This document shows positions 1 through 59,151 of a stretch of 59,151 nucleotides of DNA, piece after piece. Source of the stretch: a virus; the IMG/VR virus record IMGVR_UViG_3300048837_000495, positions 1 through 59,151 of that record; one strand, given 5' to 3'. The notes beneath the pieces are model-generated. The model saw only the letters and a program-made list of their open reading frames with translations, searched no databases and had not been told where the DNA came from. The position numbers were made by a program, and so were the translations under genes. How positions within the stretch are numbered: the first letter of the stretch is position 1; each line of letters begins with the position of its first letter.

Positions 1-11
1 TTTTTTATTAT

Positions 12-144
12 GCTCGGTTTCTCGGTTGCTCGGTTGCTCGGTTGCTCGGTTGCTCGGTTGCTCGGTTGCTCGGTTGCTCGGTTGCTCGGTTGCTCGGTTG
101 CTCGGTTGCTCGGTTGCTCGGTTGCTCGGTTGCTCGGTTGCTCG
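12..144. repeat. 8-bp tandem repeat array, left end
   Basis: About 16 head-to-tail copies of GCTCGGTT, with one variant near the start (CTCGGTTT). The same array in the same orientation closes the right end of the window, so the two are probably one array in a circular or terminally redundant genome. Short open frames through it give a periodic LLGCSVAR peptide and are not genes. From 145 to 290 I see only G-rich then AT-rich non-coding DNA. Confidence 0.9.
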
Positions 145-291
145 CCAGGTATCGAGGGGCCGGGGCTTGTCGTGTTTTTCTAGGGAGGGGGGCTGGGGGG
201 AAACGGTCGGCGGGGGCGCCCGGCTATTTCATACCCTCTCACACACGACACAAAAAATTCCTCAAATTTAACGTAAACCACGTAATACCTC

Positions 292-320
292 TTGACCTAC
301 CGCTAAAAACCTAGTACCGT
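292..320 (+). promoter_or_regulatory. sigma70-type promoter for the first plus-strand genes
   Basis: TTGACC (292-297), a 17-bp spacer, then TACCGT (315-320). The start point would fall near 327, just before a strong ribosome site (GGGAGG, about 331-336) for the gene at 345. The architecture matches the promoters at 994 and 12621. The -10 is not ideal. Confidence 0.6.
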
Positions 321-344
321 GTAACGAAAAAGGGAGGAACGCAG

Positions 345-635
345 ATGCGAAAAATTCGAAACCCACTAACCGGCAGTAGATCAGATATTGTGATCGTGCT
401 GGCTATGTTGTGCGCTCAGGATGGTTGCGACGGCGAACCGTACGACCAGATGATGGAAGCGGCAGAGTATATATCTGACCTGCGCGGACATATAAGTGAT
501 CTACGCGAAGCACTCGAGGCAGTAGTAAGAGACCATGAGTGGCTTGCAAATATCGCTGATATACAAAACATGCCGCGCCCAGAGTGGTATAACAAAGCGC
601 AGGCAGCACTTAAATTAACTAGAAACGATGATTAA
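345..635 (+). CDS. hypothetical protein, acidic helical
   Basis: A 96-residue protein that I do not recognise. It is acidic and probably helical, with a heptad-like stretch around residues 45-65 (SDLRGHISDLREALEAVVRD) that could form a coiled coil. The ATG has a strong GGGAGG ribosome site 8-9 bp upstream and lies behind the promoter at 292. Its end overlaps the next start by 8 bp, so the two are probably translated together. Its position before the terminase small subunit suggests a DNA-packaging or regulatory accessory role, but that is only context. Confidence 0.65.
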   Translation: MRKIRNPLTGSRSDIVIVLAMLCAQDGCDGEPYDQMMEAAEYISDLRGHISDLREALEAVVRDHEWLANIADIQNMPRPEWYNKAQAALKLTRNDD

Positions 636-969
636 ACTCACAGGTTGCAGACTGTCCGAATCAGCGTTCAGCGATGGAAATCGTAGATGGGAAGCTACGG
701 ACCTCGTGCAGTATGCAAAAGGTCTGCCAGTTTACAAACTGCCGTTGAAATATTTAGACCTTTCAATTATGCCGTTTACCGTGACGAATGTCGTTTCGTT
801 GGCGAACCACATCAAGCGAGTCAACGAAACTGACCTAGCCTACCCGGTGATTGTCGGTCCGAGCGGTAACATCCTCGATGGCTGGCATCGCGTGGTTAAG
901 GCCCTGCTCGCTGGCCAGGAGTTTGTCAAAGCTGTTCGGCTTACTACAATGCCGCCGTCGAGCGAGTAA
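628..969 (+). CDS. ParB/sulfiredoxin-fold domain protein
   Basis: 113 residues. The C-terminal half carries the ParB N-terminal-like pattern: a hydrophobic strand (YPVIVGPSG), then NILDGWHRVVKALLAGQ, the G-x-HR element that in this fold contacts nucleotide or DNA, then a closing strand (FVKAVRL). Single-domain ParB-like proteins are common in phages and may be DNA-binding, CTPase or weak nuclease proteins; which applies here cannot be seen. It overlaps the preceding gene by 8 bp and precedes the terminase small subunit, so a packaging or DNA-processing link is plausible. Confidence 0.7.
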   Translation: MIKLTGCRLSESAFSDGNRRWEATDLVQYAKGLPVYKLPLKYLDLSIMPFTVTNVVSLANHIKRVNETDLAYPVIVGPSGNILDGWHRVVKALLAGQEFVKAVRLTTMPPSSE

Positions 970-993
970 CCACAGAGTGTAACACCTTTTTAC

Positions 994-1022
994 TTGACCG
1001 CCCTGCCAAAATGGTGTAACAT
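994..1022 (+). promoter_or_regulatory. sigma70-type promoter at the terminase small subunit start
   Basis: TTGACC (994-999), exact 17-bp spacer, TAACAT (1017-1022). A start point 7-8 bp downstream would fall on or next to the ATG at 1030, so the transcript would have almost no leader. The in-frame TTG at 994 is the -35 box itself and is a poor choice of start codon. Confidence 0.6.
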
Positions 1023-1029
1023 TGAGACT

Positions 1030-1545
1030 ATGGACACCTCCGCTGCGGCAGACATACTGGATTTTCAGATCGGCGACATGCCGGACTTTTGTTTCGACCC
1101 TCCAGCGCTGGACACTTCAAACCAGCGACTCCCCGCTCCTCGCTCAAAAATCGGCCAGCAACCGGCGGCAACCAACGCCTGGGACCCGAGGCTTATTCTC
1201 GACCTCGCCCTCCGCGTGGACAGCCTGGATGACATCCTGGCCCGGTACTCGCTCACTCGTCAGGAATACGACAAACTCAGCGATGTGCCGGCGTTCAGGC
1301 GCGACCTGGCGGTTACCATCCGGGATGTCCGGGAAAACGGAGCGACGTTTCGCCAGAAGGCAAAAATCCAAGCAGAGTCCTATTTGGATGTGCTGGATGA
1401 ACTGGTTTACGCCGACGATACCTCGGCAAATGTCCGTCTGGATGCCATCAAGTTCGCCGTTCGTTGCGCTGACCTAGAGCCGAAAGAAACGAAGGCCGAG
1501 GCGCAGAACGCGACACAGGTCAATGTAAACATAAATCTCGGGTGA
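1030..1545 (+). CDS. terminase small subunit (putative)
   Basis: 171 residues from the ATG at 1030. The central part (WDPRLILDLALRVDSLDDIL, then YSLTRQEYDKLSDVPAFR) looks like the helix-turn-helix DNA-recognition region of phage small terminases, followed by a helical oligomerisation segment (VRLDAIKFAVRCADLEPK) and a polar tail. Small terminases bind the packaging site and load the large subunit. The large subunit lies 6.4 kb downstream rather than adjacent, which is unusual. A TTG at 994 would add 12 residues but is the -35 box of the promoter. If translated from 1030 the message would be leaderless; an internal ATG at 1078 is another option. Confidence 0.65.
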   Translation: MDTSAAADILDFQIGDMPDFCFDPPALDTSNQRLPAPRSKIGQQPAATNAWDPRLILDLALRVDSLDDILARYSLTRQEYDKLSDVPAFRRDLAVTIRDVRENGATFRQKAKIQAESYLDVLDELVYADDTSANVRLDAIKFAVRCADLEPKETKAEAQNATQVNVNINLG

Positions 1546-1609
1546 CGTGGCTGCGCAGGGCTCACCAGAGTAACGTTGCACTTTAACTGATTCACACAAG
1601 GAGCCCACC

Positions 1610-1984
1610 ATGGCTGGAGCCTCGAGCACTTTCTCCTAGGAGTATAACAACAACAGTAATGATCTGCCGGGGCGCACCAAGGGCTTTGCTTATGCCTTCG
1701 TCGCCGACAACGCCACCGCGGCATTCACCGCTCACACGACCGCGCTTTCGTTTGACGGGGCTCTGGCTGCTGTAGGTGTAAAGTTCGGCACCACGGCGCC
1801 GGATAGCCTCACTGTGACGGTCGCAGATGTTCTTGGGGTCACTGTAGCGGCTGGCACGGTAACTGCGTCTGGATATCTCGCGCTTGACCGCCCGATGTAT
1901 TTTACTCCTGGACCGCTAACTATTACGCTCTCTGGCAACACGACGAACAGCGCAGCGGCGACTGTCGCTTTGACTTTTGCATAA
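1610..1984 (+). pseudogene. virion-associated protein ORF interrupted by an amber codon
   Basis: A 124-codon frame starts at an ATG with a good ribosome site (AAGGAG, 1598-1603) but contains TAG as codon 10 (1637-1639), after MAGASSTFS. Beyond the TAG it stays open for 114 codons (EYNNNSNDLPGRTKGFAYAF..., ending TVALTFA). The body is Thr/Ala/Val-rich and predicted beta-sandwich, like small capsid or fibre decoration proteins. No ATG or GTG start follows soon after the TAG. A single CAG-to-TAG change, a sequencing error or stop-codon readthrough could each explain it. Five or more genes here end in TAG, so general TAG reassignment is unlikely. Confidence 0.6.
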
Positions 1985-1993
1985 GGAGTAGCA

Positions 1994-2512
1994 ATGAAAA
2001 CACTCGTACTCGCAGTATCACTTTTGGCCCTCACAGGATGCTCGGCGCTGTTTGGCACTGGCGACTACGGCCAGTATTCAGAGGCTCTTCAATCGCACTC
2101 CGACGCCGAATCGCGCCGCATCGTGGCTCAGTCTTCGGCCATCGCGGAAGCTGCTGCCGTGCCAACCTCCACGCCCACCGAGAGAGCGCTCCTTGCCACC
2201 ATCGCCATGATGCAGATTGAGCGTTTGCAACCGACGCCGCTCGGAATCACGAAACCAACAACCGGCATGGACGTGATGGGCAAGGTTGTTGATGTCGTCC
2301 CTTTTGTTTCATCGACGGCAGGACTCACGTACCTTGGAGTAAAGGCCACACAGGCGGCCGGAAATGTCGAGATCGGGGAAAACGCGACTGTGAGTGGATC
2401 ACTCAACAGACCGAGCGCGACCTCAATTGGCGACGGCGCTACGGCGAATATGCAGCCGTATGAGGTACGACCTGAGGTAGTCAATCCGGTAATTGCTCCT
2501 GCTGCGGAATGA
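1994..2512 (+). CDS. phage lipoprotein
   Basis: 172 residues with a classical lipoprotein signal: MKTL, hydrophobic core VLAVSLLAL, then lipobox LTGC at residues 13-16, giving a mature N-terminal Cys16. The rest is soluble and Ala/Thr/Pro-rich, with a hydrophobic patch (GKVVDVVPFVSSTAGLTYLGV) and an acidic tail. Lipid attachment would place it in the inner or outer membrane of a Gram-negative host. Possible roles are superinfection exclusion, an outer spanin or a virion lipoprotein. It is longer than a typical Rz1. Ribosome site AAGGAG at 1983-1988. Its stop overlaps the start of the next small gene. Confidence 0.75.
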   Translation: MKTLVLAVSLLALTGCSALFGTGDYGQYSEALQSHSDAESRRIVAQSSAIAEAAAVPTSTPTERALLATIAMMQIERLQPTPLGITKPTTGMDVMGKVVDVVPFVSSTAGLTYLGVKATQAAGNVEIGENATVSGSLNRPSATSIGDGATANMQPYEVRPEVVNPVIAPAAE

Positions 2513-2607
2513 TTTACAAACTAGGCGAGTGGTACATAAAGTTTCTTCTGATATGCCTATGCGCTGCATGGGCTACGTTCTTAATTCTAGCGGCTATAGT
2601 GAGGTAG
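2509..2607 (+). CDS. 32-residue single-pass membrane microprotein
   Basis: ATG at 2509 overlaps the lipoprotein stop (ATGA), a sign of coupled translation. The product starts MIYKLGEWYIKFLL and has one long hydrophobic helix (about residues 12-31, ending AAIVR), with positive charge on both sides. It ends in TAG 3 bp before the next gene. The tight packing and amphipathic-to-hydrophobic layout support a real small membrane protein, perhaps acting with the lipoprotein. No family is recognised. Confidence 0.55.
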   Translation: MIYKLGEWYIKFLLICLCAAWATFLILAAIVR

Positions 2608-2610
2608 CGA

Positions 2611-3033
2611 ATGGCACTTACCCAAGGTATTGCCCTCCAAGCGAAGCAGGATTGGCTGTCCGGTGTTCACGCCGCTGCCGATACGTATAAGATTGCACTT
2701 TACACAAGCTCGGCAACATACGGGCCGACAACGACTACGTACAGTAGCACGAATGAAGTAGCCAATGGCAACGGATATACTACAGGAGGCGCAACGCTTT
2801 CTGGGTTCAACGTTACGCTTGATGGTACTACTGCTATTCTCGATTTCACAACAGACCCAACATGGGCAGCGGCAACAATCACAGCCAGAGGGTTCATGAT
2901 TTACAACTCGTCGAAATCAAATAAGGTGCTTTTTGTCGGTGATTTCGGCAGCGATGTATCGTCTACAAACGATACGTTTACTGTTTCGTTCCCGGCGCCG
3001 GCGGCCTCTACCGGCTTAATCCGCATTGCATAG
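2611..3033 (+). CDS. small virion structural protein
   Basis: 140 residues, with an N-terminus (MALTQGIALQAKQDWLSGVH) typical of a small structural protein family seen in many tailed phages. The rest is Thr/Ser/Gly-rich and predicted all-beta (KIALYTSSATYGP, TLSGFNVTL, FMIYNSSKSNKVLF). Such proteins are usually annotated as virion or tail-fibre-associated; the exact role is unknown. It follows the microprotein after 3 bp and ends 7 bp before the next ATG, so it belongs to one tightly packed structural operon. Confidence 0.7.
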   Translation: MALTQGIALQAKQDWLSGVHAAADTYKIALYTSSATYGPTTTTYSSTNEVANGNGYTTGGATLSGFNVTLDGTTAILDFTTDPTWAAATITARGFMIYNSSKSNKVLFVGDFGSDVSSTNDTFTVSFPAPAASTGLIRIA

Positions 3034-3040
3034 GTGATGT

Positions 3041-3976
3041 ATGGCTGCGCCGATAGTGTACCGGTGGGATGATTCTGGGGCCCCCGTAGCCCGCGGAGAA
3101 CGAGCAAGTTTGTGCGATATTCTTTACGCCTGTCTGGTTACAGGATATGGGACGAAGCCGGCAGCAGGTTGGACGCGCGAGTTCGTCAACGCAACCTTCG
3201 ACAAGGCGGTGTTTCAAAATGATCCATCTGCCGGGACAGGATTTTATCTGCAAGTCGATGGGTATGGCGCCGCCAATGCGTACACACCGAAAGTGCAAGG
3301 CTATGAGGCTATGACATCTGTCGATGACGGCCTATTTCCGTTCAACGCTTCTGCTCAGACAATTCCGCTGTCAAACGCAGCTAATACCACAGCCCGACCG
3401 TGGCTACTGATAGCAGACAATCTTGCCTTCTATTTCGTTTGCTGGTCGCAAAGCACTTCCACCCCCGGAGACACCAGTTATATAGCCTCCAAAATGTTTT
3501 TTGGAGATATAGTGCCATTTAGTGCAAACGATGAGTTTGCATGTGCCTTATCTGCCAACGGGCCGTATGGCTCGTTCGGCCCTCTCAATAGTCCTTCGGC
3601 GACAGCAGGTGTTTTAGGGACATCGGGTATTGCTATGCCGAGGCGTGCTGACGGGTCATCTGGGTCTATACTCCCTGTGCTTGTACGCGGTGGCGGGCCT
3701 GGGGCTGATATGTACCAGGGCTCGGCAGGAGTACCTTACACAGTTGGCGGGCAGATACTTATAGCAAGGCCACACATTAACAATGCTGCCGCCAATACAA
3801 TTCGCGGATGGTTGCCAGGGCTCTACTACCCTTGCCACCAGCTTGCCTTCTCTCAATTTCAAAACGTTTCCGTTGACGGGCTCAACTTTGTTAGCTTGCG
3901 GCACAACTCCAACAACTCAGCAAGCTCAGCAACGATAGAAAATTACTTTTTATCTCTCGATGACTGGAGGGTGTGA
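3041..3976 (+). CDS. virion structural protein, fibre-like
   Basis: 311 residues beginning MAAPIVYRWDDSGAPVARGERASLCDILYACLVTGYG, a start shared by a family of phage structural proteins of unknown role, often near fibre or baseplate-type genes. Aromatic and beta-rich throughout, with no catalytic motif. In the middle, an ALSANGPYGSFGPLN segment suggests a compact beta-sandwich. It overlaps the next gene by 1 bp (TGATG). Probably a particle-surface or host-contact protein; this is inference from family resemblance and position. Confidence 0.65.
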   Translation: MAAPIVYRWDDSGAPVARGERASLCDILYACLVTGYGTKPAAGWTREFVNATFDKAVFQNDPSAGTGFYLQVDGYGAANAYTPKVQGYEAMTSVDDGLFPFNASAQTIPLSNAANTTARPWLLIADNLAFYFVCWSQSTSTPGDTSYIASKMFFGDIVPFSANDEFACALSANGPYGSFGPLNSPSATAGVLGTSGIAMPRRADGSSGSILPVLVRGGGPGADMYQGSAGVPYTVGGQILIARPHINNAAANTIRGWLPGLYYPCHQLAFSQFQNVSVDGLNFVSLRHNSNNSASSATIENYFLSLDDWRV

Positions 3977-4263
3977 TGCTTTTCGATTTCCTGGTATTTG
4001 GAGAGCAACCTGCCCCAACCATTCGACACCGCCTGGCGGGGACGGTCACAGTCGACGGGCAACCAGCCGCTCGTCTGGTCTGTGTGTTTGACCGACTGAC
4101 CATGGTGTTGCTCGCCGCCAAATGGAGCGATCCGGCCACCGGAGCCTGGGAGATAGCTGGGTTGTCGGAATATCCGGAGGGGGGTATATTTGTTATTGCG
4201 TCGGGCCATCCAGCGACCGAAAATGCAGCGGTGTTTGACTCTGTTTCGCAGGTGGCTTCGTGA
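3976..4263 (+). CDS. Ig-like/carboxypeptidase-regulatory-like domain protein
   Basis: 95 residues from the ATG at 3976; a GTG one codon earlier is possible. The sequence HRLAGTVTVDGQPAARLVCVFDRLTMVLLAAKWSDPATGAWEI has the pattern of a transthyretin/carboxypeptidase-regulatory-like beta-sandwich: G-x-V-x-x-D-G-x-P strand, turn, then D-P-x-x-G-x-W-x-I. Phages use such domains as small adhesion or decoration modules. It is translationally coupled to both neighbours, with 1-bp and 4-bp overlaps. Confidence 0.6.
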   Translation: MLFDFLVFGEQPAPTIRHRLAGTVTVDGQPAARLVCVFDRLTMVLLAAKWSDPATGAWEIAGLSEYPEGGIFVIASGHPATENAAVFDSVSQVAS

Positions 4264-5018
4264 GCTATACCCCGCCGTCAGGAAGTAGCGTAGGGTTTTC
4301 TGTCGGCAGCAGTTATATTCCGCCTGCTGGCGGTACTATTGATTTTGAATTAGGTGAGACTTCTGGCGCGGCAACAGCGTCTGCTACCGGCGTCTCGGCT
4401 ACAAGCACTGCTGGCTCTGCTACCGGTAAAGGGGCAGCAGCCGTTATCGTCTCAGGCGTAATCGCGGAGGTTTATTTTGGGCAAGTTACGGCCGGAGTAT
4501 CGGCTGTTGCCCAGGTGTCGGGGGCGCAACTGTCGTCTGCGGACGGTACTGCGGTTGCTGCCGGGAAGGCGTTTATCGCGCCGTCTGGTTATCTGCTTGA
4601 AACAGCACATGGATTGTCTACCGCTGACGGCGGCGTGGTTCATATACCAGCAGTCGCATATGCCGTTGGGGAGTTTATTTCTGCTTTTGATGGAGACTCC
4701 GCAGCTAAAGGCAAGTGCAGCGCAACGGCCTCCGGATCAATTGCAGAAATACTTTCCTCGCTCGCGTCTGCCAGCGGCGCATGTACTGTCGTTTGTACCG
4801 GAGGCGTAGTTTTTGTATACGCTGGGAGTGTAGCAGCAGAGCATGTCGCGCGAGTTTTTGCTACGCCGCTCGCTTACGCAGATAGGACGACAGAAATTTT
4901 TTCACGAAAAGCTGTTTTACCGCGAACTTCCGACGGAAATGTGGTATTGTCTTTTTCTAATAAGGTTTCAAAGACCGTCGTTTCCGATACTTCAACGACG
5001 CAAGAGGTAAACCGATGA
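4260..5018 (+). CDS. Ala/Gly/Ser-rich fibre-like protein
   Basis: 252 residues from a GTG that overlaps the preceding stop. The N-terminus has a proline-rich duplicated motif (YTPPSGSSVGFSVG / YIPPAGGTIDFELG). The middle is low-complexity Ala/Gly/Ser/Thr (residues about 33-200), like the repetitive shaft of trimeric fibres. The C-terminal 45 residues are more charged. No family is recognised. The YxPPxG motif is common in short phage tail or fibre proteins. Likely a structural surface protein. Confidence 0.6.
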   Translation: MSYTPPSGSSVGFSVGSSYIPPAGGTIDFELGETSGAATASATGVSATSTAGSATGKGAAAVIVSGVIAEVYFGQVTAGVSAVAQVSGAQLSSADGTAVAAGKAFIAPSGYLLETAHGLSTADGGVVHIPAVAYAVGEFISAFDGDSAAKGKCSATASGSIAEILSSLASASGACTVVCTGGVVFVYAGSVAAEHVARVFATPLAYADRTTEIFSRKAVLPRTSDGNVVLSFSNKVSKTVVSDTSTTQEVNR

Positions 5019-5350
5019 GCACTCCGTACATTGTCACTGGGGATAACACAGCACTACCTGTTCAGTTAAAGAAAAATCGTGCGGTTTTCAATATACCCCA
5101 AGACGCTGTGGTGAAGGTTGCTATAGTCTCATCCGATCACGGAGTAGCATATACAGCCGCGGTTGAGCAGAGTTACGCCGCTACCGGAGCAGATTGGGCG
5201 AACTCTCTTATTGTTCTCGAACTGCCGGCGGAAGAAACAGCAAATGTGTCGTACAGTGGCCCTGCTAAACTTGAGGTACAGGTTACTAACGATGGTGTAG
5301 ATGATACATGGTTCGTTGACGTTGAGTTAATCAGGGGGCACGTATCGTGA
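5015..5350 (+). CDS. small beta-rich structural protein
   Basis: 111 residues (TPYIVTGDNTALPVQLKKNRAVFNIP..., ending VDVELIRGHVS). The spacing of hydrophobic strands resembles the N-terminal Ig-like module of phage baseplate-upper proteins and receptor-binding adaptors. It overlaps both neighbours by 4 bp (ATGA/GTGA), which places it in the same translation-coupled string as the fibre-like genes. No enzymatic signature is seen. Confidence 0.6.
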   Translation: MSTPYIVTGDNTALPVQLKKNRAVFNIPQDAVVKVAIVSSDHGVAYTAAVEQSYAATGADWANSLIVLELPAEETANVSYSGPAKLEVQVTNDGVDDTWFVDVELIRGHVS

Positions 5351-5526
5351 CGCGAATAACCACTATAAACGTTTCTGACGGACGAACCGGAAGTGTAAAC
5401 GAACTAAGGTGTTTGCAATGCACCCTTGATACGCCGTGTGTGTCTGTGTCTGACGGGCTTGATGTGTGCGAGTTTTATGTCTGTTCTGGCGGCATTGAGT
5501 ACTGCACTCTGAACGACGAGGAATAA
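5347..5526 (+). CDS. 59-residue cysteine-rich protein
   Basis: Starts with GTG overlapping the preceding stop and ends TAA at 5526. The product MTRITTINVSDGRTGSVNEL... carries six Cys (LRCLQCTLDTPC, then DVCEFYVCSGGIEYC), which could bind a metal ion or form disulfides. No family is recognised. Coupling to the upstream gene and a further Cys-rich microprotein 4 bp downstream support it as a real small gene. Confidence 0.5.
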   Translation: MTRITTINVSDGRTGSVNELRCLQCTLDTPCVSVSDGLDVCEFYVCSGGIEYCTLNDEE

Positions 5527-5530
5527 AGTT

Positions 5531-5608
5531 ATGATTTGTTGCTATTGTGGGTATGAAATTGAGGACGGAGACGGTGTATGCTGCCCGAATTGCGGACGAC
5601 CAATTTGA
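5531..5608 (+). CDS. 25-residue zinc-ribbon microprotein
   Basis: MICCYCGYEIEDGDGVCC followed by PNCGRPI and a TGA stop. It has two knuckles, CxxCG and CCPNCG, 13 residues apart, which is a complete minimal treble-clef/zinc-ribbon pattern like the N-terminal zinc-ribbon domain found fused to many proteins, here standing alone. It starts 4 bp after the preceding stop. The ribosome site is weak (AATAAAG). The perfect knuckles make a chance frame unlikely. Confidence 0.5.
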   Translation: MICCYCGYEIEDGDGVCCPNCGRPI

Positions 5609-5636
5609 GGCTGACTGATCCGGCTGGAGGTCGAAG

Positions 5637-5867
5637 ATGGAAGAGAAACGCAGCGAGTTAAAAATCGTATCAGTCGCACTCGCAATCATAGCTTGCCAGG
5701 TGCTGGGAATCGACGTAACCGCCCTGTCTGCTCTTCTCGGTGTTGAAGGGTCTGACATACTGGATACTATCAAGCAAGCGCACAGTGGAGACGGTGGGGC
5801 CTATGCTGCCGCTTTGGCTGGCGTGTATGCGCTTGCTCGGGCGTACGTCAAGGGGAAACTCAAGTGA
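5637..5867 (+). CDS. small membrane protein, holin-like
   Basis: 76 residues: charged start MEEKRSELK, a hydrophobic helix IVSVALAIIACQVLGI (about 10-25), a polar linker (GVEGSDILDTIKQAHSGDGG), and a second moderately hydrophobic helix AAALAGVYALARAYV (about 55-69) with a Lys-rich end. Size, topology and position just before a phospholipase-like gene and the endolysin fit a small class II holin or holin accessory. Good ribosome site GGAGG upstream. The next gene starts at a GTG overlapping its stop. Confidence 0.55.
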   Translation: MEEKRSELKIVSVALAIIACQVLGIDVTALSALLGVEGSDILDTIKQAHSGDGGAYAAALAGVYALARAYVKGKLK

Positions 5868-6325
5868 TACACACATACGAGCGCATAAATTACCTCGGCG
5901 CGTCGCTAGAGGTGCAGAGCTGGCTAAAGCCATTGTGGCCGTATGATATGCCGTTTGACAATTGGCCATCATTCTGCGGGGCTGGCGAAGGGATAGGAGA
6001 TTGGCTAATTCCTGACGGCATAGACTACGCCGACATATCTCCAGCGTGTTTCATCCACGATATGGATTTCGCCACACTCCCACGCCAGTGGTGGCCATTC
6101 CAGTGTGCTAATAACCGCTTATATTCAAACATCGTTGCCCTCGTAGAAACGCAGATAGTAGATAAGAAGAAGCTGTCAGACGCTTATTCAAAGGCAAGAC
6201 GTTATTTGGTAGGCGTTTCTGTTTTTGGCTGGTGGCATTTCTCGCCAGAGTCTGAGAATCCGTGGCAAAATAAAACTGTGCGGGATAAACTGAATCGTCT
6301 CGCCAAAGCACAATTGTTGATATGA
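5864..6325 (+). CDS. phospholipase A2-like protein in the lysis cassette
   Basis: 153 residues from a GTG overlapping the preceding stop. Residues 38-66 show a PLA2-superfamily signature: C38-GAGEG, a glycine-rich segment matching the calcium-binding loop, then D57-ISPAC62-FIH65-D66, matching the CxxHD helix that holds the catalytic His-Asp. The C-terminal half is helical with conserved aromatic residues (WWPFQCANNRLYSNI). In this family the enzyme hydrolyses the sn-2 ester of phospholipids. Genes on both sides encode membrane proteins and the endolysin, so membrane damage at lysis or entry is a reasonable inference. No signal peptide is visible. Confidence 0.6.
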   Translation: MIHTYERINYLGASLEVQSWLKPLWPYDMPFDNWPSFCGAGEGIGDWLIPDGIDYADISPACFIHDMDFATLPRQWWPFQCANNRLYSNIVALVETQIVDKKKLSDAYSKARRYLVGVSVFGWWHFSPESENPWQNKTVRDKLNRLAKAQLLI

Positions 6326-6666
6326 GCCCGACACCGCAACCAGACGAAACAAACTTCATCGCAGAATGGGCATGGAAGATAGCGGGTGTATTCGTTGCTT
6401 TCGTCGGCGGAATCGTGTCTGCCACCTGGGCCGTGGCCACCAAAGTGCGAGGCTACGATGACCGGCTCAAGGTTGTGGAAACATCTCAGACAAAATGCCA
6501 ATCGGAAACAATCAAGGGGATATCTGAAAAGCTGGACGAATTGCCAGACAGAATCGAGGCCAAGATGGAGGCTAGGTTCAGCCGCATTCACGAGCGCATA
6601 GACGAGGCGCTACTCGGAAAACGGCATTCAGACGACATGCCGCGGCGCCCACATACGAGGGATTGA
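6322..6666 (+). CDS. membrane-anchored coiled-coil protein, holin or spanin-like
   Basis: 114 residues. One transmembrane helix at about 17-40 (WKIAGVFVAFVGGIVSATWAV) is followed by a long charged amphipathic region (YDDRLKVVETSQTK... IEAKMEARFSRIHERIDEALLG) likely to form a coiled coil, and a basic tail. The layout fits either a single-pass holin or an inner-membrane spanin-like protein. It overlaps the phospholipase-like gene by 4 bp and ends 1 bp before the endolysin start, so it is part of the lysis cassette. Confidence 0.55.
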   Translation: MSPTPQPDETNFIAEWAWKIAGVFVAFVGGIVSATWAVATKVRGYDDRLKVVETSQTKCQSETIKGISEKLDELPDRIEAKMEARFSRIHERIDEALLGKRHSDDMPRRPHTRD

Positions 6667-6667
6667 T

Positions 6668-7105
6668 ATGGCTACCGTTGACCAGATCGAGAAGATACTC
6701 GCGGCGGAATCGCTGTTGCAGCAGGTCAAGAGGCATGAGGGTTTCCACCCGCGCCCCTACCGATGCCCCGCAGGGAAACTCACGATTGGGTACGGCCTCA
6801 ATCTTGACGCTGGTATATCAGAACGACTGGCGTCGCAGATCCTTGAATGGCAGCTTGACTACGTCCGTTCTGGTCTTGCCGGGATGCTACCGTTCTGGTC
6901 GAAACTTTCTCCGTCGCGGCAGGACGTTTTCGTCAATATGGCGTTCAATCTAGGCATGGCTGGGCTGTTCGGATTTCGGCGTATGCTGGAGGCCGCTGAT
7001 CGTGGTAACGTCGAGGGCGTGTGCGCTGAGATGAAGAACAGCAAATGGGCGAAGCAAGTTGGCGCCAGGGCAGACGAACTTATCGAGCAATATAGAAAAG
7101 GATAA
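6668..7105 (+). CDS. endolysin, GH24 lysozyme
   Basis: 145 residues of the T4/P21-type lysozyme (muramidase) family. The catalytic core is HE24GFHPRPYRC33PAGKLT39IGYGLN: Glu24, with Cys33 in the place of the second acidic residue (as in several P21/P1-like endolysins), and Thr39 at the usual +15 spacing. It cleaves the NAM-NAG bond of peptidoglycan. The C-terminal part (FVNMAFNLGMAGLFGFRRML) matches the family helix. There is no signal-arrest-release helix, so export would need a holin. The upstream genes 5637 and 6322 are candidates. Confidence 0.9.
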   Translation: MATVDQIEKILAAESLLQQVKRHEGFHPRPYRCPAGKLTIGYGLNLDAGISERLASQILEWQLDYVRSGLAGMLPFWSKLSPSRQDVFVNMAFNLGMAGLFGFRRMLEAADRGNVEGVCAEMKNSKWAKQVGARADELIEQYRKG

Positions 7106-7107
7106 GC

Positions 7108-7965
7108 ATGACTTGGTCAGCGGAGCAGGTAGAAGAAACAGTTGTTTCTCTGAAAATCGGGGCGCAGCGCGTTAAGAGCTGGGAACAGTGGGTGCTGCTT
7201 ACCTCCGATGTTCATCTTGACAATCCTCTATGTAACAGGCAGCTTTACAAAAAACATCTCGAGCAGGCCAAGGAGCGCAATGCTCCTGTTTTTGATTTCG
7301 GCGACTTCTTCTGCGCCATGCAAGGGAGAAAAGACCCACGGCATGAGAAAGGACATGTTCGACCGGAGAACAACACCGGCGATTATTACGGCTCCCTTGT
7401 TCGTGGAAACTACGAGTTTATCTCGCCATATTCGCAACTTATGGCGCTGCTCTGTAAGGGAAACCACGAAAGTTCGATTCTCAAACACAGCGAGATAGAC
7501 TTAACGCGGGCCATAGTTGACAGAATAAACGACAAAGGCGGAAGCGCACTGGTTGGAGGATACCGTGGGTGGGTATTATTTAGGATTACTAGCGGGCGGC
7601 ACCAGCAAACTTTTCGCATGTATTATACTCACGGATCTGGCGGAAGCGCTCCAGTTACAAAAGGTGTAATTAGAACGAATCGAAGAGCTTCGTTCATCGA
7701 CGCTGACATAATTGTAGGTGGACATATTCATGAGTCGTGGGCGCTTGAGTTGTGCCGCGTAGGAGTTAATGAGGCCGGTAGAGAAGGAGTAACCGACCAA
7801 CTTCATTTATGCGTTTCTACATACAAGGAAGAGTTTAAGCACACGGGCACAGGGTTTCATCACGAAAAAGAAGGTGCGCCAAAGCCACTCGGTGGGTGGT
7901 GGCTACGGTTCTTTTGGGATGCACAGAAGGGTAAGTTTGGCTACGAGTACATGCGAGCAAAGTGA
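7108..7965 (+). CDS. calcineurin-like metallophosphoesterase
   Basis: 285 residues with the ordered metal-binding motifs of the superfamily: D34-VH36 (motif I), GDFF (motif II, about 65-68), GNHES (motif III, about 119-123), YTHGSGG and GGHIHE (motifs IV-V). These coordinate two metal ions for phosphoester hydrolysis. It lies 2 bp after the endolysin and overlaps the terminase start by 4 bp. Similar stand-alone phosphoesterases are often next to terminase genes in podovirus-like phages; the substrate (DNA ends, nucleotides or RNA) is not known. Confidence 0.85.
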   Translation: MTWSAEQVEETVVSLKIGAQRVKSWEQWVLLTSDVHLDNPLCNRQLYKKHLEQAKERNAPVFDFGDFFCAMQGRKDPRHEKGHVRPENNTGDYYGSLVRGNYEFISPYSQLMALLCKGNHESSILKHSEIDLTRAIVDRINDKGGSALVGGYRGWVLFRITSGRHQQTFRMYYTHGSGGSAPVTKGVIRTNRRASFIDADIIVGGHIHESWALELCRVGVNEAGREGVTDQLHLCVSTYKEEFKHTGTGFHHEKEGAPKPLGGWWLRFFWDAQKGKFGYEYMRAK

Positions 7966-10394
7966 AAACTATTGATTTCAACTATAAAGCCCCGCGAGTA
8001 GTAGGCCAGTTCATGCGCTCTGATGCCGAGTTTAAGGCCATACTCGGACCGTTCGGATCGGGGAAGAGCGTAGGGTGCTGCGTTGAAATCCTTAGACGGT
8101 GCGCACAGCAGCGCAAAGCGCCTGACGGTTTTCGCTATAGTAGATGGGTTGTTATTAGGAACGTCAACCAGCAGTTGAAGGACACCACTCTCAAGACCTG
8201 GTTTCAGTGGATAAAGCCTGGCGTGCTTGGGTACTGGAAAGTTACCGACATGACGTTCTACCTTGAGTTCAACGATGTCAAAGCCGAAATCCTTTTCCGC
8301 GCCCTGGACACGCCCGAGGACGTGCAGAAAGTTCTCTCCTTGGAGATTACCGGGGCCTGGCTAAACGAGTGCCAGTTCATTCCTCGGGAGATCGTAGAGG
8401 GCCTCCAGGGGCGCCTCAAGCGGTATCCCTCGCAAGAGATGGGCGGGTCGAACTATTGGATGCTCATAGCCGATACCAACCCGCCGGCGATCGACACGTA
8501 CTGGCACCGGGTATTCGAGCATCTCCCGATCGACGAGGGCGATGAGAACTCGGTTGTCGAGTGCGACACTTTCAAGCAGCCGTCCGGTCTTGCGCCCGAC
8601 GCGGACAACAAAGAAAACCTCCCGGCGGATTATTATGAGAAGCTGGCAAAGGGGAAATCGAAAGTATTCATTGATGCTTCCGTTCATGCCAAGTATCCGC
8701 CGAGCCAGGCCGGCAAGCCGGTGTATCATGCGACGTTCGATAGGAGCGTGCATGTCTCACCAACACCGCTGCCAATAAACCCGTATCTACCTGTAATTGT
8801 TGGCCAAGATTTCGGGCTTTGCTACGATGACAAAACAGAAGTATTAACTTCTTCTGGGTGGAAGCTGTTTAAGGACGTGTTAGACACAGATACAGTCGCT
8901 ACAAGGAACCCGGTTACTAAAAAACTCGAATACACCGGCATCAATTTCAAAGTAGAACGTAAGTACACTGGAAAGCTAATAGGATGGAGCAGCACCGAGG
9001 TTGATTTCTTAGTTACTCCAGAGCATAGGGTTCCATACACAAGGAGAGACTACCCAGACAACGTGTTGTTTGCTGAGGCATCATGGATAGCAAATAATAT
9101 GACAAAGCATTTGTTTGTAGACTTGGTTTCTACGTGGGAAGGAAAATCATTTACGCCTCCATGCGGTATGAGTATGGAGGTGTATGCTGAGTTGTGTGGA
9201 TGGCTCGCTAGCGATGGTAATTTTGAACTTGGAACAACTAGATTTTGTGTAGCTCAAGTGAAAGAGCACAACGATTTGACAGCGTTACTTGCAAAGACTC
9301 CATTTACATGGAACGCCTCTGATATTAGATACCGCGCATCTAATGAAGAGTTTTACAATCACTTCGTTTCTAAGTGGGGACGTACTAAAACAGAACGTAT
9401 AATATCCGATGAGATAAGGTTTGCTCCTAAAGAAATCATAGAAGTGTTTTTGAAAGCCTTTACTCGCGGAGACGGACACATCCGAGTACGCGCTAACGGA
9501 GCTACTGAGTGGACGATATTTGCAAACAACTACGAGCTGGCCGGAGGGTTACAAGAATTAGCACAAAAATGCGGTAAAAACTCATCTGTACGTATTCAGC
9601 GAGGCCAGGTGTCTTTGCTCGATACTGGACGCGAGATTATTTCTAATGACGGCTACGTAGTAACTATAAAGCAACGAGCTAAAAGAGCGGAGTTATTAAA
9701 GCGCAATTATGTGGAATGCGACTATGATGGTATGATATACTGTCTAAACGTACCATACCACACACTTTACATAAGGCGTAATGGAAAGCCGTCCTGGAAC
9801 GGGAATACTCCTGCTGGTCTGTGGATGCAGATGCAGGAAAACGGCAGGATTTACATTCTGCGGGAGACGCCGGCGTTTGACATGGGGACCAAGCGGTACA
9901 TCCGCTTAAAGTTTAGGCCCATGCACATGACGACGTTTCCTCTTAACCCGATTATTGTCATAGGCGACCCATCTGGGACACGGCGGGCCGATTCGGACGA
10001 AGGGACGAGTTTCAAGGAGTTCAAGGACGCTGGGTATATAGCCAAACCGGCGGCGACAAACGACCCGGAAGTACGAATTAAAGTTCTCGACGAGCTTTTT
10101 TCTTTATTTCCAGATAGAGCACCGGCTATACTTATTGACCCATCGTGCAAAAATTTCATTCAGGCAATGTCTTCTGGCTACCGATACCCGAGGAAAAAGA
10201 TGTCGGTTGCCGAGGACTATGGAGACAAGCCGGAGAAAAACTCGTTCTCGCATCTTGTTGAGGGCGGGCAATATGGGGCGATGTTTCTCACTGGGAAGCG
10301 CTACGACCCGTCCGATTACGTTGTCTATGATGAGGGGTTCAATCCCCTTGCAAACCGAACCTCTTATCGCCCGGCTCAACGGGAAGGCTATTAA
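7962..10394 (+). CDS. terL: terminase large subunit containing an intein
   Basis: 810 codons; removing the intein (residues 287-615) leaves a 481-residue terminase of normal size. The N-terminal ATPase has a Walker A (G29-PFGSGKS36) and a Walker B-like ITGAWLNE. The C-terminal RNase H-like nuclease has VIVGQDFG split from TPAGLW by the intein, then IVIGDPSG and ILIDPSCKNF. It pumps DNA into the procapsid and cuts concatemers, working with the small subunit and portal. It starts at a GTG overlapping the phosphoesterase stop. Without splicing the nuclease active site is broken, so packaging depends on intein removal. Confidence 0.92.
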   Translation: MKTIDFNYKAPRVVGQFMRSDAEFKAILGPFGSGKSVGCCVEILRRCAQQRKAPDGFRYSRWVVIRNVNQQLKDTTLKTWFQWIKPGVLGYWKVTDMTFYLEFNDVKAEILFRALDTPEDVQKVLSLEITGAWLNECQFIPREIVEGLQGRLKRYPSQEMGGSNYWMLIADTNPPAIDTYWHRVFEHLPIDEGDENSVVECDTFKQPSGLAPDADNKENLPADYYEKLAKGKSKVFIDASVHAKYPPSQAGKPVYHATFDRSVHVSPTPLPINPYLPVIVGQDFGLCYDDKTEVLTSSGWKLFKDVLDTDTVATRNPVTKKLEYTGINFKVERKYTGKLIGWSSTEVDFLVTPEHRVPYTRRDYPDNVLFAEASWIANNMTKHLFVDLVSTWEGKSFTPPCGMSMEVYAELCGWLASDGNFELGTTRFCVAQVKEHNDLTALLAKTPFTWNASDIRYRASNEEFYNHFVSKWGRTKTERIISDEIRFAPKEIIEVFLKAFTRGDGHIRVRANGATEWTIFANNYELAGGLQELAQKCGKNSSVRIQRGQVSLLDTGREIISNDGYVVTIKQRAKRAELLKRNYVECDYDGMIYCLNVPYHTLYIRRNGKPSWNGNTPAGLWMQMQENGRIYILRETPAFDMGTKRYIRLKFRPMHMTTFPLNPIIVIGDPSGTRRADSDEGTSFKEFKDAGYIAKPAATNDPEVRIKVLDELFSLFPDRAPAILIDPSCKNFIQAMSSGYRYPRKKMSVAEDYGDKPEKNSFSHLVEGGQYGAMFLTGKRYDPSDYVVYDEGFNPLANRTSYRPAQREGY
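8820..9806 (+). mobile_element. LAGLIDADG-type intein inside terL
   Basis: 329 residues in frame, from Cys287 (CYDDKTEVLTSSGW, block A) to Asn615 (RRNGKPSWNGN), followed by Thr as the +1 extein residue. Block B is TPEHRVPY, blocks C and E are CGWLASDGNF and FLKAFTRGDGHI (the two LAGLIDADG-like helices with Asp metal ligands), and block F is VPYHTLYIRRNG. The penultimate His of block G is Gly here. The extein joins as DFGL-TPAG. The DNA is clearly more AT-rich than the flanking terL, a sign of separate origin. Confidence 0.9.
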
Positions 10395-12446
10395 ATGGAT
10401 ACCAGACCGGAAGAACTCGCCAAACTTGGATCGCACCTGAAAGGCACCCTCAAGCAGTTCATTACTGACCGCGAGCCGTTCGAGCGGCAGTGGCTTGTCA
10501 ATCTGCGGCAGTACCTCGGGCAGTATGACCCAGAGGTCAAGGCCTTGATCCCGGAAGAGCGCAGTCATGTCTACCCGAGGGACACCAGGGTTAAGGTAAA
10601 GGGCGGCGTGGCGAAGATGATGGAGATGATGTTTCCGAGCCAGGAGCGCAACTGGAGCCTGTCCGTTTCCCCAAATCCGTCCATTCCCAAAGAGGCGCTC
10701 GAGGCTATCCTCGCCGAGTTGCAGTTGCAGAGCGAAGGGCAGCAGGTTCCGAGCGAAGCGATCGAGCGGGCTGTGAGAGCCTTTGCCGAGGAGCGAAAGA
10801 ATAGGATGGAGGCCGAGATAGCCGACCAGCTCTCGGACGCCGCCATCGACTATCCGCAGCTCTGCAAGAAGGTAGTGCGAAGCGGGTATCTATTCGGCCC
10901 GGGTATCGTCCGTTGCCCAATGGTGCGCACCCAGAAAGACCGCGTCTGGGAGATCAACCCGAAAACCGGCCAGTACGAGGCGAAAGTCGTCACCAAACGC
11001 AGGCCGTACCCAGAGTATGTGCGGATCTGGGACTTCTACCCAGACCTCTCGGCGAAATCATGGGAAGACCAAGAGATGATGTTCGAGCGGTTCGTGCTTA
11101 CCAGACACAATTTTCGCAAACTCGCCAAGCGCGGCGATTTCCTTTCCGACGCGGTTCGGCAGTACCTTCGAGAGCATCCGACCGGTAACTATGTCGCCAA
11201 AACTTATGAGACGGATCTCCAAGTTCTGGCAAAAACCACGAATCTTGCGGAGCGCACTTCCAGACGTTACGAGCTGTACCGTGGTCTTGGGTTTGTTTCC
11301 GCGCACGATTTGCAGAAAGTCGGCGTTGAGGTAAAGGAATCCGAGCTTGACGAGGACATTTTGGCCGATCTGTGGTTCATCGACGATGTTGTAATCAAGG
11401 CCGAGAAGGCTGCTTTCGGTGACCGCCCGAGCGACCAGTATCATGCCTTCATCTACACCGAGGACGAGGACAGCGGGCTCACTGGCGTCGGGCTGCCGGA
11501 GGAAGTTCGTGATTCGCAGATGTCGCTTTGTGCTTCGACCCGGGCTTTGATGGATAACATGGCGGCGACTGCCGGCCCGATTATCGAGGTCAACAAGAGC
11601 TTGCTCCCAATAGGAAGAAAGTCGATCGGTCCTATTCACGCATTCATGACGATCGAGCGGGAGGGCGACGGGATCGACGCACAGTATCAGGCGGTGCGAG
11701 CTATCGTAACCGAGTCTCACATCGGGGAAATCCTTAGCGTTATCCAGACACTTCGGCAGCAGCTTGACATTGAGAGCAACTTGCCGGCGTTCACGATGGG
11801 CGGGGTGCAGCAGCCGCTCGGTGAGGCGTTCAGGACCAGCAACAATATGTCGATGATGATGGGCGGGGCCAACATGGTGACGAAGGACACCGTTCGAGCC
11901 TTCGACAAGTTCACCGCCAGCGTCATCAATGCCATGCTGCGCTGGAACATGGAGTTCAACCCCGACGAGAAGTTGAAAGGAGACTACCAAGCGTTGGCAA
12001 AAGGTAACATCTCACTTGTGGCCAAGGAAGTCCGTGGCGCGGCGCTCGACCAGTTCGTGATGACGCTAACTCCCGAGGAGCGCATTATCCTTGACACCTA
12101 CGGGCTTCTTGTGGATCGTTTGAAAGCGAGGGATTTGCCGACTGACCGACTGCTTCCCGAGGGGGAAGCCAGGGCTGCCATCGAGAACATGCGAGCGGCA
12201 CAGGCGCAGGCCGCACAGGTCGAGCAGGGACTTACCCAGGCCAAGACCCAGCAGTCGACGGCGTCGGCAGAGAAAGCCTTGGTTGAGGCGCAGAAAACAT
12301 CCTTGACGACTGAGGCAGTTATCCAGGAGATGCTGTCTCGCGTTGAAGCAAACCTTGCGCTGGCTCAAGCAAGCGATGACAAAACGCAACTCGAGAACCT
12401 GCGTATGCTTCTTGAGACGGCGACGAAGAAGGAGCAACCACAATGA
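10395..12446 (+). CDS. portal protein (head-tail connector)
   Basis: 683 residues, beginning right after the terminase stop. The order terL-portal-scaffold-capsid and the N-terminus (REPFERQWLVNLRQYLGQYDPEVKALIPEERSHVYPRDTRVKVK) fit the long portal family of T7/N4-like and related phages. The dodecameric portal forms the DNA channel, docks the terminase and seeds head assembly. The middle has FIYTEDEDSGLTGVGLPEEVRDSQ, typical of the crown/clip region. The C-terminal about 90 residues (AQAQAAQVEQGLTQAKTQQS...) are a Gln/Ala-rich helix expected to form the barrel inside the head. It is longer than the T7 portal. Confidence 0.85.
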   Translation: MDTRPEELAKLGSHLKGTLKQFITDREPFERQWLVNLRQYLGQYDPEVKALIPEERSHVYPRDTRVKVKGGVAKMMEMMFPSQERNWSLSVSPNPSIPKEALEAILAELQLQSEGQQVPSEAIERAVRAFAEERKNRMEAEIADQLSDAAIDYPQLCKKVVRSGYLFGPGIVRCPMVRTQKDRVWEINPKTGQYEAKVVTKRRPYPEYVRIWDFYPDLSAKSWEDQEMMFERFVLTRHNFRKLAKRGDFLSDAVRQYLREHPTGNYVAKTYETDLQVLAKTTNLAERTSRRYELYRGLGFVSAHDLQKVGVEVKESELDEDILADLWFIDDVVIKAEKAAFGDRPSDQYHAFIYTEDEDSGLTGVGLPEEVRDSQMSLCASTRALMDNMAATAGPIIEVNKSLLPIGRKSIGPIHAFMTIEREGDGIDAQYQAVRAIVTESHIGEILSVIQTLRQQLDIESNLPAFTMGGVQQPLGEAFRTSNNMSMMMGGANMVTKDTVRAFDKFTASVINAMLRWNMEFNPDEKLKGDYQALAKGNISLVAKEVRGAALDQFVMTLTPEERIILDTYGLLVDRLKARDLPTDRLLPEGEARAAIENMRAAQAQAAQVEQGLTQAKTQQSTASAEKALVEAQKTSLTTEAVIQEMLSRVEANLALAQASDDKTQLENLRMLLETATKKEQPQ

Positions 12447-12637
12447 GAGAGCGCGAGCCAGAAATACTTGAGCGGTTAAAGCCGCACCAGGAGGCCACAC
12501 AGTTGTTCTCTGAGCTGCTTGCCATTAGACGCGAGCGGCACCGCGACAAGCTCGAGAAGGGCGAGGATAACGAAGTTCGCGGACGAGCGAAAGAATGTAA
12601 GGATCTGTTACAATTATTAGTTGACTCGTCTGAGTAA
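12443..12637 (+). CDS. small head-module protein
   Basis: 64 residues, highly charged and helical (MREREPEILERLKPHQEATQ..., ending LLQLLVDSSE). It overlaps the portal stop by 4 bp. Many phages of this type have a small helical protein between portal and scaffold; the function is unknown. The promoter for the scaffold gene lies inside its last codons and stop (12621-12649). Confidence 0.65.
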   Translation: MREREPEILERLKPHQEATQLFSELLAIRRERHRDKLEKGEDNEVRGRAKECKDLLQLLVDSSE

Positions 12638-12649
12638 ATTTGTTACACT
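12621..12649 (+). promoter_or_regulatory. sigma70-type promoter for scaffold and capsid genes
   Basis: TTGACT (12621-12626), 17-bp spacer, TACACT (12644-12649): the best plus-strand match here to the host consensus. The start point would be near 12657, followed by a GGGGGA ribosome site and the scaffold ATG at 12674. An extra promoter before scaffold and capsid would raise expression of the two most abundant head proteins. Confidence 0.7.
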
Positions 12650-12673
12650 ATGGAATAAACTTGGGGGAATCTC

Positions 12674-13636
12674 ATGAGCGAAGTGACCAACGATGCAGGA
12701 TTGACAGACGACGCCTTCGATTTGGCGTTTGAAGCCGCGCTGGCGGAACCGGAAACTCCAGGAGCCGAGGACGCCTCGGTTCAGGACGAAGCCGCCGCTG
12801 CCAACGGGCAGGCCGATAACGACGCGGCCGGTGCTGACGCCGACGCTGATAAAGAAAAAGCCGATGCGGATGCTGCCGCCAAAGCGGAAGCCGACGCTGC
12901 CGTCGCCGCTAAGGCCGCGGCCGATGCCGAGGTTGCAAAAACTGAGGCTGCTAAAGCCGCACCTCCTTCTCCCGCCCAAAAAAAGCCCGCTGTTGACCCG
13001 GCTGCCGAAGCCGCGGCTAAAGCGAAGAAGGAGGCTGATGACGCCGAGGCAAAGCGCCTTGCCGACGAGGCAAGGGCGAAAGAGGCCTATACCGAGGACG
13101 AGATCGCGGCAGTCAACGAGACGGCTACCAACTTCCCGGAAGTGGCCAAAGCCCTCAAGGCGGTTGAGCGAGTGGCGTTTGTGAAGGCCGAGAACGCCTT
13201 CAATGCCAAGCTCGCCGAGATGGCCGCGCAATTCGCCCAGCAGATCGCTCCGCTTACCAGTGTCGTGCAGCGCACTGCCCAGAATGAACATGAGGCCGCT
13301 ATTCTCAAGGTCCATCCCGACGCATTTACCATCTTACCGCAAGTTGAGCAGTGGGCAGAGACTCAACCCAGTATTCTCAAGAACGCATACAACGCGGTGC
13401 TTGATAAAGGAAGCACCCAAGACATAATCGAGCTGTTCACCGTGTATAAGGAAGCGACCAAAGCGGTTACGCCGCCGGCCGCTCCAGCGGTTGACGAAGC
13501 AGCGAAGCAGCAGGAAGTTGAAAAGCAAAAACGGCTTGAAGCGCAGGAAGGTGTGCGGGGGAGAAACACCAGCGGGCGGGCCACAGTAGACCCCGACGAT
13601 TTTGACGGGGCCTTTGAAAAGTTCGCCGCAGCATAA
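12674..13636 (+). CDS. scaffolding protein
   Basis: 320 residues between portal and capsid. The N-terminal half is a very Ala/Asp/Glu/Lys-rich low-complexity helix (residues about 15-145), the middle is helical (VAKALKAVERVAFVKAENAFNAKLAEMAAQFAQQI), and the C-terminus is basic then acidic (VRGRNTSGRATVDPDDFDGAFEKF). Acid-rich, helical, non-catalytic proteins in this position act as internal scaffolds that shape the procapsid and then leave. The assignment rests on composition and position. Confidence 0.8.
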   Translation: MSEVTNDAGLTDDAFDLAFEAALAEPETPGAEDASVQDEAAAANGQADNDAAGADADADKEKADADAAAKAEADAAVAAKAAADAEVAKTEAAKAAPPSPAQKKPAVDPAAEAAAKAKKEADDAEAKRLADEARAKEAYTEDEIAAVNETATNFPEVAKALKAVERVAFVKAENAFNAKLAEMAAQFAQQIAPLTSVVQRTAQNEHEAAILKVHPDAFTILPQVEQWAETQPSILKNAYNAVLDKGSTQDIIELFTVYKEATKAVTPPAAPAVDEAAKQQEVEKQKRLEAQEGVRGRNTSGRATVDPDDFDGAFEKFAAA

Positions 13637-13674
13637 GCGTAACGGCGTAACCCAATTGCCACAGGAGGAAAACC

Positions 13675-14682
13675 ATGGCACAAACGACTTATGGGGACAT
13701 CTCCCCCGCAGTAGCAGCAAGTGCGGCCGTCGAAATGCTCAAGCGCGGCCAGCCCAATCTGGTCATCCAGCAGTTTTTGCAGTCCAAGCCGCTCGGCAAA
13801 AACCAGACCGATACCATGAAGTTTCGTCGGTACGAGCGTCTCTCCGCGGCCACCACCGCGCTTACCGAGGGCGTAACCCCGACCGGCAGCACTCCGACCA
13901 AGACCGACTACTCGGCAACTTTGGGGCAGTACGGTGACTTCCTCGAGCTGACCGACAAGATCGCCGACATGCACACCGACCCGGTTCTCAAGGAGTACTC
14001 CGGGATGCTCGGCGAGCAGGCTGCTCTCACCCTGGACACCCTGGCGTTCAATATCTTGAAAGCCGGCACCAACTTGATTCGCGCCAATGGCGCGGCTCGT
14101 ACCGACATCAATACCCCGCTGACTCTCAATCTCCAGCGGAAGGCCGTGCGGGCGCTCAAGCGGCAGTACGGTGAGAAGATTACCTCGAAAATCTCCAGCT
14201 CCGCCAAGTTCAATACCGAGTCCGTGAAGCCGGCCTACATCGGCCTCGTCCACCCCGACATGACCTTCGTCATTCGTGACATGGTAGGGTTCAAGGATGT
14301 CGTCGACTACGGCGGCGGGATGGATATGTACATGGGCGAGATCGGGTCCGTCGAGGAGGTCCGGTATATCGAGTCCACCGTGTTCGCTCCGTGGGCCGAT
14401 GGCGGCGGTGCCAAGGCTGGGTCCGGGACTACCATGATCTCCACCGCAGGCACCCTGGCCGACGTGTACCCGGTCCTGTACCTGGCCCGTGACTGTGCCG
14501 GCGCCGTGGCGCTCAAGGGCGCTAATGCTATCACTCCCGGCGTTCTCAACCCCGGCGTCATGCGCGAAGGCGACCCCCTCGGCCAGCGTGGGTATGTCTC
14601 TTGGAAGACCTACTACACGGCCGTTATCCTCAACCAGTCGTTCATGGTTCGCGTCGAGTGCGCCATCCCCGAGTTGAGCTAA
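13675..14682 (+). CDS. major capsid protein, N4-gp56-like family
   Basis: 335 residues behind a strong ribosome site (AGGAGG). The N-terminus (TYGDISPAVAASAAVEMLKRGQPNLVIQQF) and the following KTDTMKFRRYERL-type strand and ALTEGVTPT loop match the N4-gp56 group of HK97-fold capsid proteins; FVIRDM, YMGEIGSVEEVRYIES and LYLARDCAGAVALKG are the typical A-domain elements. It builds the icosahedral head. The gene has the most regular GC-rich codon use in the window, consistent with high expression. A hairpin follows its stop. Confidence 0.9.
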   Translation: MAQTTYGDISPAVAASAAVEMLKRGQPNLVIQQFLQSKPLGKNQTDTMKFRRYERLSAATTALTEGVTPTGSTPTKTDYSATLGQYGDFLELTDKIADMHTDPVLKEYSGMLGEQAALTLDTLAFNILKAGTNLIRANGAARTDINTPLTLNLQRKAVRALKRQYGEKITSKISSSAKFNTESVKPAYIGLVHPDMTFVIRDMVGFKDVVDYGGGMDMYMGEIGSVEEVRYIESTVFAPWADGGGAKAGSGTTMISTAGTLADVYPVLYLARDCAGAVALKGANAITPGVLNPGVMREGDPLGQRGYVSWKTYYTAVILNQSFMVRVECAIPELS

Positions 14683-14694
14683 CCGATTGACAAT

Positions 14695-14716
14695 GCAGCC
14701 CCTACGCAGGGGCTGC
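14695..14716 (+). terminator. hairpin after the capsid gene
   Basis: A perfect 8-bp stem (GCAGCCCC / GGGGCTGC) with a 6-nt loop, 13 bp after the capsid stop. It is followed by ACTACTTTCTTG rather than a clean T run, so it may be an attenuator or an RNA-stabilising stem rather than a full terminator. Confidence 0.55.
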
Positions 14717-14741
14717 ACTACTTTCTTGCAAGGAGCAAGCT

Positions 14742-15041
14742 ATGGATAAGCAATTCGCCCAAGTAGGCACCGTGACCGTGCCCGACCCGGCAGCCGCAGT
14801 CACCGTCACCCTCGGCTTTCGGCCTCGGTATGTTCGAGCGTTCAGTGTGAACAATCTCGCATCCTACGAGCATTTTTACGGGATGTCCGACGGCACCTCG
14901 CTCGACACTGCCAACCATGCCGATACCCAGATTTCGTTGAACGCCGCCGGCAGCATCACGCTGACCGCCGATGGCTTCACGCTTGGCACTGACATCTGCG
15001 ATACCGCCGCTGACGTGGTTCGCTGGCTGGCAATTCGATAA
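14742..15041 (+). CDS. putative head decoration protein
   Basis: 99 residues, starting after an AAGGAG ribosome site. It is small and all-beta (TVTVPDPAAAVTVTLGFRPRYVRAFSVNN, then SITLTADGFTLGTDI). Directly after the major capsid gene and before a head-fibre-like gene, it fits a small capsid-surface protein. The family is not recognised for certain. It has its own ribosome site and sits between two hairpins, which suggests separate expression control. Confidence 0.55.
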   Translation: MDKQFAQVGTVTVPDPAAAVTVTLGFRPRYVRAFSVNNLASYEHFYGMSDGTSLDTANHADTQISLNAAGSITLTADGFTLGTDICDTAADVVRWLAIR

Positions 15042-15084
15042 CCCCTAGTCCAGGCGGGTATTTCCCTGCCGATAGGAGGAAATG

Positions 15085-15762
15085 ATGAGAGTACGAGAAC
15101 TTAAAGCGGGCCGTATCATCGCCGACGTTATTCAGTCCCATTCCGGTGGAACGCCGGCTATCGGTAACCAGTCCGCGACCGAGCAGGCGTTTCTCGACGG
15201 CGTAACCGCTGGGACCGTAACCGCGTCGAAGGCCGTTGTTGTCGACGCCAACAAGGATGTTTCCAGTTTCCGCAACGTGACTCTGACTGGAAACCTCAAC
15301 CGTACCAGCCAGCAGTTCGTGTTGCCGGCGGCCGGCCTCGCCAAAGTCGGCGCTACTGCTGGGTGGGTGGTCGCCGCCGCAGATAACAAAGCCCTGGTGA
15401 CCTTGCCAGCGAGCCAGACGGCGTCAACCTTGGTGATCCCGGTAACCATCCCGCTCAAGGTCGGCTGGACCATCACCGCTTTCAGCGTCATTGCTCAGAT
15501 CGAGTCGGCTGGCGGGGCCGTTACGCTCGACGCCGATCTGCGAAAACAGACCAACGCTGCTGGCGACCCGACCGATGCCAGTATTGGCGCGATCACTCAG
15601 GTATCGGTGACTGCCGACACCGCGGTTGCTTCGTCCAAGACGCTGGCTACGCCGGAAGTCGTGGCTGCCACCGAGACATTCTACGTGCTCGTAACCGCTA
15701 CCACTGCTGGGTCGACCGACATCGCGTTGCAGGGCATCACGTTGACCGTAACCGAAGTGTAA
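15085..15762 (+). CDS. head fibre-like protein
   Basis: 225 residues from the second of two adjacent ATGs (15082, 15085); the second is better spaced from the AGGAGG site. The segment TVTASKAVVVDANKDVSSFRNVTLTGNLN is the hallmark of many phage head-fibre and virion-surface proteins: a predicted beta-helical piece reading through a K-x-V-x-V-D-x-N-K-D-x-x-x-x-x-N-x-x-x-x-G-x-L pattern. The C-terminal part (residues about 95-225) is a beta-sandwich. It probably decorates the capsid or binds cell surfaces non-specifically. Confidence 0.65.
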   Translation: MRVRELKAGRIIADVIQSHSGGTPAIGNQSATEQAFLDGVTAGTVTASKAVVVDANKDVSSFRNVTLTGNLNRTSQQFVLPAAGLAKVGATAGWVVAAADNKALVTLPASQTASTLVIPVTIPLKVGWTITAFSVIAQIESAGGAVTLDADLRKQTNAAGDPTDASIGAITQVSVTADTAVASSKTLATPEVVAATETFYVLVTATTAGSTDIALQGITLTVTEV

Positions 15763-15775
15763 GTCTCACCCAAGG

Positions 15776-15795
15776 GGAGGGAGTAACTACCCTCC
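15776..15795 (+). terminator. hairpin after the head fibre gene
   Basis: GGAGGG and CCCTCC form a 6-bp GC-rich stem with an 8-nt loop, 13 bp after the fibre stop, followed by TCTTC. It has the position and shape of a weak terminator. It also contains a Shine-Dalgarno-like sequence, but no start codon follows at the right distance. Confidence 0.45.
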
Positions 15796-15831
15796 TCTTC
15801 AATGAGCCTCTACAATAAGGAGACACGGACC

Positions 15832-16092
15832 ATGTATATGAAGCGCATGTTGGAAATAGGGCAGGCAGCCAACGGATATGTTATCGAGTGTCGTGTCCCT
15901 CTCAAGCCAGCCATGAAGAAAGAGGGTAAAGAGCTTGTTGAGTCTTACCCCGGCTCTTGTGAAAAGCAGTATGTTGCCAAAGACGCGAAAGAGGTAAGTG
16001 CCTTGATCGCAAAACTCATGCCAATGCTTGATGACAAGTTCACCAGCGAGGATGAGTTTGACAAGGCTTTTGATGCAGCAGCAGCAGAGTAA
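15832..16092 (+). CDS. hypothetical small head-module protein
   Basis: 86 residues from the ATG at 15832, chosen because AAGGAG lies 9 bp upstream; an ATG at 15802 in the same frame has no ribosome site. The protein (MYMKRMLEIGQAANGYVIECRVPLK..., ending DKAFDAAAAE) has a short beta-strand start and an acidic helical end. Similar small proteins occur between capsid and adaptor genes in related phages. No function can be assigned. Confidence 0.6.
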   Translation: MYMKRMLEIGQAANGYVIECRVPLKPAMKKEGKELVESYPGSCEKQYVAKDAKEVSALIAKLMPMLDDKFTSEDEFDKAFDAAAAE

Positions 16093-16109
16093 CTCGTTAA
16101 GGGGGAACC

Positions 16110-16523
16110 ATGAACGAAGAGTTTGATCTGGGCATACCCGCAGGCCCGCAGGACATCCCGCAGCCGAAGCCCAAAGCCCAAGGCAAAAAGAAAGACGTTT
16201 CCGTCGCGCCGGAGATCGACCCGGAAGACGATCGCGCCAACTGGCCCATCATTTATGTCGAGTTCGAGGAGGGCAAGCCCAACTTCGAGTTCATGGCGGT
16301 GCAGGGGACCAAGAAGGACGGGACACCGTTCGACCATTATCTCCGCGTTCAGCGCGGCGTCGAGGTGGCTGTGCCGCCGTCGATCGTCCACATGCTGCGG
16401 GATGCGATCAGCACCCACATGAAGCAGGTCCGGAACATGCAGACCGGCCTCAATGACCGGATCTTTACCGACCGCTCCGCGGTTCCTTGGCGCCTCGTTA
16501 AGGCTGGGAAATACATCGCATGA
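16110..16523 (+). CDS. conserved virion-module protein
   Basis: 137 residues with a proline/lysine-rich N-terminus (residues 1-45) and a compact C-terminal domain (IIYVEFEEGKPNFEFMAVQGTKKDGTPFDHYLRVQRGVEVAVPPSIVHMLRDAI) that resembles a small phage protein often found before the head-tail adaptor. Good ribosome site AAGGGGG. It overlaps the adaptor start by 4 bp. A structural or assembly role is likely; no catalytic residues are seen. Confidence 0.6.
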   Translation: MNEEFDLGIPAGPQDIPQPKPKAQGKKKDVSVAPEIDPEDDRANWPIIYVEFEEGKPNFEFMAVQGTKKDGTPFDHYLRVQRGVEVAVPPSIVHMLRDAISTHMKQVRNMQTGLNDRIFTDRSAVPWRLVKAGKYIA

Positions 16524-17200
16524 ACCGAGTAGCGCAACTCGCGGAACTTCGTCAGGTTGTCAAGGACACGGCCACGCCGTATCTGTGGTCCGACGACACG
16601 CTTATCGGCTATCTCGCCGAGGGGCAGGACAAGTTCTGCGAGGATACCGGGTATTTTGTTGACCTCACGAACTTCACGGTGACGCTGCAAACAAACGTTT
16701 ACGTCTACGCGATACCGGCCCGGGTCATCCAGGTTCTCGACATTTTCAACGGGAGGACCAAGCTCGGGAAGTCAAACCCCGACGATGTCTCGGTTATTGG
16801 ACCTGACTGGGTGTTCGACACCGACGAGCCAGGGATGCCGACGCATTGGCGCACGGACCGGGCAACCGGCTACATTGAGTTCAACAGGACGCCGACCGCC
16901 GAGCAGAACGGTACGGTGCTTACTCTCCAGGTGTGGCGTTACAGTCAGTACTCGCTCGATCACCAGACGGCTGGGGTTTACGACAAAGACCCCGAGTTGC
17001 CCTCGAGATTCCAACGGGCGTGCATTGAGTGGGCCGCGTACAAGGCTTTCAACCACCATGACGCCGATGCCCAAGACCCAGTGAAGTCTGACGTTCATCT
17101 CGGCTGGTACAGGCAATATGTGCGCGAGGGCAAGTTGTCGCTCCAGCGCCTCCAGAATATGGAAACCAGGGTCGGTGTCTCTCCGGCCTATAGGACGTAG
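16520..17200 (+). CDS. head-tail adaptor protein (tail tube A-like)
   Basis: 226 residues. The N-terminus (VAQLAELRQVVKDTATPYLWSDDTLIGYLAEGQDKFCEDTGYF) is the helical start typical of phage adaptor proteins, followed by beta-strands (FTVTLQTNVYVYAIPARVIQVLDIF) and a C-terminal helical part with HLGWYRQYVREGKLSLQRL. These proteins form the ring under the portal in podovirus-like particles. Position directly before the nozzle protein supports this. It ends with TAG 2 bp before the next ATG. Confidence 0.7.
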   Translation: MNRVAQLAELRQVVKDTATPYLWSDDTLIGYLAEGQDKFCEDTGYFVDLTNFTVTLQTNVYVYAIPARVIQVLDIFNGRTKLGKSNPDDVSVIGPDWVFDTDEPGMPTHWRTDRATGYIEFNRTPTAEQNGTVLTLQVWRYSQYSLDHQTAGVYDKDPELPSRFQRACIEWAAYKAFNHHDADAQDPVKSDVHLGWYRQYVREGKLSLQRLQNMETRVGVSPAYRT

Positions 17201-17202
17201 TC

Positions 17203-18441
17203 ATGGCAACGATCGGCCCGTTCTCCAAAGGGATGAACAACCTGGCGCAGGACCATGACATCCCGAAGGGAACCCGGGAAGACCCTGGGGCCGCTTGTCG
17301 GAATGCCGTCAACGTCGATTTCAGCAATAGCGGCAAGGCTCGACGCCGCAAAGGCGGGGTGAAAGTCTACTCCGGCCTTATGTCGAAGGGAGGTTTTTCC
17401 TGCACTGCTGGTGCGTTCTTCGTTGAAGGCGGCTGGCTGAAATCTTTTGACGGATCCGCGGCCACCCCGCTTTGCCAAGTTCTCGGGTCGGCGTTTACTT
17501 ACCACTACCGCGATGGGGTTGTCTATTTCTCCGATGGTTTGGTGTGCAAGAAGATCGTTGACGGAGTGGCCTACAACTGGGGCATGACACCACCATCCGC
17601 GCCGGTCCTCTCGTCAACAAGCGGAAGCTACGGCCCCGGGAAGTACCTGGCCGCTGCCTGCTTTGTCGACTCGGACGGAGTCGAGTCCGGCGCTTCGCAA
17701 ATTGTCAGTATCGATGCCAGCGCCGATTGTGGTATCGTTTTTGGCGGTCTGGCTCTGACCGACGACCCGCAAGTTGCAGCCCTTCGGCTGTACCTCAGCA
17801 TGCCGGACGGTGCCGAGCTGTATCATGTTGCCGATGTCGAACCGGGCTCCGCGCCCTACACGGTGTCTGCCGGGCGTTACGACGACTCGAATGTCCTCGA
17901 GATGGCTTTCGTATCACCTCCTCCGGCCGGGCGCATTATCCGCACCCACAACGGACGGAAATTTGTCGCTGACGCCTTCGGCAATGTCTGGTACTCGGAC
18001 CCATTCCAGCCGGACCATTTCCGCCTTGGAGAGAACTTCCTCTCGTTCCCCGAGCCGGTAGACATTATGGAGCCGGTGGCCGGCGGCGTCTTCTTCGCTT
18101 ACGGTAACAAGACGGAGTTTCATGCTGGCGATGTTGAGGATGGGTTCACGGTCATTCCCAAGTTCGAGTATGGCGGCGTGTTTGGCACTGGCCAACAGGT
18201 TCCAAACTCTGAAAACGTGATGTGGCAGTCGCAGCGCGGAGCGATTCTTGGCGGGGCCGACGGGGCTGCCAGGAACTTGGTTGAGGAACAAGTGGCGCCG
18301 GACACCGGGGACAGCGGGGCAACAATCATTCGAGAAACCGATGGGTTAAAACAGTTCATCGCCGTCATCAACAACCCGATTCCGCCGAAAATCGCAGCAA
18401 CAAGTTGGATCGAGGCCGAAGTCATACGACGATCTTCATGA
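17203..18441 (+). CDS. tail nozzle/stabilisation protein (tail tube B-like)
   Basis: 412 residues. It begins ATIGPFSKGMNNLAQDHDIPKG..., and VNVDFSNSGKARRRKGGVKVYSG is the start of the beta-propeller-like family that includes tail nozzle and P22 gp10-type proteins. Later repeats such as GGWLKSFDGS, YHYRDGVVYFSDG, GRKFVADAFGNVWYSDPFQPDHF and MWQSQRGAILGG look like successive propeller blades. It would close the tail below the adaptor ring and hold DNA in. Adjacent adaptor and downstream fibre genes agree. Confidence 0.7.
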   Translation: MATIGPFSKGMNNLAQDHDIPKGTREDPGAACRNAVNVDFSNSGKARRRKGGVKVYSGLMSKGGFSCTAGAFFVEGGWLKSFDGSAATPLCQVLGSAFTYHYRDGVVYFSDGLVCKKIVDGVAYNWGMTPPSAPVLSSTSGSYGPGKYLAAACFVDSDGVESGASQIVSIDASADCGIVFGGLALTDDPQVAALRLYLSMPDGAELYHVADVEPGSAPYTVSAGRYDDSNVLEMAFVSPPPAGRIIRTHNGRKFVADAFGNVWYSDPFQPDHFRLGENFLSFPEPVDIMEPVAGGVFFAYGNKTEFHAGDVEDGFTVIPKFEYGGVFGTGQQVPNSENVMWQSQRGAILGGADGAARNLVEEQVAPDTGDSGATIIRETDGLKQFIAVINNPIPPKIAATSWIEAEVIRRSS

Positions 18442-18451
18442 GGCACATGAA

Positions 18452-18952
18452 ATGAAAATTTCCAAAGCTGGTTTCATCTACACGGTCGAGCTTTATGACA
18501 AGTTCGGCAACCTCAAAAGCACCGAGACGGTGGAAAACCTCATCCCGACGGTAATGCTCAACTACTTCCTCGATACTGCGTTCAAAGGCGGAAGTGCGTT
18601 TTCTACGTGGTATCTGAGCCTTTACACTGCCAACCGGACGCCGGTAGCCGCCGACACCATGACTACCCTCATGGCTGATTGCGTCGAGGATACGGTCTAC
18701 ACGGTCACTGGCGGCGCCAGGAAAACTATTGCGTTCGCGTCGGTTGCAGATGCGGAGCTTACCGTGTCGTCCGAGAACACGTTCGAGTTTGCCAGTGCGT
18801 CAACAATTCGCGGCGCGTTCATCACGACCAACCCTACGCGAGGAAATAATTCGGGCCTTCTTGGGTCGGCAGTATTGTTTCAGACGGCAAAAACTCCGGC
18901 GGCGGGTGAAACGCTTCGAGTGCCGCTTGGGTTCTCATTCACTTCTGTATAG
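18452..18952 (+). CDS. virion protein, unknown
   Basis: 166 residues. A basic beta start (KISKAGFIYTVELYDKFGNLKSTETVENLIPTVMLNYFLDTAFKGG) is typical of small tail-associated proteins in phages with short tails, followed by an all-beta remainder. The pattern L-Y-T-A-N-R-T-P and an ADAELTVSSENTFEF strand resemble the next gene and the one at 2611. Probably part of a family of related small virion proteins encoded as tandem paralogues (18452, 18961, 19363). Confidence 0.6.
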   Translation: MKISKAGFIYTVELYDKFGNLKSTETVENLIPTVMLNYFLDTAFKGGSAFSTWYLSLYTANRTPVAADTMTTLMADCVEDTVYTVTGGARKTIAFASVADAELTVSSENTFEFASASTIRGAFITTNPTRGNNSGLLGSAVLFQTAKTPAAGETLRVPLGFSFTSV

Positions 18953-18960
18953 GTGCTATA

Positions 18961-19350
18961 ATGTCTGGTTTAACAAACTACGCGGAAAAACGGGCGCTTG
19001 ACTATCTTCTCACGGGCGGTGTCACGGTTTTTGTCGAGTTGCACACCGGCGACCCGGGGGAAGACGCAACCGATAACGAGGTGACTGTCGCGCTCGACGC
19101 TGACTATGTGCGAAAGGCCGTGACTATGGGAGCCGCGACTCTCGGGGTCGGGAAATCCGTCAGCACGACCTCCGTTTCGTGGACAGTCAACGCAGCATCG
19201 GCCGGGTACACCATCACGCACTTGTCGTTGTGGGACGCGCTTTCCGGGGGAAATGCCATCTTCAAGGGCGAGCTTGTCGCCCCGGAGACGTTGGCTGCAA
19301 ACGATGTTTACACGATCGATGCTGGGCTCATCATCGCGGAACTTGATTAA
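18961..19350 (+). CDS. virion protein, tail fibre-associated family
   Basis: 129 residues. It begins SGLTNYAEKRALDYLLTGGVTVFVELHTGDPGEDATDNEV, the pattern of a common small phage protein family annotated as tail fibre-like or virion protein, with a conserved HTGDPGEDGT-type motif. All-beta remainder (TVNAASAGYTITHLSLWDA). The sequence TGCTATAATG at its start looks like an extended -10 overlapping the ATG, but no -35 supports it; AGGTG is the only ribosome site. Confidence 0.7.
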   Translation: MSGLTNYAEKRALDYLLTGGVTVFVELHTGDPGEDATDNEVTVALDADYVRKAVTMGAATLGVGKSVSTTSVSWTVNAASAGYTITHLSLWDALSGGNAIFKGELVAPETLAANDVYTIDAGLIIAELD

Positions 19351-19362
19351 GGAGAAATCGAC

Positions 19363-19815
19363 ATGGCATTCATGATAAGCACCGGCCTTCGTAACCACTT
19401 GCTCACCGGCGGCAGCTTCAAAAACGGGATGGACGGCTTTGTCGTCCGCGTTTACGGAAATGACGGCGCGGTCCCGGCAACAGCCGATGCCGCGGTAGGC
19501 AGCGCCACGTTGCTTGCCATCCTTTCCGTTGACGGGATGGGAGGCGGCGGCACATTCGAGAGCGCACCTGTTTCCGGTGTCCTGTCGAAAGAAACTACCG
19601 AAGAGCTTTTTGGCACCATTCTTGCTACCGGTACGGCTTCGTTTTTCCGGTTGTCGGCCACGACGGACACCGGTGCATCAAGCACTACCGAGAAGCGGCT
19701 ACAAGGCACTGTGGGAACTGTTGACGCCGACTTCCTGGTGCGCGACATTAACTTCGTCGCCGCCGAAGAGCAGCGCGTTGACTCGATCAACCTCGGTATG
19801 CCGGCGAGCGCGTAA
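19363..19815 (+). CDS. virion protein, unknown
   Basis: 150 residues. It starts MAFMISTGLRNHLLTGGSFKNGMDGFVVRVYGNDGAVPATADAAVGSA, again the layout of small phage structural proteins: a short helix, then a beta-sandwich. Good ribosome site AAGGAG (19349-19354). The stop overlaps the next start by 1 bp. No enzyme motif. The family resembles its neighbours at 18452 and 18961, suggesting duplication and divergence within the tail module. Confidence 0.6.
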   Translation: MAFMISTGLRNHLLTGGSFKNGMDGFVVRVYGNDGAVPATADAAVGSATLLAILSVDGMGGGGTFESAPVSGVLSKETTEELFGTILATGTASFFRLSATTDTGASSTTEKRLQGTVGTVDADFLVRDINFVAAEEQRVDSINLGMPASA

Positions 19816-20222
19816 TGGCTGACCAGTTTTTCGTACTTGACGACCCGTGGACGGGGCCAGAAATTGAGCTGTTCACCGACTACGTCTTCTTCTCGTCCAC
19901 CGATAACTGGATCTCGGAGTATCATGGTAAGCTCTACTTCGATGTTACGAAAAACGGTGGATCGGCGCTTCCGCTTCGTATTTATTTTCTGGATAGTGAG
20001 TATACCGAGATAGGGGACTTCCAAAATTTTTACATGGATAACGGGGTTCTCACCACGTGCGAACTCCAGTTTCCCGCAGAAGCGCACGTTATCGCCAATA
20101 TTCTACTGAGGAACATGGGGGAAGGGAGTTTCACCTTCACCATATCCGACATCCGCAGCGACAATGTTTACGTCACTGACTTCTGGCGAGGGTTCGTCGG
20201 AACCGAGGAGCTTCTTGAGTGA
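19815..20222 (+). CDS. virion protein, unknown
   Basis: 135 residues, acidic and aromatic (ADQFFVLDDPWTGPEIELFTDYVFFSSTDNW, then KLYFDVTKNGG, PLRIYFLDSEYTEIGDF). Predicted all-beta. It overlaps both neighbours (1 bp and 4 bp), so it is translated as part of the tail operon. I do not recognise the family; a tail or receptor-contact role is inferred from position only. Confidence 0.55.
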   Translation: MADQFFVLDDPWTGPEIELFTDYVFFSSTDNWISEYHGKLYFDVTKNGGSALPLRIYFLDSEYTEIGDFQNFYMDNGVLTTCELQFPAEAHVIANILLRNMGEGSFTFTISDIRSDNVYVTDFWRGFVGTEELLE

Positions 20223-22381
20223 TTGCGTTCGATGGTGTACGTAGTAAGAAGCTGATGTGGCTTGCGAAGAAGCTATTTGAGCAGCTACGTGCGCTTGGCA
20301 CTATCAGAAAAGCAACTGTTTTTGATGGGTTCCGTGTTGACGCTTTGCGCTTGGACGAGATCGAGAAAGCAAATATTACCGCCCCGACAGGGTTGAAGGT
20401 AATAGCGTCTGGTGACGATGGCGTCTATGTGTGGGAGTTCGATCACATCTTTGGCGGTTGCTCAGGCGCGTTTCGATGCCATACATTGAATGATAACCTC
20501 GGGTTATACGTTTACAAATCAACAATACTCCGTGGCGGCGACGGGCTAAAACTCAGCCCGATTACGCAAAAGATTATCGACCCTGTAGATATGACCTACT
20601 GGTGGATGCGAGATCATCTCGGCAACCTGATCTACACACCGACGCATAACGCACGACCAGTGTTGCTCCCGGTTGGTGCGCAGGAAATGGTGTGCAGGGG
20701 CCTGAGTATCATGCAGCGGCCTTACACGGATGGGTCTTTCACTGGTCTTCGGCCGCACTCGGTCGAGTTGCTTTTTCATCCTTATGGCCCAGACGCTCCG
20801 GCCGCGGTTCCGCCCCTTGCCTATCCGGTGAGTAGCGGGCGCAGGTCTATCACCACGGAAAGCGATTACTCGATTCTTCACGCCTGGCTCCTGCAACTTC
20901 TTCCAAGCCAGGTAGTGCGCGGGGTCCGCACAACCCAAGGAACCTTCAATTTCTACAACGCTGATTTTTCCAGCAGCACCATCAGCCCCTACAGGACTGT
21001 CGCCACGGTATGGGACGGGTATTGGGGGATGTGGAACTCGCTAACTCCGGAGGAACAGGCCGGGTTCGACTTTGCCGACTTCACCGGAAGATATGTCAGG
21101 ACTGACATTACTTGGACCGATCTTCCAGCCGATCTTGTCGAAACGCTTAACCATGCCGACAATCGCAACGTCGCCGGAACTATCTTCGTGCTTGGGAATT
21201 ATGCCTACGCTCTTGGCAAAGACGACCCCGTTAAGGTGCTCACGATAACCAAACCAAACGGCGCCTTTGAATTTTTCCAGATTACGGAAACCCTCGATTG
21301 CGACCCTGAATCGCCAGGGTTTGACCCGCTCTGTTACTTCGTCGACGACAACCCAACAACCAGAGAGTGGAAGCTGTTCTATACCATCTACGAGGACGGC
21401 CCCGATCCACAGTTCCCAGCGACAGGCGCGACGATAACGACGGTGACGGCGGAAGGCTGCCTTGGTGTGCTGCACCATCTCTACGAGCTTCAATATGGCG
21501 CCTATGATCCGCCGACAGTGAATGCGGTGCTTGAGGAGGTACCGGCAGGATGGGTCTACACCGACCCCGTCGACCTGACCAGCCTGGATTTCAAGGTGAG
21601 CTGGGCCAGAGCGACGCTGACATTCGAGCGGCTTTGTTCTTACCCCAATGTCAATAACCCGGACACTGCCCATTACGACTCGGTGATGTTCCACGGGCCG
21701 AATGGGGTTTACTCATGGGATCGCATCTACAGTGAGGCGGTCGGTGGAGTACCGGAAACCTTTGAGGAGCCGACTAAGTATGGGGTCACGGGGATACTTG
21801 TCCACTTCGGCGCAACCGGGCTCTCGTTGGTTGACTGCTATGTCCCCCCGGAGGTTGGCACTATCGGTGTGCGCCCGCTGGTTACCTACGCCGGAGAAGG
21901 CCTTTACTCATGCGTTTGCGAGAAAGTTGGGGCCACGCTGGTTGCCGATTTCGATGAGGTACAGGCGCTTGCGCTTTATTACGGCTCGCCCTTTACCGGA
22001 TGGTACAAACTGCCGATGCCTGTGGCCGCAGACGGCGAGACGGTTGTGTTAAAGCACGTCCGCCCGGTACTGCTGAACTCCGAGAAGAGCACGTTTCTTG
22101 GGATAATCCGCAAGGAAACCATTGTGGAGGGCGAGACAATCGAGCGCTATTTCCCCGCGATCCTTGATTTTGTCAACAGCCGAGAAGAGAATGCCTGGAT
22201 AACCCTTGCAGAAATAATTTTCCCGGATACTGTTGAGAAATCGCAACGGCTTATTTGGGACCTCAGCCCATACGGAAACGGCGGCTTACCGCGGTTGCTC
22301 TCGAATTATCTGTCTCCCCCGCCGGTAGTTGAGCAGCAGTACATTGTCGACAATTCGTACTATGAAAACAAGGCCCACTAG
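20219..22381 (+). CDS. large virion protein, unknown
   Basis: 720 residues from a GTG overlapping the preceding stop. It has no obvious repeats or transmembrane segments. It is rich in aromatic residues and beta-strands, with several short WDG/FDFADF-like motifs around residues 265-300. Size and position between tail-tube and internal virion genes suggest a tail or fibre-base protein, but no domain is recognised. It ends LSPPPVVEQQYIVDNSYYENKAH with a TAG stop. Confidence 0.6.
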   Translation: MIAFDGVRSKKLMWLAKKLFEQLRALGTIRKATVFDGFRVDALRLDEIEKANITAPTGLKVIASGDDGVYVWEFDHIFGGCSGAFRCHTLNDNLGLYVYKSTILRGGDGLKLSPITQKIIDPVDMTYWWMRDHLGNLIYTPTHNARPVLLPVGAQEMVCRGLSIMQRPYTDGSFTGLRPHSVELLFHPYGPDAPAAVPPLAYPVSSGRRSITTESDYSILHAWLLQLLPSQVVRGVRTTQGTFNFYNADFSSSTISPYRTVATVWDGYWGMWNSLTPEEQAGFDFADFTGRYVRTDITWTDLPADLVETLNHADNRNVAGTIFVLGNYAYALGKDDPVKVLTITKPNGAFEFFQITETLDCDPESPGFDPLCYFVDDNPTTREWKLFYTIYEDGPDPQFPATGATITTVTAEGCLGVLHHLYELQYGAYDPPTVNAVLEEVPAGWVYTDPVDLTSLDFKVSWARATLTFERLCSYPNVNNPDTAHYDSVMFHGPNGVYSWDRIYSEAVGGVPETFEEPTKYGVTGILVHFGATGLSLVDCYVPPEVGTIGVRPLVTYAGEGLYSCVCEKVGATLVADFDEVQALALYYGSPFTGWYKLPMPVAADGETVVLKHVRPVLLNSEKSTFLGIIRKETIVEGETIERYFPAILDFVNSREENAWITLAEIIFPDTVEKSQRLIWDLSPYGNGGLPRLLSNYLSPPPVVEQQYIVDNSYYENKAH

Positions 22382-22389
22382 GTGGTGAT

Positions 22390-23250
22390 ATGAGCCGGCT
22401 CTTAAAGAAAATGCGCACTGAGATTATACCGGGTGTCGCTGCTTCCCCAGTAGTAACGAAGCTGGCCACCGATGCGTACTCTACTGTCCGTGTCGAGATG
22501 CAAGAGCAGTGGGTTGACGGACCAGGCATAACGTGGGAATGGGTGCCGTTCGGCAACACCGCTGGAACCGGTGCGTGGGTTTATACCGAGCAAGGTGAGC
22601 TGGAGTGGTTGTCGTTTGTCCAAGACGACATTCTGATAGACCGCCCTACTGGGAGTTGGCAACCGCTTTATCTGGGCTCAAGAGACATAGGCAACCATCC
22701 CGTGAAGGTAAAGAAGCTCGTGGCAGTCCAGGTGGTAACTCACTACCCGGCGCAGCCCGCAACATATGCTTTACCGAAAGAGCCAGCGAAGCTCAATCAG
22801 ATCCGATACTCGCTCAACGCTGGGTGGAACAGCCACGCGATATCCATAGAACCGCTCGTCCCCGGCGAATTTATCTCGTTCAAAGTGAAGGCCGGAACAA
22901 CCGGTGCCTTTATTGGAGTGGGTCGGAGTGTTCTCTACGGGAAAGGCATGACGGTTTTCCGACACGGTATTGTCGCCGAGCCAGCCGGAGTCCGGGTGGT
23001 AGAGAGCGGGGACACGAAAACACTGCTCACTTCGGTTATCAACAAAGACACGGATATCCGTGTGTACCTTGGCGAGGACCGCGTTGTTTCCTACGTCGTA
23101 ATAAACGAGTCGATTGTCCGAGTTGCAAAAAGCCTGGTAGCGGCCGAGGCCGACACGCTTTATGCCCATGCCTACCTCTACTCTGGTGGTGACGAGATCA
23201 CGGAGGCGGCGTTCGATACCGGCAGAGTAATTTACGGAGGCACAAGATGA
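22390..23250 (+). CDS. virion protein, unknown
   Basis: 286 residues (MSRLLKKMRTEIIPGVAASPVV...). A region of strong aromatic content around 35-75 (EQWVDGPGITWEWVPFGN) and a predicted beta-sandwich around 125-190 (LNAGWNSHAISIEPLVPGEFISFKVKAGTTGAFIGVG). FKVKAGTT resembles IKVKAGAS in the fibre-like protein at 29278, a possible shared fold. It overlaps the next gene by 4 bp. No catalytic motif. Probably a tail component. Confidence 0.55.
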   Translation: MSRLLKKMRTEIIPGVAASPVVTKLATDAYSTVRVEMQEQWVDGPGITWEWVPFGNTAGTGAWVYTEQGELEWLSFVQDDILIDRPTGSWQPLYLGSRDIGNHPVKVKKLVAVQVVTHYPAQPATYALPKEPAKLNQIRYSLNAGWNSHAISIEPLVPGEFISFKVKAGTTGAFIGVGRSVLYGKGMTVFRHGIVAEPAGVRVVESGDTKTLLTSVINKDTDIRVYLGEDRVVSYVVINESIVRVAKSLVAAEADTLYAHAYLYSGGDEITEAAFDTGRVIYGGTR

Positions 23251-24419
23251 GGGGGGTTGGGACTTTAACAGCCGGTGAGGCGATTGCCCGCCTTCGCGGA
23301 ACCTCAAGCCTTACGACCAAACATAAGCCGAGCGCCACACTTACCGGTACCAGTAGCTTAACGGCGTCCAGCACCTACCGGCGTGGGAGAATCGAGGCCG
23401 ACCTGCCGGCGCTGCTCTGCCGAATGCTTGATAGCGACTTCTCCGAGATCCGCGCCGACCTGCCGGCGCTCACACTCGAGATGGCCGAGGAGTACGTGCC
23501 GCTTGCTGCCCAGACCATTTATGGGAACTTGCCGGAGATTGTGTTTTCCGGGTTCATGAGCCGGAGTAGAAGCGGTGACATCGATGCAAACTTTCCGCCA
23601 CTGCTGTTCAAGGCAGGAGATTTCAATTTTGGCGAGCTGAATGCCTCGCTCCCAGCGCTGCAAACACTTCTGTGGGCAGACCCGACCCCACTTAAATTCG
23701 ACTTCGACAACCTTGTTTACACCGCTGGGTCCGTGTCCGCGTTCGTTGACTACGTTTTTATTTTTGACTCGACCGCCAACGTGCTCGAGGTGCTTACAGT
23801 TTCCCGGGAACTGGTCGCGAGCATCGCCGAGGCTATTCAGGCGGGACTCGAGCAGTCGGTGCTGTCTGATTATTCGGTCAGCTTCTACAGTGCAGCGTGG
23901 GCGAACCTGGAGACTCTTGCAGCGTTTTCTGGTGTGCCGGCATATGCTGGTGGCGCCGATGGTGGCCCGAGAGTGTGGGTCGTCAACATCGAGACGAAGG
24001 CAAGCAGCCAGTACGACAACTACGGATTCAACTCCTTCATGGAGATTGACGGCCAGTACTACGGGGTTGCTGACGATGGAATTTACCGGCTCGATGGCGA
24101 CGACGATGCGGGAGTGGATATCGACGCTCTTGTGGAGGTAGGCAAATCGCACCTCGGCTCCGCGCAAAAGAAAAAGGTCCTCAATGTCTACGCCGGCGCG
24201 TCGAGCGATGGTAAGCTGCTGTTGAAAGTAAATGCCGACGGGCAGGAATATACCTACGAGGCGAGGAGCAACACCACGACGCTCGAGAACAACAGGTTCG
24301 ACGTTGGCCGCGGCCTTGACGGGAACTATTTCAATTTCACTCTGCTCAACCAGAATGGCGACGATTTCGACCTTGAGACTGTTGCCTTCGAGCCGATCAT
24401 TCTTTCGAGGAAAATCTGA
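23247..24419 (+). CDS. virion protein with LPAL repeats
   Basis: 390 residues. Residues about 46-150 contain imperfect repeats of an I/L-x-A-x-L/F-P-x-L/I motif (IEADLPALL, IRADLPALT, IYGNLPEIV, IDANFPPLL, LNASLPALQ), spaced 20-37 residues, a pattern I know from other phage tail proteins of unknown role. The C-terminal part has beta-strands with FNSFMEIDGQYYGVADDGIYRLDGDDD, a G-x-YxLDGDDD segment seen in phage structural proteins with a metal-binding look. Overlaps both neighbours by 1-4 bp. Confidence 0.6.
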   Translation: MRGVGTLTAGEAIARLRGTSSLTTKHKPSATLTGTSSLTASSTYRRGRIEADLPALLCRMLDSDFSEIRADLPALTLEMAEEYVPLAAQTIYGNLPEIVFSGFMSRSRSGDIDANFPPLLFKAGDFNFGELNASLPALQTLLWADPTPLKFDFDNLVYTAGSVSAFVDYVFIFDSTANVLEVLTVSRELVASIAEAIQAGLEQSVLSDYSVSFYSAAWANLETLAAFSGVPAYAGGADGGPRVWVVNIETKASSQYDNYGFNSFMEIDGQYYGVADDGIYRLDGDDDAGVDIDALVEVGKSHLGSAQKKKVLNVYAGASSDGKLLLKVNADGQEYTYEARSNTTTLENNRFDVGRGLDGNYFNFTLLNQNGDDFDLETVAFEPIILSRKI

Positions 24420-25387
24420 TGGCTACTCCTGCCGAGTTCATTGACCAGATAATCAGCAACGCCATTACTACCGCCAATACCTACACGACCAACGTCAGCA
24501 CAGCAGCCGGCGAGCTTATTGACGCCCAGGGCGGGATATATATCCCGCCGCCCAGCACGGAGACGGATTTTGCTGTCGAAGCGGAAGAGCCAGACATTCC
24601 AGAAGTTGACGACTCGACGCTCACTTATGAGGCCCAGCTCGACAAACTCGTGGCGCTTCTGTCGGACCAGCTTGGTAATTTCTTTGCGACCTACTACCCA
24701 TTACAATCCGACGCCTTTGACGAAGCCCAGGCATGGCTGGTCAACACCATCACCAACGGTGGGACCGGAGTAAACGCGGCGATCGAGGATGCAATCTGGC
24801 AACGCGCTCGGGACCGAGTCATTGCCGACGGCCGCAGGGTGGAAGAGCAAATTGCTACTGGTTACGCGGCAAAAGGCTACTCGCTGCCGCAGGGGTCGAT
24901 GCTCAAGAAGATCGAGCAGGCCCGGTTCAAGCAGGCCTCGGACACCGGTGTCGCCTCTACTACCATCGCCGCCAAGCAGCTCGAAATCGAGATCGAAACG
25001 GTTAAGTTCGCCATCGGCAAAGCCATCGATAGCCGAACCATGGCGATGAACGCCGCCGCCGATTACATCCGAGCTATTGCCTCTTCGCCAGACGCAGCGG
25101 CCAGGGTTGCCGGCTTGAACACCGATGTCAAAGCCAAAATGATGGCTGCCGCAGGCGACTTCTACCGTGCGCGGCTTTCCCGCGATGAAATTGTTTTGCG
25201 GTCTAAACTTGCCAAGGTTGACTCGAATGTCGATGTCTGGAAGATGCAGAAGCAAAACGCCACGGACTCGGCGAGAGTCAACGTGTCTGCTTTGGCGAGT
25301 GCCGCCGACGCTTTTGCCCGGGCCGCGCAGGCCGCGCTGTCGAGCCTGACGAGCGTGGTGTCTACCGCCACCAACGCGTTTTCATAA
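24419..25387 (+). CDS. internal virion protein, helical
   Basis: 322 residues, start overlapping the preceding stop. A short Pro-rich acidic part (about 35-65: YIPPPSTETDFAVEAEEPDIPEVDD) is followed by long alpha-helices with many Ala/Lys/Glu (about 150-320). It resembles internal virion or tail-length-related helical proteins of podovirus-like phages that leave the head with the DNA. No enzyme motif. It is the last gene before the promoter at 25392. Confidence 0.6.
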   Translation: MATPAEFIDQIISNAITTANTYTTNVSTAAGELIDAQGGIYIPPPSTETDFAVEAEEPDIPEVDDSTLTYEAQLDKLVALLSDQLGNFFATYYPLQSDAFDEAQAWLVNTITNGGTGVNAAIEDAIWQRARDRVIADGRRVEEQIATGYAAKGYSLPQGSMLKKIEQARFKQASDTGVASTTIAAKQLEIEIETVKFAIGKAIDSRTMAMNAAADYIRAIASSPDAAARVAGLNTDVKAKMMAAAGDFYRARLSRDEIVLRSKLAKVDSNVDVWKMQKQNATDSARVNVSALASAADAFARAAQAALSSLTSVVSTATNAFS

Positions 25388-25391
25388 GGAG

Positions 25392-25420
25392 TAGACTCCT
25401 TCCCGAAATTGGTGTATAAT
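25392..25420 (+). promoter_or_regulatory. sigma70-type promoter for the internal virion genes
   Basis: TAGACT (25392-25397), 17-bp spacer, perfect TATAAT (25415-25420). The start point would be near 25427, ahead of an AGGAG ribosome site and the ATG at 25449. It sits in the only clear gap (61 bp) between structural genes in this part of the genome. Confidence 0.65.
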
Positions 25421-25448
25421 TTCGACACATATTGATAGGAGAAAAGTA

Positions 25449-26558
25449 ATGGCAGCTCTGCTTGAAGATCGCGCAAAAGTACAATTCCCGTTGATGAGCC
25501 TTGGCTCGGCTCTTGGACTCACACAGCGGCCCGCCGCTATGCCTATCGTGGCTGAAAATACCCCAATCGTAAGTGCGACCACCCCTGCCCCGGCTGCTGC
25601 GGCTACTCCCCCCGGCCAAAGCCAAGGGGCAGTGGGTTTTCGTCCTCGTCCGGTTCTGCTTGGCGCCCCCGGCGGTGTTATGCGCGTTGACAACTTCCGG
25701 CAAGACCGGCCGCTTAAAGCGAGTATGCAAGCTATCGACGACACTATCGCCGGTGGCGTTGTGCCGACTTCCGAGCAGGCTTCGCAAATCACCGGACTTC
25801 GCCGCCAAGCTGGTTTCTTGCGCGGCGGGACGGACAGAGTTCCTGTCGGACCGGACGGACTCCCCATTTCTGGCCGAGGAGCGAGGTACTCAATCACGGC
25901 AGCGCCCGACGTAGCCGCACGGTTTACTGACGCGGTAGCTCCTGGAGAATACGGCCCCGAGGCAATGGCAGCAAGAGGGCTCCAGCGGCAGCAGTTTTTG
26001 GAGCGCAACGCCGCCCGCCCAGTCATGGCCGCCGCCCCGCAGCCGCTCCCGGCCCCGCAGTCTCTTGGTGAAGCGTTCGTGCGCCGAGGGGCCTTGCGGG
26101 AAATTGAGAGCGCTCGACAGGGCGCGAAGACCGAGGCCGAGATTACCGGGTTCCGTATGAACGCGGCGAACGCCGCGGAGCAGAACCGCATTGCCGCCGA
26201 AAGGAACCTCATCGCCGCTGGGAGCGAAGCGTCGGCCGCAGGTATGCGCCAGTCGCAGATGGACCTCAATGCCGCCCTTGCTCGTAAGTCCGATGCCGAG
26301 GCCGCTGCTGGGAAGTACGTCCGGCTCAAGCGGCAAGTTCCTTCGGGAGAGATTGACCCGCTTACGAACGAACCGATCATGCGCACCGAGGAGTTCCTCT
26401 ACGACCAGGCGACGAAACAGTTCATCGAGCCGAACGCCACGACTGGTGGCGCTGCACAGCCGAACGCTTTACCAGCCGTGAATACCAGGGTGGTCGGCAA
26501 GTATTATGACCTTCCGCAAGGTCGGTTTAAGTGGACCGCAAAAGGGTGGGAGAAATAA
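25449..26558 (+). CDS. internal virion protein, putative
   Basis: 369 residues behind its own promoter and a good ribosome site. Pro/Ala-rich N-terminal third (residues about 20-70, with a P-x-A-A-A-T-P-P-G linker), a helical middle with long charged segments (RREIESARQGAKTEAEI..., NAAEQNRIAAERNLIAAGSEASAAG), and a C-terminus ending RVVGKYYDLPQGRFKWTAKGWEK. The long helical content and its neighbours suggest a protein ejected with DNA. No catalytic motif seen. It overlaps the next gene by 1 bp. Confidence 0.55.
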   Translation: MAALLEDRAKVQFPLMSLGSALGLTQRPAAMPIVAENTPIVSATTPAPAAAATPPGQSQGAVGFRPRPVLLGAPGGVMRVDNFRQDRPLKASMQAIDDTIAGGVVPTSEQASQITGLRRQAGFLRGGTDRVPVGPDGLPISGRGARYSITAAPDVAARFTDAVAPGEYGPEAMAARGLQRQQFLERNAARPVMAAAPQPLPAPQSLGEAFVRRGALREIESARQGAKTEAEITGFRMNAANAAEQNRIAAERNLIAAGSEASAAGMRQSQMDLNAALARKSDAEAAAGKYVRLKRQVPSGEIDPLTNEPIMRTEEFLYDQATKQFIEPNATTGGAAQPNALPAVNTRVVGKYYDLPQGRFKWTAKGWEK

Positions 26559-28630
26559 TGGCTTACTCTGACGACGAGCTTCTAAACCTTCCGCCGGTAT
26601 CCGGCCCGCTCTCCGATGACGATCTGCTCGCGCTGCCGCCTGCGCCGAAACAGCCTCCAGTAGACCAAAACACCGGAACCACCGGTGACCTCGCCACCTC
26701 GGTCAAGCGCGGCATCCTGGACCTACCCGGCGTCGTTACTGGCCTTGCCGACCTGCCGTTCGCTCTTGCCGCCGGTATCCGCCCAGTGTCCACCGCCACC
26801 GAGTGGCTTGGAGAAAAGACCGGGTTCCGCCCCGGTAAATGGGCCGACGAGGCGAAGCAGGAGTACAGCCCCGGTTACCAGCAGGCGCAGCAGGAAATCG
26901 ATCAAGCCTGGGACGACCCGAATACTTCCGCCGTGGACGTGGCCAAGGCTTATGTCCGCAACCCTGCCTATGTCGCCAACGCGGTGGCCGAGTCGGTTCC
27001 GTCCATGCTGGCGGGTGGGCTTGCTGGAAGGGCGATCATGGGGGCCGGGGCCGTTGCCCAGGCCGTACCGGCGGTTGTCGGAGCCGAGGGTGCCGCCTCT
27101 CGCATCATCCCGCAGATGGTCGGTTATCTTGAGCGCAAGCTCGGAGAGAAGGCTGCCGCGGCCGTAGCCGGCGGAACCGGTGAGGGTTTGGTCCAGGCTG
27201 GGTCGGCTATGAACGAAGCGACCGGCGAAGACCAGCGGAAGAACGCCGTTGCCGCCCTTGGGTCCGGGCTGGTCGACGCGATCATCGGTGCTGGTGCAGG
27301 GTCTGTTGCCCAGAAGCTCGGTTTTGAGACGATCGAAACGGCCATGGCAAAAGGGTTCAACCGGATGATCGCCGACGAGGTCGACACCGCGGCGAAACTC
27401 GGTCAGCGCGTTGTTGCCAAAGGCACCCGCATGGCTGGTGGTGCCGTGGCCGAGGGTATTCTCCAGGAACTTCCGCAGAGCGCTCAGGAGCAGGTATGGG
27501 CGAACTACGCTGCTGGTAAGGATCTCTGGAACGGTGTGCCTCGTAGCGCGGTCGAGGGGGCCTTGGCCGGAATGGTAATGGGTGCTGGCGCCAACGTCGT
27601 CACCCCCGACCAAGCGAAAGCCAACGCGGCCCGCGACAAGGTCCAGAGCCAAACGCTGACCAACATCACGAAACTCCCGGTAACCGTAGAGAACGGCGTT
27701 GCCACCGTGCAAGCAGACCAGCCGTTCACCATGCCGGCGGCAGATCTCGCCGAGCATTTCGTAAGCGGTGGGACGCTTGAGACACTTCCGAAGCAACTCT
27801 GGTTTGGTGAGCGTGCTCAGTTCCAAGGGCAGGAAGCCCTCGCCCCGCAACCCGTAACGACGCAAGCTGACATTGCCTCCGCGCTTGACCGGGCCGAGTC
27901 CGACATTGCCTGGGAACAGCAGACTGAAACCGCACTTGCTCAGGCGCGAAAGAGGAACCTTCCGCAGGACACAAACCGGGCGATCGACGCGGCCATGCAG
28001 GAGTATGAGCCGGCGTTGCCCACCGGCACCAGAGCACCTGTGGCGCCTGCGCCAGAACCGACACCGGAAGTAATTACCAATGAAGGGCAGCCGTTCGCCT
28101 CTGCCAGCGCGGCAAAAGGCGCGGCGGCTAAGACCGGCAGCGCTACCTACGAAATCATCCCGCAGGGCGAAGGCTTTATTGCGCAGCGGATTGATGCCGA
28201 CCTCACCCAAGCGATCACCAAACAGGGTGGCACTGGATTTGCTACGGCGAAGGCATTGCAGCAAGTTGCTGCGAGAAACAAGATCGACCTCACCGGCTAC
28301 CGGGTAGCCGAAACGAATCGCGGGTTCATTGCTGTACCGCTCGAGAGTGCCCCCCAAGCCTCTGCGACCGCAGCGTCTTCTGCACCGGCGAGCTCACCCC
28401 GAGGGGCCGCTTCTTTGTTCTCGTCCGAGCAGGAAGCGAATTTGTTAAATACTGTTGCAGAGTCTACAGAATCGGGCTATACTGACGATGAGCTTACGTC
28501 AGTTACTGCGGTAACGTTTACACCTGGTTTTTTGGACGGAGTTACTCCAGAAAATGCAAAACAAGCGTTGGATGTTATTGACGAGGACATTGCTCTGTAC
28601 GAACAAATTCGTAAGTGTGTGAGCGGCTGA
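26558..28630 (+). CDS. internal virion/ejection protein with glycine-rich hydrophobic segments
   Basis: 690 residues from the ATG at 26558. The N-terminus holds a short duplication (DDELLNLPPVSG / DDDLLALPPAPK). Residues about 145-280 include three Gly/Ala-rich hydrophobic helices (SMLAGGLAGRAIMGAGAVAQAV, LGSGLVDAIIGAGAGSVAQ, then EGALAGMVMGAGANVV), able to insert in a membrane. The C-terminal part has two related copies of a small module (GQPFASASAAKGAAAKTGS... and GGTGFATAKALQQVAARNKI). This fits a pore-forming ejection protein. Overlaps both neighbours by 1 bp. Confidence 0.6.
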   Translation: MAYSDDELLNLPPVSGPLSDDDLLALPPAPKQPPVDQNTGTTGDLATSVKRGILDLPGVVTGLADLPFALAAGIRPVSTATEWLGEKTGFRPGKWADEAKQEYSPGYQQAQQEIDQAWDDPNTSAVDVAKAYVRNPAYVANAVAESVPSMLAGGLAGRAIMGAGAVAQAVPAVVGAEGAASRIIPQMVGYLERKLGEKAAAAVAGGTGEGLVQAGSAMNEATGEDQRKNAVAALGSGLVDAIIGAGAGSVAQKLGFETIETAMAKGFNRMIADEVDTAAKLGQRVVAKGTRMAGGAVAEGILQELPQSAQEQVWANYAAGKDLWNGVPRSAVEGALAGMVMGAGANVVTPDQAKANAARDKVQSQTLTNITKLPVTVENGVATVQADQPFTMPAADLAEHFVSGGTLETLPKQLWFGERAQFQGQEALAPQPVTTQADIASALDRAESDIAWEQQTETALAQARKRNLPQDTNRAIDAAMQEYEPALPTGTRAPVAPAPEPTPEVITNEGQPFASASAAKGAAAKTGSATYEIIPQGEGFIAQRIDADLTQAITKQGGTGFATAKALQQVAARNKIDLTGYRVAETNRGFIAVPLESAPQASATAASSAPASSPRGAASLFSSEQEANLLNTVAESTESGYTDDELTSVTAVTFTPGFLDGVTPENAKQALDVIDEDIALYEQIRKCVSG

Positions 28631-28974
28631 TGAAACTAACACCACAACGGGCAGCGGAACTAAGACGGCGCGGTGTAAAAGTCGATATGTCTAAGGTTGT
28701 CCGTGAACCACCTCCGGAGTCTCAACAGCCCGCTACAAAATCGCAACCCGCCGAGTTGACGCCGGAGAAGCCGGCTGCGTTTGATGCCGTCCCGCATCTT
28801 CTTGAAATCGCCAAAGCCAGCGAAGCTAACGCCAAGGCTATCATAGCCCAGCAGTCCGCCGTGGTGGAAGCGCTGCGTGAGATGACAAAACCTAAGCCAA
28901 AGAAGCAATACGTTAGCGTTGTTCATCGCGGCAAAGACGGCAAAATAAGCAAAGTAGACACGAAAGAGGTTTAG
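28630..28974 (+). CDS. hypothetical protein, Lys/Pro-rich
   Basis: 114 residues from the ATG that overlaps the upstream stop. N-terminal basic helix (KLTPQRAAELRRRGVKVDMSKVV), Pro/Gln-rich linker (EPPPESQQPATKSQPAELTPEKP), then a helix with many Lys and a basic beta end (KPKKQYVSVVHRGKDGKISKVD). The overall layout resembles small head- or tail-completion and chaperone-like proteins found near fibre genes. No family recognised. Confidence 0.55.
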   Translation: MKLTPQRAAELRRRGVKVDMSKVVREPPPESQQPATKSQPAELTPEKPAAFDAVPHLLEIAKASEANAKAIIAQQSAVVEALREMTKPKPKKQYVSVVHRGKDGKISKVDTKEV

Positions 28975-28975
28975 C

Positions 28976-29278
28976 GTGAAAACCTACGCAGTAATCGACA
29001 CCGCCACCGGGCAGCTCGTCTCGGTATCCACTGAGCCTCCAGATGCTCCCAAGAGCAGGATACTCACCCGCCTGGCCTTTATGCGCCGGTTCACGGATGC
29101 TGAGTTAGCGACCATCTATACCGCCGAATCTCAGTCAGTGCAGCTCAAGGTGTGGATGGATAAATTCAGGGTTGCCGAAGAGATCTCGCTTGACGACCCA
29201 GAGATTATCGCGGGAGTGAACGGACTGGAGCAGATGGGGGTTCTTTCAGTAGGTAGGGCGGCGGAGGTGCTTGAGTAA
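28976..29278 (+). CDS. hypothetical virion-module protein
   Basis: 100 residues from a GTG 1 bp after the preceding stop. It begins KTYAVIDTATGQLVSVSTEPPDAP, then LTRLAFMRRFTDAELATIYTAESQSVQLKVWMDKFRVAEEISLDDPEIIAGVNGLEQMGVLSVGRAAEVLE. The second part is the well-conserved pattern of a small phage protein found near fibre genes (RFTDAELxxI...LDDPxxxxGVxxLExxGLLxxGRAxEIL). Function unknown; a fibre assembly factor is one possibility. Confidence 0.65.
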   Translation: MKTYAVIDTATGQLVSVSTEPPDAPKSRILTRLAFMRRFTDAELATIYTAESQSVQLKVWMDKFRVAEEISLDDPEIIAGVNGLEQMGVLSVGRAAEVLE

Positions 29279-31506
29279 TGGCGTATATTGCGTCGAGTTT
29301 GCAGACGGCTGAATCCGCCGCTTCAACAACTTATACTGTCGAGTTGCCTACTCATGCAACGGGAGACTTGTTGCTTGCTCTTGTTGTGCAGGATGGTGGA
29401 GGGACAACTATCACGGCTCCATTAGGATGGACCATTATCGGCACTCAGGCGCAGGTGGGTGCTACCCGTGGGTTGTGGGCATACAAAATAGCCGAGTCAT
29501 CGTCGGAAACAGATCCTCAGTTTACCGGGGCGAATGAAGAATGGGCTGGTTTGGCACTCACTGTAAAAGATGCGGACGAAACAACCCCAATCGGTACTAC
29601 AAGCGGAGCGGATTTCCTCCGCACGGACATAAGTACCGTTTCCACCTCATGGGAAATGGGCGCTCTAACAATCGCAACAGATGAGTGTTTAGTTCTATAC
29701 TCATGCACTTACGATTTCCCTATGAGCGGGTATGTAAATTCGTCAGACGTTACTGTGCTAGACAGAAGCGCTAATAGTAATGCTGGCCTAATCGTTGCAT
29801 ACACTCAAATGCAATCTGCCGGTGCTGCGCCGCAGCCAACGTTTCTTTTCACCAACAGTGATGCCGGGAGCCTGTGGGCAATAGCAGTACGCAATAAGCT
29901 AAATGGATCTTTACAGCCGATGGCTCGGATAACAAACAGAGAGGTTATAAACTACTATGGAAACTTTGGTACAGCGCACAGTAGCACCTTGTCATGGCAG
30001 GCCCCTAGCACATTCGCAACGGCAATAAACGGCATAAACTGCACATCTGTATCCGCGTCCGTGTCTTCTAACTCATCCGCAGCAGGTTGGTCTTACGGTA
30101 ACTCTCACGCTATAAGCACAGCCGAAATAACTGCGGGTCAATGGGCTGGGGCTTGGCACGAGATAGACGAAACAGATTTTACTGGTAAGTTGTTTGCAAT
30201 CGCTCACGTTTTGGGAACTGGAACTCCAGTTAGTACGGAAGGGCATATTATAGCTTTTACAGATGGGACGAACTGGGCCGCGTTTAATATTTGGCGCAAA
30301 GGAATGCGGCAGTTATCGCCTAATGTGTTCTTTATTGATTGTGTTAACGCTACTCCATACGCTTCATCTGGCTCTATTAATTGGGGCGGCATAACTGGTC
30401 TTGGTTATTTTTACCACCGTGTATCAGCTGGGACATCCGCTGTGCTGAATTATATCCGTTCCGCAGAATTGTGGGAGGGGCCGCTGATACTGACAGGTGG
30501 CGGTCCTGGCCGTCCCGCGACAATGTCTGATTTCATCAATGGGATAAACGCCGCGTGGGGGCTAAATCCACAATATTCTCTTATAGCCGGGATAGGCCAG
30601 TGTTTGACGTCTCTTCCGGTGCAGATTGGTGATGGAACAAATAAAACTTATTTCTCAAGCTCGGGTGTATCGCTAGAATTTCCTAAAACATTCACACTTT
30701 CTTCGGCAGAGCAGCAGAATAACTGGAATGTTCCAGCCGGTGGGGTTTCCATCAAAGTGAAAGCCGGGGCGAGCGACACTGTTTCTTTGGCATCTTCAAT
30801 AATGCAGACACAAGTTGAGTTTGATTTTACTCTCGACCCAACATCGTCAACTTCGGCAGCGTATGATTTTTCTGGATGGTCTTGTATTGGGTTTGATCCA
30901 GAATGGAAGACGGGCATTACCTGCAACTCAGCAATTTTTGCAAGTTGCGCCGAGATCGACGGTAAGGCCGCAACGTTCTCCTCTTGCATCTTCAAGCAGG
31001 CCAAGGAAAACCATGCACTTGCTCTCGATGCCGGGGCATCTGTTGCTGGTTCATCGTTCATCAAAGGGAGCGATACCTATGCCTTGAAACTCCGCGAAGC
31101 TGGGACCTACACGCTTAACGGAGCAACATTCACCGGCTACACCACTCCGATCAAGATCACCGCAACTACTGGAACAGTCACTCTCACGCTGGCAGCAGGG
31201 CAAGCGGAGCCGGCCTATAGCAGCGATGGGGCGACGGTTGTCTATGAGCAGCCGCAACAGACCATCACAGTGCTCGGCCTTGTCACTGGTAGTCGTGTAA
31301 AAATATCTCGTGTTGACACCGGCGAAATCATCTATACCGGGGTTGAGTCTGACGGCCATATAGTCACCCCAGCCATCACCTATAACGGCCTGGTTGAGAT
31401 CGAGGTACGTAATGCCTCTGGCACTCCAGCATATAAACCTTGGGTAACACGAACAACTATGAGCGGCTCATCCGTCTCTTTAACCGCCACTCAGGAGGTT
31501 GACTAA
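29278..31506 (+). CDS. tail fibre-like protein
   Basis: 742 residues, beta-rich. N-terminal AYIASSLQTAESAAST... repeats the pattern of a carbohydrate-binding or collagen-like fibre head domain. A right-handed beta-helix-like stretch lies at about 555-645 (TCNSAIFASCAEIDGKAATFSSCIF..., ALDAGASVAGSSFIKGS, LREAGTYTLNGATFTGY). The last about 65 residues (VRNASGTPAYKPWVTRTTMSGSSVSLTA) match the C-terminus of the next gene. AT content is higher in the first two thirds (29.3-31.0 kb) than in the neighbours, suggesting acquisition of the receptor-binding part by recombination. Confidence 0.65.
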   Translation: MAYIASSLQTAESAASTTYTVELPTHATGDLLLALVVQDGGGTTITAPLGWTIIGTQAQVGATRGLWAYKIAESSSETDPQFTGANEEWAGLALTVKDADETTPIGTTSGADFLRTDISTVSTSWEMGALTIATDECLVLYSCTYDFPMSGYVNSSDVTVLDRSANSNAGLIVAYTQMQSAGAAPQPTFLFTNSDAGSLWAIAVRNKLNGSLQPMARITNREVINYYGNFGTAHSSTLSWQAPSTFATAINGINCTSVSASVSSNSSAAGWSYGNSHAISTAEITAGQWAGAWHEIDETDFTGKLFAIAHVLGTGTPVSTEGHIIAFTDGTNWAAFNIWRKGMRQLSPNVFFIDCVNATPYASSGSINWGGITGLGYFYHRVSAGTSAVLNYIRSAELWEGPLILTGGGPGRPATMSDFINGINAAWGLNPQYSLIAGIGQCLTSLPVQIGDGTNKTYFSSSGVSLEFPKTFTLSSAEQQNNWNVPAGGVSIKVKAGASDTVSLASSIMQTQVEFDFTLDPTSSTSAAYDFSGWSCIGFDPEWKTGITCNSAIFASCAEIDGKAATFSSCIFKQAKENHALALDAGASVAGSSFIKGSDTYALKLREAGTYTLNGATFTGYTTPIKITATTGTVTLTLAAGQAEPAYSSDGATVVYEQPQQTITVLGLVTGSRVKISRVDTGEIIYTGVESDGHIVTPAITYNGLVEIEVRNASGTPAYKPWVTRTTMSGSSVSLTATQEVD

Positions 31507-32933
31507 TGGCTATAGGCGACGACTTTGAAGTTCAAGCGGATAAGGACATCCGCCACGTATCAGGTAGCACTGTATACACCGTGCTCGACCTCCATGCTTG
31601 GCTGCAAGATCTTGCCGACGATGCTGCGGCGAGCGGGGATGATAACGTCTCGATTACCACGGCAAACCCGTCGAGACTAGATGGCCCAAGAAGCGCCGAC
31701 AAGCCTATGTTCTTGAACCTTATCAACGGGTTCAACATTGACGATACGGCGGCTCAGTATCTCAAGTTTGGCAGCATCTCGCAGGATGGTGGAGACGATC
31801 TCTACACCGGGGTGAAGTCAATCGGCTCTCCGCTGGTAGCAGACTCCCCGGTCTACATCGTCCAGAATGGCAGCAAGCTGACGAAGTATTGGGCCGATGG
31901 GCATATCCAGATCCTCGTCAAGGCCAAGTCCGGCGGAACCGAGATTGATAGCGGAGATATCCGTGCCTATTCCCGCAAGTACGGGCAAAGCTACAGTGAC
32001 TTCGCCGCCGATCTATCCCCCGGTGGTGAGCAACCGGTGGCTATCTCCACTGCGCTTACCGACTGGACGACGCTTTCTCTTGCGGAAGCCCAGGCATTAT
32101 CGAGCAAGGTCACCATCACCATCGGAGACTCAAGCCACGACACCGGGGACGGCAACGGGTCGAAGCTCTACAAAGGCACCATCACTCTCTCCGGTGGCTG
32201 CACCATTGCAGAGGCCGCTCAGTACTGCCAGGCCATCTGCGACCAGGATAGCACGACGACCATCAATGGGGTGCTCGGGTGGAAGTATCGGGCGCTCGAC
32301 GCAAGCTACACGCCGAACTCTGCCGCACCTTTCGGCGCAGTGGCTGGTGGCAAGTGGTTCGTCGCGCAGGGGTGGTGGGTCGAGGGCGCCTTGGCCGCCG
32401 ATTCCCAAGCGTACCAGATGACCAGTCATGACGGGACGACGATTGCCAATCCGGTCATCACCGCAGTCTCTGTCGGCTCCCTGGTCGTCGGAGCAAGGGT
32501 TCTTGCGGGCAGGGATGATGGGTCTGGCGGATTCGTCGATGACGAGTACACGCTCGCCGGGGAGCACGGTACTGCCTTGACCGAGGTAGTAGTTAACGAG
32601 TCAATCAAAGCCGACACACCTACTTCAGGGTTCATCAGGATAGGCGGGGTGCCGTTCTCCTATTCAGGATATACCTCTGGAACGAAAACCTTCACGCTCA
32701 CCGGGGCGCTCGGGCAGACATTTGCTGATGATACGCCATGCTGGGTTCCGTTCCTCGATCTTGTTGCCGACGCCACGGAGGAGACAAGCGCGAATTTCAG
32801 TTTCTCCAGTAACTTCACGGCAAGGGTCAGGGTGCGTAAAGGAGGATCGCCAAGCTACAAGCCTTTTGAGACGACATTCAGTGTCACCAGTGCAGGCGGT
32901 TCCGTCAACGCCATCCTCGATAGCGACGAGTAA
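31506..32933 (+). CDS. fibre-like virion protein
   Basis: 475 residues. The segment AIGDDFEVQADKDIRHVSGSTVYTVLDLHAWLQDLADDAAASGDDNVSI and FLNLINGFNIDDTAAQYLKFGSISQDGG, then YTGVKSIGSPLVADSPVYIVQNG, is a pattern of phage virion proteins of unknown exact role. The C-terminal VRVRKGGSPSYKPFETTFSVTSAGGSVNA resembles that of the upstream fibre-like gene, so they share a C-terminal domain, perhaps used for trimerisation or as a common docking module. The GC content returns to the genome norm. Confidence 0.65.
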   Translation: MAIGDDFEVQADKDIRHVSGSTVYTVLDLHAWLQDLADDAAASGDDNVSITTANPSRLDGPRSADKPMFLNLINGFNIDDTAAQYLKFGSISQDGGDDLYTGVKSIGSPLVADSPVYIVQNGSKLTKYWADGHIQILVKAKSGGTEIDSGDIRAYSRKYGQSYSDFAADLSPGGEQPVAISTALTDWTTLSLAEAQALSSKVTITIGDSSHDTGDGNGSKLYKGTITLSGGCTIAEAAQYCQAICDQDSTTTINGVLGWKYRALDASYTPNSAAPFGAVAGGKWFVAQGWWVEGALAADSQAYQMTSHDGTTIANPVITAVSVGSLVVGARVLAGRDDGSGGFVDDEYTLAGEHGTALTEVVVNESIKADTPTSGFIRIGGVPFSYSGYTSGTKTFTLTGALGQTFADDTPCWVPFLDLVADATEETSANFSFSSNFTARVRVRKGGSPSYKPFETTFSVTSAGGSVNAILDSDE

Positions 32934-32936
32934 GCC

Positions 32937-33521
32937 ATGGCCCTGACCCTGGACTATATCAACCGGATCGTCCATAGCGACGCCAGTATCACTGACGGGG
33001 TGGCTTTCCATGCCGACCTGCGGGACATCGAGGCGTCGATGTTTGGCATACTCTATCCGGTGATTCACACCTATGCGGCTATCGATATCGGTGGAGGGGC
33101 AATCTTCCCCGCCATTGCGTTTATCAACGGCTGGACTTTGCAGTTTCCGGCGGGGACGTTCAATATCTCAGGATTCAACCTCGACGCCGACATTAATCCG
33201 GTAAATGATTGCTATGTCGAGCGTATGCAGAGTGCAGCCTATGCCGTAACGGCGGTGGGAGGCACAGGGCTGTCGTCGTCGGATATCGAGGCGGTGGCCG
33301 ATGCGGTGAGAGCGGAACTCGGGCTCGAGCTCGGCATCATCGAGTATCTCAAAAAGGTCGTCAAAAACAAGCGCGAGATCACCTCGGAGAAGACCCTGGT
33401 GGTCTACGATGACGACGGAGTGACGCCAATCCTCGATAAGGCCCTAAAGGACAAGGACGGCGCGGCAATCGCTGACCTGGCAAGCGGGGTGTTGGCGCAG
33501 GAGATCGCCTCCAGTGTTTAA
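32937..33521 (+). CDS. virion protein, unknown
   Basis: 194 residues. It starts ALTLDYINRIVHSDASITDGVAFHADLRDIEASMFGILYPVIHTYAAIDIGGGAIFPAIAFINGWTLQFPAGTFNISGFNLDADINPVND, a pattern frequently following the fibre protein above in related phages. The C-terminal part is helical then beta (EAVADAVRAELGLELGIIEYLKKVVKNKREITSEKTLVVYDDDG). DGVTPILDK resembles a fibre-tip closing motif. Overlaps the next start by 8 bp. Confidence 0.65.
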   Translation: MALTLDYINRIVHSDASITDGVAFHADLRDIEASMFGILYPVIHTYAAIDIGGGAIFPAIAFINGWTLQFPAGTFNISGFNLDADINPVNDCYVERMQSAAYAVTAVGGTGLSSSDIEAVADAVRAELGLELGIIEYLKKVVKNKREITSEKTLVVYDDDGVTPILDKALKDKDGAAIADLASGVLAQEIASSV

Positions 33522-33756
33522 TCTTCTCCCCGGAGGTGGTCTAGGTTTCGCCGGCTCGAAGGAGATCGCCTTCGGCCTTGGCGCGGTGACCGCTATAGAG
33601 GTACCTATTACTCCTCCGCCAATATTTTCTGGAGGCGGTGGCGGCTGGGGTGGCAGCTATTATAGAGAAACTGCGTTAGTATACGACAACGCTTATTCAC
33701 GCGACGACGAGGAAATCCTAGAGCTTCTTTCCATACTTTTTCAGGTGATTGAATGA
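33514..33756 (+). CDS. small glycine-rich protein
   Basis: 80 residues from a GTG 8 bp inside the preceding gene (AGGAG about 8 bp upstream). Hydrophobic N-terminal half (FNLLPGGGLGFAGSKEIAFGLGAVTAIEVPITPPPIF), a Gly-rich linker (SGGGGGWGGSYY) and an acidic end (DDEEILELLSILFQVIE). Ends 4 bp into the next gene. Its small size and coupling suggest a chaperone or tip protein for the fibres; not recognised. Confidence 0.5.
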   Translation: MFNLLPGGGLGFAGSKEIAFGLGAVTAIEVPITPPPIFSGGGGGWGGSYYRETALVYDNAYSRDDEEILELLSILFQVIE

Positions 33757-36700
33757 GTAGCATTACGGCTTGTGTAAAAAAGCACACCACAAAGACGCGG
33801 CAGAAGGATGTATTGGACACGCTAAAAGAATTACATAGCCAGCACCTAGCCGATAATCTTTCTGGTAATGAGGCAAAGCTCAAGGCAGTAACCGACGCTC
33901 TCGCCGAATTCCAAGCCGAGCGGGCAAATATATTAGCCCAGGTAGAAGCTGCTATCGGCACACGACGGGCGCAGGGTCAGCCTATCCTTTCTGTCTCTAG
34001 GCCGCTGTTAAACCCGCTCGAGATGACCTCGGCCGACGTGCCGAAGTTCAAAAGCAAGGCTGAGGTCGATGCTTTCAAAACCTCGTTGCGCGCGCAGGGT
34101 TACGACGGTGTCTATCTCACCGATAAGCAGCAGAGTTTCTCGCTCGACCCGCAGGCTGTCTCCGGCGAGACGGCGTCGACCGTCGTGGCTGACCTCAAAT
34201 CATTCCTTGGGGCCGGATACGACAATCTTGTCAAAGCCGGGAAGTTGGAAGTCGTGCAGAGTATGGACGATGCCAAGGCGACCGGTATCCCGATGCGCGG
34301 GGCGACGGGCCGGGTTGCAGGTATCTACAACCCCAAGCTGAAAAAAGTCGTCCTTATTGCCGACAACATCTCGCAAGGCGACGGCCGGTATGTCATGACT
34401 CATGAGGGCGCCCACGCGCTTCTGCGCGAGGACTCGGTGTTCATGAAGCAACGGTCGAAAATCCTCGCTGACTTCCTGGCTCTTGCCGAGACAAGCGAGT
34501 CCGTCCGTGCCGCCATCGCCCGGGTGCCGAGTAAAACCGATCCGAAAGTAAAGGACGAGGAGGCCCTCGCTCACTGGCTACAGGATCGTAAAAATTACGA
34601 GGCGACCGAGCCTAAAGGCGTCGTCGAGAAACTCACTGCCCTTTACAAACGCCTTGTCTCGGCGGTCAAGGCCGCGCTCTTTCGTGCCGGGCTGCCGCAC
34701 GGAAGGCTTACCGAGACGGAGCTTGCCCGGATTTTTGTCGGCGGGGTGCAGGCATGGAGTATGCGGGCTGGGGAAGAGACGGCACTGACTCTGGACAGCG
34801 ATCCACAAGCCTTATTCTCAGCCATCGACGACACCCTCAAATCCGGCCAAGAGCGGATTACTCAGGCAGTGACCGCGCTCGCAAACCCGAAGTCTACCCT
34901 GCGGGGCCTTTATGTGCAGCACGCGCCCAAGTGGCTGGCGGTCACCCCGCTGCGGACCATGGTGCAAACTTTCGGGAAAACCATTCCGCAGGTAAAGAGT
35001 TTCGCCGAGCATCTCGACGCGGTTGTCTCGACCAAGACGGCGATCGTTGACGACGCAAAAGTTCTCTACGACAAAGCCAAAGAGCTTGCCGAGAAAGGCC
35101 CCGGACTGCAAGCCTTCAACTGGGCGGCGGCTGTCGCCTCGTTCAACCGCATGACTCCGTGGCTACCGATGCTTGAGCAAGACTGGGTGGACCAGAGCAA
35201 GCCGAAGGGCGAGGCCCTCGTCGAGGCGAGGCAAAAGTGGATCGATGCCGGCATGAAGAAGGCGACCGGCAAGACCTTCGACGCTGCTTACAAACAAGCC
35301 GCGGACCTTTACAACGGCCTTGGCAACAACGGAGTGAAGGAAGCCTACCAACGTATCGTCGACCACCTCGGCGTACTGAGGAACCGAGAGAAGAACAACC
35401 TGCTGGCCTACATCGAGAAAGTGTCGAAGGACAACCCGGAGTTGCACAAGGAACTCATGGCCCGGTTCAACACGTCGTTCTCTACCCTCAATGGCGCCTA
35501 CTGGCCGCTGTCCAGAGTGGGTGACTTCCGGCTCGAGTATACCGACAGCGAAGGATTCAGGACGGTAAAGCATTACACCACTCTCGCCGAACGCCGCGCC
35601 GACATGGCGGAACTGACGGAGCAAGGCGCGAAAGATTTCATGGAGAGCTTCAAGGACAAGCGCCCACGCTCCGAGGTCGCCATCCCATCCATGCTCATGG
35701 ACCAGCTTTCCGGCGCGGTCTTGGAGAAATATCTCGACGGTGTCGACCAAGCGGACGAGTCCCAGGTAGCCAATGCCCGGGCCGCGGCCCAGGATGTCAT
35801 CGACGACATGAACCAAATCTGGCTGCGCTGGCAGCCGGAGACTTCCGCCCTCGCCAACTCGATCCGGCGTGGAAACGTCAAAGGTTTCCATGAGGACTCG
35901 CTGCGCTCGTACCTCGACTACACTTCCCGCCACGCCAGCAACATCGCCTGGACCGAGCAGGGCCGTAAGATTGAAGCCGACCTGGCCGGTTTTTCCGAGG
36001 ACATTTCCAAAGCCGCCAAGAAGCCTGGGAGCGACACGACGCTCGACAAGATGATCCTCAACGACCTCCGTGCCAGGGTCAACGCGCTTCGCACCGTGCA
36101 GGTCGGAGCCGTCGCATCGGTACTTGGGAAAGTCAGCACCGCTTACTACATGACCAGCCCGTCCATCGCGCTGGTGCAGATGTCACAGCTCGGCGTTCTC
36201 ACCCTGCCGAAGCTCGCGGTCAAGTACGGAGCCGGCCGGGCCGGTAAAGCCCTGGCGTCCGGGATTAAGGAAGCGTTCACCAAGAAGTTCACCAGGGACG
36301 CAATGTTCGCAGACACCGCGGTCAACACCGTCTACGAGGACCTGCACAGGGTAGTCACCGCCGAGAACCGCGACCTGCCGGAAGCGGTCGGGAAGGAGCT
36401 TGGCGACGACCTCTACTCCGAGCCGGAGAAGCTGCGGATGATCGCCCGGCTCAACCCGTACCAGAAACAACTCCTTGTCCTGCGGGAGTCGATGGCAAAA
36501 AACCTGCTCGACATCTCGGCGGCTCATGAGGCCTACGAGCTTACGCAAGGGAAAAACCCGGACAGCCTAATGGCGAAAACGTTCCGCTACGCCATGCTGC
36601 CGATGAGCTTGTCCGAGCTTGCCTCTCGCAAGGCGACGATCCTCTCCACTTACGAGCTTGCCAACGCCGAGGGTAAAAATTTCTTTGCCGCGATGGGCGA

Positions 36701-37736
36701 CATCGGCGACGTGGTCAACGACACGCTTTACAGCTACGCCAAGGAGAATAAGCCTGTCGCGCTGCAAGGCGGCGTTGCCCGGGTGATTGCCCAGTTCCAA
36801 TGGTACCGGATCATGACCGCCATCCGTCTGGCGCAGTTGTTCAACAACTCGATCCGTGGCGAGTCGCCAGAGGTCAAGGCCGCGGCCAGAAAAGAGTTTG
36901 TCGGCATCATGGGCATGACGACGCTACTTGCCGGTGTCCTCGGTACCCCGCTCGGCATGGTGTTCTCCGCGCTCAGTCTGTTCAGCGACGAGGACGAGCC
37001 GGAGGATTACGAGCTTCTTTTCCAGAACTGGCTGCGCGATACCCTCGGGGAAACTGGTGCGAATGTCGTGGCTAAGGGGCTGCCGACTCTGGCCGGCACG
37101 GATCTTTCCAAGCGCCTCGGGCTGAGTGACATCTACGGGATGCAGGGCGAAGCCCCGGCCGAGAAGCATGGGCGCGACCTCGCGGCCTGGTACGCTGGGA
37201 GTCTTATCGGCGGTCCGATTTTCTCCATCTGGTCCAACGGCTTCCAAGCCTACGACGAGATGATGAACAAGGGGAACTACATGCGCGGGCTGGAGACGGC
37301 CACGCCGAAGCCGATCAAGGACGCTATGAAAGCCTATCGGCTTGGGGTGGAAGGCCTGAAAACCGGCGCCGGGAAAAAGCTCCTCGCCGACGAGAAGATC
37401 GGACCGGATGAACTCATCATGCAAGCACTCGGGTTTTCTCCCGATGAGGTCGCCGCCGCACAGTCGGCTAACACAAGCCTCACAAGGCTCTCTACAGCGA
37501 TTTCCGAGAGAAGGGGTAGGCTGATAAGGGATGCGGCCAAAGCTGTCATTGCAGGCGATCGTGGCGATACCTTGGAGGCAATCCGTACTTGGAACGCGAA
37601 AAACCCACGGTTCGCCATCCGCGGCCAAGACATTCGCCCCGCCATCAAGAAGATGATACGGGGCGAGATGGGAGTTACCGGCGTCAGAGAACGCGCGGTC
37701 GCCGAGGTTTATGAGGTGCCGGTTTATGTGGAGTGA
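33753..37736 (+). CDS. giant internal virion protein with zincin protease motif
   Basis: 1327 residues, the largest gene here. Residues 217-221 are HEGAH (in GRYVMTHEGAHALLRED), the HExxH zinc-metallopeptidase motif, and EEALAHW at 269-275 could supply the third ligand. The remainder is mostly alpha-helical, with Ala/Gly hydrophobic stretches around 800-850 (VSTAYYMTSPSIALVQMSQLGVLTLPKLAVKYGAGRAG) and 1050-1080 (FVGIMGMTTLLAGVLGTPLGMVFSALSLF) that could span a membrane, and a P-V-A-L-Q-G-G-V-A-R-V-I-A-Q-F-Q-W-Y-R pattern seen in phage polyvalent proteins. Likely ejected into the host with the DNA. Confidence 0.7.
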   Translation: MSSITACVKKHTTKTRQKDVLDTLKELHSQHLADNLSGNEAKLKAVTDALAEFQAERANILAQVEAAIGTRRAQGQPILSVSRPLLNPLEMTSADVPKFKSKAEVDAFKTSLRAQGYDGVYLTDKQQSFSLDPQAVSGETASTVVADLKSFLGAGYDNLVKAGKLEVVQSMDDAKATGIPMRGATGRVAGIYNPKLKKVVLIADNISQGDGRYVMTHEGAHALLREDSVFMKQRSKILADFLALAETSESVRAAIARVPSKTDPKVKDEEALAHWLQDRKNYEATEPKGVVEKLTALYKRLVSAVKAALFRAGLPHGRLTETELARIFVGGVQAWSMRAGEETALTLDSDPQALFSAIDDTLKSGQERITQAVTALANPKSTLRGLYVQHAPKWLAVTPLRTMVQTFGKTIPQVKSFAEHLDAVVSTKTAIVDDAKVLYDKAKELAEKGPGLQAFNWAAAVASFNRMTPWLPMLEQDWVDQSKPKGEALVEARQKWIDAGMKKATGKTFDAAYKQAADLYNGLGNNGVKEAYQRIVDHLGVLRNREKNNLLAYIEKVSKDNPELHKELMARFNTSFSTLNGAYWPLSRVGDFRLEYTDSEGFRTVKHYTTLAERRADMAELTEQGAKDFMESFKDKRPRSEVAIPSMLMDQLSGAVLEKYLDGVDQADESQVANARAAAQDVIDDMNQIWLRWQPETSALANSIRRGNVKGFHEDSLRSYLDYTSRHASNIAWTEQGRKIEADLAGFSEDISKAAKKPGSDTTLDKMILNDLRARVNALRTVQVGAVASVLGKVSTAYYMTSPSIALVQMSQLGVLTLPKLAVKYGAGRAGKALASGIKEAFTKKFTRDAMFADTAVNTVYEDLHRVVTAENRDLPEAVGKELGDDLYSEPEKLRMIARLNPYQKQLLVLRESMAKNLLDISAAHEAYELTQGKNPDSLMAKTFRYAMLPMSLSELASRKATILSTYELANAEGKNFFAAMGDIGDVVNDTLYSYAKENKPVALQGGVARVIAQFQWYRIMTAIRLAQLFNNSIRGESPEVKAAARKEFVGIMGMTTLLAGVLGTPLGMVFSALSLFSDEDEPEDYELLFQNWLRDTLGETGANVVAKGLPTLAGTDLSKRLGLSDIYGMQGEAPAEKHGRDLAAWYAGSLIGGPIFSIWSNGFQAYDEMMNKGNYMRGLETATPKPIKDAMKAYRLGVEGLKTGAGKKLLADEKIGPDELIMQALGFSPDEVAAAQSANTSLTRLSTAISERRGRLIRDAAKAVIAGDRGDTLEAIRTWNAKNPRFAIRGQDIRPAIKKMIRGEMGVTGVRERAVAEVYEVPVYVE

Positions 37737-38044
37737 GAGCTACGGTCCAAACACTCGACCATGGCGACGGCAACCGCCGCGAGTTGAATGAGTTCCGTGC
37801 GGTAGTTTTCCCAGTTCCCGGTTGACTCGTAGCCGGAGAAGTGCGCCTCGCAGACGGCTTTGCAAACCTCGCCGAACTCTTCCCCGAGGATAGACAACCA
37901 TTCGGGCGGGGTGTGGTTCTGCTCACCCCATTTCGCATCTTGACGCCGGCGTTCTTCCTGCACTTCGGAGAGAACGGAGTTGGTTTCTTTTACGGCAAGT
38001 AACCGGCCTACCATCTCTTGCAATCCTGGTGTTGGGCATCTCAT
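37724..38044 (-). CDS. MazG-like nucleotide pyrophosphohydrolase family protein
   Basis: 106 residues. VLSEVQEERRRQDAKWGEQNHTPPEWLSILGEEFGEVCKAVCEAHF, then YRTELIQLAAVAVAMVECLDR is the phage MazG-like family pattern: E-ExxR-Q-x-x-KWGEQ, the EExGE(V/L) element and an RxELIQxAAVA helix with acidic metal ligands. Such proteins hydrolyse nucleoside triphosphates or lower alarmone levels. The first gene of the leftward operon's far end; its last 13 bp overlap the end of the 1327-residue gene on the other strand. It overlaps the methyltransferase stop by 4 bp. Confidence 0.75.
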   Translation of the reverse strand: MRCPTPGLQEMVGRLLAVKETNSVLSEVQEERRRQDAKWGEQNHTPPEWLSILGEEFGEVCKAVCEAHFSGYESTGNWENYRTELIQLAAVAVAMVECLDRSSHST

Positions 38045-39150
38045 GATTTCGCCTCCATTACTGTTTTGATAAATTCCGCCGCTTGCGGGGCGACGATAGC
38101 GTTACCATAGCCGCGTAGTCGTCCCACTCTTTGGGATACCCCATGAGCCAGCGTGAATGTGCCGGGTTCAACTGGCCTCCACTTTCCATCCCGGCAGAAG
38201 AGCCAATCAGCATCTCGCCAGAAGCCGTTAGTCGGCATGGGGTGGTCATCTCCGCAAGCCCCCTGATTATCCCGCCCATCAGCGCCTCGTCTTTCCTGTC
38301 GCCGCCCCGGCTCGTCTGTCCCCCCGCCATTGCGTTCGGAGTCGGCCATCCCGAAAGTGCCGCTTGAGGTGGCAACGCGCTCGAATCCGCTTGATTCGGT
38401 CCGCCGTGCGTCCCATCCGTCGCTCGTGGAGTTCCCCAACCGGCCAACGTTGCCACATCTTCTATCCGGCTCTCCTTCGCCGCTAATTGCGGGTTTTCTT
38501 CGCGGCTCTTGCATTTCCCATGAGCGCTCTGCTCCCGCGGTGTTGGCCAACCCGCCACCTTCGCACTCCTCACCAAGCAGGCGCAACCGTGCTTCGTTCC
38601 GTGGATAGCTTTCTGTGTCCTGCTTCTGCCCGTTGTGTCGTGGACTTGTGGAGTCGGCCACCCAGTAAGCTCTGTCTCTAATGTGCGGCGCACCGAGGCT
38701 CGCAGCCGGGAACGGGACAACCCCGAAGGCGTAACCCAAGGCTTCCAGGTCAGCTTGTACAAGGTTGAACCAGACGTTCGTAGCCTTGCTTGCAACCTGC
38801 TCTCCAAAAACGATTGCAGGACGGCACTGCTGGATGAGCCAATACCAGGACGGCCAGAGGTGCCGCTCGTCAGCAAACCCTTTTCCTTTGCCTGCCGCGC
38901 TGAAAGGTTGGCATGGGCACGATCCGGTCCATACAGGTCGGTCGTCTGGCCGCCCGGCAAGTCGCAATGCGTAAGACCATCCGCCGATGCCGGCGAAGAA
39001 GTGGCATTGAGAATATCCTCTGAGATCATTTGGAGTAACATCCTCGATCGAGCGTCCATCGACATCTCCCGGAGCAATCAGTCCTGCTTTTATTAACTCG
39101 CGCAACCACTGCGCGGCGAACGGATCAATTTCGTTATAATAGGCACTCAC
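38041..39150 (-). CDS. DNA (cytosine-5-)-methyltransferase
   Basis: 369 residues from a GTG overlapping the preceding stop (GTGA). Motif I is FFAGIGGWS (51-59), the catalytic motif IV is GSCPC80[11 protein letters not shown], motif VI is FGEQV (the usual Glu), motif VIII is [10 protein letters not shown], and motif X is [15 protein letters not shown] near the end. The target-recognition region (about 175-320) contains repeated LANTAG / LGNSTS / MADSER units at irregular spacing, an unusual low-complexity look. It may protect phage DNA from host restriction. A second frame stays open through almost the whole gene (see 38058-39059). Confidence 0.88.
38058..39059 (-). CDS. overlapping second-frame ORF inside the methyltransferase (GWPTP-repeat protein)
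   Basis: 333 codons on the same strand, +1 frame relative to the methyltransferase, wholly inside it. The ATG at 39059 has GGGAG 6 bp upstream. The product is Ser/Arg/Pro-rich: an N-terminal [18 protein letters not shown], a central [20 protein letters not shown], four GWPTP/GWGTP units at irregular spacing opposite the methyltransferase LANT/LGNS/MADS units, and a C-terminal [22 protein letters not shown] recall similar GWPTP-rich hypothetical proteins in other phage and bacterial genomes beside cytosine methylases. It may be a real overprinted gene or a shadow kept open by the methyltransferase sequence and GC content. Confidence 0.4.
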
Positions 39151-39701
39151 TTCGCCTCCATTATCCTGTCGGCAGCAATGCTGGAATACCCACAGATGTC
39201 GGTGTAGTTGTCGCGCTTTGGGGCCTGGCCCTGGCACCGAGCAACTTTGAAAAGGATCATCATGTGGGCGACATCGAGCGCGGTAATAGGCCAGTTGAGG
39301 TACGTACGCCAATAGTCGGCGATCAAAGCAAACGAGTCTTCCGGGTTTCCGTACTGATCCTGGCGCTCGCCGGTGATGCAGGCCTTTGCTTCATCAAGGC
39401 AGTCGCCGAGGGTAACCTGGCGCGGCGGTTCCGCCTCCAAGCTGCCGACTTTCTTATCCCATTCTTCGCGGGATAGCGGTTGCGCCTTGGTCCAGAACGG
39501 GTCGAACTTAGCTTTCTCGGCTTTGGCCGCAGCCTCGCGCTCCTGGTCGATTTTGGTCAGTATTTCGCTGACGGTTGATGTTTGCTGGTACGGTTTGTAA
39601 TTGGGGCACTTTAGCTTTTTGAAGGCCCCTATGTACCTACTGCACGCCCCAATACACTCCACATCATGGTCGCCGCAATTGATATTTCCGCAGTCGTTCA
39701 T
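39147..39701 (-). CDS. DUF6378-like phage protein
   Basis: 184 residues. N-terminal Cys cluster (MNDCGNINCGDHDVECIGACSRY..., KCPNYKP), which may bind zinc; a charged linker (about 45-90); and a C-terminal domain (EAKACITGERQDQYGNPEDSFALIADYWRTYLNWPITALDVAHMMILFKVARCQGQAPKRDNYTDICGYSSIAADRI) that matches the helical DUF6378-type family found in many phages, related in shape to MazG-like folds. Function unknown, probably nucleotide-linked. It overlaps the methyltransferase GTG. Confidence 0.75.
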   Translation of the reverse strand: MNDCGNINCGDHDVECIGACSRYIGAFKKLKCPNYKPYQQTSTVSEILTKIDQEREAAAKAEKAKFDPFWTKAQPLSREEWDKKVGSLEAEPPRQVTLGDCLDEAKACITGERQDQYGNPEDSFALIADYWRTYLNWPITALDVAHMMILFKVARCQGQAPKRDNYTDICGYSSIAADRIMEAK

Positions 39702-39727
39702 TTTGGTTCCTCCAAGCGAAGTAATTA

Positions 39728-40285
39728 TTATGCTACAATCCGAGCGTCATTAACGACAAACGTATCGCCAGCGTTCAAAATAGTGTTCCAAACCAGCATA
39801 GGTGCGCCGCTTCGCGCAGACCTACTTATCATACCGGAGATGAAACACAGCCAATTGTCGTTAGAAACTATTTCAAACAGCACCGCTGTTCCGCTTTCAA
39901 CTACTTCGAGTTGTAACTCTTTGAACGGGTGGCCTCCTACGTTTGTGTTATACGCTAGGATCTTCGTATCTGCTTGCGGATCATCGCAACCGTAAACATA
40001 CATAGCGCAGTTGCTAAATATCTCGTTTATACTCCACCCATATATCAATCGTGTTTGCACCTCCAGCGAAACAAAGGCCGGGTCTGCGACATCCTCTAGT
40101 GAAACAAAGCCCGGATCTGCGACATCCTCCGGCTTCAATGACGAAACAAAGACCGGATCTGCGACATCCTCCAGCTCCCGCAACGAACGCGGAGAAAGTA
40201 CACGCTCAATCTCGTCTATCTTAGCTAACACAGACTCGTCAGCAATACGATTTCTCAGTTTCTTTAGTAGCTTTTTCAGTTTCAT
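39728..40285 (-). CDS. unknown protein with EDVADPxFVS repeats
   Basis: 185 residues from the ATG at 40285, behind GGAGGAG. Basic helical N-terminus (MKLKKLLKKLRNRIADES), then three copies of an ELEDVADPVFVS / PEDVADPGFVS / LEDVADPAFVS unit (residues about 35-75) matching 30-bp DNA repeats, then a compact domain (LIYGWSINEIFSNCAMYVYGCDDPQADTKILAYNTNVGG...). No family recognised. The repeated linker may set the distance between the two parts and vary in copy number between isolates. Confidence 0.6.
   Translation of the reverse strand: MKLKKLLKKLRNRIADESVLAKIDEIERVLSPRSLRELEDVADPVFVSSLKPEDVADPGFVSLEDVADPAFVSLEVQTRLIYGWSINEIFSNCAMYVYGCDDPQADTKILAYNTNVGGHPFKELQLEVVESGTAVLFEIVSNDNWLCFISGMISRSARSGAPMLVWNTILNAGDTFVVNDARIVA
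40068..40172. repeat. three 30-bp direct repeats inside the 39728-40285 gene
   Basis: Copies at 40068-40097, 40101-40130 and 40143-40172, separated by 3 and 12 bp, differ at about two or three positions each. They encode the EDVADPxFVS units. The changing spacer lengths (3 and 12, both multiples of 3) keep the frame, so copy number can vary without breaking the gene. Confidence 0.85.
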
Positions 40286-41157
40286 ACTATCTCCTCCCAA
40301 GGCACCATGCTCATAAGCCGACGCATGTCTGGATGCGCTGACGGTGCGGTTCTGAGTTTCTTAATATGCGCCCACTCGGAGGCGTCGGCAGTGACTACGA
40401 TCTCGGTGCGCAGTGCGTTGGGAAGGACTGCGCGGGCTTGTTGAGGGGATAGACCATCATTCAGCATCACACCATACCTGTACTCTGCACTAATACAGGA
40501 GTCCTCAAACATTTCTCTGGAAACCTTGTTCCATCCGTCAAACCCCGCCGGCGCAACAAACTCCATTTCCTTCCCACCGTAGTTAACATACCTCGTGCTC
40601 TCCTGGGCAAAAGAACACGGGCGGTGACGTACCAGCTCATGCGACACGCCTCGGTCACAAATAAAGCGCACAGTGTGGCGGTGCAGTTCGGGAGGGATTT
40701 CGTCGAAGGGGCAGGGCATCCATTGAGTCTCGGGGCCGACAAGCGGCTTTCCGCAACGGAACAGGCTGCCGTACATAGTAAGAAACGGCGAAAAAAGCGA
40801 AGGCCTCCATCCAAGCGCACTTCCTCGCTGATACCATGCAGTAAGATTTCCGCCGACAACAACGTAATATCCGTCTACCGACCTGGCTACGTTGAGATAC
40901 TTACCTGCTACGTCTCTAATGTATTGAAGATTATCAAAGCTCGAGTCAAGTATTCGGACCACAAAGTTCGAGTGCTCAACCATTGCCAGATGCCCTGCGG
41001 CAATCAGCTTCCGCACGAACTTCTCGGCGCTGCCTGGTGTGATTTTATCCTCTGACCGGTAGCAGGTACGCCCGGCCATCTCGATAAATTTCAGAGTGCC
41101 TTCGTAATCGGTTGGAACTTTTCCAAGATAGTGTGCTTCGGGTTTTACTATTTTCAT
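40282..41157 (-). CDS. thyX: flavin-dependent thymidylate synthase
   Basis: 291 residues from the ATG at 41157, chosen because AAAGAGG lies about 9 bp upstream; a longer frame start has no ribosome site. The ThyX signature R177-HRPCSFAQESTR189 (RHRxxSxxxxSxR) is complete. The enzyme makes dTMP from dUMP with FAD, NADPH and methylene-tetrahydrofolate and supports phage DNA synthesis. At about 290 residues it is longer than many ThyX proteins (220-250); the insert (about 95-160: GYYVVVGGNLTAWYQRGSALGWRPSL...) is common in phage forms. Overlaps the next gene by 4 bp. Confidence 0.92.
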   Translation of the reverse strand: MKIVKPEAHYLGKVPTDYEGTLKFIEMAGRTCYRSEDKITPGSAEKFVRKLIAAGHLAMVEHSNFVVRILDSSFDNLQYIRDVAGKYLNVARSVDGYYVVVGGNLTAWYQRGSALGWRPSLFSPFLTMYGSLFRCGKPLVGPETQWMPCPFDEIPPELHRHTVRFICDRGVSHELVRHRPCSFAQESTRYVNYGGKEMEFVAPAGFDGWNKVSREMFEDSCISAEYRYGVMLNDGLSPQQARAVLPNALRTEIVVTADASEWAHIKKLRTAPSAHPDMRRLMSMVPWEEIV

Positions 41158-41204
41158 GACGTGCCTCTTTGTGGTTGGTGTTGTTGTGTTATCTGGCAGG
41201 GCGC

Positions 41205-41432
41205 CTAGCGGTTCCATATTTGATTGCAGAAGTTGCACTTATCGAGGTCTGAACCATGAAGGTGGACGCAAGTATGGCAAGCTCGCTGTTCAGAAACCGG
41301 CTCATAATTATTTGTGTAATGGACTGACATCTTTGTCCCGCACTCGCAAATCACCTTGAGAGCTTTCGGATTTCCTTCGTGCTCAATGGTTTCTGTGCAT
41401 TCGCAGTTGGTACAAATCAAAGGCACTTTCAT
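41205..41432 (-). CDS. small zinc-finger protein
   Basis: 75 residues from the ATG at 41432, chosen for the GAGGGG site about 9 bp upstream. Cys pairs CTNCEC (7-12), ICECG (about 29-33), CHTC and CNFC in the last third (CHTCVHLHGSDLDKCNFCNQIW) suggest two zinc ribbons. The compact family occurs in phages near replication genes; function unknown. The 47-bp gap to thyX on its downstream side has no terminator I can see. Confidence 0.65.
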   Translation of the reverse strand: MKVPLICTNCECTETIEHEGNPKALKVICECGTKMSVHYTNNYEPVSEQRACHTCVHLHGSDLDKCNFCNQIWNR

Positions 41433-41439
41433 TACTATC

Positions 41440-44286
41440 TCACCCCTCAAAAACCTTAACCGGCGCCTTTGCCAACACCTCTGCAACCTCTGCCATGGTA
41501 GCGCCGAGATTACCCATAGCTTTGCAGCGCATGTCAAGCTCCCAGCACGGCACGGCCGCACCGGCAATATGTGTCCCGCCGCCCAGGACTTTCCGAACCT
41601 CGGCGGGTTTCAACGCTCCGATAGCGATCAAGTCTTTCCTGGCCTGGGAGAATGACCCGAAAGCCTTCGTTATCCACGACCTGAATACTGGTCTGGATAT
41701 AAACATCTTCCCGGAGTCGGCTTCGTACCGCATGACCAAGGCCCCGCGGGGCATCTCGATTATCTGAGCAACGTCCGAGTCGCAATTCTTCACGATCAGC
41801 CGGCCAGTGGTGTGGGCGTCGATAAACTGACCGAGGACCGACACGGCATCGCCAGCCAAGCTCACCTTATCTTTCCGCATCCCCTGAATGGTCCGAGCCG
41901 CCCACTGCATAACGGGCTTAACGTCGAACTTTATCAGCCCCAAGTGAGAAGCGATCATTCCGCCGGCATAGGCCACTGAGGCCATGGCCAGCCAGAACCG
42001 CTCGTCGCCCTGGATACCGACCTTCGTGGCTATCGCATCGCGGCAGTCCTGCACTGCTTTCCTGGCGGCGTCGGAGTGGGTAACCAGCCACTTGGCGTAC
42101 TGCTCGCCGGCGTGGCCGTAATTGGCGTCGAGCATCCAGAAGAGATCCTCTGTGGTCCTTCCTCTGAATAGTGGGTGCTCGGACACCCAGTACTCAAAAA
42201 TCCTGTTCACCTCCGGGGCAGAGTTCTGTTTGAACGACGCGATCTTTTCAACGAGCGAAGTGTTCGATGAGGTAATGGCGATGGTCTGCCAGTGGTTCAG
42301 CACCCTCTTCTCGACGGCGTTACGATCAAGCCGGCCCTTCTCCCGGCCCTGGGTCATCTGGTACACGAAATTACTGCATGTCTCCGGGTCTTGGTTGGTC
42401 AACTCGTCGACCACCATGGGGATGGTGTTCAGGACGCCGAGGCGAGATATAAGCATATTACGAGTGTCTTCCTGGAGCATGATGAGGTCACTGTGCTTCC
42501 CCCATATCGAGGCAATGAGGCAGAGCATGAGCGTTTTCCCGACGCCGGACGGCCCGGCCAACGACACCACCCCTCCGCGGAAGCCAGTGTAGCGCATGAG
42601 CATCGAGCCAAACCCACCGGCCAGCAGGGCGAACGCGAATGGCTCCATGCCGGCCTTACCAAACACGCGGGTTGCTTCCGACCAAGCCTCCAGGCTGCCA
42701 GCCGAGTGAATCGCCTTCGCCGCTTCCGGGACACTGCGCGCCATGGACGCATCTTCGACGGAGCCGTCGGCATGGAAAATTTTCCGACCGAGAACGATCA
42801 TCTCGCCGCCGCCCTGACGCTCTTTCCAGCCCATCTGGCAGAGGAGCTTGGTCATCCTGCGTTTTGCCGTGAGTTGTGCTTGCCACGCTTCCATATATGC
42901 CACCATTGCTGCCTTGTTCTTTACTCCTACCGGCTTAATGTGCGAGTCGTACAACACTGTGAGCAGGGCTTTCGGATCGTTTACCAACGAGGACCGCAGG
43001 ACGCACTCCATATTCCCTTCGTGCGGCAGGTGGTGCTTTACTGCCATCACCTCGTAGCCTACCGACTCGTCATAGCATAACCTGTCAAGATACAAGTCGT
43101 AAGGATAGAACTCATACCACTGTCCGTCGCGTTCGACTTGCAGACCGTTTACCGTGCGCTTAAATCCTGGAGGGCAGTCAAGTTGCCCCGGCTGGAGTTC
43201 AAGTGCTGGCGTCTCGAGGTAACCGAGAACGATCGGGCTTTTGAGTTTGCCATTATACTTGCAGCCGATGCAGCCGGCCGGGTTCTTATCTCCGAAATTG
43301 GCACAGGTCGAGGCCCCGAGATCGCTCGAGAGCCACTGGTTCATTTTTGCCTCGACTTGGTCCGGGTCATACCCTGGGTGACCGGACGACCACTCTTGCG
43401 CCAGGTCTTGTCCATCCTCACAACGCGCCAGGAGGCCCAGGCATGAGTACCAAAGAGGCTCGGGTATGTTTCCCTGCGTCTCACGCATTGCGTTCAACTG
43501 AGCGCATTCTGACGCGATCTTGCTGGCGTAGGACGGGCGCCTTGTCTCGGGCAGGGCGAACTCGGCGTTGATGTCGGCCGAGGCCTTGGGCGGCAGGAGC
43601 GCGTGTCGCTCGATCTTTTTCTTTCTGGCCGCGGCGGACAGCGCGTTGACGAAAGTAAGGAACTCGACCTCAGGTGCTTCGTAAACGATCACTACTGGCT
43701 TTGGGTCTTTGCCGGGCTTGCGGTTCCAAGTACCAGGCGCCCTCAGTACCGAGGCGCTATCCGAGGTTCGGCTCGAGTCCCCGCCGATGGCTGGGGCGTA
43801 GGTCGCTACGACCTGCTTGAGCACCCGGGCTACCTCTTGCCACTTACTGGCGGCAAGTGCCTCGGTCAGAATCCAATGCGCGTAGAGCCCGTTGCCTGAG
43901 TTGACGACCGTCGGCATCGGCAGGCTGGTTTCGGCGACGAAGGCTTTGAGAGCGGCAGCGCCTTCCTTCTGAGACTTTAGCGGCCACTTCGGCCCGCAGT
44001 CGATGTCGAGGAAAAAATTCTTGAGGCTTACGGCATTTGCTTGGCTGCGAACTTTCATCCGCTCGCCGTTTGGGTTGGCTCGGTTATGGGCCTGGGCCGC
44101 AGTTACTTTTTCCTTATCGAAAACCGCCTGGGCAATATAGACGGTGTTGTGGTTTTTATCGAGGATCTCGAGTTGCTGAACGGCGGCGTCGAGGCCCGGG
44201 TAGAAGTAATGCCGAAACCCTCCAGATGGGAGGAGCATGGCAACGCAGTATAGACCGCCCTTCGGTAGGAGCTTTTCAAGAAACAC
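41440..44286 (-). CDS. primase-helicase fusion protein
   Basis: 948 residues from a GTG with AAGGTGG upstream. The N-terminal half resembles an archaeo-eukaryotic primase domain: FFLD94-ID96CGPKW carries the metal-binding Asp pair, followed by TVVNSGNGLYAHWIL (active-site His) and SVLRAPGTWNRKPG. A Cys/zinc region (CANFGDKNPAGCIGCKYNG) follows at about 330-350. The C-terminal half is a DUF927-type P-loop helicase: Walker A GPSGVGKT (578-585), Walker B MVVDEL and a sensor-like AITSSN. It would prime and unwind at the phage fork with the family A polymerase and SSB. Confidence 0.8.
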   Translation of the reverse strand: MFLEKLLPKGGLYCVAMLLPSGGFRHYFYPGLDAAVQQLEILDKNHNTVYIAQAVFDKEKVTAAQAHNRANPNGERMKVRSQANAVSLKNFFLDIDCGPKWPLKSQKEGAAALKAFVAETSLPMPTVVNSGNGLYAHWILTEALAASKWQEVARVLKQVVATYAPAIGGDSSRTSDSASVLRAPGTWNRKPGKDPKPVVIVYEAPEVEFLTFVNALSAAARKKKIERHALLPPKASADINAEFALPETRRPSYASKIASECAQLNAMRETQGNIPEPLWYSCLGLLARCEDGQDLAQEWSSGHPGYDPDQVEAKMNQWLSSDLGASTCANFGDKNPAGCIGCKYNGKLKSPIVLGYLETPALELQPGQLDCPPGFKRTVNGLQVERDGQWYEFYPYDLYLDRLCYDESVGYEVMAVKHHLPHEGNMECVLRSSLVNDPKALLTVLYDSHIKPVGVKNKAAMVAYMEAWQAQLTAKRRMTKLLCQMGWKERQGGGEMIVLGRKIFHADGSVEDASMARSVPEAAKAIHSAGSLEAWSEATRVFGKAGMEPFAFALLAGGFGSMLMRYTGFRGGVVSLAGPSGVGKTLMLCLIASIWGKHSDLIMLQEDTRNMLISRLGVLNTIPMVVDELTNQDPETCSNFVYQMTQGREKGRLDRNAVEKRVLNHWQTIAITSSNTSLVEKIASFKQNSAPEVNRIFEYWVSEHPLFRGRTTEDLFWMLDANYGHAGEQYAKWLVTHSDAARKAVQDCRDAIATKVGIQGDERFWLAMASVAYAGGMIASHLGLIKFDVKPVMQWAARTIQGMRKDKVSLAGDAVSVLGQFIDAHTTGRLIVKNCDSDVAQIIEMPRGALVMRYEADSGKMFISRPVFRSWITKAFGSFSQARKDLIAIGALKPAEVRKVLGGGTHIAGAAVPCWELDMRCKAMGNLGATMAEVAEVLAKAPVKVFEG

Positions 44287-44298
44287 CTAGCCACCTTC

Positions 44299-44339
44299 GC
44301 AAATAGGTTAGTGAAGAAGGACAGTATATACCTATTTGC
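44299..44339. promoter_or_regulatory. 10-bp inverted repeat just upstream of the primase-helicase gene
   Basis: GCAAATAGGT (44299-44308) and ACCTATTTGC (44330-44339) are perfect inverted repeats separated by 21 bp. The second arm lies in the last codons of the HTH gene on the same strand, the first 12 bp before the primase GTG. It could be a two-site operator for that HTH protein or an RNA hairpin controlling translation of the primase. Confidence 0.55.
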
Positions 44340-44622
44340 CGGCCATCTGCGCAACTACCTTTCGCAGGTAAGTGAGTTTCTCCTTGGGCTTGAGCTTTTG
44401 CTCGATCGGCAGCAACCCGGCCTCGACCGCCTTATTCAGCCGCGTCGCCAGGGTGTAGGCGATGTTCAGGCGCAGTTTGTCCTTGGGCTGGAGGGACTTT
44501 GTCCATCGGTAGAGCGATACTCGGCTGATACCAGAGAGCGCTGCGAACGCCGCCCAGGTAATAGCGGAAGCTTCTCTTGCTTGCATGACGACCAGTACTT
44601 TCGGATCAATTTTTTCTGCCAT
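44332..44622 (-). CDS. HTH DNA-binding protein
   Basis: 96 residues. ITWAAFAALSGISRVSLYRWTKSLQP (about 21-46) is a recognisable helix-turn-helix: A-x-x-x-G-I-S-R-x-S-L-Y-R-W. The C-terminus is helical and basic (LRLNIAYTLATRLNKAVEAGLLPIEQKLKPKEKLTYLRKVVAQMAGK). Probably a transcription regulator of the replication genes; the inverted repeat at its 3' end is a candidate target. Ribosome site GAGGA upstream; a terminator separates it from the SSB-like gene. Confidence 0.7.
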   Translation of the reverse strand: MAEKIDPKVLVVMQAREASAITWAAFAALSGISRVSLYRWTKSLQPKDKLRLNIAYTLATRLNKAVEAGLLPIEQKLKPKEKLTYLRKVVAQMAGK

Positions 44623-44655
44623 GATGTCCTCGTAAGAAAGTTGGTTTTACTGCCT

Positions 44656-44687
44656 AAAGCCCGGTCGCTTGCGCGATCCCGGGCTCG
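44656..44687 (-). terminator. terminator after the SSB-like gene
   Basis: Reading leftward: AGCCCGG, two unpaired bases, a TCGC-GCAA-GCGA inner stem with a GCAA tetraloop, then CCGGGCT and TTTAGG. The total 11 bp of stem with a stable tetraloop followed by T residues fits a minus-strand intrinsic terminator 22 bp beyond the SSB-like stop. Confidence 0.7.
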
Positions 44688-44709
44688 AGGATTAAGGGTT
44701 GGCTATCAA

Positions 44710-45759
44710 CTACAGACCAAGCTCCAAACGAAGCTCGTCGTCGGTGGGTCCGGCACCGCCAGCACTTACCAACTCAGGCTCGACGGTTTCCGACTGGTCG
44801 TCATCAAGACCAAGATCCAGATCGACATTCTGCGCGGCCTTGGCAGCGGCGGCTTTTTCCTCGGCTTCCTTCTTGGCCTTTGCCTCGGCTGCGGCTTTGC
44901 GTTTGGCAGCGGCGTCGGCTTTCTTCTTGGCTTCGGCCTCAACCGTCGCGCTCGGATCGGGAGCGGGAGCAGGAGCGTGAGCGGGAGCCGGCGTCGGGTT
45001 GGCCGGCAAAGCTCTCGGTGCGGCAGCACTGCGGCCTACAATCTCCTCGACCTCCGGGGACTGCGCCAGTTCCGCGAGCTTGGCAACCGATTTCTCCGGG
45101 ACGTAGCCGCCGAAGTTGAACACGTAGACCGGGAAGGATGCGGTCATGTCGAAGCCGATCAGCGTTTGCGCCATACCGAGCGGGATACCAGCACCAGAAA
45201 GCGATTTGACATAAAGCCCGAAATTCTTGAGGGATGCCGGCATGATTTTCAGCTCAAAGACGCCGTACTCGGGAACCACGACGGCGAGGATCTTGGCGTC
45301 GGCGCAGCGTTTGCCCTTGGTGGGGGCGCCGTTCTGGTCAATGCCGCTGCCCCAGGCGTTGAACTGGCAGGTAGCACACTGGTCGCTCTGCGGAGTAAGC
45401 ACCGCGGCGTCGGGACGGATGCCGTCGCTCGATTGGCAGTCGGGCGCCTCGGGCGGATTGGCCGGGTTGTAGGCCTTGAGGTACAAGGTCTTGCTGATTT
45501 CCTTCTTGGCACGGAGGACGATTACCCGCAGGTAAACATTGCCATCCGGTCCAGCGACCATTTTTGCGGGTGGATAGGGCTTCTCTTCTCCGTTTCCATC
45601 GACGAGGTTGAACTGCTTGCCGTTGGCCTTGATCCGAGCGGGTACCCCGGTCGAGATGCCGGCGGCGGCGTCTTCGTTCTGCGCCCGGGCAAGCTCGGGG
45701 TTGAGGATGTAAGCGGGAACATCTGCTTTGTTCGGTACTACGAGTGCATTTTCAGCCAT
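44710..45759 (-). CDS. single-strand DNA-binding protein, putative
   Basis: 349 residues behind AAGGAG. The N-terminal about 230 residues are predicted beta (an OB-like fold) with a Cys cluster (PDCQSSDG..., DQCATCQFNAWG, RCADAKI) likely to hold zinc. An Ala/Lys/Glu-rich helix (about 285-320) and a very acidic tail (DLDLGLDDDQSETVEPELV..., DDELRLELGL) follow. The acidic C-terminal tail is the hallmark of T7 gp2.5-like and bacterial SSB proteins, where it contacts replication partners. Position between helicase and primase agrees. No exact family match can be made without a search. Confidence 0.65.
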   Translation of the reverse strand: MAENALVVPNKADVPAYILNPELARAQNEDAAAGISTGVPARIKANGKQFNLVDGNGEEKPYPPAKMVAGPDGNVYLRVIVLRAKKEISKTLYLKAYNPANPPEAPDCQSSDGIRPDAAVLTPQSDQCATCQFNAWGSGIDQNGAPTKGKRCADAKILAVVVPEYGVFELKIMPASLKNFGLYVKSLSGAGIPLGMAQTLIGFDMTASFPVYVFNFGGYVPEKSVAKLAELAQSPEVEEIVGRSAAAPRALPANPTPAPAHAPAPAPDPSATVEAEAKKKADAAAKRKAAAEAKAKKEAEEKAAAAKAAQNVDLDLGLDDDQSETVEPELVSAGGAGPTDDELRLELGL

Positions 45760-45794
45760 GGTTGTTGCTCCTTGATTGTTTGTGATGTTGCCGG

Positions 45795-46523
45795 TTACGC
45801 CCGGCGAATCTTAACATCCTTGATACGAACCCAGTTTACCCCGGCCGGAGGAGTCTCTCCGTCCTCGAGGCGCTGTTTGACGGCGGTCTTACTGACACGG
45901 CTTTCCAGGAAGTGCTTACGAGTTGCGAAGTCCTCCTCGACCCACCCAAAGAACGCCTCCTTATCGGCGACGGTGGCCGACTCTTTGAACTCAACGAACG
46001 CAGTGCCGTGCGCAGTTTTGATGCTGGCTTTCTCCCCTCCCCCCAGCTTGTCCAGCTCCACCAGTAGCCACTGCGCACGGCGTTCCTGCAAGGCTTTCAG
46101 GTTTGCCTCGGCTTCCTCGAACTCTTTTTTCAGTTTGGAGATTTCGTCGCGGGTCTTGACGAACGCGGCGATCACTTGGTCGGCGGTAATTTTTGCTGGC
46201 TCTGGCATTGGTTTCTCCTCTTCGGTAAACACCGCCGCGGCGACAACCGGCGGGAGGTGATCTGTTTTTGCCGGAACTTCCGGCACGAAATTTTCTCGGC
46301 GGTTATTTCCCAAGGCGCCCTCCTCAATGGCGACGATGCGCCTTTCGTTTATGATTAACTCCCGATCGGACTCGCTCACTCGCACACACCACTCATTATC
46401 GAGCCGCTCGACGACAGTGGCCTTGCGCTGGACTTTCCAAGCGGGATCAAGCCAAACGATCTTCACGCCTTGGACGATGAGGTCATCGTCAACCCCGAAT
46501 ATGAAAGGCTTGTAAGTAATCAT
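45795..46523 (-). CDS. phage recombination/replication accessory protein
   Basis: 242 residues. The C-terminal part (AKITADQVIAAFVKTRDEISKLKKEFEEAEANLKALQERRAQWLLVELDKLGG..., SIKTAHGTAFVEFKESATVADKEAFFGWV, KTAVKQRLEDGETPPAGVNW) matches a widespread phage protein with a coiled coil and a small beta domain, role unknown, often next to SSB. An internal ATG at 46208 has its own GAGGAG ribosome site, so a shorter 137-residue form (45795-46208) equal to the usual family length may also be made. The N-terminal about 105 residues are a separate small domain. Confidence 0.7.
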   Translation of the reverse strand: MITYKPFIFGVDDDLIVQGVKIVWLDPAWKVQRKATVVERLDNEWCVRVSESDRELIINERRIVAIEEGALGNNRRENFVPEVPAKTDHLPPVVAAAVFTEEEKPMPEPAKITADQVIAAFVKTRDEISKLKKEFEEAEANLKALQERRAQWLLVELDKLGGGEKASIKTAHGTAFVEFKESATVADKEAFFGWVEEDFATRKHFLESRVSKTAVKQRLEDGETPPAGVNWVRIKDVKIRRA

Positions 46524-46529
46524 GTAAAC

Positions 46530-46558
46530 ACCGTAACATAATTTTCAGAGCGAGTCAA
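46530..46558 (-). promoter_or_regulatory. sigma70-type promoter for the SSB operon
   Basis: Minus strand: TTGACT (46558-46553), 17-bp spacer, TACGGT (46535-46530), the same layout as the promoter at 292 (TACCGT). The start point would lie at or next to the ATG at 46523, so this message would also be nearly leaderless. Confidence 0.6.
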
Positions 46559-46588
46559 CTACTTTTTGTTGCTTGTGTTGCAGAAATT

Positions 46589-48151
46589 TTATACCTCGGT
46601 GTTTGCCAGCGACAACACCACATCCTGCAACCGGCCCTTGTCGCGCAGTACCGAGTAGATACGTTTCTCCTCGGCGGTGGCGTAGATGCAGGCGATGTCC
46701 ATTTTTACTTTTTGTTTCGAGCCATCCATGCGAGCGTTTGCCTGCTGGTAAACCTCTGCTTTCCATGTCGGAGCGTACCAGATCGACAACGACGCCGCGG
46801 TGAGGTCCAGGCCGTGAGCCATAACCTGCGGGTGGCAGACGAGGACGTGCGGGTCTTTTGCCGAGCGAAACCGCTGGAAGATGTCAGTCCTCTTGCCAGC
46901 CGACACCCGGCCATCGACAATCTCGACCGACCAGCGTTTGCGCAGCTCGGAGGCCACGGCGTCAAGCGCCCCGGTGAATGGGACGAACACCAGGACTTTT
47001 TCGTTGTTCTCTTCAACCAACTCCTCAAGGACTTTCAGCCTCGGGCCGAAGTCGATCTTGACGAAGCCGCCGTTGGCGTCGATGACTACTCCGCAACTGG
47101 TCTGCACGATCTTCGATACCAGCACGGCAGCGTTGACCGCTGTCACCGTGGCCCCGCGAACCTCGCTTGCCGCGTACTGAATGAGCTGCTTGTAGGCTTT
47201 CGCCTGCTCCTGGCTCAGTTCGGCCCGGCGCTCGATAAAGCACGGTTGCATGTCGGTGCAGACCGATCGCTCGAACCTGATAGACGGCTTCAAAATCCTC
47301 GCCACGCTCTCCTCATGACCGCGCTTCGGCACCCATTTGAACTGGTTGATTTGCAGCATGGTTTCGTGCTTGAAGCTGGTGAAATGCCCCTTGTAGTTCA
47401 CCGGGTTGATGAGCTTTGCTTGGCCGAAGGCATCGGTCGGCTCGTTCGGTGTCGGCGTCCCGGTAAGGCCCCAGGCTGACCGAGCGATACCTTGACCGTT
47501 GATAATCCGGTTGAGCGGCTTGAACAGCGTATTCGCCCTGGCGTTACGGAATGTTGCAACCTCGTCGACGATAACGAGGTCGATGTCCGGTCGGTCCTTG
47601 AGCGCGGCCTCGACAAGCCCCACGCCATGATGGTTGATAATGTAAAAGTCGTGCTTCTTTGCGAGCAGGTCATGCCGCTTTTCCCGGCTGCCGTGCAGGA
47701 CGGCAAAAGTTCTCAGCGGGAACGACTCGAAAATGTTGGTCTGCCACACGTCCCATAAAGTGGACAGCGGGGCCACAATCAGGGTACTTCCGATCTTCCC
47801 GGCCCGGCGCAGGTAGTCGGCAGCCCAGAGCGCAGCAAGGGTTTTCCCGGTGCGCTGCTGGCTGAGAACAAAGGCTCTCGAGTTCAGCGTCAAGAACTCG
47901 GCCGTGTCGATCTGGTACCACCTCGGACGATATCTCCCTGGCCAGTCGTAAGCGGTCCTGATCGGGCTTGGCGCCTTCACTCCGACGTTGTTCAAAATCC
48001 GCACGATGTCCAGGCTGTGCGGCAGGGCGCAGTAAGTTTCCCCCTTGATCCTGGCCTCCTTGACGAGGTTCGGAAACAAAAGCCTGAGCTGGCCCGGGTC
48101 GTGCTGGAGGACGAGGTGGTTGTTTATTACTCTGGGTGCGGGTGCGGTCAT
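46589..48151 (-). CDS. SNF2/DEAD-like helicase
   Basis: 520 residues of a superfamily 2 helicase. Motif I is SQQRTGK103TLAALW, motif Ia TLIVAPLSTLWDVW, motif II VDEVA (196-199; DEVA instead of DEAH), motif III GLTGTPTPN, and in the second RecA-like domain VLVFVPFTGALDAVASEL, HPQVMAHGLDL and NARMDGSKQKV (motif VI, Arg finger). ATP-driven remodelling of DNA or protein-DNA complexes in replication or recombination is expected. It overlaps the upstream gene by 4 bp (ATGA). Confidence 0.88.
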   Translation of the reverse strand: MTAPAPRVINNHLVLQHDPGQLRLLFPNLVKEARIKGETYCALPHSLDIVRILNNVGVKAPSPIRTAYDWPGRYRPRWYQIDTAEFLTLNSRAFVLSQQRTGKTLAALWAADYLRRAGKIGSTLIVAPLSTLWDVWQTNIFESFPLRTFAVLHGSREKRHDLLAKKHDFYIINHHGVGLVEAALKDRPDIDLVIVDEVATFRNARANTLFKPLNRIINGQGIARSAWGLTGTPTPNEPTDAFGQAKLINPVNYKGHFTSFKHETMLQINQFKWVPKRGHEESVARILKPSIRFERSVCTDMQPCFIERRAELSQEQAKAYKQLIQYAASEVRGATVTAVNAAVLVSKIVQTSCGVVIDANGGFVKIDFGPRLKVLEELVEENNEKVLVFVPFTGALDAVASELRKRWSVEIVDGRVSAGKRTDIFQRFRSAKDPHVLVCHPQVMAHGLDLTAASLSIWYAPTWKAEVYQQANARMDGSKQKVKMDIACIYATAEEKRIYSVLRDKGRLQDVVLSLANTEV

Positions 48152-48360
48152 TCAGAACCAGCCGGTAAAATCTCAACAACGTTACCCCACGGCACGTACT
48201 CATCACCCCCGTAGGCGTTTCTCTTTGTCCAGCAATGTGTTTTTGAAACCTGCGTGACTACTCCGATGCGCTCACATTTCTTCCTCGGGCTTATAAACTT
48301 CACTTCGCGCCCGAGGACATCTTCGATTTTGAGTTGTTTGATTGTGTGGTAGTTTAGCAT
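48148..48360 (-). CDS. hypothetical small protein
   Basis: 70 residues (MLNYHTIKQLKIEDVLGREVKFISPRKKCERIGVVTQVSKTH...). Basic, beta-rich in the centre (GREVKFISPRKKCERIGVVTQVSK), like a small SH3-type barrel. Translationally coupled to the helicase by a 4-bp overlap, so it may be a helicase partner. No family recognised. Confidence 0.55.
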   Translation of the reverse strand: MLNYHTIKQLKIEDVLGREVKFISPRKKCERIGVVTQVSKTHCWTKRNAYGGDEYVPWGNVVEILPAGSE

Positions 48361-48389
48361 TTGGTTGATTGCAATTCGTTATTTATCGG

Positions 48390-48686
48390 TCATTTGTTGC
48401 AGAATAACTGGCACCAAACCCAGGTGTTCATTGGCACACATGCATTTGCGAGAGCATCGCCAATAAACTCTTTTTCATCGGATTCAAGGTGGACATAGGC
48501 GTAGATCCCGTTTTCATTTTCATCGTTCGCGGCGATGACGGCGCACCCGGTAACGATCTCATTCGTCATTAGGTCGGATGGAATAGGCAGCGCCGGAATC
48601 AATGCGACCATAAACGCCTTTCCTATCTTTTTCTCTGACAATTCAACTCGAAGTTCTCGTTGCATTTCCTTCTCCACGTTCTGCAA
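48390..48686 (-). CDS. hypothetical protein
   Basis: 98 residues. Charged N-terminus (MQNVEKEMQRELRVELSEKKIG), a hydrophobic central segment (KAFMVALIPALPIPSDL) and an acidic beta part (CAVIAANDENENGIYAYVHLESDEKEFIGDALANACVP). It does not resemble a known family to me. It lies between the VRR-NUC and helicase genes in the leftward operon, and local AT content is higher than in its neighbours. Confidence 0.5.
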   Translation of the reverse strand: MQNVEKEMQRELRVELSEKKIGKAFMVALIPALPIPSDLMTNEIVTGCAVIAANDENENGIYAYVHLESDEKEFIGDALANACVPMNTWVWCQLFCNK

Positions 48687-48697
48687 GATATTAGTTT

Positions 48698-49033
48698 CTA
48701 CTCAACCACCGATTTCAACCACTCCTCAAAAACCTTCAACGACTCGATCCCATCAACAACAAACACCGCACCACCCGATGCGCGGATGGCCTTGATCTGG
48801 AGGAGTTGAAACCCAGTTGGCTCCTTACCCGGTGCCTTGGCCTCAACGGCGAAAAACTTACCACGATAATGCCCGATAATATCAGGCACACCGCGCACCG
48901 ACATCGGCCCCTGCACAGCGAAGTAACTCCAGCCGGCAGCCTCCGAAAACGTTCCTGCTTTACTGGCCGGCTGGATGTCATAAGTGTTGAGAAGATCACG
49001 GATTAGTTTTTTTACTTTGCCTTCGGGGGTCAT
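48698..49033 (-). CDS. VRR-NUC domain nuclease
   Basis: 111 residues. MTPEGKVKKLIRDLLN, then GPMSVRGVPDIIGHYRGKFFAVEAKAPGKEPTGFQLLQIKAIRASGGAVFVVDG shows the VRR-NUC form of the PD-(D/E)xK fold: G-x-PD in the first strand, E-A-K in the second (E..K active site), then a Q-x-x-x-I-x-x-x-x-x-G helix-strand. Stand-alone VRR-NUC proteins of phages act as structure-specific or Holliday-junction-like nucleases. It sits in a recombination/repair cluster with the RecB-like and DEDD exonucleases. Confidence 0.88.
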   Translation of the reverse strand: MTPEGKVKKLIRDLLNTYDIQPASKAGTFSEAAGWSYFAVQGPMSVRGVPDIIGHYRGKFFAVEAKAPGKEPTGFQLLQIKAIRASGGAVFVVDGIESLKVFEEWLKSVVE

Positions 49034-49082
49034 TGGGTTTCCCAGTATAATATGCGCTGGCGCTTCTCAGGGGTGCAGGCCC

Positions 49083-49193
49083 TCAGCGCCGAATGCTTTC
49101 CTGCACTGCTTCAACATACCCACTCCTGGCCCAGCCAGGTGATACCTGTTCATTCAGGTCGTAGCGTTTGGCAACGGCGTCGGCTACGGGCAC
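49083..49193 (-). CDS. possible 36-residue protein after the exonuclease
   Basis: A GTG 6 bp past the DEDD exonuclease stop, in the same frame, opens 36 codons (MPVADAVAKRYDLNEQVSPG..., ending VQESIRR). The composition is protein-like, but no ribosome site precedes it. It could also be a broken C-terminal extension of the exonuclease behind its TAA. A hairpin-forming stretch (GGCGCT...AGCGCC) lies at 49059-49090, at its end; it may be a weak terminator. Confidence 0.25.
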   Translation of the reverse strand: MPVADAVAKRYDLNEQVSPGWARSGYVEAVQESIRR

Positions 49194-49199
49194 ACTAAG

Positions 49200-49727
49200 T
49201 TATTTCAACCCATCACGATCCCAAAGCGCCATCAAGTACCCGGCTTGCCACTCTGCGTCGTCGACGGCTTTATGGGCGGTGCCTTCCCAGGTAATCTTAA
49301 CCGGCGGATACGTATTACGAACGGTTCGGAAACAGCGGACGTTTCGATAAGACCACGGGGGATCGTCGCTAATGCGGTGATATGCTTGGCCGAGTATCGT
49401 TATGTCGAAATCCGCACCGTTTCCCCAGACGCAGAAGTCATCGCCGAGCTTCTCAACCCACAGCGTGAACTGCTCAAGTGCGTGAGGGAGAAGGATGGTT
49501 TTCCCTTTGAACTCGGCCCGAGCCTCGTCGCTCTGCGCCATCCACCACACGATTGTCGATGCGTCGACGATACCACCAGATGCCATGGCGGAAGCGAGGT
49601 CTACTTTTATGTAGAAGCGATCAAGAATCTCCTGGCCTGGAAGGTCGAAAGCTACAGCACCGATAGCGATGATCGCTGCGTCCGGTTTCGTTGACAGCGT
49701 TTCGAGGTCAATCAGTACGTGTTTCAT
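49200..49727 (-). CDS. DEDD-family 3'-5' exonuclease
   Basis: 175 residues from the ATG at 49727, which overlaps the upstream stop (ATGA). HVLID-L-E-T is the first DEDD motif (Asp6, Glu8), FCVWGNGADFDI the second (Asp in motif II), and HKAVDDAEWQAGYL the third (His and Asp of the DEDDh type). The family (DnaQ/RNase T-like, often labelled 3'-5' exonuclease) trims DNA or RNA ends. Part of an ATGA-coupled trio with the zinc-ribbon and RecB-like genes. Confidence 0.85.
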   Translation of the reverse strand: MKHVLIDLETLSTKPDAAIIAIGAVAFDLPGQEILDRFYIKVDLASAMASGGIVDASTIVWWMAQSDEARAEFKGKTILLPHALEQFTLWVEKLGDDFCVWGNGADFDITILGQAYHRISDDPPWSYRNVRCFRTVRNTYPPVKITWEGTAHKAVDDAEWQAGYLMALWDRDGLK

Positions 49728-49918
49728 ATCAGTTCCTCTATGCGATCCGGGCGAATCTCCTGTCCGTGTACTCTGTCCCACATGGCGAACAAGCACGAAC
49801 AATCCCAGCACAGCGAGTCTGCTTTAGTATACTCTGACGTAACTCGAACAAGTTTCATTCTTCGGTTGCACGTTGGGCACACAGGGCGTTCTGTTGATTT
49901 CAATACTCTTGACATCAT
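49724..49918 (-). CDS. small zinc-ribbon protein
   Basis: 64 residues from the ATG at 49918 behind GAGGAGGGG; the next codon is also ATG. Two Cys pairs (RPVCPTCNRRMKLV and SLCWDCSCLFAMWDRVH) form a zinc ribbon. Small phage zinc ribbons often pair with nucleases; here its start overlaps the RecB-like stop and its stop overlaps the exonuclease start, suggesting a complex or coordinated role. Confidence 0.7.
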   Translation of the reverse strand: MMSRVLKSTERPVCPTCNRRMKLVRVTSEYTKADSLCWDCSCLFAMWDRVHGQEIRPDRIEELI

Positions 49919-50736
49919 CCCCTCCTCATCTCGCACCCCTCAACAGGGCACCATTTTGCCGAGCACAGCCCGGACTGTTTAGGCGGAAACCTCTCGTTAT
50001 TCCAAGCGTCTTCCATACGGTGAACTCGCGGCAGAAACTCGGCCCAGATAGCCGGGATGTCTTCCTTGGAAGCGGGACGTGCGCCGGTGGTGACTTTGTG
50101 CTTGGTCCAGATGTACTTTCCCTCGAAGTAAACAAGTGAGGGGCGGGCCACCGAGAGAGCCGCGAAATTCAATCGGATCTGGTCGTCATTGTCCTTGATC
50201 TTTCCGCCCGTTTTCCAATCCAAGATCGTGCAGGCTTTCATACTGTTCACACCAATGTCCTTGGTCACGACAACGTCGATCTTCACCCGGAGCCAAGCGT
50301 TCTTGTCGAACCACTTGCATGGCCGCATTGCGCGGGTCAGCGCGAGTTCGACCTCGGCCTCTTTCTTATGCGGGCTGGAGAGTATAGCGTTCAGGTATGG
50401 CTGCACCTCAAGCTCGGCTTCCGGGTCGTCATGCGGAATGCCTTTAATGCGCTTCTCAGGCAGCGCGTGGACCCTATTCCCCCAGATGATCGCCTCAGTT
50501 TCATGGAACGGCGCGGTGCAGTAGAAATGCTTGGCGGCGTACTGTCTTGGGCACGTCTCAAAATCGGCAAGCCGGGAATGGGACCAGGAAAATGGCTTTC
50601 CTTTGGCGTTTAGTACTGGGGTCATCGGCGTTACCTCAAAAGATTTAACAGGTATGTCTCCCTCACAGTTCGGGCACCCGCAGCCAAACTGCTCTGCCGC
50701 TGCCTCGTACCCACACTTCTCGCATTGGTGTTTCAT
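49915..50736 (-). CDS. PD-(D/E)xK (RecB/Cas4-like) nuclease
   Basis: 273 residues. An N-terminal zinc ribbon (CEKCGYEA..., CGCPNC, residues 5-24) precedes a RecB/Cas4-type nuclease: SWSHSRLADFETC62PRQY, GNRVHALPEKRI (motif I His), VKIDVV (Asp), TILDWKTGG (D-x-K) and QIRLNFAAL (Gln motif). The last Cys residues (GLCSAKWCPVEGC), together with C62, match the four-Cys iron-sulfur pattern of Cas4/AddB-like nucleases. It would process DNA ends for recombination or replication. The RNA region lies directly upstream. Confidence 0.88.
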   Translation of the reverse strand: MKHQCEKCGYEAAAEQFGCGCPNCEGDIPVKSFEVTPMTPVLNAKGKPFSWSHSRLADFETCPRQYAAKHFYCTAPFHETEAIIWGNRVHALPEKRIKGIPHDDPEAELEVQPYLNAILSSPHKKEAEVELALTRAMRPCKWFDKNAWLRVKIDVVVTKDIGVNSMKACTILDWKTGGKIKDNDDQIRLNFAALSVARPSLVYFEGKYIWTKHKVTTGARPASKEDIPAIWAEFLPRVHRMEDAWNNERFPPKQSGLCSAKWCPVEGCEMRRG

Positions 50737-50755
50737 ATTAGTGGCTATCAGTATT

Positions 50756-50877
50756 TGGTGCCAGCGGCAGGGTTCGAACCTGCACGTTAGATGCTTTAAC
50801 CGTCTCTAACAAGTATCGCCTCGAACGGCGTTTGCGTGTTGGTCAATCTTCGCGTCTACCAATTCCGCCACGCTGGC
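50756..50877 (-). tRNA. tRNA-like element with oversized central region
   Basis: Minus strand. The 7-bp acceptor stem GCCAGCG/CGCTGGC, discriminator A and encoded CCA, the D arm GCGGAATTGGTAGACGC (a class II, Leu-like D arm) and the T arm GCAGG-TTCGAAC-CCTGC are all intact. But the whole is 122 nt instead of about 88. The part between the D and T arms (67 nt) contains two hairpins, CGCC-GTTCGA-GGCG and GTTAGA...TCTAAC, and I cannot place a normal anticodon stem with U33. It could hold an insertion, be a pseudo-tRNA, or be a tRNA mimic. Confidence 0.7.
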
Positions 50878-50888
50878 TCGTTTTGACT

Positions 50889-50939
50889 CGCCGCAGTCAA
50901 TGTGGCTCTCAAGTTCGCCGCAGTCAATGTGGCTCTCAA
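50889..50939. repeat. two 24-bp direct repeats between the tRNA-like elements
   Basis: Identical 24-bp copies at 50889-50912 and 50916-50939, 27-bp period, begin with CGCCGCAGTCAATGTGGC. A third partial copy follows at 50943 (CGCCGCTGTCA). GCCGCAGTCA appears once more near 50990. From 50940 to 51090 the DNA also holds a hairpin (GAGGAG/CTCCTC, about 51029-51048). I see no gene in 50878-51090. Confidence 0.75.
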
Positions 50940-51090
50940 TATCGCCGCTGTCATCGCGATCGCTTCGCTCTCTCATTTACTGTGAGCCGCAGTCACGCGC
51001 TTCAAGTGGCGCGGCGCCCACCATTGAGGAGGGAGATCACTCCTCGGGTTACTGCGGAGCAGCGTGTGCCGGTTTCTGCGCCCTCAATAA

Positions 51091-51242
51091 GGGACCGGCA
51101 AGGAATCGAACCTTGCACAGCGTTTCCCGCTCGCTTTACCTATGGCATCGCTTTTACGGCCCGATTGTGGCCACAATCCGCTGACTAGGTGCGTTGTTTA
51201 TTGCGCAACACTTTCTGCGTCTCACCTTTCCGCCACGGTCCC
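51091..51242 (-). tRNA. second tRNA-like element, 152 nt
   Basis: Minus strand. Acceptor GGGACCG/CGGTCCC (7 bp), D arm GCGGAAAGGTGAGACGC and a T arm with TTCGATT loop (CAAGG/CCTTG) are tRNA-like. No CCA is encoded. The region between D and T arms is about 100 nt and holds a perfect 16-bp palindrome (GATTGTGG-CCACAATC, 51163-51178), an ACCTA/TAGGT helix around it, and AGCG-GGAAA-CGCT that could be a long variable arm. No standard anticodon arm is visible. Same class II-type D arm as the element at 50756, so they may be related. Confidence 0.6.
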
Positions 51243-51246
51243 TACC

Positions 51247-51742
51247 CCAAAAGCCCCCGCCATTCTTCGTGGCTAAGGGGCGAGGGCTTAGCTTTGCGAA
51301 GGCCGGTAACATCCGATGTCCGGCCGTTCGATACATTTTTATTGGTTCAGGGACGATCTCTTATTCTCATGGCTGCACCGTTGCAGATTCCCGATCTTGT
51401 TACCGTCGCCACCGGCTTGTTTGGCTATTTTGTTATCGCCGAATTGTTTCCCGGCCAGCGCCTACCGGCTTCCTGTCTGCTACATGGCGTCACCCGTCGG
51501 TTGAACTGAAACTTTAGGCTATAAGGTCGCCACCCTCCTACGCCCTCAACCCCGCACCGAGTGCCTTACTGCGACGTGGCAGCGTCTTGGCACACAGCTA
51601 ACGGGGCTACTATCTGAGGGGCCGTTTCCATCGATTTGCCTGCACGGCCGCAGGGTGCGGTTACCTACCGCTAAGAGGGGGTAGAAGGTGAGCTACCCAA
51701 ACTTTCTAACGAGCGGATCGATGGTGCCAAGGAAACCTACGA
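51247..51742 (-). ncRNA. candidate structured non-coding RNA, about 490 nt
   Basis: Between the gene at 51743 and the tRNA-like elements, about 490 nt contain no convincing gene on either strand. Read leftward the sequence is rich in GC stems, GGAAAC-type loops and complementary runs, and it ends in an intrinsic terminator (51251-51289). A strong hairpin is visible at 51301-51325 (GGCCGG, inner ACAT/ATGT, CCGGCC). The position next to phage tRNAs resembles the large ornate phage RNAs GOLLD and ROOL; I cannot confirm family membership by eye. Confidence 0.5.
51251..51289 (-). terminator. terminator of the candidate ncRNA
   Basis: On the minus strand AAGCCC-T-CGCC pairs with GGCG-G-GGGCTT (10 bp with one mismatch) around a 17-nt loop and is followed by TTTTGGGG. 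This is the clearest intrinsic terminator in the RNA region and separates the upstream 490-nt segment from the tRNA-like elements, so they may be separate transcripts or processed pieces. Confidence 0.65.
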
Positions 51743-51979
51743 CTACTCAACCCGCCAACAGCGGAACCCGCCATCAACGCGGCGAACGGTGAACTTGAAG
51801 CCGAACTTTTTAGCGGCTTGCCGGGCTGACGACCGGAGAGATCCGTCGGTCTTCGGTTTGCCGTCGACCTGCGGCACGAAAAACGAGTCACCCACTTCCA
51901 TGGTTGCGAACGGGTAAACCGATTTTCCCACAAAGATTTTCTTGGCCGGTACTTCGATTCCTTTCTCGATCTGATACAT
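51743..51979 (-). CDS. small conserved phage protein
   Basis: 78 residues. KSVYPFATMEVGDSFFVPQVDGKPK..., then SLRSSARQAAKKFGFKFTVRRVDGGFRCWRVE is the pattern of a common small phage family (YPFxxMxVGDSFFVP ... AxxxxxKFxxRxVDGGxRxWRV), annotated with a DUF and sometimes placed with replication genes. Probably a small basic beta-domain binding nucleic acid; unproven. Strong GGGAGG ribosome site; a weak promoter lies at 52042-52070. Confidence 0.75.
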   Translation of the reverse strand: MYQIEKGIEVPAKKIFVGKSVYPFATMEVGDSFFVPQVDGKPKTDGSLRSSARQAAKKFGFKFTVRRVDGGFRCWRVE

Positions 51980-52041
51980 GTGCTGCTCCTCCCTGTTTTT
52001 GCTGGTGTGCTTGGCTGATGCCGAGCTTCATGTTATGCTTT

Positions 52042-52070
52042 ACCTTAACACACTGTTACTGAGTTTACAA
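52042..52070 (-). promoter_or_regulatory. weak sigma70-type promoter upstream of the 51743 gene and RNA region
   Basis: Minus strand TTGTAA (52070-52065), 17-bp spacer, TAAGGT (52047-52042). It lies in the 112-bp AT-rich gap after the polymerase gene and would drive the 78-residue gene and possibly the structured RNA. Both boxes deviate from consensus. Confidence 0.4.
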
Positions 52071-52091
52071 CTAAAAAGTGATGCGGGTGTA

Positions 52092-54254
52092 TTATTTATC
52101 GCACTCGCCATAACTGCGAGCATACCCACCGGACGACTTGAGAGGGAGGTCGGCGCACCATGACGGTGGTGTCCGCATCTCTTTCTCCATCAGCGCAAGA
52201 CACGCATCGGCGTACCGTTCGGGAACGACAGCTATTAGTTCGTCATGAGTGCTTGAGACGATCCTTGCTTCCTCTCCAGCACGTAACCGATAGAGTTTCA
52301 TCTGCGGAAGTATGCGCAAAAGCTGGTCCGAGAGAACGAGCCGGGACAATGCCTGGACGATGTTCTCAACGCATTTCCCTCCATAGATATAGGTCCATTG
52401 CTTCTTGCGAGCGTTCGATAAATATTTCCACTCCCCACTTTTGGTACTCCGCAACTTGTGGTAGCGGATTTTCATACCGTTCGGCAGCCGGAACCCATCC
52501 GCGCAGGTTGTAACCATACCCCTCTGGCCGACTTCAACCTCAACCCCGTTGGAAATATATTGCAGCGCGTTCTGCGCTTCCTTCCACAAGCGGACGATGG
52601 CGTCGTTACTCTCCCGGTACTTGTCAACGATCTGCTTGGTCGCTGCGCAATGCCACAGGTGCGCTTCCTCGCCCACGTTCAACGGTTTCATGGCAAGCGC
52701 CTCGTCACGCAGGGTGCCACAGCCTTTTTTATAACTGCGGCCGCAGCAAAACACGTCGATGTCCGCTCCGAGCTTCCTGGCCGCGGCCTCATCGAAAAGG
52801 ACTGGTGGGGCACCCATGAACCCAACGCGAAGTGACTCCTGGAATTTCCCCCACCCCATCCCATAACCATTACCGAGTGTACTGCACTTACCGACTAGGC
52901 CCTCAAGGAAAAACTCGTCAAGTTTACGGTTTACCTCGTACCCGAAAATCTTTGACGCTTGTCGGTTGTACGGGTCGCCGCCTGTTTTGAACAGCATCAG
53001 GAGGTCTTCTTGCCCCGCCACATAGGCGAGCATCCTGGCCTCGATCTGCCCAAGGTCGCGCACGACAACGGCATGCCCTGGAGGGGCAACCAGCGACATG
53101 CGCAGCGCCCCGGCGGTGATGTCTTTCGGATTTACCCGGTTCAAGTTTTGCGCGTTTTGCTTGTCGCCCCCGGACCAGCGGTTGGTATGCGCTCCGTAGT
53201 AGTTCAGGTACACCGGAAACCGACCGCGCTTGCCGATTTTGTAGAACCGCTTGCTTCGTGTTTCCTTAATCGTTGACTTGATCCCAAGCCGGGCCTCGAC
53301 AACAGCCTGCACCTGTGGGTCCGGGTGCTCAAGAAGAAGTTTGAACTCCTCGTCGGATTTCCCGAAGGCGTACGCCCACGGGTAGGCATTACCCTCGGCC
53401 TTGAGCCGAACCCGCTCCGCTGGGTCTTTCACACCTTTCGTTGTAAACGAGGGGAGAATACCCCGAGGCGGGTCGCCAACGTTGTCCGGGTCAACTCGAC
53501 CGTCCTTTACTTTTGCCGGGCTAAGTTTTTTCGGGGGGTCAACCCCAAGGCCAAGCAAAAGCGCGGCGAACTGGTCGTTGGATGCAAGGACGGACTTGTC
53601 GGCGCTTGCCTGCTTAAGCAGTGCCCGCTTGGTCCTGCGCTCCTGCTTGTAGGCCGCGACGAGGGGCACCGGGTCCACCTGGAGGGCTGGCTCGGTAAAA
53701 CAGCGAATTGTCCAGTCGATCAGCCGTAGCTCGCTCACCGGGAAATGTCCCTTCATCGCGTCAAAATTGGCCGCTGTAAGCTCGACATCGTTCAGGCAGT
53801 ACGAACCTATGGTCTGCTGCTCCGCGTCCGTCAGGAGCCAGTTCCCGGCGAAACTGGCCAGCTCAACGCCCTTCTCCCCAGTTCCGAGGAGTTTTGAGAT
53901 ATTGGCCAGGCTTGCCGACTCATGCGGGAACACTGCTCGGGCCATGGACATGGTGCAGCCCCAAAACGCTGGGCGGATACCAGCCCGCCAGGAGAGGATG
54001 GCCCCGTCAAACTGCGCATGGTGTGCAATAACCCAGGACTTCTCCCACGGGTGGGTTTTCAGGAAATGGAGGAGGTCATCCGGCTTGTGGAGATAAAACG
54101 CTCGCTCGGTCCCAATCTTCACCCCCAGCCCGTGCGCTTTGAACAATTTGTGCCGCACATACTCCTCGGTTGTCATCGAGGACAGGGTGTAATTGAGCCC
54201 AGTCTGTGGGTGCTTGCCGTAGGCGGTTTCCCAGTCGAGGACGACGCGGATCAT
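52092..54254 (-). CDS. DNA polymerase I-like, family A, with 3'-5' exonuclease
   Basis: 720 residues, T7-like. Exonuclease: VLD7-WE9-T (Exo I), HHAQFD83GAI (Exo II, HHAQFD in place of HNAQFD) and YCLNDVELT (Exo III). Polymerase: motif A VVRDLGQIEARMLAYVAG (D; LGQ in place of the usual YSQ), motif B near EGLVGKCSTLGNGYGMG (Lys and YG present, the usual upstream Arg is Gly), motif C STHDELIAVVPE (the HDE pair). It replicates the phage with the primase-helicase and SSB. The motif B change is unusual. Confidence 0.9.
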   Translation of the reverse strand: MIRVVLDWETAYGKHPQTGLNYTLSSMTTEEYVRHKLFKAHGLGVKIGTERAFYLHKPDDLLHFLKTHPWEKSWVIAHHAQFDGAILSWRAGIRPAFWGCTMSMARAVFPHESASLANISKLLGTGEKGVELASFAGNWLLTDAEQQTIGSYCLNDVELTAANFDAMKGHFPVSELRLIDWTIRCFTEPALQVDPVPLVAAYKQERRTKRALLKQASADKSVLASNDQFAALLLGLGVDPPKKLSPAKVKDGRVDPDNVGDPPRGILPSFTTKGVKDPAERVRLKAEGNAYPWAYAFGKSDEEFKLLLEHPDPQVQAVVEARLGIKSTIKETRSKRFYKIGKRGRFPVYLNYYGAHTNRWSGGDKQNAQNLNRVNPKDITAGALRMSLVAPPGHAVVVRDLGQIEARMLAYVAGQEDLLMLFKTGGDPYNRQASKIFGYEVNRKLDEFFLEGLVGKCSTLGNGYGMGWGKFQESLRVGFMGAPPVLFDEAAARKLGADIDVFCCGRSYKKGCGTLRDEALAMKPLNVGEEAHLWHCAATKQIVDKYRESNDAIVRLWKEAQNALQYISNGVEVEVGQRGMVTTCADGFRLPNGMKIRYHKLRSTKSGEWKYLSNARKKQWTYIYGGKCVENIVQALSRLVLSDQLLRILPQMKLYRLRAGEEARIVSSTHDELIAVVPERYADACLALMEKEMRTPPSWCADLPLKSSGGYARSYGECDK

Positions 54255-54448
54255 TTCATCATCCTCCCCTGCGCGTAGCGCAGCAACGTGTCAAGATTTT
54301 TATAGTTCTCCATCTTTGGCTGGCGGTGGCCTTTTTCCCAGCTTACCCAGGTCGAGACGGACACCTCCAGCAGTCGGGCCATTTCCGCCTGGGTTCTACC
54401 GAGTTGGACGCGGAGGTTTACAAATGTTTCAGGCAGGTAGTTTTTCAC
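54251..54448 (-). CDS. small XRE-type HTH protein
   Basis: 65 residues from a GTG behind GAGGGG. LRVQLGRTQAEMARLLEVSVSTWVSWEKGHRQPKME is a clear XRE/Cro-type helix-turn-helix (R-x-x-L-G-x-T-Q-x-E-x-A-x-L-L-x-V-S-x-x-T-x-x-x-W-E-x-G). It overlaps the polymerase start by 4 bp and the next upstream gene by 20 bp. Likely a small repressor or Cro-like regulator of the replication operon. Confidence 0.8.
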   Translation of the reverse strand: MKNYLPETFVNLRVQLGRTQAEMARLLEVSVSTWVSWEKGHRQPKMENYKNLDTLLRYAQGRMMK

Positions 54449-54641
54449 TCGGCCCCTCGCTGTATAGCTGCTCTATTTTATGAGACACCCAGGGCCAGTA
54501 CCCAAGCCGGGTGTCGCCGTTCTGGACCTCGAATTTCCAATCTTCGGTCGGGTAGCCTGGGTGCTCGCCCCACACGCCGCCAAACTCATCGGCGAGAACT
54601 TCTTCGGCTCGGTTTCGATATGTGTTCAGTTTTTCGGGCAT
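54429..54641 (-). CDS. hypothetical phage protein
   Basis: 70 residues (MPEKLNTYRNRAEEVLADEFGGVWGEHPGYPTEDWKFEVQNGDTRLGYWPWVSHKIEQ). DTRLGYWxWVxHKIE is a motif I associate with a small phage protein family found near replication genes; function unknown. It overlaps the XRE gene by 20 bp and has a GGAGGA ribosome site. Confidence 0.6.
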   Translation of the reverse strand: MPEKLNTYRNRAEEVLADEFGGVWGEHPGYPTEDWKFEVQNGDTRLGYWPWVSHKIEQLYSEGPSEKLPA

Positions 54642-54657
54642 GATTTCCTCCTTTGGG

Positions 54658-55047
54658 TCATTGGCACCCCAGCGCGCACTCGGCCCCGGTCAAATACTCC
54701 AGGCACGACCGAGGAATTTTTCTCAGGTTATAACCGCGCCCCTCGTCGCCGAGGGCTTGCCACTCCTCGTTGCCAAAATCGGCCGGGTCGCCGACCGAGA
54801 GCAGCGGCTCCCCCGAGATTTTGAACCCTTTGGGCGCTGGCGGTTTGAGGATGTCAGGATGTTGCCAGTCTTTCGCTTTCAGGCGCTGGGTCCACCCGTG
54901 GTGGTTGTCGAAGCCAATCAATTTGGCGAGAAATTTGGAAGTAAAGACGCCTGCGTCGGTCGTGACGAGGAGCGTCAGCGTGCCGTCTACGTTGACCTTT
55001 TTCGGTGGCTTGGTGATCTTGGTTGGTTTTGCGGTTGGGTCATTCAT
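54658..55047 (-). CDS. hypothetical protein
   Basis: 129 residues. Lys/Pro-rich N-terminus (MNDPTAKPTKITKPPKKVNVD), a beta/HTH-like centre (VTTDAGVFTSKFLAKLIGFDNHHGWTQRLKAKDW) and a Pro-rich acidic tail. The FTSKFLAKLIG segment could be a short helix-turn-helix. No family recognised. It overlaps the upstream gene by 8 bp. Confidence 0.5.
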   Translation of the reverse strand: MNDPTAKPTKITKPPKKVNVDGTLTLLVTTDAGVFTSKFLAKLIGFDNHHGWTQRLKAKDWQHPDILKPPAPKGFKISGEPLLSVGDPADFGNEEWQALGDEGRGYNLRKIPRSCLEYLTGAECALGCQ

Positions 55048-55252
55048 TACCGGCTACCTCCTCGTCAAAGTGTTGTTTAGCCATGCGTAGCACACTTTCC
55101 GCGCCCTCGTCAACATAGAACCGCGCAAAGTGGAGCAGGTCGGTAATAAGATCAACAACTCTTGAGCCGATCGGCTCTTGCGAGTTGCTTTCGTAGGCCC
55201 TAAGTACCTTGGCTGCCCGCGTTGCTCTTGTGTTATTTTCGTGCTCGTTCAT
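55040..55252 (-). CDS. small phage protein
   Basis: 70 residues, acidic, mostly helical (MNEHENNTRATRAAKVLRAYESN..., VVDLITDLLHFARFYVDEGAESVLRMAKQHFDEE). The DLITDLLHFA segment recurs in small early proteins of other phages. Start and stop overlap both neighbours (ATGA and 8 bp). Function unknown. Confidence 0.6.
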   Translation of the reverse strand: MNEHENNTRATRAAKVLRAYESNSQEPIGSRVVDLITDLLHFARFYVDEGAESVLRMAKQHFDEEVAGNE

Positions 55253-55488
55253 AACCTCACCCCCAACAAAGTAAGTTGTGCCTTGTTCATATGATGCCCC
55301 TCAAACAGGCCAATACAGGCGTAGTCCTGCGGGTCGTTAGCGTCCCGGTGATCGAGGACGTAGACCTCAGTTTGTGCTTGGGATACTGCGGCGGCTTCGC
55401 TACTCGCGGTAACATGAGCCGTGTAAGTATCCACGGTGCTCTCGGCGATGTAGTCGGGGCGGAGAAGTAAGACGGTGTAGGGTTTCAT
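55249..55488 (-). CDS. small phage protein
   Basis: 79 residues, one compact domain (MKPYTVLLLRPDYIAESTVDTYTAHVTASSEAAAVSQAQTEVYVLDHRDANDPQDYACIGLFEGHHMNKAQLTLLGV). Alternating beta-strands and an Ala-rich helix suggest a small alpha/beta fold like ones found in early regions of T7-like and related phages. Overlaps the next gene by 4 bp. No function known. Confidence 0.6.
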   Translation of the reverse strand: MKPYTVLLLRPDYIAESTVDTYTAHVTASSEAAAVSQAQTEVYVLDHRDANDPQDYACIGLFEGHHMNKAQLTLLGVRL

Positions 55489-55500
55489 GGTTATTGGCTC

Positions 55501-55944
55501 CTATTCACGATAAAGGTATGTCACGCCTTCATAGTCCACGCTGGAGTAGTCCATGCGGAGAGAATCGGCGGCTTGTTCCCAGTCAATGCAATCGAATGGC
55601 CAGGATGATTTACGGATGTCGTTGCCGTAGAGGTCTTCCGCGAGGTCGCGTGCGTAGTCCTCGAAATCATCATCAGGGATAAGCACAATGCCATCGCGCC
55701 AAGAGCGGCGGTCGAACTCGTCGCGGAGGTTATTGAGGGCGTCAAGCTCGTCTTGGTTGTCCGCTACCCACTCGTCAAGATCGCGGCGGGCTTGGTCAAG
55801 TTCAATTTCGGCGTCGTCGCGGTCATCTTCATCCGCCTCGGCAAGGGCTTCCTCGGCTTCGGTTACTGCGGATTTCAGGGTTTCAAGCTCGTCCTCAAGC
55901 TCTTGTCTGCGGTCTTCAAGATCGCGGGTGTCAAGGTAACTCAT
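55501..55944 (-). CDS. acidic coiled-coil protein, antirestriction-like composition
   Basis: 147 residues, strongly acidic. Residues about 5-80 are an Asp/Glu-rich coiled coil (DTRDLEDRRQELEDELETLKSAVTEAEEALAEADEDDRDDAEIELDQARRDLDEW). The C-terminal part (DDFEDYARDLAEDLYGNDIRKSSWPFDCIDWEQAADSLRMDYSSVDYEGVTYLYRE) resembles a small phage family with DNA-mimic-like charge (W-P-x-x-x-I-D-W-x-x-A-A-D-x-L-x-x-D-Y-x-x-V-D-x-x-G-x-x-Y). Such acidic proteins can mimic DNA to block host nucleases; this is an inference from composition. Confidence 0.65.
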   Translation of the reverse strand: MSYLDTRDLEDRRQELEDELETLKSAVTEAEEALAEADEDDRDDAEIELDQARRDLDEWVADNQDELDALNNLRDEFDRRSWRDGIVLIPDDDFEDYARDLAEDLYGNDIRKSSWPFDCIDWEQAADSLRMDYSSVDYEGVTYLYRE

Positions 55945-55965
55945 GGTTGTGTCTCCTATAAAGTT

Positions 55966-56130
55966 TTAATCGTCAATGCGCCCAATAATGATAGCGCTTT
56001 TTGCGTGGTCAATGTATACGCTGTTTATTTCTCGGCCTTGTGTGTCGGTAATAACGTAGTCCGGCACGTTGTCGGCTGCAATCTCTTCAACGATAGCTAC
56101 TAAGTCATCAATAGTCATAGGCTCGCTCAT
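55966..56130 (-). CDS. 54-residue acidic protein
   Basis: ATG at 56130 overlaps the upstream stop (ATGA); TAA ends at 55966. MSEPMTIDDLVAIVEEIAADNV..., ending IIIGRIDD. Predicted helix then beta-hairpin with conserved-looking VPDYVITDTQGREINSVYIDHAKSAI. It follows the HTH regulator and lies 21 bp before the next gene. No family recognised. Confidence 0.55.
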   Translation of the reverse strand: MSEPMTIDDLVAIVEEIAADNVPDYVITDTQGREINSVYIDHAKSAIIIGRIDD

Positions 56131-56756
56131 GGTTGTGTCTCCTCGTTACGTTTTGCCTGTTCGGCCTTTAACTCCGCGACAAGGCCACGGAGGGTCAGAA
56201 GCATGTTTTTCGGCATGGCGGTGACGCCGTTCTCCCACCTATTGAGCGTGACCCGAGTGACGCCAAGACGGTCGGCGAGCTGTTGCTGGGTCAGGTGAAA
56301 ATGGGAGCGCAGGGTTTTTATGTGCTCGGGTGTGGCTCGCGGGGCTGGCCGAGTTGTTGACTCATGCAGGGCCAGGAAACGGGCTGCAAGGTCGCTAGGC
56401 ATCTGCGAGACTGATAGTCCTTGCTCATACCCTCGCCAGGTGTTGTAATGCACCTCGGCCCAATCTGCGGCTTCCTGGAGGGTCCAGCCGATAGCATAGC
56501 GCATTCGGCGAATTTCCGAGCCAGTGAGGATGATGTTAAAATCGCGGCCCAGCTGGGCTCGATGGGCCAAGACGAAATCAACAAACGTTTGCGGTACTGG
56601 AGTTTTCGAGCGGAACACTCGGCGCACCTGATCCACTGGAAGCGACATACGCTGGGCGAGAGCCTCGGCGCCGAGAGCCACGGAGAGCGCGAAACGTTTC
56701 AGTTCGGCCCCAATCATGTTTTCGGACGGTGAGAAAGGGCGGGTTGGTTTGGTCAT
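56127..56756 (-). CDS. double-HTH repressor-like transcription regulator
   Basis: 209 residues from the ATG at 56756, chosen for GGAGA about 8 bp upstream; the frame is open to 56825 but the promoter lies there. Two HTH domains: ILTGSEIRRMRYAIGWTLQEAADWAEVHYNTWRGYEQG (about 80-115) and LRSHFHLTQQQLADRLGVTRVTLNRWENGVTAMPK (about 155-190), both XRE/Cro-like; the N-terminal about 70 residues hold a third HTH-like part (LAQRMSLPVDQVRRVF). It faces the operator-rich region, so it probably represses its own promoter. Confidence 0.8.
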   Translation of the reverse strand: MTKPTRPFSPSENMIGAELKRFALSVALGAEALAQRMSLPVDQVRRVFRSKTPVPQTFVDFVLAHRAQLGRDFNIILTGSEIRRMRYAIGWTLQEAADWAEVHYNTWRGYEQGLSVSQMPSDLAARFLALHESTTRPAPRATPEHIKTLRSHFHLTQQQLADRLGVTRVTLNRWENGVTAMPKNMLLTLRGLVAELKAEQAKRNEETQP

Positions 56757-56796
56757 GGTTTTTGTCTCCGGGCTGGAGGTTTTAGGTGTTTTATTT

Positions 56797-56825
56797 CTTA
56801 TACTCCACAGCGGCGATGGAGTCAA
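56797..56825 (-). promoter_or_regulatory. sigma70 promoter of the regulator gene
   Basis: Minus strand TTGACT (56825-56820), 17-bp spacer, TATAAG (56802-56797). Start point near 56790, about 34 bp before the ATG. A palindromic TGTATACATGTATA sequence and the long inverted repeat lie immediately upstream (from 56847), ideally placed for control by the gene's own product. Confidence 0.75.
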
Positions 56826-56846
56826 GGGAAAATGTTACGTGTGATG

Positions 56847-57369
56847 TGTATACATGTATAGTAACATGAAAACAGGGTTTTCCGGGTAGAGGCAGACTTT
56901 TTAGTGTTTGATGTGAGAGGGCTATACATGATGATACACGAGGGTAAATGTTCCAGTGTTAGGAAAATGTATAGAATCATGCACAGTAAAACGTAAAAAT
57001 AGCCTCTCTACTCCAAAAACCCTGTTTTCATGTTACTATACATATATACATTAAATTCTAATCTATTTATATTTATTAAGAAAACTTTTCTTTTCCTAGC
57101 CACCGCTGGAGTTTTCGCCCTCCACGGCAAATGTATAAGATTATACAAAAGTAGCCTATCCTGTATAAACTAAGGCACAACAAATTTAAATAATTTTCTA
57201 TACAATGATACATTTACAAAAATTTTCGGTCGGTTTTCGGCATTTCAGTTTACAAAAATTTCGCTCCTACCCCTCCTGCTGGCCCCCCGTTAGCAGCCCG
57301 ATTTTGCCAGTTTCGGCCACCACTCCGTGGTACTTTTCAACCCACCCGAGATGTATAAGTTTATGCACA
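56847..57369. promoter_or_regulatory. operator array and long inverted repeat (regulatory region/possible origin)
   Basis: AT-rich, gene-free. A 35-bp near-perfect inverted repeat has arms at 56847-56881 and 57016-57050 (one or two mismatches), 134 bp apart, each containing TGTATA(C/T)ATGTATAGTAACATG-type sequence. In and around it are copies of a 16-bp palindrome TGTATAAnnTTATACA: the perfect one at 57132-57147 and imperfect ones at 56922-56939, 56968-56985, 57198-57213 and 57352-57369. These look like operators for the double-HTH protein; repeats plus AT-richness also fit a replication origin. Confidence 0.7.
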
Positions 57370-57421
57370 TCGTTTTTTCCTAGCCAAGATTTGAGCGATT
57401 TCCTTCTCCCGCGCCTAACAA

Positions 57422-57446
57422 CCCGCCCCGAAAACACAAGGGCGGG
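57422..57446 (-). terminator. terminator after the pentapeptide gene
   Basis: Minus strand CCCGCCC, 11-nt loop, GGGCGGG followed by TTGTTAGG: a perfect 7-bp GC stem 14 bp past the pentapeptide-repeat stop. It isolates the early genes at the right end from the regulatory region. Confidence 0.65.
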
Positions 57447-57460
57447 CGTGTATAGATGTT

Positions 57461-57955
57461 TTACATTTTGCTGTTTATTTCATCTGTCGCGTGCTCAAAT
57501 TCTTGCAACCATGCTTTTTGCTTTTCAGTCAGCCCGCCAGGGAAAAACTTAGTGCCGGCCGCGAACGCATGATAAAAAAGCTGTCTCGCCTGCTTCTCGT
57601 CAATGCTCACGCCGAGTGATCCACACCACAGCGGCCAGCATGAAAAATCTATGTTGGCCCCCCGCAAGTCGGCACCCTGCAAGTCGGCACCCTGCAAGTC
57701 GGCACCCTGCAAGTTGGCTCCCTGCAAGTCGGCACCCTGCAAGTTGGCTCCCTGCAAGTCGGCACCCTGCAAGTTGGCTCCCTGCAAGTCGGCACCCTGC
57801 AAGTTGGCTCCCTGCAAGTCGGCACCCTGCAAGTCGGCACCCTGCAAGTCGGCCCCCCGCAAGTCGGCCCCCCGCAAGTCGGCCCTTTCTCCTTCTTCAT
57901 CGGCCGATTCCAGCCAGGTTTTATGCGCCGCTAATATTTCCTTTACGTTTTCCAT
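57461..57955 (-). CDS. pentapeptide-repeat protein
   Basis: 164 residues. Residues about 24-102 are 16 tandem A(D/N)L(Q/R)G pentapeptides, which fold as a right-handed quadrilateral beta-helix; ADLQG and ANLQG alternate in the middle. The N-terminal helix ([24 protein letters not shown]) and the C-terminal [28 protein letters not shown]... match phage members. Known relatives (Qnr, MfpA, McbG) mimic DNA and bind gyrase; whether this one does is not known. The DNA repeats are almost identical 15-mers, so the copy number is probably unstable. Confidence 0.85.
57655..57884. repeat. 15-bp tandem repeat coding for the pentapeptides
   Basis: About 15 near-identical units of GGCACCCTGCAAGTC or the alternating GGCTCCCTGCAAGTT, with CCCCGCAAGTC variants at the two ends. 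The alternating pair forms a 30-bp higher-order unit repeated four times. Synonymous positions are as conserved as the others, so the array was homogenised recently by slippage or recombination. Confidence 0.9.
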
Positions 57956-57967
57956 TTTTATTCTCCT

Positions 57968-58060
57968 TTATATATGTTCGATGTATCCGACTGCGCAGTA
58001 TAACACAAGCACAATCCACGGGGCGAGGGTGGGCCAGCTAATTAAGGTTCGCCAGTTCAT
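57968..58060 (-). CDS. 30-residue membrane microprotein
   Basis: ATG at 58060 lies 23 bp inside the end of the 58038-58310 gene in another frame. MNWRTLISWPTLAPWIVLVLY then CAVGYIEHI: one transmembrane helix (about residues 11-27) with Trp at the interface. It ends 12 bp before the pentapeptide start. GGCGGGTGA may serve as ribosome site. Too short for family recognition. Confidence 0.45.
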   Translation of the reverse strand: MNWRTLISWPTLAPWIVLVLYCAVGYIEHI

Positions 58061-58310
58061 ATTCACCCGCCTTGATTTTTTGCTCGATCTCTTTTTTACT
58101 GGAAACGCGCAAGAGGCGGTTGAGGTATTTGCTTGTGGTCCGGGAATAGTCCCAGTACGTTTCATCGAGTTGGGTTTTTCCGCCCCAAGGCTTGAAGGCA
58201 ATTATTGACCTGTAACTTTGGAAGTATATACCTTCTTCCGTGCATATCTCAAATTGGTTCGGCACATCGTTTCCGTTAGGGCTTTTCATATTGTATACTT
58301 TCGTTTTCAT
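58038..58310 (-). CDS. early hypothetical protein
   Basis: 90 residues (MKTKVYNMKSPNGNDVPNQFEICTEEGIYFQSYRSIIAFKPWGGKTQLDETYWDYSRTTSKYLNRLLRVSSKKEIEQKI). The V-P-N-Q-F-x-I-x-T-x-x-G-x-x-F-Q-S-Y-x-S-x-I-A segment belongs to a small protein family in phages and plasmids, often in early regions, with unknown role. AT content is higher than in the structural genes. Good ribosome site GGGAGC upstream. Confidence 0.65.
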   Translation of the reverse strand: MKTKVYNMKSPNGNDVPNQFEICTEEGIYFQSYRSIIAFKPWGGKTQLDETYWDYSRTTSKYLNRLLRVSSKKEIEQKIKAGEYELANLN

Positions 58311-58323
58311 CGTTTCCGCTCCC

Positions 58324-58500
58324 TCATTTAATTTTCGTTGATATAAACCGCCCGGTCAAACAATGGCGATGGACAAGTTTTTTGCTTTCGAGAAAAGCGA
58401 CCGCATATTGTTTCCCCGATCCAAGCACCAGGGCAATATCGGTTGCCCGCTCGATAGTATATACTCGGCCGTTGATTTTTGTAACGTGTTGGAGTGTCAT
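58324..58500 (-). CDS. early small protein
   Basis: 58 residues from the ATG at 58500, chosen for GAGGTGG 7 bp upstream. MTLQHVTKINGRVYTIERATDIALVLGSGKQYAVAFLESKKLVHRHCLTGRFISTKIK: basic, alternating beta, like a small nucleic-acid-binding barrel. No family recognised. Lies between two other early genes in one leftward unit. Confidence 0.5.
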   Translation of the reverse strand: MTLQHVTKINGRVYTIERATDIALVLGSGKQYAVAFLESKKLVHRHCLTGRFISTKIK

Positions 58501-58510
58501 TGTCGCCACC

Positions 58511-58885
58511 TCATTCAATACGTTTTAGCTGTTCTCGCCAGGTATTCACGGCAGGGTTATTACTATAATCGTTATCGCGGTAAATCTTGCTGTACTTGTT
58601 AAGTACTACGGTAAGGCTATCTTCTGTAGCAGTTTCGGTAAATGCGAATAATCCAGGATAAACTTCCATATATACGTAGTACAAGTGCTTATAGCTCGCC
58701 ATAGTACAATCGGTTTTTTGATATTTAACTTTGTTGCCTTTTGTGTCGAGATAGTAATTGCGCTCAACTATAGCAAAGGATACGTGATTCGCAGTTAAAA
58801 ATGTAAATGGTTTAGCTGGTACGGTATGAATCCATGGACCGGTTTTTATATTCATCCCTTGGATGTCGATATGCTTTCTTTTCAT
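58511..58885 (-). CDS. early hypothetical protein
   Basis: 124 residues, first gene after the right-end promoter. MKRKHIDIQGMNIKTGPWIHTVPAKPFTFLTANHVSFAIVERNYYLDTKGNK..., basic with many Tyr. Predicted alpha/beta. No family recognised. Being the first early gene of a phage that uses host polymerase, it is a candidate host-takeover protein. Ribosome site GAGGTAACG. Confidence 0.55.
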   Translation of the reverse strand: MKRKHIDIQGMNIKTGPWIHTVPAKPFTFLTANHVSFAIVERNYYLDTKGNKVKYQKTDCTMASYKHLYYVYMEVYPGLFAFTETATEDSLTVVLNKYSKIYRDNDYSNNPAVNTWREQLKRIE

Positions 58886-58935
58886 CGTCGTTACCTCATT
58901 CCAAATTGGTCTTGTGTTACATCCTTTATGCTTTA

Positions 58936-58964
58936 ACTATATAACGTCCGTATCATACCGTCAA
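58936..58964 (-). promoter_or_regulatory. early sigma70 promoter at the right end
   Basis: Minus strand TTGACG (58964-58959), 17-bp spacer, TATAGT (58941-58936), a near-consensus promoter facing the whole leftward gene block. GCTATACATTTTA immediately upstream resembles a half operator of the 57 kb array, so the same regulator may act here. Confidence 0.7.
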
Positions 58965-59016
58965 GGATAAAATGTATAGCGTGTAACATTTTTATATTTT
59001 GATTCGGGGCGGGGTA

Positions 59017-59151
59017 TCGGTTGCTCGGTTGCTCGGTTGCTCGGTTGCTCGGTTGCTCGGTTGCTCGGTTGCTCGGTTGCTCGGTTGCTCGGTTGCTCGG
59101 TTGCTCGGTTGCTCGGTTGCTCGGTTGCTCGGTTGCTCGGTTGCTCGGTTG
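59017..59151. repeat. 8-bp tandem repeat array, right end
   Basis: About 17 copies of GGTTGCTC running to the last base of the window, in the same phase and orientation as the array at 12-144. The array has no non-repeat border on its right side, so its true length is not known. Upstream (58965-59016) is a short G-rich stretch without a gene. Confidence 0.9.

Follow-up and report, generated by a model that had tools for sequence, protein, structure and literature searches.

Does a second frame that stays open almost end to end inside the gene of a viral cytosine methyltransferase encode a protein, and what would that protein do? The question is raised by a locus of IMG/VR record IMGVR_UViG_3300048837_000495, of which the whole analysed stretch of 59,151 nt is called the window here. 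The methyltransferase chain, alpha, has 369 aa and runs on the minus strand from a GTG at 39150, which overlaps the stop of the upstream gene, to a stop at 38041. The second frame, beta, lies in the +1 frame of alpha and runs for 333 aa from an ATG at 39057–39059 to a stop at 38058; its stop-to-stop length is 339 codons against the 369 codons of alpha from GTG 39150. The original prediction had described a 333-codon frame at 38058–39059 on the same strand as the methyltransferase, with a ribosome site, repeat motifs opposed to those of the methyltransferase and a distinctive end of 12 residues. These coordinates are confirmed to the base on the minus strand, GGGAG is present 6 nt before the beta ATG, and the distinctive end is located at 38124–38168. 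Because the GWPTP/GWGTP units of beta lie exactly on the VADST/LANTA/LGNST/MADSE units of alpha with a 2-nt shift, each opposed pair of motifs is a single 15-base unit with two readings. The features are as follows.

38041–39150, minus strand: alpha, candidate large-domain chain of a C5-cytosine DNA methyltransferase with motifs I–VIII and X (PF00145, phrog_363, AF2)
38058–39059, minus strand: beta, 333-codon gene nested in alpha and read +1 to it; putative small-domain subunit with target recognition and motif IX (phrog_1008, selection, homology to single-chain enzymes)
39066–39070, minus strand: Shine-Dalgarno-like GGGAG for beta, 6 nt 5' of the ATG (family-level enrichment of Shine-Dalgarno site plus start)
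39057–39059, minus strand: proposed beta start ATG; other in-frame ATGs at 39039–39041 and 39027–39029
39121–39141, minus strand: alpha YYNEIDP, motif II-like, ahead of motif I
38980–38997, minus strand: alpha FAGIGG, motif I
38902–38916, minus strand: alpha PCQPF, motif IV with the catalytic cysteine
38671–38694, minus strand: alpha GAPHIRDR, motif VIII
38685–38825, minus strand: beta helix and beta-hairpin (AVLQSF...LRASVRR), overlapping alpha motifs VI–VIII; AF2 pLDDT mostly 70–86, alpha synonymous codons near-frozen
38649–38663, minus strand: beta unit 1, GWPTP; alpha reading VADST
38538–38552, minus strand: beta unit 2, GWPTP; alpha reading LANTA
38427–38441, minus strand: beta unit 3, GWGTP; alpha reading LGNST
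38337–38351, minus strand: beta unit 4, GWPTP; alpha reading MADSE
38227–38613, minus strand: DNA for alpha residues 180–308, relaxed and predicted unfolded in the alpha frame, constrained in the beta frame
38124–38168, minus strand: beta motif IX equivalent of 15 residues; strong conservation in both frames
38095–38112, minus strand: alpha GYGNAI, motif X by comparison with single-chain enzymes

The +1 frame is kept open in relatives, which were gathered in two ways, by searching with beta and by searching with alpha. It is open for at least 255 codons in 143 of 143 distinct homologous viral loci, with a mean of 323 codons, against 154 codons after synonymous-codon shuffling of alpha; the mean of the +2 frame across these loci is 60 codons. 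A broken second frame beside an intact methyltransferase, which the original prediction had named as its refutation, occurs in none of the 143. In each of the 70 loci picked by alpha alone, the open +1 frame spans 70% or more of the gene. For the window gene, 0.045% of 20,000 synonymous-codon shuffles match the observed +1 length, the shuffle mean being 156 codons. In bacterial genomes, alpha lies at offset +1 in 80 of the 80 loci picked by the beta profile, and both frames are intact in 78. The original prediction had mentioned similar GWPTP proteins beside Dcm-type genes; such proteins do exist, but at these 80 loci they are encoded inside the methyltransferase gene rather than beside it. 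Both frames are also present in remote relatives read singly (N15, K1G, KLEP18-1, Bas76, SBP, KMB43, ABMM1 and E. coli loci). In two of the 80 genomic loci (L259 and L272), alpha is interrupted and beta is open, for which decay and sequencing error are both possible.

Purifying selection acts on both frames, as in an overlapping same-strand gene pair. In the substitution test, single changes in 35 independent gene pairs were sorted, frame by frame, into silent and changing ones and set against opportunity; this is a simplified overlap test that takes only sites with unchanged neighbours, applies a fixed transition weight of 2 and handles kinship solely by using each sequence once. Over the whole overlap, the dN/dS-like ratio is 0.128 for alpha (bootstrap 0.10–0.16), counting alpha changes relative to the silent rate where beta changes, and 0.122 for beta by the reverse count (bootstrap 0.10–0.15). 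With the +2 frame, the calculation yields 6.9 and hence no constraint. Before the start of beta, alpha has the pattern of a normal gene, with third positions most variable and a silent/changing ratio of 22. In the middle region, beta is constrained (0.086) and alpha is relaxed (0.42), and the most variable site is the first position of alpha, which is the third position of beta. The ratio of alpha-silent to beta-silent changes there is 0.20, compared with 6.0 in the corresponding region of single-chain enzymes. In the C-terminal part, the two frames are equally constrained. In the N-terminal region of beta, dNN/dNS is 0.27 versus 0.35 in the single-chain control; because the substitution test cannot separate the two, the synonymous test carries the case there.

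The synonymous-codon test covered 104 loci less than 85% identical. Synonymous homogeneity of alpha is 0.68–0.76 at codons 91–168 and 0.79 at codons 305–341, where 0.31–0.39 is expected; it is 0.44 against an expected 0.38 before beta, and 0.47 against 0.41 in the first stretch of beta. Individual alpha codons are frozen: Pro329 is CCC in 93 of 93 sequences, Ala150 is GCG in 96 of 96, and Val119 is GTT in 97 of 97. The constraint on beta sets in at about alpha codon 82, well ahead of the repeats, and no clear constraint was found in the first part of beta, opposite alpha codons 31–60. The two checks put forward with the original prediction, synonymous-site conservation and selection in both frames, thus strongly favour the second frame, and purifying selection in the +1 frame of the 35 pairs agrees with its description of a large overprinted gene tied to a DNA-modifying enzyme.

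Initiation signals for beta are also conserved. Among 71 dereplicated loci, 63% have an ATG in the beta frame preceded at 4–10 nt by a Shine-Dalgarno-like site, whereas 11% is expected from redrawing the alpha codons (maximum 22.5% in 300 redraws). The otherwise uncommon arginine codon AGG is sited exactly so as to form the Shine-Dalgarno site in 26 of 69 cases, compared with 187 of 2,224 arginine codons overall. No special RNA fold was detected at the beta start of the window (z 0.76). On this comparative evidence, beta is almost certainly a real protein-coding gene.

Alpha matches PF00145 (E 8.5e-15) and phrog_363 (E 9e-89), and it carries the catalytic PCQ and the cofactor-binding motifs of a C5-methyltransferase. 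Its matches are of the HhaI type by both sequence and fold, the best PDB fold match having an E value of 4.4e-6. The original prediction held that the methyltransferase has all its motifs. This is right for motifs I–VIII and X, the motif set of an EcoHK31I-type large chain, but motif IX was not found in alpha, and the motif order is unusual, so that the ten motifs do not stand in canonical order in one chain. The profile of alpha matches single-chain enzymes over residues 2–183 only, covering motifs II–VIII (E 9e-18). In single-chain enzymes, motif X directly follows motif IX; here, GYGNAI appears in the alpha frame just past the conserved end of beta. AF2 models the catalytic part of alpha mostly at pLDDT above 85 and the last helix with confidence, and residues 180–308 at about 30–40. 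The suggestion that the odd target-recognition region of alpha may be a by-product of beta is supported by the reversed selection and the very low predicted order there. The segment with motifs II and III (YYNEIDP...GDVD) precedes motif I FAGIGG in the window (38980–39141) and does so family-wide; the AF2 strands follow this order, which is a local permutation relative to HhaI.

Beta matches phrog_1008 (E 1.5e-35), whose members are annotated as 'DNA methyltransferase', and has no match in Pfam or NCBIfam. A profile of 46 betas was compared with one built from 25 single-chain enzymes, which come from actinophages and, in one case, from a Streptomyces plasmid. The two align with an hhalign probability of 93.9 (E 1.6e-7) over the LPTP repeats and motif IX of the single-chain enzymes, and beta thereby qualifies as a small chain with motif IX of the EcoHK31I type. 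The likeness is visible by eye between LLPTPSAANGAGGQTSRSGDRGDELLLGGI and RLTAAFPEWMMGWPAGWVT of Mycobacterium phage Hamulus gp68 and stretches of 28 and 17 residues of the window beta. When an alpha-beta-alpha chain was joined by hand, the Pfam score did not rise (55.1 versus 55.4 bits), and the NCBIfam dcm score rose by only 4 bits (42.0 versus 38.1). Both the Pfam and the NCBIfam dcm model perform poorly towards the C-terminus: even the single-chain Hamulus enzyme is matched by them only to residue 183–185. Because the joined chain brings hardly any gain in score, the assignment of motif IX to beta rests on the profile comparison and on the visible match to the actinophage enzymes. Neither beta nor its profile matched any sequence in the PDB. 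The AF2 model of beta has a mean pLDDT of 54, with residues 82–129 (helix and hairpin) as its sole confident part; it is too poor for a whole-fold comparison, and its best viral structure matches are homologous phage proteins.

Beta is thus homologous to the part of single-chain enzymes that holds target recognition and motif IX, which suggests that it is a subunit of the enzyme to which alpha belongs. In the two-domain structure of these enzymes, the large domain comprises motifs I–VIII and X, the small one target recognition and motif IX (PMC3404938). Together with the distribution of motifs at the locus, this suggests that alpha corresponds to the large domain and beta to the small domain. 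The locus thus very probably encodes a heterodimeric C5-cytosine methyltransferase, in which alpha is the catalytic large domain and beta is a DNA-reading small-domain subunit. A single enzyme would then be produced from one DNA stretch through two reading frames. Alpha would bind the cofactor, catalyse the reaction (PCQ) and contribute motif X as its C-terminal helix. Beta would start at its own ribosome site inside the alpha gene and, read in the +1 frame, would consist of an N-terminal helix-hairpin, WPTP-type target-recognition modules and motif IX. The two chains would assemble, and beta would pick the sequence to be methylated. In the middle of the gene, the beta frame would be the one that matters, and the LANT/LGNS/MADS reading of alpha would be tolerated, probably as a flexible link between motifs VIII and X. 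We infer translation in vivo, physical association, the need for both chains and sequence specificity from these comparisons.

Beta could instead overprint the methyltransferase as an independent regulator, anti-restriction factor or chaperone, and its N-terminal part indeed has no counterpart in the single-chain enzyme compared. We consider this very unlikely because single-chain enzymes have their target-recognition region and motif IX where the middle and end of beta align, no motif IX is found in alpha, and beta occurs without alpha in 0 of 80 genomic loci. It is highly improbable as well that ribosomes on alpha make a fused catalytic and target-recognition chain by programmed frameshifting into +1. 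A shift just ahead of the repeats would restore the order of the single-chain enzyme, and split-frame relatives are known among the loci compared. However, one shift alone would leave out motif X, since this motif lies in the alpha frame past the conserved end of beta, and entry at the repeats would explain neither the onset of constraint at about alpha codon 82 nor the enrichment of Shine-Dalgarno sites with ATG. That the second frame is untranslated and kept open by codon bias or a nucleotide-level element is refuted for practical purposes: long silent frames are common in GC-rich genes, as the shuffle mean of the window gene illustrates, but the amino-acid-level constraint in +1 and not in +2, the codon-position rates reversed in mid-gene, alpha synonymous codons frozen over hundreds of bases, the enriched start signals and a start region with no unusual RNA fold all speak against it.

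The heterodimeric reading has parallels among known enzymes, and the closest precedent, judged by its described arrangement, appears to be M.EcoHK31I. The gene of the large chain of M.EcoHK31I also encodes the small chain, in an alternative frame, and the nested frame of the window locus lies in the same way. M.EcoHK31I (YGGCCR) is a two-polypeptide C5-methyltransferase of E. coli (Lee et al. 1995, as described in PMC3404938), with motifs I–VIII and X in the large chain and motif IX in the small chain (PMC3404938), as in alpha and beta. However, its target-recognition domain is predicted in the large chain, whereas the window locus has a conserved one in beta (0.086) and an alpha middle that is relaxed (0.42) and predicted unfolded. 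Furthermore, M.EcoHK31I is part of a restriction-modification system, whereas no nuclease family, and so no restriction endonuclease, was found among the flanking genes scanned in the window (DUF6378, ThyX, DUF927 and a helicase). M.EcoHK31I itself was sought in complete E. coli genomes with phage N15 as the query; the inspected loci were phage-related, and none was identified as EcoHK31I. Elsewhere in the window, ORF 39728–40300 contains a short tandem repeat (40060–40187) that reads as LEDVADPxFVS repeats. Two long antisense open frames lie on the minus strand, one of 544 aa (26723–28357) opposite a 699-aa plus-strand ORF (26531–28630) and one of 451 aa (13363–14718) opposite a 335-aa plus-strand ORF (13675–14682).

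M.AquI (CYCGRG) is a split C5-methyltransferase with its catalytic and target-recognition parts on separate chains (PMC3404938). It shares the two-chain split with alpha and beta, and the mycobacteriophage locus L220 resembles it. In M.AquI, however, the small chain also has motif X, whereas at the window locus alpha carries that motif and the second gene lies within the first over nearly the whole length. In L220 (1884–2997), the catalytic ORF ends after motif VIII, and target recognition, motif IX and motif X are in an overlapping +1 ORF with an overlap of about 180 nt; L382 and L383 are similar. Matches likewise extend past the end of the catalytic ORF in about 30 mycobacteriophage relatives of L220 (L218–L245), and for this type of split, two chains or a frameshift product are both possible. 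Single-chain LPTP-repeat C5-methyltransferases, such as Hamulus gp68, and enzymes of the M.HhaI type have the same catalytic fold as alpha and share the signature of target recognition and motif IX with beta, but they form one continuous chain instead of two frames. Hamulus, L381 and L389 represent other ARRANGEMENTS of the same domains in one chain. The nested form also occurs in Paenibacillus-type phages such as Likha, whose alpha has the canonical motif order; among relatives of Likha beta, the offset is +1 in 57 of 60. A plausible path starts from a single-chain ancestor, in which paired frameshifts would have put target recognition and motif IX in the +1 frame while motifs I–VIII and X stayed in place.

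The window locus belongs to the phage 'DNA methyltransferase' families phrog_363 (alpha) and phrog_1008 (beta), with which the 'Mte8-like protein' of K1 phages and the methylases of epsilon15, N15 and BcepC6B are grouped. Some phage records of this type annotate both frames, and most annotate only one. The gene pair is carried by N15 as well as by epsilon15. In the sources searched, no statement was found that the phrog_363 and phrog_1008 products form one enzyme, and the literature search found no paper describing the overlap. The nested pair is widespread in Proteobacteria and their phages and in relatives from Firmicutes phages. In RefSeq, only alpha is annotated under every match listed for 63 complete E. 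coli genomes. None of the inspected E. coli loci (L331–L336) has a beta CDS, and alpha is a pseudogene in one strain (L336). On a Sphingomonas paeninsulae plasmid (L402, 950–2041), the annotation is reversed: it lists the beta frame as a hypothetical protein and omits the alpha frame.

The repeats of beta vary greatly within the family. The 503 segments between WPTP-type units in 185 betas have a median length of 32 aa and fall into 141 families at 50% identity, arranged in 145 distinct orders. Common families occur at varying positions in 3–15 different neighbour contexts each. At the protein level, this mosaicism looks like modular target recognition. At the DNA level, recent module exchange is not evident, as less than 1% of pairs sharing a module are more than 10 points more similar there than in the slowly evolving hairpin region. 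We tentatively suggest that beta may be a swappable DNA-reading subunit, whose interchangeable WPTP units are duplicated, lost or recombined by phages, possibly giving changing and even multiple specificity. The DNA of such modules would have to stay open in the alpha frame, where it would be read as a meaningless connector.

The locus is among the clearer cases of a long same-strand nested gene with a mechanistic reason, in that each frame would encode one domain of the enzyme. Should activity depend on beta, alpha expressed alone would give no methylation or altered methylation, and a specificity assigned from the 'target-recognition region' of alpha would be drawn from the by-product of the other frame. 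The alpha/beta locus also offers a natural test case for the origin of overlapping genes from a single-chain ancestor.
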